From NCBI GenBank assembly GCA_018061255.1, contig JAGOUN010000007.1, forward strand, positions 1 through 33,347: 33,347 nucleotides of DNA, given 5' to 3'. This document shows positions 1-33,347 of this stretch, in pieces. Made by a program: the position numbers and the translations under genes. Under the pieces are notes generated by a model. The model saw only the letters and a program-made list of their open reading frames with translations, was not told the DNA's origin and did not search any database. The stretch's first letter is position 1; each line of letters starts with the position of its first letter. The stretch is from Gammaproteobacteria bacterium. GTDB lineage: Bacteria; Pseudomonadota; Gammaproteobacteria; JAGOUN01.

Positions 1-15
1 ATTGAATCTAATCGA

Positions 16-79
16 TTTTATTGAAATTTTTCCCTCACCGTGCAGGTGAGCACTGCTTTCGGAAAAAATTTCAATAAAA
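16..79. repeat. Nested inverted repeat downstream of ttcA
   Basis: An 18-base arm at 16-33 (TTTTATTGAAATTTTTCC) is matched in inverted orientation by 61-79, with one extra base in a T run. Inside it, CTCACC (34-39) pairs with GGTGAG (45-50) around a five-base loop, so the element folds as a hairpin within a hairpin. It lies 58 bases beyond the ttcA stop and could end that transcript, although the outer stem is AT-rich and unlike a classical terminator. A small mobile palindrome (MITE-like) is the alternative. The window edge prevents seeing what lies on the other side. Confidence 0.55.
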
Positions 80-136
80 CCGCTTATCTTCAGCGCCTTA
101 AGCTCGCTCGCTACGTTTCCAACTGCTCAATTTAGG

Positions 137-976
137 TTAAAACAAGACATCCTTCTTAGGGATATTATCGTATTCAGGATTAATTTCCGGAGAGCGGGAC
201 GTGCGTAATGATTCTAGATTTTTAAAATCCCAATATTTTTTATCCATCAATTGACTGGGCTGTAAACTTTGTAGGGCATGCAACATGTTACTGCCGACTT
301 TGGGGTTTTCCTCACAAAGTTGATCAATAAGTTTAGTCACTCGTTTGCGTACTAATTTTTCTTGAGAGCCACATAAAGTGCAGGGAATAATTGGAAATTG
401 CTGCTCTTTCATATACTGAATAATATCTTTTTCTTGGCAGTAAGCAAGCGGTCGAATCACGATATGATCTTTACTATCGGTCAGTAACTTTGGTGGCATA
501 GATTTAATTTCGCCACTGTAAAGAATCGACATTAATAATGTTCGAATCATATCATCACGATGATGACCCAACGCAACTTTTGTGAAACCATGTTTTGCGG
601 CGTAAGAATAAATAATTCCGCGGCGCAGTCTTGAGCAAAGTGAACAATACGTTTTTCCTTCTGGAATTTTTTCTTTTACGATGCTGTAAGTATCTTCAGT
701 AATAATTTCATAAGGAATTTTACGTTTTTCAAGCCATGCGCGCATGTCCGCATCCCCCCAACCGGGTTGAGCTTGATCCAGCGTAAAGGCCTGCAGTTCA
801 AACTTGTAGTTAGAACTGACGCGCATCATATTGAGTAATGACAACATCGTATAGGAATCTTTGCCACCAGATAGACAGACTAAAACCTTATCTCCTGTTT
901 GAATCATATTGAAATCAGCAACGGCTTTTGTAGTGTAATGCAGGAGTTTTTTTTCTGTGATTGAACCAGGCTTCAT
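137..976 (-). CDS. ttcA: tRNA 2-thiocytidine(32) synthetase TtcA
   Basis: TtcA thiolates C32 of certain tRNAs using an ATP-pyrophosphatase domain and an Fe-S cluster. Numbered from the ATG at 976 (279 aa), the PP-loop SGGKDS is at about 36-41, GHHRDD follows at about 137-142, and two CxxC pairs are at about 111/114 (CSLC) and 199/202 (CTLC), the latter the usual cluster ligands of the family. The reading frame is open to a TTG at 997. A TATAAT on the minus strand at 1015-1010 would place the transcript start near 1003, which favours the internal ATG. Neither start has a good Shine-Dalgarno sequence. Family assignment is secure; the start is not. Confidence 0.93.
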
Positions 977-1009
977 AGTAAGGACTTGTCTTGTCAAAAG
1001 TGATCAGGG

Positions 1010-1015
1010 ATTATA
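1010..1015 (-). promoter_or_regulatory. Candidate -10 box for ttcA
   Basis: A perfect TATAAT lies on the minus strand between the rhomboid gene and ttcA, about 34 bases upstream of the ATG at 976. No convincing -35 hexamer is seen at the right spacing, so this is a weak call based on the -10 alone. Confidence 0.3.
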
Positions 1016-1029
1016 CCCCATCATCCGCT

Positions 1030-1635
1030 TCAATGAGAAGTGTAAGCGATCCATAAGAGAAAATAGGAGGGCAGATGAGCGTAGCTTACTAATAAGCCTG
1101 AAACAAAACCAAAAACGTGACTTTCCCAAGAAGTGCCTGCTTTTGGCATTAAGCTTGCAAAAAGCCCGGCAAAATAATAAAAGCAAAAAATCACTAGTAA
1201 GACAGTGATAATCGAAGGATATAGGATCGCATTGATCATCAGATATCCCCAATACCCCATAATTACACCACTTGCACCCACGTGTAGCGCTTTTCGACCC
1301 AGTAACCAAACGCAAAATCCGCTAATAATCGTAATGAGCAAGGTGACAATGATAAATTCAGGCATTCCTGTAAGCAAAATCAAATTCATTAATAAAAATA
1401 GTGGAATAGAATTGAAAAGCAGATGACTAAAATTTCCATGCAACAAGGGCGCTAGCAAAATGCCAAGTAGACCAGACGGCGATCTTGGTAAAATCCCAAA
1501 AGCATTTAGCCGGTAACCCAAAGCAAAGTTGACACATTGAATTATCCAAAGTGCAGCAATAATAGTGAGTACATAATGCATGTTAAATTGTACCACATAC
1601 ATCATCCAGGATAACTTTTGACCAATTTCTGTCAT
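1030..1635 (-). CDS. Rhomboid-family intramembrane serine protease
   Basis: This is a 201-residue, strongly hydrophobic protein with about six membrane segments. It carries the rhomboid signature: HGNFSHLLFN (H71, N75) in the second segment, GASG at 120-123 with the probable nucleophile S122, and SHVFG with the partner H173. Rhomboids cut membrane proteins inside or near the bilayer by a Ser-His dyad; the substrate cannot be told from sequence. The size fits the minimal six-helix bacterial form without a cytosolic N-terminal domain. It lies directly upstream of ttcA on the same strand but with a possible separate ttcA promoter. All catalytic residues look intact. Confidence 0.88.
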   Translation of the reverse strand: MTEIGQKLSWMMYVVQFNMHYVLTIIAALWIIQCVNFALGYRLNAFGILPRSPSGLLGILLAPLLHGNFSHLLFNSIPLFLLMNLILLTGMPEFIIVTLLITIISGFCVWLLGRKALHVGASGVIMGYWGYLMINAILYPSIITVLLVIFCFYYFAGLFASLMPKAGTSWESHVFGFVSGLLVSYAHLPSYFLLWIAYTSH

Positions 1636-1658
1636 TAATAGAACCTAAAAGCTTAAAG

Positions 1659-1728
1659 TAAAGCTAGAATAGCGTATTACTCTTAAAAAATCTTTCATTT
1701 TGAGTTTTTTTAAGGCTAGAATATTGCG
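1659..1728 (+). repeat. Direct repeat upstream of dksA
   Basis: Two similar copies, TAAAGCTAGAATAGCG at 1659-1674 and TAAGGCTAGAATATTGCG at 1711-1728, lie 52 bases apart in the region between the divergent rhomboid gene and dksA. They differ by one substitution and a two-base insertion. They could be paired regulator sites or chance similarity in AT-rich DNA. Confidence 0.35.
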
Positions 1729-1797
1729 AGTGGGCTTGCTCATATAGACGATGGCTACATTCACAGGAAGTGAAATAGATTAAAGGGGATTACTGCT

Positions 1798-2229
1798 ATG
1801 AGTATGATTGCTGATATCGCTGTTTCGTTCGCTCCTTATTTAGAAAAAAAACATGAAGAATATATGAACGATACGCAAAGAGCGCATTTTCGTTCTATCC
1901 TAGAAGTTTGGAAAAAAAATCTGTTTCTAGAAGCTAGTTCGACTTTGGAATCTATGCGTAGAACAAAAGAAGGTCTTGCAGATGAAGTCGATCTTGCCGC
2001 TTATGAAGAGAATTTTCGATTAGTGCTGCGCGCACGTGACCGAGAATTAAAACTTATCAAAAAAATAGACTTTTCTATTGAGGCGCTTAAAGAAGGCGAT
2101 TATGGATACTGTGATGATTGCGGCATGGATATTGGTATTGCGCGTTTAGAAGCAAGACCCACAGCTACTAAATGTGTTGAGTGCAAAACTATTGCCGAGT
2201 TGAAAGAAAAACAACTTATTAACGCTTAA
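1798..2229 (+). CDS. dksA: RNA polymerase-binding transcription factor DksA
   Basis: DksA binds the secondary channel of RNA polymerase and, with ppGpp, adjusts transcription in the stringent response. The 143-residue protein has the expected layout: an N-terminal helical region, a coiled coil whose tip carries the conserved D62-x-x-D65-x-A67 motif, then a zinc finger with C105-x2-C108 and C126-x2-C129, followed by the typical C-terminal helix. The stretch GYCDDCGMDIGI and the later RLEARPTA are characteristic of true DksA rather than the short TraR-type relatives. An AGGGG sequence precedes the ATG at a suitable distance. A second ATG two codons later is also possible. Confidence 0.94.
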   Translation: MSMIADIAVSFAPYLEKKHEEYMNDTQRAHFRSILEVWKKNLFLEASSTLESMRRTKEGLADEVDLAAYEENFRLVLRARDRELKLIKKIDFSIEALKEGDYGYCDDCGMDIGIARLEARPTATKCVECKTIAELKEKQLINA

Positions 2230-2240
2230 TGCTTTGAAAT

Positions 2241-3059
2241 TTAGGTCCAAATTGCAACTATAGCCATAAGTGAGAAACCTATTATAACAAAGGTGTATTG
2301 CTTGAGGTTACAGCATTGTTGAACCATGACTGCACGTGATAGTCCGTGTAATGTGCCTAAATATAAGAAAGTACCTGCAGCGAGCGCTAAAAAAATAGGG
2401 CCGAGTAGCGGTAAATGTTGAATTTTTTCGCTGGCGAAACCACCGAGAAAGATGCCTAATGGTGCAACAAGCGCAAAAAGCAGAAAATAAAACAATCCCG
2501 TTTTTGGAGAGAGGGTGCTTTTTGTCAGTTGAATCGCCAAGGCGAAACTTTCCGCCCATTTATGCGCGAGAATAGCAATTGCCAGCATCAAAATAATTGT
2601 AAAATTAGTTGAGAGTCCCAACGCAGCACTTTCTAAAAAAGCATGCAATGAGAGCATTCCAAGCGCTAGGAGAGCAAATGATTTTCCTCTAGCGTTTCCA
2701 TGCGTACCGTTATCGCTACACGCATGATTATCATGACCATGCGAATGCTCATGGTGGTGTTGATGTTGATAATAATCGCGCCCCAAGTGTTCTAACCAGA
2801 GTAAAAATAAAAACATTGCCCCGGCACAAAGCGATGCAAAAGGGTACTCGTATCCTGCTGCTGTAAAGCCTTCTGAGGCATCTGACAACATATGTAATAA
2901 GCCAACACCAAGAAAAACGCCGCTGGCTAAAGCTTCACCAATAGGGAAGTCAATGCCCATGCGCATATTGATACGTTTAACGAATGGGATCCAACCCGCA
3001 CTGAGGGTAACAATAAAAATAATGACGGCGGTTAATAGCTTAAAGCTTAGAAAACTCAT
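2241..3059 (-). CDS. ZIP-family divalent metal transporter
   Basis: This inner-membrane protein of 272 residues belongs to the ZIP (zinc/iron permease) family, which brings Zn or other divalent metals into the cytoplasm. Visible features are about eight hydrophobic segments, a histidine-rich cytoplasmic loop at about 99-111, and the two metal-binding helix motifs HAFLE (139-143) and HKWAE (166-170). The frame extends upstream to 3131, but the ATG at 3059 is preceded by GAGGGG at a proper distance and starts directly before the first membrane helix, so it is preferred. It converges on dksA with 11 bases between the stops. The metal specificity cannot be decided here. Confidence 0.85.
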   Translation of the reverse strand: MSFLSFKLLTAVIIFIVTLSAGWIPFVKRINMRMGIDFPIGEALASGVFLGVGLLHMLSDASEGFTAAGYEYPFASLCAGAMFLFLLWLEHLGRDYYQHQHHHEHSHGHDNHACSDNGTHGNARGKSFALLALGMLSLHAFLESAALGLSTNFTIILMLAIAILAHKWAESFALAIQLTKSTLSPKTGLFYFLLFALVAPLGIFLGGFASEKIQHLPLLGPIFLALAAGTFLYLGTLHGLSRAVMVQQCCNLKQYTFVIIGFSLMAIVAIWT

Positions 3060-3215
3060 TGCAGCGCACCCCTCTAGGTAAAGAGGGTCGTGATCATACA
3101 TGAATTTTTGTCGAGGTAAACATGTTTTCATCTGTACAATGTTTTTTATTGCATCACAATACGATTTGCTTCAAAATTGTCCTTCTTTTAGGTTGATTAA
3201 ATTTTGGATAGAAAG

Positions 3216-4625
3216 ATGCAGATAAATCAAGCAACAAAAACGTTAGGACTGTTTCTGTTAATCATGCTGATTACTGGCTCTATTGACAGTGTACGCAACT
3301 TACCCGCTACAGCACTTTTTGGTTCTTCTTTAGTTTTCTACTTTATTTTTTCAGCGCTTGTTTTTCTTATTCCTGCGGGTTTAGTTTCTGCAGAGCTTTC
3401 TTCCGCATGGACAGAGCAGGGTGGAATATACGATTGGGTGCGTATGGCATTTGGTGAAAAAGTAGCATTGATTGCTATTTGGTTGCAGTGGATTAATACC
3501 ATGGTTTGGTTTCCGACAATACTTTCATTTATTGCTGGAGCGATGGCTTTTTTAATTGATCCTCACTTGGCAGAACATAAAGGTTATCTGGTTTCTGTTA
3601 TTCTTATTATTTTTTGGGGGTTGACATTACTCAACTTTAAAGGCGTTCGTGCGTCCGCAAAATTTGCCGGTGTTTGTGGCTTATTGGGAATGATTTTCCC
3701 TATGGCTATTTTAATATTTTTAGGGATTACCTGGATGTTAAAGGGCGAATCCTTACAAGTTTCTTTTACTATGCACAGCATGCTGCCTCATTTTGATAAT
3801 ACTAATAGTTGGATTTCACTTACTGCAATCATGACATCTTTTCTCGGGATGGAGCTTGCAACGGTGCATGTACGGAATGTTGTGAACGCTCAGAATACTT
3901 TCCCTAAGGCATTAATTATTTCTGTTGTTTTAATTTTATTCACCATGATTTTTGGTTCACTAGCCATAGCGGTAATTTTACCGCATGATCAAATTAATTT
4001 AGTGGATGGAGTGATGCGTGCTTTTCAAGGGTTTCTAGGTGGATACCATATGAAATGGCTTGTTCCATTATTAACACTACTTTTATTAATCGGTGCTTTG
4101 GGTAGCATGGTGAATTGGATTATATCCCCGGCCAAAGGATTATTACGGGCAGCGCAGCACGGTTATTTGCCAAAATTTTTTGCGAAAGAAGGCGCTCGAG
4201 GTGTTCCAACGCGCATGTTACTACTGCAAGCAGTGCTTGTTTCTGTGATGTGTATGGCATTTTTATTAATGCCTAGTGTGAATGGATCTTATTGGTTATT
4301 GACATCATTAAGCACGCAACTTTATATGATTATGTACCTTTTTATGTTTTTAGCGGCGTTGCGATTACGTTACAAATTCCCTATTCAATTGAGACCATTC
4401 AAAATTCCTGGCGGAACCTTCGGCATGTGGATGATTACGCTATTAGGTCTTTTTGGTTGTGCAGTAACGTTAATCGTAGGATTTTTTCCGCCGGATAATA
4501 TTGATGTTGGTGGCAAGCTGCATTATGAAGTAGTGTTTTCTATCGGTATTATAGCGATGATTTTTCCTGTGGTCCTTTTATACATGTATAAGCGCATGCA
4601 TGCTGCACGTTCGCTTCTCCAGTAG
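3216..4625 (+). CDS. APC-superfamily amino acid permease
   Basis: This integral membrane protein of about 469 residues has roughly 12 predicted helices. Its start (TLGLFLLIMLITGSIDSVRN) and the following ELSSAWTEQGGIYDWV segment resemble the amino acid-polyamine-organocation superfamily, particularly the glutamate/GABA antiporter-like branch. The long middle helices and the GALGSMVNWIISPAKGLL segment fit that assignment. Substrate is unknown; an amino acid carried by antiport or proton symport is likely from the family. The frame opens at a TTG at 3204, but the ATG at 3216 with a GGA just upstream is a better start. It is transcribed divergently from the ZIP gene and stands alone. Confidence 0.8.
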   Translation: MQINQATKTLGLFLLIMLITGSIDSVRNLPATALFGSSLVFYFIFSALVFLIPAGLVSAELSSAWTEQGGIYDWVRMAFGEKVALIAIWLQWINTMVWFPTILSFIAGAMAFLIDPHLAEHKGYLVSVILIIFWGLTLLNFKGVRASAKFAGVCGLLGMIFPMAILIFLGITWMLKGESLQVSFTMHSMLPHFDNTNSWISLTAIMTSFLGMELATVHVRNVVNAQNTFPKALIISVVLILFTMIFGSLAIAVILPHDQINLVDGVMRAFQGFLGGYHMKWLVPLLTLLLLIGALGSMVNWIISPAKGLLRAAQHGYLPKFFAKEGARGVPTRMLLLQAVLVSVMCMAFLLMPSVNGSYWLLTSLSTQLYMIMYLFMFLAALRLRYKFPIQLRPFKIPGGTFGMWMITLLGLFGCAVTLIVGFFPPDNIDVGGKLHYEVVFSIGIIAMIFPVVLLYMYKRMHAARSLLQ

Positions 4626-4658
4626 TATGTGTTTTATATATGCGCCTTATAGCTCTTT

Positions 4659-5948
4659 TTAACCAAGGGCTAATGTACCAAACACACGATGAGCAGCCGC
4701 AATTGTTTCGTCAATAATTTGATTGGTATGCGCCATTGACATAAACCCTGCTTCAAAAGCAGAAGGCGCCAAATAAACTCCTTCGTTCAGCATGCCATGA
4801 AAAAACTGGTTAAAACGCGCAACGTTACATTGCGTAACGTCAAAAAAATGACGTACCGACTTTTGCTCGGTAAAAAACAAGCCAAACATACCGCAGACGT
4901 GTTGTGTTAATAGTGGAATGTTATGTTGTTTTGCGGCTTGTGTAATACCATCAATTAGGCGTTGGGTTTTTTGTGCTAGAACAATAAAAAAGTCAGGTTG
5001 CTGTACAATTTGCTTTAATTGTGCCAAACCGGCTGACATTGCTAGTGGATTTCCTGAAAGTGTACCGGCTTGATATACCGGGCCAACTGGGGCAAGAAAT
5101 TGCATGATATCGCGACGTCCGCCTAATGCTCCAACAGGCAAACCACCACCAATAATTTTACCGAAAGTGGAGAGATCCGGGGTGATGGAATAAAGTTCTT
5201 GAGCACCTGCTTTGGCCACGCGAAATCCAGTCATCACTTCATCAAAAATTAATACACTGCCATAACGGGTACATAAAGATTTTAAGTCTGCCAAAAAGCC
5301 AGAATCTGGCAGAATGCAATTCATGTTTCCTGGAATAGGTTCAATGATGATGGCGGCAATATCATTTGGATATTGTTTAAAAAGGGCATCAACTTGATCA
5401 ATGTGATTGAACTCAGCGATCAAGGTATGTGCTGCAATACTTTCTGGCACCCCTGCTGACCCGGGAATGCCGCATGTTAGTACCCCAGAACCTGCTTTTA
5501 CAAGCAAGCTATCTGAATGCCCGTGATAACAGCCATTAAATTTAATGATTTTATCTCTGCGGGTAAAGCCACGCGCAAGGCGTAAGGCTGTCATGGTGGC
5601 TTCTGTGCCAGAATTGACAAAGCGTACTTGTTCTACTGAAGGCACCATGCTGCAAACAAGCTCAGCCAATTCAGTTTCTAAACGTGTTGGAGCTCCATAG
5701 CTCAGGCCGTTGCTTGCTGCCGTTTGTACGGCTTTAATAACTTCGAGATTTGCGTGTCCTAAAATCATCGGCCCCCATGAGCCCACATAATCAATATAAC
5801 GCTTATCGTCTGCATCAAAAATAAATGACCCAAAAGCCTTTTCAATAAAAATCGGCGTGCCACCGACAGATTTGAACGCACGCACAGGCGAGTTCACACC
5901 TCCAGGAATATAGTGTTGCGCTTCTTGAAATAAAGTTTGATTATTCAT
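4659..5948 (-). CDS. hemL: Glutamate-1-semialdehyde 2,1-aminomutase HemL
   Basis: HemL converts glutamate-1-semialdehyde into 5-aminolevulinate, the tetrapyrrole precursor in the C5 pathway, using pyridoxal or pyridoxamine phosphate. The 429-residue length is typical. Visible are the start [13 protein letters not shown], the cofactor-phosphate region NSGTEAT at 112-118, DEVMTGFR at 236-243 and the cofactor lysine K264 in [10 protein letters not shown]. The protein is complete. It is divergent from the rubredoxin gene, and another heme-pathway gene (hemJ) lies just beyond, so heme synthesis functions are grouped here. A TATAAT-containing promoter candidate lies about 40 bases upstream of the start. 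Confidence 0.96.
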
Positions 5949-5986
5949 GATTGAAATCCTGGCCGATTCGTTTTACGATGCGTCGC

Positions 5987-6014
5987 ATTATAAAGCGATA
6001 AGTGAGTAAGTAAA
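5987..6014. promoter_or_regulatory. Divergent promoter candidate between hemL and rubredoxin
   Basis: The short hemL-rubredoxin gap contains ATTATAAA (5987-5994), which reads TATAAT on the minus strand toward hemL and TATAAA on the plus strand toward rubredoxin. On the minus strand TTTACT (6014-6009) lies 16 bases upstream of the -10. On the plus strand no good -35 is visible. The two start sites would overlap, so the genes may compete or be co-controlled. Confidence 0.4.
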
Positions 6015-6178
6015 TGAAATCCTATATGTGTCAACTGTGTGGTCTAATTTATAACGAAGCAGAGGGTTGGCCGGAAGATGGAATTCCTGCTGGAACGGCT
6101 TGGGCAGATGTGCCAGATACGTGGTTATGCCCAGAGTGTGGTGCGAGTAAAGGTGATTTTGAGATGATGCCGTATTAA
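6014..6178 (+). CDS. Rubredoxin
   Basis: This is a 54-residue protein with the full rubredoxin signature: C6-x2-C9-G-L-I-Y near the start, the aromatic and acidic middle with the conserved GTAWADVPDTW stretch, and C39-P-E-C42-G near the end. The four cysteines bind one iron, and the protein carries single electrons between redox enzymes. The redox partner is not encoded visibly nearby. The ATG at 6014 has no strong Shine-Dalgarno sequence. Its TAA stop (6176-6178) overlaps the stop of the convergent hemJ gene (6175-6177) by two bases, so the two coding regions overlap by four bases. Confidence 0.95.
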   Translation: MKSYMCQLCGLIYNEAEGWPEDGIPAGTAWADVPDTWLCPECGASKGDFEMMPY

Positions 6179-6591
6179 GGCTGTATTACTGCCAGTAATA
6201 CAATTGCAATTAGGAAGATTGTCGGAACTTCATTTAGGTAACGATAAAATTTTTCCGAATGTGTAGCCTGATTACACCTAAACTGGAAGAGCAATTTTGC
6301 AAGGTAGACGTGATAGATCGCCAATAATAGCACTAAAATGAGTTTGATATGCAGCCAGTTCATGGTTTCATAGTAGTGGTAGTTGGTGAAAATAATGCAC
6401 CAGCCAAAAAGTCCGGTTAAAACCGCGGCTGGCGTCATGATATACCAAAACAACCGCCACTCCATGATTTTGAATTGTTTTTGCATGATATCGGTTGAAT
6501 TTGCATGATAGACATAAAGCCTAGGCAAGTAAAATAAGCCTGCAAACCAACAAACCATTGAGATTATATGTAAGGCTTTAAACCATAGCAT
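6175..6591 (-). CDS. hemJ: Protoporphyrinogen IX oxidase HemJ (CopD-like membrane protein)
   Basis: HemJ oxidises protoporphyrinogen IX to protoporphyrin IX, the penultimate step of heme synthesis, in bacteria lacking HemY or HemG. Numbered from the ATG at 6591, this 138-residue protein has about four membrane helices, the conserved H8 in ALHIISMVCWFAGLFYLPRL, R24, and K83 in WLHIKL; the His and Lys are known to be essential in the family. An in-frame TTG at 6606 would add five residues, but the family normally starts MLW(V/F)K. The start lies only 18 bases past the tRNA-Arg 3' end on the same strand, so it may be co-transcribed with the tRNA. Confidence 0.88.
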   Translation of the reverse strand: MLWFKALHIISMVCWFAGLFYLPRLYVYHANSTDIMQKQFKIMEWRLFWYIMTPAAVLTGLFGWCIIFTNYHYYETMNWLHIKLILVLLLAIYHVYLAKLLFQFRCNQATHSEKFYRYLNEVPTIFLIAIVLLAVIQP

Positions 6592-6609
6592 AAATAGAGG
6601 TTCCAATTG

Positions 6610-6686
6610 TGGTGCGCCCAGAGAGATTCGAACTCCCGACCACTTGGTTCGAAGCCAAGTACTCTATCCAGCTGAGCTATGGGCGC
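6610..6686 (-). tRNA. tRNA-Arg (anticodon TCG)
   Basis: On the minus strand the gene starts GCGCCCA and its acceptor stem pairs perfectly with TGGGCGC, followed by discriminator A and an encoded CCA (6612-6610). The D arm (AGCTCAGCTGGATAGAGT), an anticodon stem CTTGG/CCAAG around the loop CTTCGAA, and the T arm with GTTCGAATC are all present. The seven-base loop gives anticodon TCG, which reads arginine CGA and, when modified, other CGN codons. Total length including CCA is 77 bases. hemJ follows directly on the same strand. Confidence 0.97.
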
Positions 6687-6837
6687 AGGGTATGCAAATC
6701 TAAACTAGTTTCATCGATTGCGCAATAGCCATAAATTGGGCGTTAAAATCTTCTTGATATCATGTAAAAACCACTTGTTTCTTTAATATCAGATTGCCTA
6801 CAATTATGACTCTAATTCAACCCAGGGGTTTTTGAAA

Positions 6838-7158
6838 ATGAAAGCGAAGATTGAGAAATTAACGTTGGCTTTAGCAGAGGTAAAAGCTGCAATTAGTGGA
6901 TTAAAAGAAGAAAAAAGGGCTTTGAAAACAGCGTTTAAAGAAGAGCTGAAAGTGGCAAAATCTGGCCAAAAGCCAGTGGCTAAAAATTCGGTTGCTAAGA
7001 AAAAAGCGGTAAAAAAAGCAGCGACTAAAAAAGTGGTAGGGGTTAAAAAAACCAAGTCACCTCGTCCAAAAAAAGCCGCCCCTCTTGCCAAAAAAATAGA
7101 AGAGCCGGCAGTGGAGTCAGTGATTTCTACTGATGATATATTTCCATTAGGCGAATAG
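6838..7158 (+). CDS. Lysine-rich histone H1-like protein
   Basis: This 106-residue protein has an N-terminal helical, coiled-coil-like part (about 1-45, KIEKLTLALAEVKAAISGLK onward), a middle rich in Lys, Ala, Val and Pro with AKKKAVKKAATKK-type repeats (about 50-85), and a short acidic tail ending DDIFPLGE. The basic repeats resemble eukaryotic H1 tails and the Hc1/Hq1-like proteins of Chlamydia and Coxiella, so nucleoid binding is likely, but no family-defining domain is recognised. The ATG at 6838 follows AGGGG with a nine-base spacer; an upstream in-frame TTG at 6832 is less likely. The gene stands alone between tRNA-Arg and gstA. Confidence 0.75.
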   Translation: MKAKIEKLTLALAEVKAAISGLKEEKRALKTAFKEELKVAKSGQKPVAKNSVAKKKAVKKAATKKVVGVKKTKSPRPKKAAPLAKKIEEPAVESVISTDDIFPLGE

Positions 7159-7301
7159 CATTTCTCTTATCTGGAAGAGGTGGTGTCAAGTTGCTGCCTC
7201 TTACTTTCACGCCGTTCACTTATGTAATCAATATTCGCAATAATCGGTTAACAGGATTATCATACTGATTCTTTTGCATATAATTAAAAGAGGAATCTAG
7301 A

Positions 7302-7910
7302 ATGAAACTTTATTACAAACGTGGCGCATGTTCTTTAACGGCTCGCATTCTTGCTCATGAATTAAGCATTTCATGCGACTATGAATCCGTTGATTTACAA
7401 ACGAAAAAAACAGAAACTGGCGCCGACTTTCTTGCTATTAACCCCAAAGGTTCAGTGCCTGCTTTAGTGTTGGAAAATAAAGAAGTGCTCACTGAAAATG
7501 CAGTGATTTTACAATATCTTGCAGATGTACATAAAGCTACCCAATATTTTCCGACGGTGGGAGAAATGAAGCGTTATCGTGTTTTGGAATGGTTGAATTT
7601 TTGTTCTACTGACTTGCACGGAAGTTGTGGACCATTTTTTAATCCAAAGATTTCTATTGAACTTAAACAGGAGGTTTTTCTTCCTATATTAAAGCGAAAA
7701 GTTGCCGTAGCTGAAAAGCAATTAGCAACACATGCCTACATAACGGGAGATCAGTTTTCATTGGCAGATATTTATTTATTTGTAGTATTCACGTGGTTTC
7801 CTCATATCGGCCTTGAATTGGCAGAGTGGCCGCATGTGGCGAAGTATTTTGACATGCTAAAGAATCGTAAGGCGATACAGCAAGCACTGAAAGAGGAAGG
7901 GCTTATTTAA
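7302..7910 (+). CDS. gstA: Beta-class glutathione S-transferase
   Basis: This 202-residue cytosolic enzyme conjugates glutathione to electrophiles and can act in thiol redox reactions. It begins MKLYYKRGACSL with the beta-class cysteine C10, continues with the thioredoxin-fold glutathione site (NPKGSVPAL and the TENAVILQYLAD segment), then an all-helical C-terminal domain containing YITGDQFSLADIYLFV, the conserved N-capping region. It aligns closely along its length with E. coli GstA. A GAGGAA ribosome site lies seven bases before the ATG. It is convergent with the ferredoxin gene, with only seven bases between their ends. Confidence 0.92.
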   Translation: MKLYYKRGACSLTARILAHELSISCDYESVDLQTKKTETGADFLAINPKGSVPALVLENKEVLTENAVILQYLADVHKATQYFPTVGEMKRYRVLEWLNFCSTDLHGSCGPFFNPKISIELKQEVFLPILKRKVAVAEKQLATHAYITGDQFSLADIYLFVVFTWFPHIGLELAEWPHVAKYFDMLKNRKAIQQALKEEGLI

Positions 7911-7917
7911 GCTATGG

Positions 7918-8271
7918 TCAACCGTTTTTCTTAGTTTTTTCTTGAGAGATGACGTATTCCTTCACGTATTTACCACCAATTAAGTGTTCTTGAAGTATTT
8001 TTTCAAGAACACTGGGTGAGCACGAGTGATACCAAATGCCTTCGGGATAAACTACTGCAATCGGACCTTGAGCACACACGCGTAAACAATTCGCTTTAGT
8101 TCTAAGTATTTTTGTTTCAAGCTCTAATTCTTTTATTCTGCGTTTTAAATATTCCCAAGACGCTATGCCGCATTCTTTGCTGCAACATTTTGGCTTGGTT
8201 TGATCACAACATAAAAAAATATGATGCTGCATCCCAGACGTATTTATTGTCGCTATATTATTTTCATGCAT
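7918..8271 (-). CDS. Thioredoxin-like [2Fe-2S] ferredoxin
   Basis: This 117-residue protein resembles the stand-alone thioredoxin-like [2Fe-2S] ferredoxin family, also found as the NuoE C-terminal domain. It has a β-strand HHIFLCCDQ, cysteines at 21/22, 29/30 and 34, and the pair C62-x3-C66 in [18 protein letters not shown], the typical C-terminal half of the cluster site. The expected role is electron transfer; the partner is unknown. The start at 8271 overlaps the upstream thioesterase gene by 19 bases and has a GAGG about ten bases before it; M14 (8232) is an alternative start. The overlap suggests translation coupling with the thioesterase. Confidence 0.82.
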
Positions 8272-8666
8272 GTTGCGGTTGCCTCAGCAATTAAAGTGCC
8301 GTTTTCTAAGCGTGCTTCAGACGCGGTAAAGTAGAGGCGACCTTTTTTCTTGATTGACCATGCAGACAGTAATACTTTTTGATTTACTGGGCAAGGGGCT
8401 TTTAATCGTACATTATATTCTGCAGTCACAACTTTCTCATCCTTTAAGCAATGTAAGTTCACCATAACTTCATCAAGTGCTGTTCCTATGATGCCGCCAT
8501 GTACTACATTATTAAATCCCTGATATTCTTTTGGAAAAAATGCACTAGAAAATAATTTTTCACCTTCGTAATGAAATTGCATTTTTAAATTTAAAGGATT
8601 TTTTTCCCCGCAACAAAAACAATAGCGATCATCAGTGAAAGTAGAGGGTGAAGTGTTGTTTGTCAT
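8253..8666 (-). CDS. PaaI-type hotdog thioesterase
   Basis: This 137-residue protein has a hotdog fold signature: [16 protein letters not shown] (HGG at 56-58, acidic D65) on the central helix and the strand sequence [18 protein letters not shown]. Family members hydrolyse acyl-CoA thioesters in the cytoplasm; the acyl group here is unknown. The N-terminus has a cysteine cluster (C16, C18, C19 in [12 protein letters not shown]) of the type seen in many small PaaI proteins, where it may bind a metal. It lies five bases downstream of gpsA on the same strand and overlaps the ferredoxin gene at its 3' end, so it is probably the distal part of the secB-gpsA transcript. Confidence 0.85.
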
Positions 8667-8671
8667 GATGC

Positions 8672-9667
8672 TTACTCAGATTTTAGAGAGCGTGAAAATA
8701 AATTTTTTACGGCTTGAGTAGGAGCTAGTCCATGATGTAAGACTTGATAAACTTGCTCGGTAATAGGCATTTCAATTCGCAAACGCTGAATTAGTTTCTG
8801 GATAAGCGCTGATGTATCTATTGATTCTATGATTTGGCCAATTTCATTTTTTACATCTTGTATCGACTTTCCTTGGCCAATGGCAATACCTAAGCGACGA
8901 TTACGTGATTGATTATCAGTGCAAGTTAACACTAAATCACCTAATCCAGATAGGCCCATAATAGTTTTTAATTCTCCGCCTGCGGCTAGGCCGAGATGTT
9001 TCATTTCACGTAAGCCACGCGTGATCAATGCAGCACGTGCATTGGCGCCGAATCCCATGCCATCTGAAATACCTACTGCGACCGCAAGAATGTTTTTAAC
9101 GGCACCACCAATTTGTACGCCAATTAAATCATCACTGGTATATACGCGAAAAACATTTTTAGAAAGTAGATGTGCTAATTCCTTAGCGCATTCTTTATCA
9201 TGACTCGCAATAATGACAGTAGTAGGTAAATGTCGGGCAACTTCTTTAGCAAATGATGGGCCTGATAATAAAGCGTAACGAGTATTTGGTAAAATACTAT
9301 GGGCAAGATCTCCCATGAACTCACCATGTTCCGTTAATCCTTTTGTGGCCGATAACAATATTTGCGAAGGAGTTAATAGAGGTTTTATTTCATATAACAT
9401 TGCCTCAAAAGCCTTGCTAGGTGTTGCTAGTAAAACAATATCAGCTTGAGCAAGAGCCTGCTTGAGGTTGGCATCAACAGTAAGCGCCGGGGGAAATTGT
9501 ATGTCTGGTAGATAACGTAGGTTTTCCTTTTTAGATTGCATTTCAAACGCATGTTGAGCATTGTGCGACCACAATACGGTCGGGTATCCACAGAATGAAA
9601 GATGGACAGCTAGAGCAGACCCCCAAGAGCCTGCGCCTAATACTGTAAATCTAAGTAGCGAGGACAT
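8672..9667 (-). CDS. gpsA: Glycerol-3-phosphate dehydrogenase [NAD(P)+] GpsA
   Basis: GpsA reduces dihydroxyacetone phosphate to sn-glycerol 3-phosphate, the backbone of phospholipids. The 331-residue protein has the Rossmann dinucleotide motif GAGSWG at 11-16, SATKGL near 106-111, LLSGPSFAKEV near 133-143, and the catalytic lysine K191 in GGAVKNILAVAVG. The C-terminal helical domain includes GLSGLGDLVLTC and the N-R-R-L-G segment. Its ATG overlaps the secB stop by one base (TAATG), so translation is likely coupled. Gene order with secB and grxC matches that in enterobacteria. Confidence 0.96.
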   Translation of the reverse strand: MSSLLRFTVLGAGSWGSALAVHLSFCGYPTVLWSHNAQHAFEMQSKKENLRYLPDIQFPPALTVDANLKQALAQADIVLLATPSKAFEAMLYEIKPLLTPSQILLSATKGLTEHGEFMGDLAHSILPNTRYALLSGPSFAKEVARHLPTTVIIASHDKECAKELAHLLSKNVFRVYTSDDLIGVQIGGAVKNILAVAVGISDGMGFGANARAALITRGLREMKHLGLAAGGELKTIMGLSGLGDLVLTCTDNQSRNRRLGIAIGQGKSIQDVKNEIGQIIESIDTSALIQKLIQRLRIEMPITEQVYQVLHHGLAPTQAVKNLFSRSLKSE

Positions 9668-10134
9668 TAGTGTGTAGTTTCACTGGTAGAAACTTGCGCG
9701 GCCTGTTGCGTAGTTTGCTGAGCATACAACGCCTCAAAATTTACTGGCGCCAAATAAAGCTGTGGAAATCCACCGCGGCTGATCAAGTTAGAAATAGTTT
9801 CACGGGCATAAGGAAACAAAATATTGGCACATACCGTGGCTAAGATTTGCTTTCTTTGCTCTTCGATGAAATTTTTAAGGGTAAAAATGCCACCTTGTTT
9901 AGTTTCAGCGACATAAGCGACTTCTTTATTAACATCGTCTTTAGCTGTGACGGTTACTGCCAAAGTTACTTCATAGAAATCACCTTCAAGTACGGTAGAT
10001 TTAGCATCTAACGTAACATCAACAGAGAATTTAACTTCTTGCTTAAAAATGGCCGGTGATTTAGGCGACTCAAAAGATAAATCTTTAGTGTAAATACGAT
10101 TAATCTCAAAAACGGGGGTAGGTGCTTCAGGCAT
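9667..10134 (-). CDS. secB: Protein-export chaperone SecB
   Basis: SecB is a tetrameric cytosolic chaperone that keeps preproteins unfolded and passes them to SecA. The 155-residue protein carries the family pattern: FEINRIYTKDLSFESP near the start, the strand region DVTLDAKSTV, and LFPYARETISNLISRGGFPQLYLAPVNFEALY near the end, the peptide-binding and SecA-contact region. It ends with a Gln/Thr-rich tail. An AAGAGGAG site lies about ten bases before the ATG. It sits between grxC and gpsA as in E. coli; the 106-base gap to grxC could hold its own promoter, though none is obvious. Confidence 0.96.
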   Translation of the reverse strand: MPEAPTPVFEINRIYTKDLSFESPKSPAIFKQEVKFSVDVTLDAKSTVLEGDFYEVTLAVTVTAKDDVNKEVAYVAETKQGGIFTLKNFIEEQRKQILATVCANILFPYARETISNLISRGGFPQLYLAPVNFEALYAQQTTQQAAQVSTSETTH

Positions 10135-10240
10135 GTTGTAGTCACTCCTCTTGTAATAAATGATAACTGGTTAATGATACGAAATTACTTCCTTAGTAAA
10201 GTTAACTATGATTAGTTCTCAAGGTTTTTTTATTTTTCGA

Positions 10241-10486
10241 TTATAACAATGTACTATTTTTTTCAAAATATGCATATAGATCATCGCACCCGCCGCGATG
10301 ATTGCCGTTGATGAAAATTTGCGGTACGGTAGTTCGGCCATTGCTTTTTTCGATCATCTCAGCACGTTTTTCTGGATGCTCATCAATTTTTATTTCTTGA
10401 TAAGACAATTGCTGTTCTTCTAACAGCTGTTTTGCGCGCACACAATAAGGGCAGGTGGTCTTGGTATAAATAATGACTTCAGTCAT
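10241..10486 (-). CDS. grxC: Glutaredoxin 3 (GrxC)
   Basis: This 81-residue cytosolic thiol-disulfide oxidoreductase uses glutathione to reduce disulfides and mixed disulfides. The dithiol site C12-P-Y-C15 is intact, as are the TVPQIFI cis-proline motif and the GGCDDLYAY segment that binds glutathione. Length and sequence fit the GrxC group. It is four bases downstream of the rhodanese gene and upstream of secB on the same strand, repeating the yibN-grxC-secB order of enterobacteria. Confidence 0.95.
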   Translation of the reverse strand: MTEVIIYTKTTCPYCVRAKQLLEEQQLSYQEIKIDEHPEKRAEMIEKSNGRTTVPQIFINGNHRGGCDDLYAYFEKNSTLL

Positions 10487-10490
10487 GAGA

Positions 10491-10940
10491 TTATCCTTTC
10501 GCTATTAATGGTAAATTCTCTTTTTGCCAGTTTTCTATGCCACCACTTAGTGTGAATGCCGACGTGTATCCTTTTGCACGCAGTGCGCTAACTGCTTTAT
10601 TGCTCGTTTGTCCTGCAGCACACACAAATAAGCATGTGGTTTGTGGTGTAATTTTAAGGGCCGCTTTCGGATCATCTGAGGCTGGCTTAAAATCAATTCG
10701 TTTTGAGCCAACAATATGACCACCAGCAAACGCAGTGGCATCTCGCAGATCAAAAACAATGGCAGATTGCTTATTGATTAGCTCAACGGCATTTTGAGGT
10801 TGAACTGCCCACATATTTGCCTTTCGTTCATTTATTTGCGCGAGGATGGTCCAGATGAACGCAGCTACGAATAAGAGGGATAATTCCCAGTGTGCAACAA
10901 AGAAAGCGATGTAATGGTTCATAATTTTCATAAATATCAT
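10491..10940 (-). CDS. yibN: Membrane-anchored rhodanese-like protein (YibN type)
   Basis: The protein has an N-terminal membrane helix (about 11-34) and one rhodanese domain. The active-site loop is C107-A-A-G-Q-T-S, so the sulfur-accepting cysteine is present; the domain also shows VFDLRDATAFAGGHIVGS and LSGGIENW. Rhodaneses move sulfane sulfur, but the substrate of YibN-type proteins is not settled. The start is uncertain: ATGs occur at 10940, 10931 and 10922, none with a clear ribosome site, and a TATAAT at 10957-10952 would leave only about five leader bases for the first. The gene begins the grxC-secB-gpsA cluster. Confidence 0.85.
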   Translation of the reverse strand: MIFMKIMNHYIAFFVAHWELSLLFVAAFIWTILAQINERKANMWAVQPQNAVELINKQSAIVFDLRDATAFAGGHIVGSKRIDFKPASDDPKAALKITPQTTCLFVCAAGQTSNKAVSALRAKGYTSAFTLSGGIENWQKENLPLIAKG

Positions 10941-10951
10941 AGAATTGCGCG

Positions 10952-10957
10952 ATTATA
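10952..10957 (-). promoter_or_regulatory. Candidate -10 box for the yibN-grxC cluster
   Basis: A perfect TATAAT on the minus strand lies just upstream of the rhodanese gene, in the gap divergent with typA. No strong -35 is seen. If used, transcription would start near 10945, arguing for a downstream start codon or near-leaderless translation. Confidence 0.35.
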
Positions 10958-11034
10958 CACGAATAAGTAGGTTGTGCTACTCGCGTAAATTGGATAAGAT
11001 TTGCCCTTACCTTTTTTAATGGCTTTTACTACTT

Positions 11035-13466
<2,432 letters not shown>

Positions 13467-13491
13467 TTGTCTTAATTACAAGGATACTACG

Positions 13492-13833
13492 ATGCTCGCT
13501 CTTCCAGCATGCCCCTCATGTCATTCAGAATATACTTACGAAGATCGTGGTATGTTTATTTGTCCTGAGTGCGCGCACGAATGGAAAGTGGATGCAGAAA
13601 ATGATAGCAGCGATAGCGCCGTAAAAATCACTGATGCGAATGGACAACTTTTATTGGATGGCGACTCAGTTGTGGTTATCAAAGATTTAAAAGTGAAAGG
13701 TTCTTCATCCGTCGTAAAAGTGGGCACTAAAGTAAAAAATATTAGGCTTGTCGATGGCGATCATAATATTGATTGTAAAATTGATGGCATTGGTGCAATG
13801 AAATTAAAATCAGAGTTTGTCAAAAAAGCGTAA
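13492..13833 (+). CDS. yjdM: YjdM/PhnA-type zinc-ribbon protein
   Basis: This small protein of 113 residues has an N-terminal zinc ribbon, C7-x2-C10 and C24-x2-C27 (ACPSC, FICPEC), followed by the PhnA/YjdM β-rich domain with [23 protein letters not shown] and a lysine-rich end. The family was first named for alkylphosphonate genes, but a direct role there is not established. The frame opens at 13450, inside wrbA, but the ATG at 13492 has AAGGA seven bases before it and matches the family start [10 protein letters not shown]. It ends the typA-wrbA-yjdM group. Confidence 0.9.
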
Positions 13834-14126
13834 TGTGATTTTGTCAGAAAACATTGTAACATTCGTGATAGTGCTTGCTGGCGTATAAGCTCGGTCTTCG
13901 TGTATCTCATCATTGATAGCCGCTATTGTATGCGAGAGAGTTTTTAGGTCAAAAAAATGAAACAATGTTAGGTTACGGGGTTTTGAATAGGATGACGAAA
14001 TTAGGCATGTCGATAAGTCATCGTTGCGCCTGAATTTTGAGATTCAAGTGAATGCGTGGAGCTAGGAAACAGAGCCTAAAAAATAACGCGTAATCTTGGT
14101 ACTTACGCGATAAAGTCATAGAGAAG
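13834..14126 (+). other. Gene-free stretch with several plus-strand hairpins
   Basis: There is no credible ORF here. Read on the plus strand, short perfect stems are visible: GATGAC (13991-13996) with GTCATC (14017-14022), TGAAT (14031-14035) with ATTCA (14042-14046), and CGCGTAA (14087-14093) with TTACGCG (14103-14109). They lead into the GC-rich hairpin at 14127-14153 followed by TTTT. It could be a structured small RNA, or the long 3' untranslated end of yjdM. It does not match tmRNA, RNase P RNA or 6S RNA landmarks that I know. Confidence 0.35.
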
Positions 14127-14156
14127 AAGGGGCAGCGTAGCCGGCCGCCCCTTTTC
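14127..14156. terminator. Bidirectional GC-rich terminator hairpin
   Basis: AAGGGGC (14127-14133) pairs with GCCCCTT (14147-14153); an A-C mismatch is followed by a two-base GC/GC inner pair. The plus strand continues TTTTCC and the minus strand TTCTTCT, so it could stop transcripts from both sides: the yjdM side on plus and the candidate Csr-type RNA on minus. The poly-U tract is better on the plus strand. Confidence 0.7.
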
Positions 14157-14415
14157 CGTTGAGTCCTTTCACAGAGAGTCATCCTTGCCGCCTATTGCAT
14201 TTTCTTGTTCCTTAAGAAAACCTGGCATCCTTACCTTCAGCGGACATTCAATCCTTAAAAAAACTGTATCCATACCATATGGCCCAATCCTTAAGCCGTC
14301 GTTCATCCCGAACAAGACTCATTGTGCTGGTTTTTCGATGTAACACAATCTCCTTAAGAGTTATTGTTACGGGATAATCAGCGAGTTTTTCAATATAAGT
14401 ATTATTTATCAATAA
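14127..14415 (-). ncRNA. Candidate CsrB/RsmY-type small RNA (CsrA sponge)
   Basis: On the minus strand, nine ANGGA motifs lie between 14355 and 14155: seven AAGGA (14351-14355, 14288-14292, 14252-14256, 14228-14232, 14209-14213, 14182-14186, 14164-14168), one ATGGA (14269-14273) and one ACGGA (14155-14159). Several sit in hairpin loops: TTTTCTT/AAGAAAA (14220-14200) with loop AAGGAAC; GGT/GCC (14235-14224) with loop AAGGAT; GTA/TAC (14275-14266) with loop TGGA; GGC/GCC (14297-14281); and TTGTTC/GAACGA (14315-14299) with loop GGGAT. CsrB/RsmY/RsmZ RNAs bind the repressor CsrA through such loops. A promoter-like pair lies upstream and a GC-rich hairpin ends it. The 5' end is estimated. Confidence 0.62.
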
Positions 14416-14421
14416 CATAAA

Positions 14422-14450
14422 AAGATATTTGCCTATTTAAGTGATGTAAA
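14422..14450 (-). promoter_or_regulatory. Candidate promoter of the Csr-type small RNA
   Basis: On the minus strand TTTACA (14450-14445, five of six -35 bases) is followed after 17 bases by TATCTT (14427-14422, four of six -10 bases), giving a start near 14415. A second weaker pair, TTGAAA (14393-14388) and TAACAA (14369-14364) with an 18-base spacer, would start the RNA near 14357, just before the first AAGGA. Confidence 0.4.
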
Positions 14451-14472
14451 AAAAGATGCAATCTTACTGCTC

Positions 14473-14490
14473 AATAAGAGATGGCTTACA
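14473..14490 (-). promoter_or_regulatory. GacA/UvrY/LetA-type upstream box candidate
   Basis: Read on the minus strand the sequence is TGTAAG-CCATCT-CTTATT, compared with the GacA upstream activating sequence TGTAAG-N6-CTTACA. The left half is perfect and four of six bases match on the right. It lies upstream of the candidate Csr-type RNA, as expected if a GacA/LetA response regulator controls it. It is nearer to the predicted start than in Pseudomonas. Confidence 0.4.
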
Positions 14491-14540
14491 AAGAATTGGG
14501 AGGTTTGGTAAATGTTTATGTTTTAATACTTTACGATTTT

Positions 14541-14570
14541 AAAAAAAGGGCAGCAAGTAGGCCGCCCTTT
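14541..14570 (-). terminator. Terminator of the glycine-zipper lipoprotein gene
   Basis: On the minus strand AAAGGGC (14570-14564) pairs with GCCCTTT (14551-14545), with one mismatch and an inner GC/GC pair, and is followed by a run of T. It begins 18 bases beyond the lipoprotein stop. This is a textbook intrinsic terminator. Its layout copies that of the hairpin at 14127-14153. Confidence 0.85.
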
Positions 14571-14587
14571 ACGCCATTTAGCTTATA

Positions 14588-15166
14588 TTATGGTAATGTG
14601 CTAATAATATGCGCATGACCACCGTCTATACCTGCTACAAGAACTTTTTGTCCCACTTGTAGGACTTGTTGGCCTTGTCCTTGAACAATATTGATATAAC
14701 GATTGGCGGCAGACTTGCTTCCAATGGTTGTAGTTGAGGTGTTTTTAGTAGTTGTGCTTGATGTGCTTTGCCCATTAGTGGTAATGGTGGTTGTTCCGCT
14801 ATCCTGCTGCGCTAATTTGACCACATATTCTATGCCTTGTTGTGTCGTCAATTTATCTTCAATCGCATTACCTGCCGCACCACCAGCAACAGCTCCTGCA
14901 AGGCCAGTTGCGTAGCGCATATTACCGCCACCTACTGCAGAGCCGGCAAGAGCGCCTAAGCCAGCGCCTGTGAGCGTTCCTATCATATTGCTGTCGCTTT
15001 TAACGGTTACAGCGCGTTTAGAGACAATGACGCCTTCCACTGCAGTTTGGGCTTCATTGGCGTTAGATGCTGATACGACGTCGGGAGAAATATTCGTCGC
15101 ACAAGCGCTCAATCCTAAGCTTAGTGCAACAATAACTGCGCTGGTTAACAATTTTTTTTTCATCAT
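14588..15166 (-). CDS. SlyB-like glycine-zipper outer-membrane lipoprotein
   Basis: The protein is 192 residues with a lipoprotein signal ending LSAC (lipidated C22). The mature part contains a glycine-zipper segment (GTLTGAGLGALAGSAVGGG, then GLAGAVAGGAAGNAIEDKLT) typical of the SlyB/Pcp 17-kDa family of outer-membrane lipoproteins. Family members are about 155 residues. Here a Thr/Ser-rich insert (TTTITTNGQSTSSTTTKN onward, about 30 residues) interrupts the C-terminal β-region before INIVQGQGQQVLQVGQKVLV. Function is probably envelope integrity, by family. A GAGGAA site precedes the double ATG and a strong terminator follows the stop, so it is a single-gene unit. Confidence 0.82.
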   Translation of the reverse strand: MMKKKLLTSAVIVALSLGLSACATNISPDVVSASNANEAQTAVEGVIVSKRAVTVKSDSNMIGTLTGAGLGALAGSAVGGGNMRYATGLAGAVAGGAAGNAIEDKLTTQQGIEYVVKLAQQDSGTTTITTNGQSTSSTTTKNTSTTTIGSKSAANRYINIVQGQGQQVLQVGQKVLVAGIDGGHAHIISTLP

Positions 15167-15321
15167 TTTTTTTCCTCTTTTAAAGTATTATGTGGTTGAT
15201 TATAGTGGGCGGTGAGCAAGATGCAACGCTTGCAGTTATCTTATTAAATAATTCGTAATTCTTTTCACAGTTTTTTTGGATTCAGTTAAATAAATTCGGA
15301 CCATCAGTACTTTAACGCTCT

Positions 15322-15699
15322 TCATAATTGTCTTCCTAATAAAACACCCAGCCATACAGCAAGTAAACACAAAGAAACGCTTAGTATGATATTTAGCGCA
15401 GCTCCCAAGAAATTAGCTGACTCGATCAACGCAAATGTCTCCATGGAAAAGGACGAAAACGTCGTGTAACCACCAAGCAATCCAATCAGTAACAAAGGGC
15501 GCATGGGTACTTCCATGCTACTCAATCTTTCCTGCGCTAGAACAGTCAACAGTCCCATGATAAATGCGCCACTCACATTGACGATCAATGTTCCATAGGG
15601 GAAGCCGCGACCAAGCAATAGATAAGCTAAATTAGCAATCCAGTAGCGAAATAGTCCACCAAAGCCGCATCCAAAGAAAATGAGTAACGTATTTTGCAA
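15322..15699 (-). CDS. crcB: Fluoride exporter CrcB/FluC
   Basis: CrcB forms a dual-topology dimeric channel in the inner membrane that lets fluoride leave the cell. The 125-residue protein has four hydrophobic helices, the first-helix GCGFGGLFRYW motif, GTLIVNVSGAFIMG with the pore Asn, and the signature GGYTTFSSFSMET. The longest frame begins at a TTG at 15726, but the TTG at 15699 is preceded by GGGAGGAG six bases away and fits the family start, so it is chosen. It lies 44 bases downstream of the phosphopantetheinyl transferase on the same strand. No fluoride riboswitch is seen in that gap. Confidence 0.9.
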   Translation of the reverse strand: MQNTLLIFFGCGFGGLFRYWIANLAYLLLGRGFPYGTLIVNVSGAFIMGLLTVLAQERLSSMEVPMRPLLLIGLLGGYTTFSSFSMETFALIESANFLGAALNIILSVSLCLLAVWLGVLLGRQL

Positions 15700-15743
15700 T
15701 GAAATCTCCTCCCTTATCCAGGCCAAAATTGTACTCTTATATA

Positions 15744-16445
15744 CTATGAAATAAAAAGAGGAATTGAATCAAAGTCGCGATAAAAAATCGATGGTTGCGA
15801 ACCGAGAGAGGCAAGTGAAGCCGCATAGCCAACCGGGGCAGAAAGACATATAAGGGATAATTCACGAGGGTGCGTATGTTTCAGAACCGGCATAAAAAAT
15901 AAGTCTTGTTTTACACAGAAGTGATTTAGTCCGGCCGCAATTCCTTCGCCTGTTGCTTTGATAATAGCTTCTTTTGCAGTCCAAAAAACAAAAAAAGCTT
16001 CTTGTTGTTTCTTTTCATCTTCAATTTCCAACAGATATTGGTATTCGTCTGAATGAAAAAAGCGTTTTGCAATGTCTAGATGATTGCTGGTCTTTTTATA
16101 TTTTTCAATATCAACACCTACCTCGGTATCGCGAGAAACGGCAAGAATGGCGTAATCTTGAGTATGCGATAAATTAAAAAATAATTCTTTATTTTTCAAA
16201 AACGGCTTTCCATTTTTTTGGATAGATAAGTCGATTTTTTTTGGCGATAGCTGCAAGTAGCTTGAAAGAATAATACGCTTACAAGCATGATAAAGAACAA
16301 ATGATGATCTATCTTCTGCAAAATGAAAGCGATTGGCGCGTTGCTGCTCTTCTGTAGTAATTGCTTTTTCCCAATGATGGAGTAATGATGATAGCTCAGC
16401 TTTATTAAGAAGCCATATGTCAACGCAGTTGATGGGTGCATTCAT
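15744..16445 (-). CDS. Sfp-type 4'-phosphopantetheinyl transferase
   Basis: This 233-residue enzyme moves phosphopantetheine from coenzyme A to a serine on carrier proteins. The family motifs are present: FNLSHTQDYAILAVS, VGVDIE with the Mg-binding acids, and FWTAKEAIIKATGEGI. The size and the two-lobe layout fit the Sfp/HetI branch rather than the short AcpS type. Which carrier it serves is unknown; no polyketide or peptide synthetase is in the window, so it may serve fatty-acid or unlinked clusters. Its ATG overlaps the birA stop by four bases (ATGA), so the two are translationally coupled. Confidence 0.87.
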   Translation of the reverse strand: MNAPINCVDIWLLNKAELSSLLHHWEKAITTEEQQRANRFHFAEDRSSFVLYHACKRIILSSYLQLSPKKIDLSIQKNGKPFLKNKELFFNLSHTQDYAILAVSRDTEVGVDIEKYKKTSNHLDIAKRFFHSDEYQYLLEIEDEKKQQEAFFVFWTAKEAIIKATGEGIAAGLNHFCVKQDLFFMPVLKHTHPRELSLICLSAPVGYAASLASLGSQPSIFYRDFDSIPLFIS

Positions 16446-17224
16446 TTTTGTAGAAACGCCTCTCCGCTTAAAAATTTTCTAATTTCACTATTCGGTAGCT
16501 CAAGTATTAATTCTCCTTGAGACGACAATCCAACACATTTTCCTGTGGTGATTTTTTTATTATGACTTAATCGTATCACTTTATTTAGCAACGCATTGTA
16601 CTTATTCCATTTTAATACAAAGTTCACCAAGCCTTCCTTCTCAAATAAATGAATTGACGCCAAAAGATGATTGATTAGTTTTGCACAAATTATATTTCTG
16701 TCGTAAGTGGCCCCTGTTAACTGCGCTAATGACGTCCAGTTTTGTGAAATGGCTGCTTCAGCTGCAGATTGCATATTAACATTAAGTCCTATTCCAATAA
16801 CGACACGACGTGTTTGATCAGGCATTTTTTCAGTTTCAATCAAAACTCCTGATAGCTTTAAGTTCTTACATAAAATATCATTCGGCCATTTTATTAATGC
16901 AGGCTCTGGCAAAGAAAAGCTAGTGTTTAATAGGTCGCAGACAGCATATCCAGCAACTAGACTTAATCCTGATAGAAGCATCAGAGGTTGGGAAGAAAAG
17001 TAACATAACGAAAAATAAATATTTTCAGCAAAAGGCGAGTGCCAGACGCGCTGCAATTGCCCGCGCCCTTGAGTTTGTTCTTCTGCAAAGCAAGCTGAAA
17101 ATTTTTGAGAAGGCAACTGTTGGTCGAAAAAATTATTCGTTGAATTGATAGATTTAACAATAGCAATATCAATCAATCTCTCATCAACTAAAGGCAAAAT
17201 AGCTTCTTTATTCAGCAAAATCAA
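16442..17224 (-). CDS. birA: Biotin--[acetyl-CoA-carboxylase] ligase (no repressor domain)
   Basis: BirA activates biotin with ATP and attaches it to the carboxylase carrier protein. The 260-residue protein has GRGQLQRVW at 53-61 (biotinyl-AMP loop), KWPND at 112-116, K123 in LKLSGVLIE, and the C-terminal SH3-like part ending GEAFLQK. The N-terminal winged-helix domain of E. coli BirA (321 aa) is missing, so it is a ligase only and cannot act as the biotin-operon repressor. It starts the birA-transferase-crcB group on the minus strand and is divergent from the EEP-family gene. Confidence 0.9.
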   Translation of the reverse strand: MILLNKEAILPLVDERLIDIAIVKSINSTNNFFDQQLPSQKFSACFAEEQTQGRGQLQRVWHSPFAENIYFSLCYFSSQPLMLLSGLSLVAGYAVCDLLNTSFSLPEPALIKWPNDILCKNLKLSGVLIETEKMPDQTRRVVIGIGLNVNMQSAAEAAISQNWTSLAQLTGATYDRNIICAKLINHLLASIHLFEKEGLVNFVLKWNKYNALLNKVIRLSHNKKITTGKCVGLSSQGELILELPNSEIRKFLSGEAFLQK

Positions 17225-17346
17225 GATTAACGCCCTAAATTCGTTTTTCTAAGTGTTGGTAGTCTACAGAAATTTATTGTAAAATCTATGAATTAGCGCG
17301 TTAAAATTAACTGTTCAGTGACTTAAAGTCAAAGCAGGGAGAATGA

Positions 17347-18081
17347 ATGAAACTCATTACACTTAATATTTGGGGTGGCCAGTTTAAAGAGCTGTTAACT
17401 GAGTTTTTTGCTGCTCATCGTGATGTTAATTTTTTTTGCTTACAGGAAGTTAATCATCGTGCTCTTCATAAGTCTTCGACGGATGATAACCCCGTTTGCC
17501 TTAATATTCTAGATGAAATATCAGCCGTTCTTCCTGAGCATAACTTTTTCTTTCGCCCAACAGTGAATAATACGTATGGTTTAGCGATGTTTGTTAAGAA
17601 AAATATTGAAATTGTTGCTGAGGGAGAAGTGATTATTCATGATAATCCAACCTATCCTGGCGCCGGTCCGACGCACTCAAGAAATCTACAATGGATGCAA
17701 TGTAAGGATCAAGGCAAGGAATATTGTATATTGAATATTCATTGTTTGTGGAACGGCGCGGGCAAAGGCGATAGTGCTGAAAGAATTGAGCAATCGCATC
17801 GCGCTAAAGCTTTTTTAAACTCTCTACAAGTGCCAAAAATCCTAAGTGGCGATTTTAATTTACGACCCGATACAATGAGTATCAGTATTCTTGAAGATAA
17901 TATGGATAATTTAGTTAAACGTTTTGGTATTCAGTCGACGCGCACCAGCCTATATCCTAAGGCAGAACGTTTTGCAGATTATATACTCACATCTTCTGGA
18001 GTTTTGGTGAATGATTTCAAGGTATTACCTGATGAAGTCTCAGATCATTCTCCGCTTTTTCTCGATTTTTCTGTTTTGTAA
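17347..18081 (+). CDS. Endonuclease/exonuclease/phosphatase-family hydrolase
   Basis: This 244-residue protein shows the EEP (DNase I/ExoIII/synaptojanin) fold motifs: N7 in LITLNIWGG, E34 in CLQEV, GDFN at 168-171, DYI at 211-213 and SDHSPL at 232-237. These are the metal and catalytic residues of Mg-dependent phosphodiesterases or phosphatases. There is no signal peptide or membrane segment. The substrate could be DNA, a nucleotide or a phospholipid headgroup; sequence alone does not decide. AGGGAG precedes the ATG. It is a single gene convergent with the GyrI-like gene. Confidence 0.8.
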   Translation: MKLITLNIWGGQFKELLTEFFAAHRDVNFFCLQEVNHRALHKSSTDDNPVCLNILDEISAVLPEHNFFFRPTVNNTYGLAMFVKKNIEIVAEGEVIIHDNPTYPGAGPTHSRNLQWMQCKDQGKEYCILNIHCLWNGAGKGDSAERIEQSHRAKAFLNSLQVPKILSGDFNLRPDTMSISILEDNMDNLVKRFGIQSTRTSLYPKAERFADYILTSSGVLVNDFKVLPDEVSDHSPLFLDFSVL

Positions 18082-18087
18082 GGCAAG

Positions 18088-18576
18088 CTATTTTATTCCG
18101 ATATAAATATCTATACTTGTATTTTCTGGATCTTGCGCGCGCTCGTCATAAACCTCAAAATCTGCTTGATAAGCTCTTTTTCCACCAAAATCCTTTGGCG
18201 TCATTTTCCAAATTTGTTGCCATGCTTGAATCACCACTTCCGGCATTTTCCCTGAGGGGGTAGTGAATTTTAAGTACTGAGCACTTGTAATATTTAAAGT
18301 ATGTAATTCAGCAGGCACATGCTCCAATGTCGTGACTTCTTCACCGATAAAATAAGTATACTCGCCATGTTCATCACTTTCATATTGAGTATAAACAGCA
18401 AGTGTCACTCCAGGGTTTTTTCTATTTGAAATTTTTGACGCTATAGATTGACTCCAGAAATGGCCAGCAAGCTTACCAATTTTTGAGGTTTTTGGATCCA
18501 TTTCATTTTTATTGTTAGTTCTTGTTTTTAAACCAATTAATTTTATTTCTGATTTGTTCACGAATTCTTTTTTCAT
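18088..18576 (-). CDS. GyrI-like/AraC effector-binding-domain protein
   Basis: The 162-residue protein resembles the stand-alone SOUL-like effector-binding domain found in GyrI and at the end of AraC/MerR regulators. Visible features are an IGKLAGHFWSQ helix, a repeated strand pattern (VTLAVYTQYESDEHGEYTYFIGEEV), and the end ADFEVYDERAQDPENTSIDIYIGIK, which is typical of the family. It has no DNA-binding domain. Family members bind small molecules or block gyrase; which applies is unknown. The gene lies downstream of the YaiI-family gene on the same strand with a 22-base gap. Confidence 0.75.
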   Translation of the reverse strand: MKKEFVNKSEIKLIGLKTRTNNKNEMDPKTSKIGKLAGHFWSQSIASKISNRKNPGVTLAVYTQYESDEHGEYTYFIGEEVTTLEHVPAELHTLNITSAQYLKFTTPSGKMPEVVIQAWQQIWKMTPKDFGGKRAYQADFEVYDERAQDPENTSIDIYIGIK

Positions 18577-18598
18577 AGCGATTTCCTGTTTACTTAAT

Positions 18599-19051
18599 TT
18601 ATACAGTTTTATATTTAGCTAAATAGGCATCCAGAGCATTAGAAAATTTCTGAATATTATTTTTATTCATGGTTTTCGGTCCACCTGTGTGTATGCCGCT
18701 TGAACGCACTTCATCCATAAAGTTGCGCAGAGCAAGTCGTTGTTTAATGCTATCTTTACTATAAAGTTCACCGCGTGGGTTAAGCGCAAAAGCACCTTTT
18801 TCTAATACTTGAGCTGCAAAGGGAATATCGGCGGTTATTACCAGCTCATTTTTCTCTACTTTATCCACAATATAGTTATCCGCAACGTCAAATCCACCAT
18901 TAACTTGAATGCAGAATATGAAAGGGCTGGTGGGAATAATAATGCGCTGATTAGCAACAAAAATAAGCTCGCACTTCGTCCTTATCGATGCCCTGCATAC
19001 AATGTCCTTGATATTTTTCGGACAAGCATCCGCGTCGACATATATTTTCAT
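18599..19051 (-). CDS. YaiI/YqxD-family (UPF0178) protein
   Basis: This 150-residue protein begins MKIYVDADACPK, with Asp residues that mark the UPF0178 family, a PIN-like fold, and continues with VITADIPFAAQVLEKGA and the LNPRGELYS segment. The family looks like a metal-dependent nuclease from fold comparisons, but no activity is established. The C-terminal GIHTGGPKTMNKNNIQKFSNAL is typical. It is complete, and its ATG at 19051 opens a two-gene unit with the GyrI-like gene. Confidence 0.85.
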   Translation of the reverse strand: MKIYVDADACPKNIKDIVCRASIRTKCELIFVANQRIIIPTSPFIFCIQVNGGFDVADNYIVDKVEKNELVITADIPFAAQVLEKGAFALNPRGELYSKDSIKQRLALRNFMDEVRSSGIHTGGPKTMNKNNIQKFSNALDAYLAKYKTV

Positions 19052-19247
19052 TATTTGCTGTTTCTTTCACGCTATACTGCTTTAATTTTAATCGATAAAT
19101 GAGAGTATAGCAATCAAAAAATCATTCACATACTGGCGTGATTCTGTTAGTATTGCACGCGCTAGGCACTTAATCAGGAAGATTTAAATAACTACGAGGA
19201 CTTGCTTTTTTTGGTACCAGTATGTTGTTTTAATGGAGTATATTTTG

Positions 19248-19715
19248 ATGCAAAATGATAGCCTGTTGCAAGAGGATGTAGCGCACACAAGTTGGAGTCG
19301 ATTTGCAGCTCTAGAAGCAGAGCTCGAAAGTTCAAAAGAGTTTATCGAAATTCATAAGAATAATTACGAAGCTTCGTCTGACAAATATCAATCTATTGTG
19401 GCGCAAGCTTGTGCTGAGATTGAAAATATTTATCAACAAATGTGCGCCGGAAAACCTGTGGATGTTAAAAGTAATATTAGCACTTACATGCATTCGATCA
19501 CCAATCATTGCAAAGATTTTTTTAATACTGAAATTCACATGCCAATGCATAATGAGGTTATTAAGCCGTGGGGTATGTGCGCTGAAGGAAAAGATCCAGC
19601 GTTTTGGCAAACGTATCATGCGATACAGAATGAAGGAAAATTAGCTAAAGCGACACTTGAACATGCAATTTATTCATTAGCCGGTTTGTTCTCTTTGCTG
19701 CTTGTTTTGGACTGA
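19248..19715 (+). CDS. Uncharacterised helical protein
   Basis: I do not recognise this 155-residue protein. It is mostly helical, with a likely coiled coil at about 20-65 (FAALEAELESSKEFIEIHKN onward), several cysteines, and a conserved-looking middle (IHMPMHNEVIKPWGMCAEGK). The C-terminus is hydrophobic (SLAGLFSLLLVLD), enough for a weak membrane or lipid contact. The frame opens at an ATG at 19233, but GGAG lies inside that segment nine bases before the ATG at 19248, so the latter is preferred. It has its own upstream region and is convergent with phhB, so it is probably a single transcription unit. Confidence 0.65.
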   Translation: MQNDSLLQEDVAHTSWSRFAALEAELESSKEFIEIHKNNYEASSDKYQSIVAQACAEIENIYQQMCAGKPVDVKSNISTYMHSITNHCKDFFNTEIHMPMHNEVIKPWGMCAEGKDPAFWQTYHAIQNEGKLAKATLEHAIYSLAGLFSLLLVLD

Positions 19716-19718
19716 GGA

Positions 19719-20063
19719 TTACCTGCTGGTAACACCTAATTGATCTACTTTCGCTGCGCAAATGAAATCATTCTCCGATAATCCGCCAATCGCATGTGTA
19801 CTATAGCGAACAGTTACTTGGTTGTAATGGACTTCTAAATCAGGATGATGTTTCTCTTGATGTGCGCTAAATGCAATAGCATTCACAAATGCCATCACGT
19901 GATAATAATTTTTAAATGTAAAATTTTTAAAAATTTCAGTACAAGCGGTATTGCTCTTCCAATCTTGCAATTGCTGTAAATATGTTTTAACTTGCTCGCT
20001 TGTTAGTGCAGGCACCTTGCCCTCGCAAGGAACACATGTTTTATTGGATAAGTCACAGATCAT
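19719..20063 (-). CDS. phhB: Pterin-4a-carbinolamine dehydratase PhhB
   Basis: PhhB dehydrates 4a-hydroxytetrahydrobiopterin so the pterin cofactor of phenylalanine hydroxylase can be reduced and used again. The 114-residue protein contains the family signature HQEKHHPDLEVHYNQVTV with the catalytic histidines, and HAIGGLSENDF near the end. It begins with a short Cys-containing segment (MICDLSNKTCVPCEG), a common feature of bacterial PhhB. It lies 17 bases downstream of phhA on the same strand, the usual partner arrangement. Confidence 0.93.
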   Translation of the reverse strand: MICDLSNKTCVPCEGKVPALTSEQVKTYLQQLQDWKSNTACTEIFKNFTFKNYYHVMAFVNAIAFSAHQEKHHPDLEVHYNQVTVRYSTHAIGGLSENDFICAAKVDQLGVTSR

Positions 20064-20080
20064 TATTACACACTCCTTAA

Positions 20081-20899
20081 TTAAGTGGGGTACTCTTGTG
20101 CATCACTGGGGCGATGTGTTGTTAGCAGAGGATGTAAAGCAAAATCACCTTTTTTTAATGCTTCCTCAACGTAAACATTCAAATCAACCTGCATCAATTG
20201 ATACAAGTCATCAAATGATTCTAAATAATAATAAATTGGCTGCATCACATCATAACGATATGGTGTTCGCAAAACATCTTCCAAGATAAAAGGTCGGCGT
20301 TCAGGTATCGCACTTTCAACGGCATACACAGTCTCTCCTGGCGAAGATAAAATGCCGCCGCCATAGATTTTCCAGCCCATCGATGTTTTAAAAAGACCAA
20401 ATTCAATCGTAAACCAAAATAATCGCAATAATAAACGACGTTTTTCTTTGGAGGTTTGCTTTAAAGCATAATCCGCATACCATGCGACAAAATCAGCATA
20501 AGCTTGATTTGTCAACAAAGTGCAGTGACCAAAATATTCATGAAATAAATCTGGTTCTTTTAAGTAATCAAAATCCTCTGGGCGACGAATAAAAGTAGCC
20601 ACTGGGAAACGACATGATTTTAATAAGAAGTAAAATTCATCACTTTGGATTAAAGCGGGTACAGGCTGAACTCCCCACCCCGTTATATTACCTAGTTGTT
20701 CATTAATTTCCTGACACTGAGGAATGCGGTTTTGAGGAAAAGCAATTTTTTCTAAACCGACAATAAATTCGTCACACGCGCGATTTTTTACAATTTCTTT
20801 TTGTCGAGTATATAATTTCTGCCAAGTATCATTTTCAATTTCATTAAATTCAACAAACCCTTTATCGTTTGGGGTTTTAGCTATGTAGGGCCCCATCAT
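20081..20899 (-). CDS. phhA: Phenylalanine-4-hydroxylase PhhA
   Basis: This monomeric-type 272-residue enzyme hydroxylates phenylalanine to tyrosine with O2 and tetrahydropterin. The iron ligands are visible: H120 and H125 in LFHEYFGHC, and E166 in FWFTIEFGL. Other family blocks are WGVQPVPALI and the GGGILSSPGETVYAVESAIP segment. It lacks the regulatory ACT domain of animal enzymes, as bacterial forms do. In Legionella this pathway feeds tyrosine-derived pyomelanin; whether that applies here is unknown. A TATAAT at 20996-20991 lies upstream. Confidence 0.94.
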   Translation of the reverse strand: MMGPYIAKTPNDKGFVEFNEIENDTWQKLYTRQKEIVKNRACDEFIVGLEKIAFPQNRIPQCQEINEQLGNITGWGVQPVPALIQSDEFYFLLKSCRFPVATFIRRPEDFDYLKEPDLFHEYFGHCTLLTNQAYADFVAWYADYALKQTSKEKRRLLLRLFWFTIEFGLFKTSMGWKIYGGGILSSPGETVYAVESAIPERRPFILEDVLRTPYRYDVMQPIYYYLESFDDLYQLMQVDLNVYVEEALKKGDFALHPLLTTHRPSDAQEYPT

Positions 20900-20990
20900 A
20901 TGTCCCTATTTTTTGTGGAATGAGGCTGAAATTTTAAAAATCGAGATTGCATATAGGTCTCTCTTGAAGCAGGATTGCATTAATCGAAAA

Positions 20991-20996
20991 ATTATA
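20991..20996 (-). promoter_or_regulatory. Candidate -10 box for phhA-phhB
   Basis: A perfect TATAAT lies on the minus strand 92 bases before the phhA ATG. No good -35 is seen. It is in the AT-rich part of the phhA-dnk gap and is the best promoter candidate for this two-gene unit. Confidence 0.3.
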
Positions 20997-21026
20997 AACT
21001 AAAATAATTTGAAAATCTTGTTTTAT

Positions 21027-21266
21027 CTATAAGGAGGTGGTCAAAAGTTCCTGACTGCAAGATAGGTTGATAGTTTTGCAAAAGCCGGTGCTAATAGCCG
21101 TGAGAAGAACTACAATCATTTCCAGCTGCTCTGCTTCCTCTGGCTGCCGCTGCGGTGATGCCAGATCCTGCTCCTTGTCTCTTAACGAAGTCTTAAGGTA
21201 AATAGCAACATACCCCTGGGCATGCCCCAGCTTATATCTTGAGTTCTCTGTCGTTTTCTGAAACAA
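21027..21266 (-). CDS. Doubtful orphan ORF upstream of phhA
   Basis: The 408-base gap between phhA and the deoxynucleoside kinase holds one 79-codon minus-strand frame. Its product is not recognised: a charged, Gln/Glu-rich middle (SLRDKEQDLASPQRQPEEAE) and a hydrophobic part (MIVVLLTAIST). The base use is noticeably richer in G and C than the surrounding spacer, which suggests a remnant of an older or foreign gene rather than random spacer. No clear ribosome site was found. It could be a gene fragment or non-coding. Confidence 0.25.
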   Translation of the reverse strand: MFQKTTENSRYKLGHAQGYVAIYLKTSLRDKEQDLASPQRQPEEAEQLEMIVVLLTAISTGFCKTINLSCSQELLTTSL

Positions 21267-21307
21267 TCCGCTTCCTTTATTTATGATGAAATACCAAAGA
21301 ATTTAAG

Positions 21308-22708
21308 ATGGAAAATTTAAGAATAGGCGTTATTGGTAACATTGGCGTAGGCAAGTCTACCTTAGTTGAAGCACTAAAATTACCACCGTTTTCTTTGGAG
21401 CTTCTTAACCACTTCCCATCGATTGATGGAGATGAGAGTGTTCATAGCTTCAAAGAGCATTTTAGTAACAATGTCCTCGATGCTTTTTATCAAGATCCCA
21501 AAAAACACGCGCTTATAGCTCAGCTAGAATTTTTCAATGGCCGTTTAAAAAGACAGTATGAAATAGAGCAAGCCCGCGGTATTGTATTAGAAGATAGAAC
21601 CATTTTTGAAGATTATCATGTCTTTGGTAAAGCCCAAAAAATTATGGGACACATGAATGCTCTTGAATTTGAAGTATATCAAAATAATTACAATTTGATG
21701 ATGCAAAAAATTGAAGAACCTACTCTGTTAGTTTATTTGAGAGCTGATGTGGATACGATTATGGGCCGTATTCAAAAGAGAGGTCGTGAGTGCGAGCGAA
21801 ATATCCCTAGGCCTTATATTGAGTTGCTCAATAGTCTCTATGAGACCTTTATTTCTCGTCATACTTCAAGCCCTGTGTTGGTGATTGATGCTCGTCCACG
21901 CGCTGATTTAAATGCTTATCTTCGAGAAACAGTAGACAAAATTTCTCTTAAAATTAGAGAATTAGATTTGCGTGTATGTACACCTGGATTACAGTCTTGG
22001 GTGAGATTGCCTGAAACGGAAGCGGCAATTCGTGCAAGTGAGGCTGAACAACGGTTAGAAGAATATTTGAAGAAAAATAAAAAGCTTATCACTGTTTCAG
22101 GCAATGTCGGGTTAGGAAAGTCAACCGTCGCTGCGTTGATGCAGCGTAGTCTGCGTATTGATGCAATTTTTGAAAATCCAGAAAAAAATCCACTATTGAA
22201 CTTATTTCTTAGAAATAAAAAAGAACACTGTTTCGACTTGCAATATCATTTTTTACAAATGCGTGCTGAACAACGTCGACGTGGCCTTAATAGCGCAACG
22301 AGTATGGTGAAAGATCGATCGTTAGCGGAAGACTTGCTGGTTTTCTGTCAGCATTTTCATCAGTCAGGTTATTTGACCGAGAATCAACTCGATCTGCTGA
22401 GTACGGAATTTCATAAAATTAATAAAGAACTTCCTTCCTCCGATCTGATGATAGTTTTGCAAGGTCGTCCAGAATTGGCGTGGAAACGCATTCAACAGCG
22501 CGGTCGGGCGATGGAGGTTGAAGGAGGGTGGGGGTTTTCAGATATTCAATCGTTGCATCGTTTTTATAGCAGTTATCCAGATGACGTTCGAAAGACAGGG
22601 TTTCATCAAAAACAAGTATTAGAGCTGAATGTCAACAAATTGGATTTAGCTAATCGCGTGCATATGGGATATATCTTCGAACAAGTCCTTGAAGCATTTA
22701 AACGCTAA
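21308..22708 (+). CDS. Fused tandem deoxynucleoside kinase
   Basis: The 466-residue protein consists of two deoxynucleoside kinase domains joined head to tail. Domain 1 (about 1-215) has the P-loop GNIGVGKST at 10-18, DR in EDRTIFED at about 95-102, and the lid RIQKRGRECER. Domain 2 (about 255-466) has GNVGLGKST at 265-273, KDRSLAED at about 335-342, and RIQQRGRAMEVEGG. Both have full catalytic motifs, so both may be active. Family members phosphorylate dA, dG, dC or dT for salvage; specificity is unknown. A link helix rich in Glu joins them. The gene has no Shine-Dalgarno of note and is followed 28 bases later by the EamA transporter. Confidence 0.87.
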   Translation: MENLRIGVIGNIGVGKSTLVEALKLPPFSLELLNHFPSIDGDESVHSFKEHFSNNVLDAFYQDPKKHALIAQLEFFNGRLKRQYEIEQARGIVLEDRTIFEDYHVFGKAQKIMGHMNALEFEVYQNNYNLMMQKIEEPTLLVYLRADVDTIMGRIQKRGRECERNIPRPYIELLNSLYETFISRHTSSPVLVIDARPRADLNAYLRETVDKISLKIRELDLRVCTPGLQSWVRLPETEAAIRASEAEQRLEEYLKKNKKLITVSGNVGLGKSTVAALMQRSLRIDAIFENPEKNPLLNLFLRNKKEHCFDLQYHFLQMRAEQRRRGLNSATSMVKDRSLAEDLLVFCQHFHQSGYLTENQLDLLSTEFHKINKELPSSDLMIVLQGRPELAWKRIQQRGRAMEVEGGWGFSDIQSLHRFYSSYPDDVRKTGFHQKQVLELNVNKLDLANRVHMGYIFEQVLEAFKR

Positions 22709-22736
22709 TGCGGGCGAATAAGAACAAGGCGGCCGT

Positions 22737-23615
22737 ATGTCACGTCGTTTAGTAGGAGATGGAATTTTACTATTTGTTACTTTGTGCTGGGGTATTTCCT
22801 TTCCTTTAGTCGGAAATGCAGTCGCGACAGTCGACCCGTCTGTTTTTGTCATGGTGAGATTTATACTTGCGGCAGTTATTTTATTACCTTTTGTTGTTAT
22901 GGAGATTAAAAAAGGAACAAAAAACGTGCTTTTGGCTGGAGTGGTACTGGGCGCTTTTAATACTGTAGTTTATGTTTCACAAACGATCGGTATGCAAACA
23001 CTTACATCTGCGCAAGGTTCTTTTATCACTGGCATCAGTGTTGTACTTGTTCCATTCATTTTACCGTTATTTTTTCTGGGAAAGCCGAGATTAAAAGATA
23101 TATTATGCTCGTTACTTTGTTTTCTCGGGTTATTTTTTCTAGTAAAAGATGACCTTTCTCATATTGGTTCTGGAGCTTTGTGGGTTCTTCTGTGTGCTTT
23201 TTTTGTCGCCGTGACCATTGTTTATTTACAAAAAGTGTCGTCAAATTTATCTTATTTAGCACTATTAGCTTTTTATCAAATAGTTTTCACAGCAGTTTTT
23301 ACAGCGCCTTTCACTTTAGGGAAATGCTTTCATACCTTGTTGTCTTCTGAAGTTGCTGTTGCAATATTATTTTGCGCTGTTTTTGCAACAAGTATTGCTT
23401 TACTTCTTCAGACAAAATATCAACATTATACTACTGCAAATAGAGCTGCGATGATTTTTTGTTTTGAGCCTATTTTTGGCTCGTTATTTGGTTATTTAAT
23501 CAATGGAGAAAAAATTGGCTGGCCAATATTTTTTGGAGGAGTATGTATCTTTTTTGGAATTATTCTTTCATTGCTCAATATCAATAAAAAAGGCATTATA
23601 GAATGCGAAGTATAA
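22737..23615 (+). CDS. EamA-family (DMT superfamily) transporter
   Basis: This is a 292-residue inner-membrane protein with about ten helices in two repeated EamA halves. Typical family segments are FVTLCWGISFPLVGNAV at the start, TLTSAQGSFITGISVVLVP in the first half, and TTANRAAMIFCFEPIFGSLFGYLINGE in the second. DMT carriers move metabolites such as amino acids or nucleotide sugars; the substrate is unknown. It is 28 bases downstream of the kinase gene, likely the same transcript. Its end is 151 bases before virB2, and a separate promoter lies in that gap. Confidence 0.87.
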   Translation: MSRRLVGDGILLFVTLCWGISFPLVGNAVATVDPSVFVMVRFILAAVILLPFVVMEIKKGTKNVLLAGVVLGAFNTVVYVSQTIGMQTLTSAQGSFITGISVVLVPFILPLFFLGKPRLKDILCSLLCFLGLFFLVKDDLSHIGSGALWVLLCAFFVAVTIVYLQKVSSNLSYLALLAFYQIVFTAVFTAPFTLGKCFHTLLSSEVAVAILFCAVFATSIALLLQTKYQHYTTANRAAMIFCFEPIFGSLFGYLINGEKIGWPIFFGGVCIFFGIILSLLNINKKGIIECEV

Positions 23616-23638
23616 ACAATAAAAAATCAAAAATTTAT

Positions 23639-23666
23639 TTGACAATCGAATAAAAACGTTTATTCT
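23639..23666 (+). promoter_or_regulatory. Promoter of the virB operon
   Basis: A perfect -35 TTGACA (23639-23644) is followed after 16 bases by TATTCT (23661-23666, four of six). The start would be near 23673, leaving about 94 bases of AT-rich leader before virB2. This is the clearest sigma70-type promoter of the T4SS region. The leader shows no strong hairpin. Confidence 0.6.
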
Positions 23667-23766
23667 ATAAATCTTAAATCCTTTCCTCTCGAAATTTTCA
23701 AAAAACTCTTTTAGAAATTTTACTAAAACTAATCATTTTTAATTCTCATCCTTTGGGAGATCCATT

Positions 23767-24072
23767 GTGAGAAAAGTTCAGTATTTCTTTAAAAAAATCA
23801 TTCGGCAGTGGGCAGCTCTATTTTTACTACCTAGTACGACATTTGCTTATAGCAGCAGCGATGACACGCTGACCACTGTATTAACCAATGCGGTTGATTA
23901 TGCGCAATCTGGCCCAGCTCGGGCTTTATGTGTGTTAGCAATCGCTGGCGCAGGCTATTTGTGGATTGGTAAAGGCGCTATGCCAAAATCTTATGCGATC
24001 GCTATTATGTGTGGAGCAGGGTTTATTTTTGGCGCCGGTTTTATCGGTAGCAAAGTGTTGGGGCTAATCTAA
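23767..24072 (+). CDS. virB2: T4SS pilin VirB2
   Basis: The 101-residue protein has a basic N-terminus, a signal-like segment (to about FAYSS at 26-30), and two hydrophobic helices (about 48-66 and 75-99) rich in Gly and Ala, the layout of VirB2/TrbC pilin. VirB2 is the major subunit of the T-pilus that crosses the envelope. The start codon is GTG with GGGAG upstream. Its stop overlaps virB3's ATG by one base (TAATG). Identification rests on the pattern plus position directly before virB3, since sequence identity between pilins is low. Confidence 0.85.
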   Translation: MRKVQYFFKKIIRQWAALFLLPSTTFAYSSSDDTLTTVLTNAVDYAQSGPARALCVLAIAGAGYLWIGKGAMPKSYAIAIMCGAGFIFGAGFIGSKVLGLI

Positions 24073-24362
24073 TGCAACAAGAAGAAATTCGTATCCATCC
24101 GATCTATTCTGGAATGACGCGTCCGCCAATGTTTCTGAGTATTACATTAGATTATCTTATGCTTACAACATTCGTGACCATGGCGGCGTTTATGTTAACG
24201 AATACAACAGAGTTTCTAGTGTTGTATATTCCATTTCATCTTATTGGCTGGATCGGATGTAAGCTCGATCCGAATTTCTTTAGAGTACTAATGAAAAAAA
24301 CTATTTGTCACGGTGTTCCAAATAAATCGTTATGGGGATGTCAAACTTATGAGCCATTCTAA
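24072..24362 (+). CDS. virB3: T4SS inner-membrane protein VirB3
   Basis: The 96-residue protein shows the VirB3 pattern: a short N-terminal part RIHPIYSGMTRPPMFLS, two closely placed membrane helices (about 20-60), then the C-terminal NKSLWGCQTYEPF segment typical of the Trw/Lvh branch. VirB3 works with VirB4 at the inner membrane in pilus assembly. It overlaps virB2 by one base and the virB4 start by 14 bases, so the three are tightly coupled. Confidence 0.9.
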   Translation: MQQEEIRIHPIYSGMTRPPMFLSITLDYLMLTTFVTMAAFMLTNTTEFLVLYIPFHLIGWIGCKLDPNFFRVLMKKTICHGVPNKSLWGCQTYEPF

Positions 24363-26832
24363 TTTGATGCAAGCTATTCGCAAAGAAGCAGGTATTTCAA
24401 CACACATTCCAGTGACACATTTGAACTCACCGACTGTGGCTGAAACACAAGATGGAATGGTGTTTTCCGTGCTTAAAGTCGATGGAGTTCCGTTTCAAAC
24501 TGAGCGTAATGAAAGCATTAATCACTGGAATAATTTGTGGCAACGATTAGTCGCTTCTTTAGATGAAAATATTTGTTTAACAGTGACAATTCACAGAAGA
24601 AAAGTGAATCATCATTTAGAAGGTGCGTTTACTAATGAAACATTACAAAACATTAATGATGCGTATATGCAGCGCTTTCAATCACGCGCATTATTTAGTA
24701 ATACTATTTATATAACAATTCTTTATCGCGGTCTAAATTCGGGAAAGGTCGGTAAAAGTGTTCAATTATGGAATCGCTTGTCAGACAGTGTTGCAAAAGA
24801 AGCTCGACAATATCGACGTCGTCAGCAAATGCGAGAATTGGAAAAAATTGTAGATCGCATGGCTGGGGTTTTATCAATTTTTAAGCCAGCTATTTTAGGT
24901 AGTCGGGATAATGAAGAAACTCATAGTGAGTTGCTTGAATTTCTAAGTATTGTGATTAATGGTGGAAAAGGACAAGTTTTACCTAATCATGGAAATTTTT
25001 CTCCGGTATCCAATTCTATTGCAGATAACATCAAAATTGCGATGCGGTATCCTTACGGTAACATTGCTCAGTATCTGCCAATAAATCGAATTTTCTTTGG
25101 TGAATCTATTCAATTTCAAGGTCTTACTCAGAATGATAATCGTTTTGGCAGTATATTGAGTATTAAATCCTATCCAGAAGAAAGTGCTAGTGTGGCGCTG
25201 AATACGCTGATGCATTTAGAAGGGGAGTGGATTAGTACGCATACTTTTGCGATTGAAGCTAAAGATGTCATGATGAAAAAAGTCAAACTTCAAGGCAATA
25301 AATTAAAAAATGTTAATGATGCAGGTTTGTCACAAATTGATGCATTAGGTTCATTACAAGAATTAATCCAAACTGGCGCTGCAAATGCAGGATATCATCA
25401 TCATACTTTAATGCTTTTAGCTGATGATCAATCTACTTTAGATTATTTAACTCATCAAGCAGCTCGCTGTTACTTAGAGGTTGGCTTTCCGATTGTGCGT
25501 GAAACGCTGGGGCAAGAAGCTGCATTCTGGGCGCAAATTCCTGGAAATCTTCATTATATTGCTCGCAGCTGCTTAATTACCTCACAAAACTTTGCTGATT
25601 TTTGTCCATTACATAATTATCACGTGGGATATCGTGATGGTAATCATTTAGGCGCAGCGGTAACGTTGCTTGAAACAACGTCTAAAACAGCTTATTTTTT
25701 TAATTTTCATAAATCTGGTTCAAAAACTGAAATGACGCCAGGGCATACGACTATTATTGGGAGTAACGGTGCTGGAAAAACAGTTTTGATGACATTTTTG
25801 GATGCGCAAGTTTCGCGCTATCACGGCAGAAGTGTTTTCTTTGATCGTGATCGCGGCGCAGAAATCTATGTTCGTGCTAGTGGTGGTGTTTATTCAATTC
25901 TTTCACCAGATCATCCAGAAGAAAGCTGTTTCAATCCATTGCTTTTAGAAGACACTGCGGTTAATCGACAGTTTTGTCAAGATTGGCTAGCACAGCTCTG
26001 TAAAAAAGAAAGCGAAACTACCTTAGACGCTGAATTGCTAGAACCTCTATCGACTTGCATTGATTATGCTTTTGAAAAATTATTACCAGAACACAGACAA
26101 CTTTCTAATGCGATTAAAGTTATCCCAATTAATTTTCCACGATGGCCACAGCTGCGACGTTGGTTAAAAGCAGAGGGTAAACGTGAAGCGGGTGCCTATG
26201 GTTATTTATTTGATAATTACAAAGATTCATTACAATCTGCCGACAAAATTGGCTTTGATATGACACATTTCCTAGATAATGAACCACCACAAGTGCGTAC
26301 CGCTTTATTAATGTATTTATTTCACTGGATACGTTCCAAGCTAGATGGCCGATTAATGGCAATTTGGCTAGATGAAGCCTGGCAATATTTTACTGATGCG
26401 TATTGGGAAGGCGCGTTAAAGAAAACATTGCCAACATTTAGAAAGCTGAATGCTTTTCTCGTCATGGCTACTCAGTCTGCTTCCAGTGTCGCACAATCGT
26501 CATTGCGTAATATAATATTGGACAATAGCGCAACGCAAATTTTCTTCCCAAATCCAGATGGGCGATCCGAATATTATCAAGAAGGATTTAGTTTAACTGA
26601 GTCAGAATTTCTATTTATTAAAGAAAATGAAGCTAAAAGTAGACAATTTTTGGTAAAACAAGGTCATGGTTCTGTCATTGTCAGGCTTGACTTGGGTCAT
26701 ATGCGTCATTTGATTGGCATCCTTTCAGCTGATAAAAAATCAATTCAACGCGTTGATCAGTTACGGCAGAAATATGGTAATGAGCCCAACAATTGGTTGC
26801 CGTACTTTATAAAAAAAGACGATATTGTATGA
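24349..26832 (+). CDS. virB4: T4SS ATPase VirB4
   Basis: VirB4 is the large conserved ATPase of T4SS, at the inner-membrane side, and powers pilus assembly and transfer. The 827-residue protein has the N-terminal CagE/TrbE/VirB region and a C-terminal AAA-like domain with Walker A G471-S-N-G-A-G-K-T478 and Walker B LMAIWLDEAWQYF with D675-E676, plus ATQSASSVAQS downstream. The frame opens at a GTG at 24313, inside virB3, but the ATG at 24349 with GGGG upstream and the product start MSHSNLMQAIRKE are more reasonable. It overlaps virB5 by four bases (ATGA). Confidence 0.96.
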   Translation: MSHSNLMQAIRKEAGISTHIPVTHLNSPTVAETQDGMVFSVLKVDGVPFQTERNESINHWNNLWQRLVASLDENICLTVTIHRRKVNHHLEGAFTNETLQNINDAYMQRFQSRALFSNTIYITILYRGLNSGKVGKSVQLWNRLSDSVAKEARQYRRRQQMRELEKIVDRMAGVLSIFKPAILGSRDNEETHSELLEFLSIVINGGKGQVLPNHGNFSPVSNSIADNIKIAMRYPYGNIAQYLPINRIFFGESIQFQGLTQNDNRFGSILSIKSYPEESASVALNTLMHLEGEWISTHTFAIEAKDVMMKKVKLQGNKLKNVNDAGLSQIDALGSLQELIQTGAANAGYHHHTLMLLADDQSTLDYLTHQAARCYLEVGFPIVRETLGQEAAFWAQIPGNLHYIARSCLITSQNFADFCPLHNYHVGYRDGNHLGAAVTLLETTSKTAYFFNFHKSGSKTEMTPGHTTIIGSNGAGKTVLMTFLDAQVSRYHGRSVFFDRDRGAEIYVRASGGVYSILSPDHPEESCFNPLLLEDTAVNRQFCQDWLAQLCKKESETTLDAELLEPLSTCIDYAFEKLLPEHRQLSNAIKVIPINFPRWPQLRRWLKAEGKREAGAYGYLFDNYKDSLQSADKIGFDMTHFLDNEPPQVRTALLMYLFHWIRSKLDGRLMAIWLDEAWQYFTDAYWEGALKKTLPTFRKLNAFLVMATQSASSVAQSSLRNIILDNSATQIFFPNPDGRSEYYQEGFSLTESEFLFIKENEAKSRQFLVKQGHGSVIVRLDLGHMRHLIGILSADKKSIQRVDQLRQKYGNEPNNWLPYFIKKDDIV

Positions 26833-27530
26833 AAAAATATATTACAACTATCCTATCAGTTTGCATGTTGTTTTCACTTAGCCATGTCTTTGCAAATGAT
26901 GCAGCTGAAGCAGATATGGTTCTTCTTCTTACAGAAATTGAAGAATTAAATTCTTTAATGGAGGGTTATCAAGTCGCCATGAAAGGATATGAAGAAATCA
27001 TGCAAGGAGATATCAATAACCAATTAAAATCGATTACGGGTACAAACACTTTCGGAGGCTTGTTAAATGATGAGAATGACCAAGAAGCTAGAGAATGGTC
27101 TCCAGAAGAGTGGGCTCAAGCTGTTTCTGGTGGAAATAATGATCGCTACAATGAGTTGCTAAAAAGTTATCAGGATCTACATCCTACATTAAATACATCA
27201 GAAGCCAGTTCTGGCATGAGTTCTTCATATGCAACAGACTACCAGCAACAAGTGGATACTAATCAAGCAGCAAGTACTCAAGCAACTTATGCGTTTAATG
27301 ATACTAATAAACATTTAGAAAATATTAAAACACTTTCTGATGAAATTGATAAGGCTGAAGATACTAAGCATATACAAGACTTAAACGCGCGTTTAAATAC
27401 TGAAATTGCCTATCTGCAAGTAGAAGTTATCAAAGGACTAGCGGTTGTTAATCAACAACTTGCCCAGCAACAAGCGACTGAAATCCACGATCGTAGCGAA
27501 GCTGCAAAATTTAACCAAATACCTGAGTAA
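26829..27530 (+). CDS. virB5: T4SS minor pilin VirB5
   Basis: VirB5 is a periplasmic or pilus-tip protein that helps assembly and cell contact. The 233-residue protein has a signal peptide (cut after about HVFA, residue 22), then an α-helical body (LLLTEIEELNSLMEGYQVAM onward), a Gly/Asn/Ser-rich central part, and a long C-terminal coiled helix (LNTEIAYLQVEVIKGLAVVN). This fits VirB5/TrwJ. The start is the ATG that overlaps the virB4 stop; the longer frame at 26793 is rejected because it would hide the signal peptide. Confidence 0.9.
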   Translation: MKKYITTILSVCMLFSLSHVFANDAAEADMVLLLTEIEELNSLMEGYQVAMKGYEEIMQGDINNQLKSITGTNTFGGLLNDENDQEAREWSPEEWAQAVSGGNNDRYNELLKSYQDLHPTLNTSEASSGMSSSYATDYQQQVDTNQAASTQATYAFNDTNKHLENIKTLSDEIDKAEDTKHIQDLNARLNTEIAYLQVEVIKGLAVVNQQLAQQQATEIHDRSEAAKFNQIPE

Positions 27531-27546
27531 CCAACAAGGAGAAGCC

Positions 27547-27708
27547 ATGAAAGAAAAGAAACTAAGAACATACCTACTAGCACTAGCACTCTCGTGTAGT
27601 GCGCTAATGACTAGTTGCGCATCCGATAATCTAAAGGCGCCATGTCCAGACTATGGAAAAAATTGCGATAGCACGCCAGTGAATAGCTGGGATACGTCAA
27701 CTGTTTAA
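27547..27708 (+). CDS. Small VirB7-like lipoprotein
   Basis: This 53-residue lipoprotein has lipobox LMTSC (C24) and a short mature part with C33 and C40 and the segment TPVNSWDTS, similar to the P-x-N-x-x-W pattern of VirB7/TrwH. VirB7 is lipidated and locks VirB9 into the outer-membrane core, often by a disulfide. Here it lies between virB5 and the ACSHENP lipoprotein, whereas the usual VirB7 place is between virB6 and virB8. It has an AAGGAG ribosome site before the ATG. The assignment is from size, lipobox and position. Confidence 0.72.
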   Translation: MKEKKLRTYLLALALSCSALMTSCASDNLKAPCPDYGKNCDSTPVNSWDTSTV

Positions 27709-27736
27709 CTACATAATTTAATATAAGGAGAACACA

Positions 27737-28123
27737 ATGAAAAAATCATTAATATTATTCACTATTGCAGCAATCATTGGTTTAACAGCTTGTTCGCATG
27801 AAAATCCTATAGAAACACAATCACAGCAAGATACAGCTAAGTTTTTGATAGCAGCTTCAATATACGCTTCAGACAAAATGAAACTTAATATTTCTGTTTT
27901 AGAGAAAAGTCTGCGATATGGAGATTGCGTATTAAACCATATGATAGATTCGAGCTTTTGCCCAAAATTCTATGATTACATGATTGAATACGCTGATCAA
28001 TCAGGCTCTAGCTTCTCCAGTATTACTATTGAAGATTTAAAGGATAGGGAAATATATAGAAGTGTTGAGAAAACCTATTTTGATACTGCACTAAAAACCA
28101 TAAAAATTACTAAGAAAAAATAA
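27737..28123 (+). CDS. ACSHENP-type lipoprotein, upstream copy (entry-exclusion position)
   Basis: This 128-residue lipoprotein has lipobox LTAC (C19) followed by SHENPI. The mature part has KFLIAASIYASDKM, YGDCV, a Cys in SSFCPKFYDY, and ITIEDLKDREIY; the C-terminus is lysine-rich. It is paralogous to the gene at 32917, sharing SHENP, KFL, YGxCV, Y-x-I/M-E-Y/F-A and IT-x-x-DL-x-D. In IncN and IncW plasmids this place between virB5 and virB6 holds the entry-exclusion gene eex, which suggests that role, but no sequence signature of known Eex was recognised. An AAGGAG site precedes the ATG. virB6 starts one base after its stop. Confidence 0.75.
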   Translation: MKKSLILFTIAAIIGLTACSHENPIETQSQQDTAKFLIAASIYASDKMKLNISVLEKSLRYGDCVLNHMIDSSFCPKFYDYMIEYADQSGSSFSSITIEDLKDREIYRSVEKTYFDTALKTIKITKKK

Positions 28124-28124
28124 A

Positions 28125-29156
28125 ATGCCAAATTATGCAACTCTGGTTTATGACATTCTAGAGAAAGTTGACGATATTCTCAAAGAATTTGTCTATGACG
28201 GATATCAGGGATTGGTTGATTATTTAGAGGAACCCTTGGGAGCTGCCATTGTTCTTTTTTTTGTTTGTTATGGCATGGCAATTTCACAAGGTTGGATTAA
28301 GGGGTCTGTATCTGGGTTAACACGCTCTGTATTTAAAATAGGCGTTATTTATTTTCTTGGTATGAACTGGGGCCATTTTAGTCTATATGTTTATGATCTC
28401 TTTTATAAAGGAGCAAGTGAAATTGGATCAGCAATATTAACTGCTTCTCCCGTTCAATGGACATCAACGGGAGAAGCTGGGGTTAATGGTGGATTGCAAT
28501 ATGTTTTAATTGAGATTTGGAAGATTGCTCAATGGATTTTTGATAATGGAGGTATCACAAATCCTGGGCCATGGCTTGGTGGTGTATTGATCGGACTGGT
28601 CGGACTGTTTTTGGTAGGTATAGCTTTATTAGAAATAGTTATCGCCAAGTGTATGTTATCAATCCTTTTTGTCACTGCTCCATTATTTATTGCATTTACT
28701 TTATTCGAACCTACTCAAACCTTTTTTGACCGTTGGCTAGGAGCTTGTGTGGGTTATGCTTCCTTAATGATTTTCATCTGTTCTGGCTTGGGGATTGTGA
28801 TTGCTCTTGACCAATGGATTTTAGAGGAGATATATCGATCAGGAGCAAAAAATATGACATGGATCGACACAGGAACAGCAATTTTAGTCACTTGGGTTTG
28901 CATCGGGATTATTAAGCGGATTGCAGCGCTAGCAATGACTATTGGTGGAACAATGACCACTATTAGTGCTGATGAAATGATCGCTGGTTCAGTAGGGGGC
29001 GTGTTGTCTTGGGTGAAAGATGGAAAAAGTTCAGCACATCGTGAACGCAAATTCCGTTCCGGTCAAGCGAGAGAAGGACATGATAAGCATCAAAACAATA
29101 GCATAATCAAACATGTTATGCGAAAAATGCGTCGCGGCGATGAAGAGTATAATTAA
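28125..29156 (+). CDS. virB6: T4SS channel protein VirB6
   Basis: VirB6 is a polytopic inner-membrane protein that forms part of the substrate channel. The 343-residue protein has a short N-terminal part, about six or seven hydrophobic helices (for example ALLEIVIAKCMLSILFVTAP), a periplasmic segment rich in Gly and Ile, and a basic, His-rich cytoplasmic tail. The TrbL/VirB6 pattern is clear in AKCMLSILFVTAPLFIAFTLF, the most conserved part of the family. It begins one base after the preceding lipoprotein stop and 18 bases before virB8. Confidence 0.9.
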   Translation: MPNYATLVYDILEKVDDILKEFVYDGYQGLVDYLEEPLGAAIVLFFVCYGMAISQGWIKGSVSGLTRSVFKIGVIYFLGMNWGHFSLYVYDLFYKGASEIGSAILTASPVQWTSTGEAGVNGGLQYVLIEIWKIAQWIFDNGGITNPGPWLGGVLIGLVGLFLVGIALLEIVIAKCMLSILFVTAPLFIAFTLFEPTQTFFDRWLGACVGYASLMIFICSGLGIVIALDQWILEEIYRSGAKNMTWIDTGTAILVTWVCIGIIKRIAALAMTIGGTMTTISADEMIAGSVGGVLSWVKDGKSSAHRERKFRSGQAREGHDKHQNNSIIKHVMRKMRRGDEEYN

Positions 29157-29174
29157 AAATAATAAAGGTAAATA

Positions 29175-29939
29175 ATGAAAAATATATTGAGTAAATTCTG
29201 TTTTTCTAGACCAGAAAGAATAAAAAAGTCTCCTCAAGAAATCAATAATGAAAATTATTTTCAATTAGCAACATCTTGGGCAGATGATTACTATGCTCGT
29301 TTGGCAAGCTCTAAACATCGATATCAGATTGCATTTCTAGCAGCTATGGGCTTATGTTCGTTACTTACAGTAAGCGTAATGATGCTTTCGCATACGCATC
29401 AATATATTCCATTGCTTGTGCATCATTATGATAGTGGCGCTGTATCAGTATCACCCGCGTCGCAAACTGGCGCACCGAAAAATCAAGCTGAAGTAGAAAG
29501 TGATTTAGTACGTTATATTATTAGCCGTGAATCTTATGATCCAGCATCATTTGCTGAACAATACCAACTAGTAGCGTTACTATCAGATTCAACTGTGGCG
29601 CATGCTTACCAAGCTCAGCAAAATGCGGATGATGATCAGGCGCTTATTCATAGATTTGGCAATAAAGCAGTCAGATCAGTAAAAATTGAAGATGTTAACT
29701 TTCTTGATAATGAAGATAAAAATGCTAATGAAAAACGTGAAAAAAATCATAAAAATCTCGCGGAAATCCATTTTACGGTAACCGATAAAAATCTGTCTTC
29801 AGGTAAAGAAAGTAAAACTCCTTACGTAGCCATTGTTTCTTGGGATTATGGTGGAATTCCTAATGATCCAGAAGTTCGCTGGATGAATTGGAATGGTTTT
29901 ACAATAACAAGTTATCAGCGTAATCAACGAATAGTATAG
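29175..29939 (+). CDS. virB8: T4SS inner-membrane scaffold VirB8
   Basis: VirB8 is a bitopic inner-membrane protein that holds the T4SS core and contacts several Vir proteins. The 254-residue sequence has a cytoplasmic N-terminus (about 1-48), one membrane helix (about 49-70), and a periplasmic NTF2-like domain with DLVRYIISRESYDPASFAEQYQ, FGNKAVRSVKIEDVNFL and the final FTITSYQRN, all typical. A charged loop (DNEDKNANEKREKNHKN) is unusually long. It follows virB6 by 18 bases. Identification is firm. Confidence 0.93.
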   Translation: MKNILSKFCFSRPERIKKSPQEINNENYFQLATSWADDYYARLASSKHRYQIAFLAAMGLCSLLTVSVMMLSHTHQYIPLLVHHYDSGAVSVSPASQTGAPKNQAEVESDLVRYIISRESYDPASFAEQYQLVALLSDSTVAHAYQAQQNADDDQALIHRFGNKAVRSVKIEDVNFLDNEDKNANEKREKNHKNLAEIHFTVTDKNLSSGKESKTPYVAIVSWDYGGIPNDPEVRWMNWNGFTITSYQRNQRIV

Positions 29940-29971
29940 AAAATTTTATTATTGACTGGGGAGTTTATCAA

Positions 29972-30778
29972 ATGAAGAAAATATTAATATTGTGCGGCTT
30001 AGCTTTTGGATTAAGTGTGACTTCTGCAGTTCTAGCCGAAATAGTTCCAAAAGAAATGATGGAGGATAGACGTGTCAAGCAAGTAGAATATCAGAAAAAC
30101 AATGTGGTGACTATTCATGGCCAGGCATTTATAAGTACTCAAATTATTTTTGGTAGTGATGAATCTATTCTTGATGTACAAGGGGGAGATGAAGCCGGTT
30201 GGACGGTGCATATTGATAAAGTTCTTCCTTATATTTTAAATATTAAACCAACACTATTTAACTCTAATACTAACCTTGCAGTCGTCACTTCAGATAATAA
30301 AAGCGATAAGCGTATTTATCGTTTCCATTTGCTTATGGGTAATCAAATAGAATCAGATGATGAAAAGCCAACTTATGCTGTTGAGTTTGTTTATCCTGAT
30401 AAAGAAAAAGAAAAATTGGAAGACACGCTAAATTATTTACAACGGCAAAAAGATACTATTATTAATTCTTCTAAAAAACCAGGGGATTATCATTGGGATT
30501 ATAGCTTTAGTGGTGATAAAGAAATTATGCCATTTCATGCTTTTGACGATGGTCAGTTTACCTATTTTCAGTTGCGCCCTGGGCAAGATGTCCCAGCAGT
30601 TTTCGCTGTAGATAATGTTGCAGGCGAAGAATCAGTGGTGAATACTCGTACGGAAGGTGATTATTTAGTTGTCCAACAACTTGCTCCTCAGTTCACTTTG
30701 CGCCAAGGTCAATATCATGTTGCTAGCATTTTCAATAATACTGCCATTAAGAAGATTCGTGAAAATGGGGGTAATTGA
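29972..30778 (+). CDS. virB9: T4SS outer-membrane core protein VirB9
   Basis: VirB9 is a periplasmic core protein which with VirB7 and VirB10 forms the outer-membrane complex. The 268-residue protein has a signal peptide (cut after about VLAE, residue 23), N-terminal β domain with VVTIHGQAFISTQIIFGSDE and the block GWTVHIDKVLPYILNIKPT, and the C-terminal β domain with DDGQFTYFQLRPGQDVPAVFAV and LRQGQYHVASIFN. A GGGGAG site lies before the ATG. Its stop overlaps the virB10 ATG by one base. Confidence 0.95.
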   Translation: MKKILILCGLAFGLSVTSAVLAEIVPKEMMEDRRVKQVEYQKNNVVTIHGQAFISTQIIFGSDESILDVQGGDEAGWTVHIDKVLPYILNIKPTLFNSNTNLAVVTSDNKSDKRIYRFHLLMGNQIESDDEKPTYAVEFVYPDKEKEKLEDTLNYLQRQKDTIINSSKKPGDYHWDYSFSGDKEIMPFHAFDDGQFTYFQLRPGQDVPAVFAVDNVAGEESVVNTRTEGDYLVVQQLAPQFTLRQGQYHVASIFNNTAIKKIRENGGN

Positions 30779-31908
30779 TGAGCGCGTATCATATTAAAGA
30801 TAAAAAAATTGAAGAAAAATCAGTATTTGGTAAAGCGTCTAAGGTTACTAGAGAGCAGTCCTGGATGTCTAAACGTATGTTACCTTTTCTAATGGGCGGA
30901 GTGGGTTTAGTGTTAATTGGAATGATTTTTCGTGAACACCATCAAGAAGTTAAAAAACAAGAAGCAACTAAACAGCATAAAATAGAAATTGCAAGTTCAT
31001 TATTAAAAAAACGTTTAGAAGCATTAAAAGATAATCCCACTCAGGCATCCTTGTCTGCGGTGCAACCTAAAATTACAAATGTAAATAATACAGCTGCTTA
31101 TTCCAAAGAAATTGCTGCTAGAATGAATGCTCCAACTTCGTTTTATGAAGGAGGTGGGAATGCTTCTTCTTCTCAAGCACTTAATATTGCAGCAAGTCAT
31201 GCAAAACCATCCGTTGAAGGTGCTGTCCCTGAAGCAACTTTTATTGGTAAAGGAGCTGACCAAACCTTTGGTAATACTACGTATCAAGCAACAAGCGTTG
31301 ATGCCAAGCAAGTGCCTCATCCTGAATATACGATTGTTTCCGGAGAAATGTTACACGCCGTATTGAATGTTGCCATGAATTCTGATTTACCAGGAATGGT
31401 TACTGCAACTGTCACCTCACCTGCGTATGCTTATACGCAAAATAGAGAATTAATTCCTAAAGGTAGTCGACTAATCGGTCAATATTCTTCTGCTGTATTA
31501 CAAGGGCAGTCACGAGTTTTCATTATGTGGAATAGGTTGGTTCTTCCTGATGGTGTTTCAGTGGATATCAATAGCCCAGATACAGATCAAATTGGCCAAT
31601 CTGGAGAGCCGGCGGATTATATTAATCGACATTTCTGGTCACGTTTTGGAGAAGCTGTCTTGTTATCTATCTTGGGAGCCGGTGTTGCAAATGCCGACGT
31701 GCAGTCAAGTGATCAATATAACTCTGCTCAAGCTTATCGTATGGCGATAGCAGATTCACTACAACAATCTGCCTCAGGGACTTTAGAGCAGACGATTTCA
31801 CTAAAACCAACTTTAGTGCGATATCAAGGTGCGAATATTAATGTGTTTATTGCCCATGATTTAAGTTTTTATAGTTTATATCAACAACAAGGTAGGGTGC
31901 TTGCATGA
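30778..31908 (+). CDS. virB10: T4SS core protein VirB10
   Basis: VirB10 spans the envelope from inner to outer membrane and senses energy from the ATPases. The 376-residue protein has a short cytoplasmic N-terminus, a membrane helix (about 34-51), a linker (about 55-190; less Pro-rich than many VirB10), and the C-terminal TrbI-like β-barrel with IPKGSRLIGQYSSAVLQGQS, RVFIMWNRLVLPDGVSVDI and FGEAVLLSILGAGVANA, the outer-membrane antenna region. The start is the ATG at 30778 overlapping virB9; an in-frame TTG at 30775 is less likely. It overlaps virB11 by four bases. Confidence 0.95.
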   Translation: MSAYHIKDKKIEEKSVFGKASKVTREQSWMSKRMLPFLMGGVGLVLIGMIFREHHQEVKKQEATKQHKIEIASSLLKKRLEALKDNPTQASLSAVQPKITNVNNTAAYSKEIAARMNAPTSFYEGGGNASSSQALNIAASHAKPSVEGAVPEATFIGKGADQTFGNTTYQATSVDAKQVPHPEYTIVSGEMLHAVLNVAMNSDLPGMVTATVTSPAYAYTQNRELIPKGSRLIGQYSSAVLQGQSRVFIMWNRLVLPDGVSVDINSPDTDQIGQSGEPADYINRHFWSRFGEAVLLSILGAGVANADVQSSDQYNSAQAYRMAIADSLQQSASGTLEQTISLKPTLVRYQGANINVFIAHDLSFYSLYQQQGRVLA

Positions 31909-32909
31909 TCTCGAGATTTTCACCTGGTGCAATGGGTTTGCTTGCGCCGATACAAGTATTATTAGATGATGATCAAATTTCTGAAATTCTTATTAATCGA
32001 CCTCAGGAAGTCTTTTTTGAAAAATCAGGGAAGTTAAAAGCGTTTGCAGTGCCAGAATTAACCGAAAGACACTTGTTCCATATTTTTCAGTTAATTGCGA
32101 GTGAGAATGAACAAATTTTTGATGAAGAACATCCTTTGTTATCGGCTAGTTTAAGTGACGGTTCTCGGGTACAGCTTGTGCTTCCGCCAACTTCAGTTTT
32201 TCCCACTTTATCAATTCGTCGAAAAATAGTTAAAAATTTTGTTCTTGAAGATTATGAAAAGACTGATTTCTTTAATCATGCCAAAGGATTCTCTTTTAAA
32301 GAATCTTTAGAGGATTTGCCAGAAGAAGAGCGATCTCTTGTTCAACTCTATCATGATAATAATTGGCTCGAATTCATTAAAAAAGCGATTAGCATTAAAA
32401 AAACCATCGTAATTTCTGGGGGAACTTCTACTGGTAAAACTACATTTTTAAACGCCTGTTTGAATTATATTGATCACGAACAGAGAATAATTATTCTTGA
32501 AGATACTCGAGAAATAGATATTTCTCATCCTAATAAAGTTCAATTGCTTGCTTCAAAAGGTGGCCAAAGTAAAGCGAAAGTGACTATGCAAGATTTGGTG
32601 CAGTGTTGTCTACGTTTAAGACCAGATAGAATTATCTGTGGAGAAATTCGCGGCAAGGAAATTCTTGATTTTTTAGCAGCAAGCTCGACTGGGCATGAAG
32701 GATCAATGACCAGTATTCATGCTAATAATCCAACGATTGCATTTATGCGGATGACACAAATGTACAAATTGAATAATGTGCCTTCTATGACGGATGAAGA
32801 TATATTGCGAGAATTAAAAGCGGTCATTGATGTTATTGTGCAAATCACAAAAAGCCCTAAAGGGCGGCATGTTCAAAGTGTGTATTATAAGTATAAACAT
32901 TTAATGTAG
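31905..32909 (+). CDS. virB11: T4SS ATPase VirB11
   Basis: VirB11 is a hexameric cytoplasmic traffic ATPase of the T4SS. The 334-residue protein has the N-terminal domain (IQVLLDDDQISEILINRPQE) and the RecA-like domain with Walker A G172-G-T-S-T-G-K-T-T180, the Asp box ILEDTREID, RPDRIICGEIRG (239-250), and the His box TGHEGSMTSIHAN (262-274). All motifs are intact. It starts with ATGA overlap on virB10 and is followed seven bases later by a second ACSHENP lipoprotein. virD4 is not in the window; if it exists it may follow. Confidence 0.96.
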   Translation: MISRFSPGAMGLLAPIQVLLDDDQISEILINRPQEVFFEKSGKLKAFAVPELTERHLFHIFQLIASENEQIFDEEHPLLSASLSDGSRVQLVLPPTSVFPTLSIRRKIVKNFVLEDYEKTDFFNHAKGFSFKESLEDLPEEERSLVQLYHDNNWLEFIKKAISIKKTIVISGGTSTGKTTFLNACLNYIDHEQRIIILEDTREIDISHPNKVQLLASKGGQSKAKVTMQDLVQCCLRLRPDRIICGEIRGKEILDFLAASSTGHEGSMTSIHANNPTIAFMRMTQMYKLNNVPSMTDEDILRELKAVIDVIVQITKSPKGRHVQSVYYKYKHLM

Positions 32910-32916
32910 TGGAATA

Positions 32917-33294
32917 ATGATGAAAGATAAAATAATAAATTTGATATTTTTTTGTGTTTCGGGAGCTTTGTTAATCGCTTGCTCTCATGAAAACCCGTTA
33001 GATAAAAATGCATTAAGTCTTTCTGGAAAGTTTCTTTACCAATCAAGTCGTTATGCAGAAAAACTATTGAAAAGTGAGTTTAATAACGGATCTGATTATG
33101 GTAGATGCGTTGAAGGTGATTCAAAGTATTCCGATAAATATTGTCAATTAGTGTATGAATATATCGTAGAGTTTGCAAGAGCTCAAAATGGCTTATATAA
33201 AGATATTACAGTGCAAGATTTACTTGATGCTAATGCGTACTTTCAAGTGAAAGGATATTATGATAATCAAGTTTACATAGGTGAAAAAACATAA
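32917..33294 (+). CDS. ACSHENP-type lipoprotein, downstream copy
   Basis: This 125-residue lipoprotein is the second copy, directly after virB11. The lipobox is LIAC (C22), followed by SHENPLDKN. It shares with the upstream copy KFL, a Tyr-Ala pair (SSRYAEKLL), YGRCV, a Cys in DKYCQLVYEYIVEFA, and DITVQDLLDANAY. The two differ at many other sites, so they diverged after an old duplication and may do related but distinct jobs, for example exclusion of different partners or T4SS accessory function. The start codon may be 32917 or the next ATG at 32920. Its end is 53 bases from the window edge. Confidence 0.7.
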   Translation: MMKDKIINLIFFCVSGALLIACSHENPLDKNALSLSGKFLYQSSRYAEKLLKSEFNNGSDYGRCVEGDSKYSDKYCQLVYEYIVEFARAQNGLYKDITVQDLLDANAYFQVKGYYDNQVYIGEKT

Positions 33295-33347
33295 AAAAAT
33301 GGTTGATTTTTATTGGCAAAACTGAGATGTTTGTTTTTTTGTTTTTT
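33295..33347. other. AT-rich spacer to the window edge
   Basis: The last 53 bases are AT-rich with T runs and no ORF. They may hold a terminator for the virB operon, but no stable stem is seen in the part present. Confidence 0.3.

Follow-up and report, generated by a model that had tools for sequence, protein, structure and literature searches.

The window analysed here, a stretch of 33,347 nucleotides from contig C7 of a 1.95-Mb draft genome (G000), very probably encodes a CsrB/RsmZ-type small RNA that titrates CsrA and is activated by GacA, as one of a trio of the RsmXYZ/CsrB type. The host is an uncultured relative of Legionella, represented by a Legionellales MAG. The predicted RNA, termed W, is about 187 nt long, is intergenic on the minus strand at about positions 14313-14127, and contains eight ANGGA motifs together with a GTTC-GGGAT-GAAC hairpin. 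A second genome of the same genus (G002) carries the W locus too. An earlier note on this DNA had read the region as a CsrA-sequestering RNA, and this reading is supported at the sequence level by an excess of motifs, their presentation in loops, conservation in G002, an upstream inverted repeat, the presence of CsrA and GacA in the host, and two sister loci. From these features we infer that W is transcribed, where it starts, that GacA and IHF act on it, and that it binds CsrA. RNAs of this kind are expected in a gammaproteobacterium that has both CsrA and GacA.

From 14355 to 14155, the minus strand holds nine ANGGA motifs (AAGGA seven times, ATGGA and ACGGA once each), exactly as the earlier note had counted. 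It had also proposed a comparison with shuffled sequences, and the count clearly exceeds such controls: dinucleotide shuffles of 14415-14127 contained 2.3 motifs on average and 7 at most, and 0/5000 reached nine. Over the rest of the window, counts in 250-nt stretches of both strands do not go above 5. Within the refined W transcript the number is eight, versus 0.54 expected from the motif density of the window, and 7/8 of these are retained in G002.

About half of the ANGGA motifs of W are presented in loops, and the rest are not. Local folding gave four GGA with a loop probability, P(loop), above 0.5 and another at 0.45, and the previous claim of at least five GGA in loops was thus slightly generous. 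The summed loop presentation of W (3.88) is nevertheless far above the mean of 0.93 in controls in which the motifs were kept in place and the remaining sequence was shuffled (0/150). The perfect 7-bp stem described earlier is exact (TTTTCTT-AAGGAAC-AAGAAAA, 14200-14220, minus strand), with a P(loop) of 0.97 in W and 0.98 in G002. A 5' hairpin, GTTC-GGGAT-GAAC (14301-14313, minus strand; P(loop) 0.94), offers a further GGA beyond the eight ANGGA, and its loop reads AGGAT in G002.

Upstream of W is a GacA/UvrY-type activator site, TGTAAGccatctCTTAtt (TGTAAGccatctCTTATT), at 14490-14473 on the minus strand, with 2 mismatches to TGTAAG-N6-CTTACA, the consensus for UvrY and GacA (PMC4682653, PMC4950607). 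After it comes GTAAGATTGC, which resembles the extra element behind the E. coli csrB site. Seven copies of TGTAAG-N6-CTTA occur in the 1.95-Mb genome, and only that of W precedes an ANGGA cluster; the remaining six, with no such cluster behind them, were rejected as further sRNA sites. No printed version of the LetA consensus of Legionella turned up in the literature searched. The activator site and the adjoining 51 bases are 100% identical to G002. Elsewhere, identity is 84% in the pre-promoter stretch (14421-14348), 93% in the promoter, 90% in the transcript body, and 100% in the terminator. DNA matches in two other genomes (G022 and G034) were set aside, being short and within the AT-rich promoter region.

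A scan of the genome for an AAGGA-triplet pattern, used as the paralogue search, found two more intergenic clusters. The second CsrA-sponge-like RNA, B2 (G000:C1:67866-67596, minus strand), has eight ANGGA and an orthologue in G002, and its neighbours are presumably topA and ubiE. It opens with a GTTC-AGGAT-GAAC hairpin, which is the 5' hairpin of W by alignment, and its activator site is followed by GTAGGA, much like that of E. coli csrB. The third, Y (G000:C32:11858-11729, minus strand), packs eight ANGGA into 130 nt, matches no Rfam family, and has orthologues in G002 and in genome G001. Among 369 genomes, a model of Y picked up relatives only within the genus (none in the 366 others sampled from the class, under strict filters). 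The repeats upstream of B2 and Y read GTGAG-N6-CT(C/T)A and fit the consensus less well than that of W. Two other AAGGA clusters, at G000:C1:83483 and G000:C76, contain fewer motifs and lie amid overlapping ORFs, and were left aside.

The three promoter regions share a further element. In W it is a putative IHF-like site, TATCAATAACATA, at 14407-14419 on the plus strand, with 1 mismatch to WATCAANNNNTTR, and it begins 53 bases past the activator site. The best IHF-like match in the promoters of W, B2, and Y has one mismatch, is on the same strand, and lies 52-53 bases after the repeat in each case. A lone match of this quality has no significance, occurring in about 20-43% of shuffles; only the shared position is significant, as 0/3000 shuffles of the three promoters reproduce it. 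The UvrY repeat of E. coli csrB has its centre at -183/-182, with an IHF site in the intervening DNA (PMC4682653), and our own check showed that this interval likewise holds IHF-consensus matches.

The spacing of the activator site also bears on the 5' end. A probable promoter, TTGTGT-N16-CACAAT, lies at 14348-14321 on the minus strand and is 93% conserved. With it, the distance from the start of the activator site to the -10 element is 164 bases in W, compared with 163/164 in B2 and 177 in Y, and it is preferred because of this agreement with the paralogues. We infer that W probably starts near 14313 and not near 14415. With the 5' end at this position, eight rather than nine ANGGA fall within the RNA; the ninth, an AAGGA at 14355-14351 (minus strand), is upstream of the probable promoter and reads AAAGA in G002. 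The -35/-10 pair pointed out by the earlier note does exist (TTTACA-17-TATCTT, 14450-14422), but such pairs are no commoner here than in shuffles, and the better-supported promoter is about 100 bases downstream. If W were a sponge that starts at the upstream pair, it would be about 289 nt long with nine ANGGA. This longer form is unlikely, even though the pair combines a 9/12 hexamer match with 17-base spacing and conservation is complete (100%) as far as 14422. Full conservation of that stretch is equally expected of activator-site DNA, and it falls to 84% over 14421-14348, where the longer RNA would begin. Moreover, the additional AAGGA of such a transcript is lost in G002, and its promoter would set the activator site only 63 bases from the -10 element, versus 163-177 in the paralogues.

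At the other end, the shorter W transcript finishes in an intrinsic terminator hairpin (14153-14127, minus strand), which bears out the GC-rich terminal hairpin proposed previously; it is 100% conserved in G002, though its T tail (CTTCTCT) is weak. The region had also been described as lacking any ORF. This holds in the sense that none is conserved, but ORFs of 48-56 codons do overlap W. The ATG of the 56-codon ORF at 14418 is lost in G002, and a one-base deletion there in a T run shifts the frames of both the 56-codon and the 48-codon ORFs. A Pfam search of the overlapping small ORFs gave no match. Since AAGGA doubles as a ribosome-binding core, the AGGA repeats might be Shine-Dalgarno sites of these ORFs, or the region might be an mRNA leader; both versions are very improbable, given the unconserved start codon and frames, the absence of Pfam matches, the terminator that comes next, and the following gene, yjdM, which is convergent and absent in G002. 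Like its class, W is intergenic, non-coding, and equipped with a terminator.

The upstream neighbour of W is a glycine-zipper lipoprotein gene (14588-15166, minus strand) with its own terminator-like hairpin. On the terminator side lies yjdM (yjdM/phnA; 13483-13833, plus strand). This gene was not found in G002 or on its syntenic contig, nor was it detected in G001, and its position beside W reflects a recent gain or loss. Because yjdM is missing downstream of W in G002 while W persists, W is not coupled to this gene. Between the W terminator and yjdM, in DNA that is otherwise empty, lies a sigma-70-like promoter pair with a 10/12 match (13952-13925, minus strand). That W is a chance purine-rich cluster in non-functional intergenic DNA is hardly credible: its global folding energy is indeed unexceptional (z -1.26), a measure that in our own judgement is uninformative for an RNA built of short hairpins, but the shuffles (0/5000), the conservation, and the promoter layout shared by three loci argue against such an accident.

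The partner proteins of a CsrA-sponge circuit are encoded in the host genome. It has one CsrA and, next to a gene that we take to be queA, an orthologue of GacA/UvrY with 57% identity; several of its hybrid kinases align to BarA. W combines an upstream GacA/UvrY inverted repeat with a GacA orthologue in the genome. G001 keeps the pair of gacA and a queA-like gene, both split between frames, which suggests indel sequencing errors and not pseudogenes. A GacA orthologue was not found in G002, which is reported to be 99% complete and in which all three sponge RNAs are intact. As the universal gene uvrC was not found there either, the missing GacA possibly reflects an assembly gap.

A mechanism can be proposed on this basis. 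On a signal, the phosphorylated GacA/UvrY orthologue would bind the inverted repeat at 14490-14473. Bending of the DNA, in which IHF may take part, would then bring bound GacA to the sigma-70 promoter about 165 bases downstream, and phospho-GacA with IHF may activate all three sponge genes in this manner. The W RNA would offer GGA in several hairpin loops and in single-stranded spacers, and could bind several CsrA dimers. Titration of CsrA would in turn free its target mRNAs, as is established for CsrB/RsmZ and for RsmX/Y/Z of Legionella (PMC4682653, PMC5338858, PMC5928044).

It is likely that W, B2, and Y form a lineage-specific set of three CsrA sponges, confined to one uncultured genus of the Legionellales, alike in their GacA-IHF-promoter layout and evolving too fast for library models. 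If this is true, CsrA sponges may be widely under-annotated in Legionellales. A joint search for a GacA site, the IHF offset, and an ANGGA cluster finds RNAs that are missed by models of sequence and structure. The sponge mechanism itself is already well known, and W, B2, and Y are additional predicted RNAs of that type. The switch of Legionella cells between replication and transmission works through CsrA and is controlled by LetA, the GacA orthologue, together with the Rsm RNAs (PMC5338858). That a small-genome uncultured relative has a complete CsrA/GacA circuit, three sponge RNAs included, suggests a Legionella-like switch there.

At curated thresholds, Rfam recognises only a tRNA in the window. 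Below them, the CsrB model (RF00018) aligns end to end with W (21.5 bits, E 7e-4) and with B2 (29.2 bits, E 6e-5), short of the gathering cut-off of 71 bits in both cases. The W orthologue in G002 has a negligible match only, to CsrC (11.9 bits). With scores so far below the cut-off, W should not be filed as RF00018. The whole-genome CsrB search did not recover W, apparently because it was lost in pre-filtering. The earlier note had seen no likeness to known RNAs and had suggested running the CsrB, RsmY, and RsmZ models; the end-to-end CsrB alignment contradicts the former, although it is true that the matches are sub-threshold and that a library search misses W, and the RsmY and PrrB_RsmZ models gave no listed match to W or B2.

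Several known systems resemble the W set. The RsmX/RsmY/RsmZ RNAs of Pseudomonas (RF00166, RF00195), of which some species have three copies (PMC4950607), are likewise short, carry several ANGGA, and have the GacA site TGTAAG-N6-CTTACA, whereas neither W nor B2 has a listed match to the Rfam RsmY/RsmZ models. Legionella pneumophila has up to three RNAs, RsmX/RsmY/RsmZ, which are activated by LetA and sequester CsrA (PMC5928044, PMC5338858); they belong to the same broad taxonomic group and are likened to the W set by description. The CsrB/RsmB and CsrC RNAs of E. coli and Salmonella (RF00018, RF00084) resemble W in their many GGA hairpins, intergenic location, and terminator. CsrB, at 369 nt, is about twice as long as W (187 nt), and has, as W does in putative form, a UvrY inverted repeat far upstream and an IHF site between.
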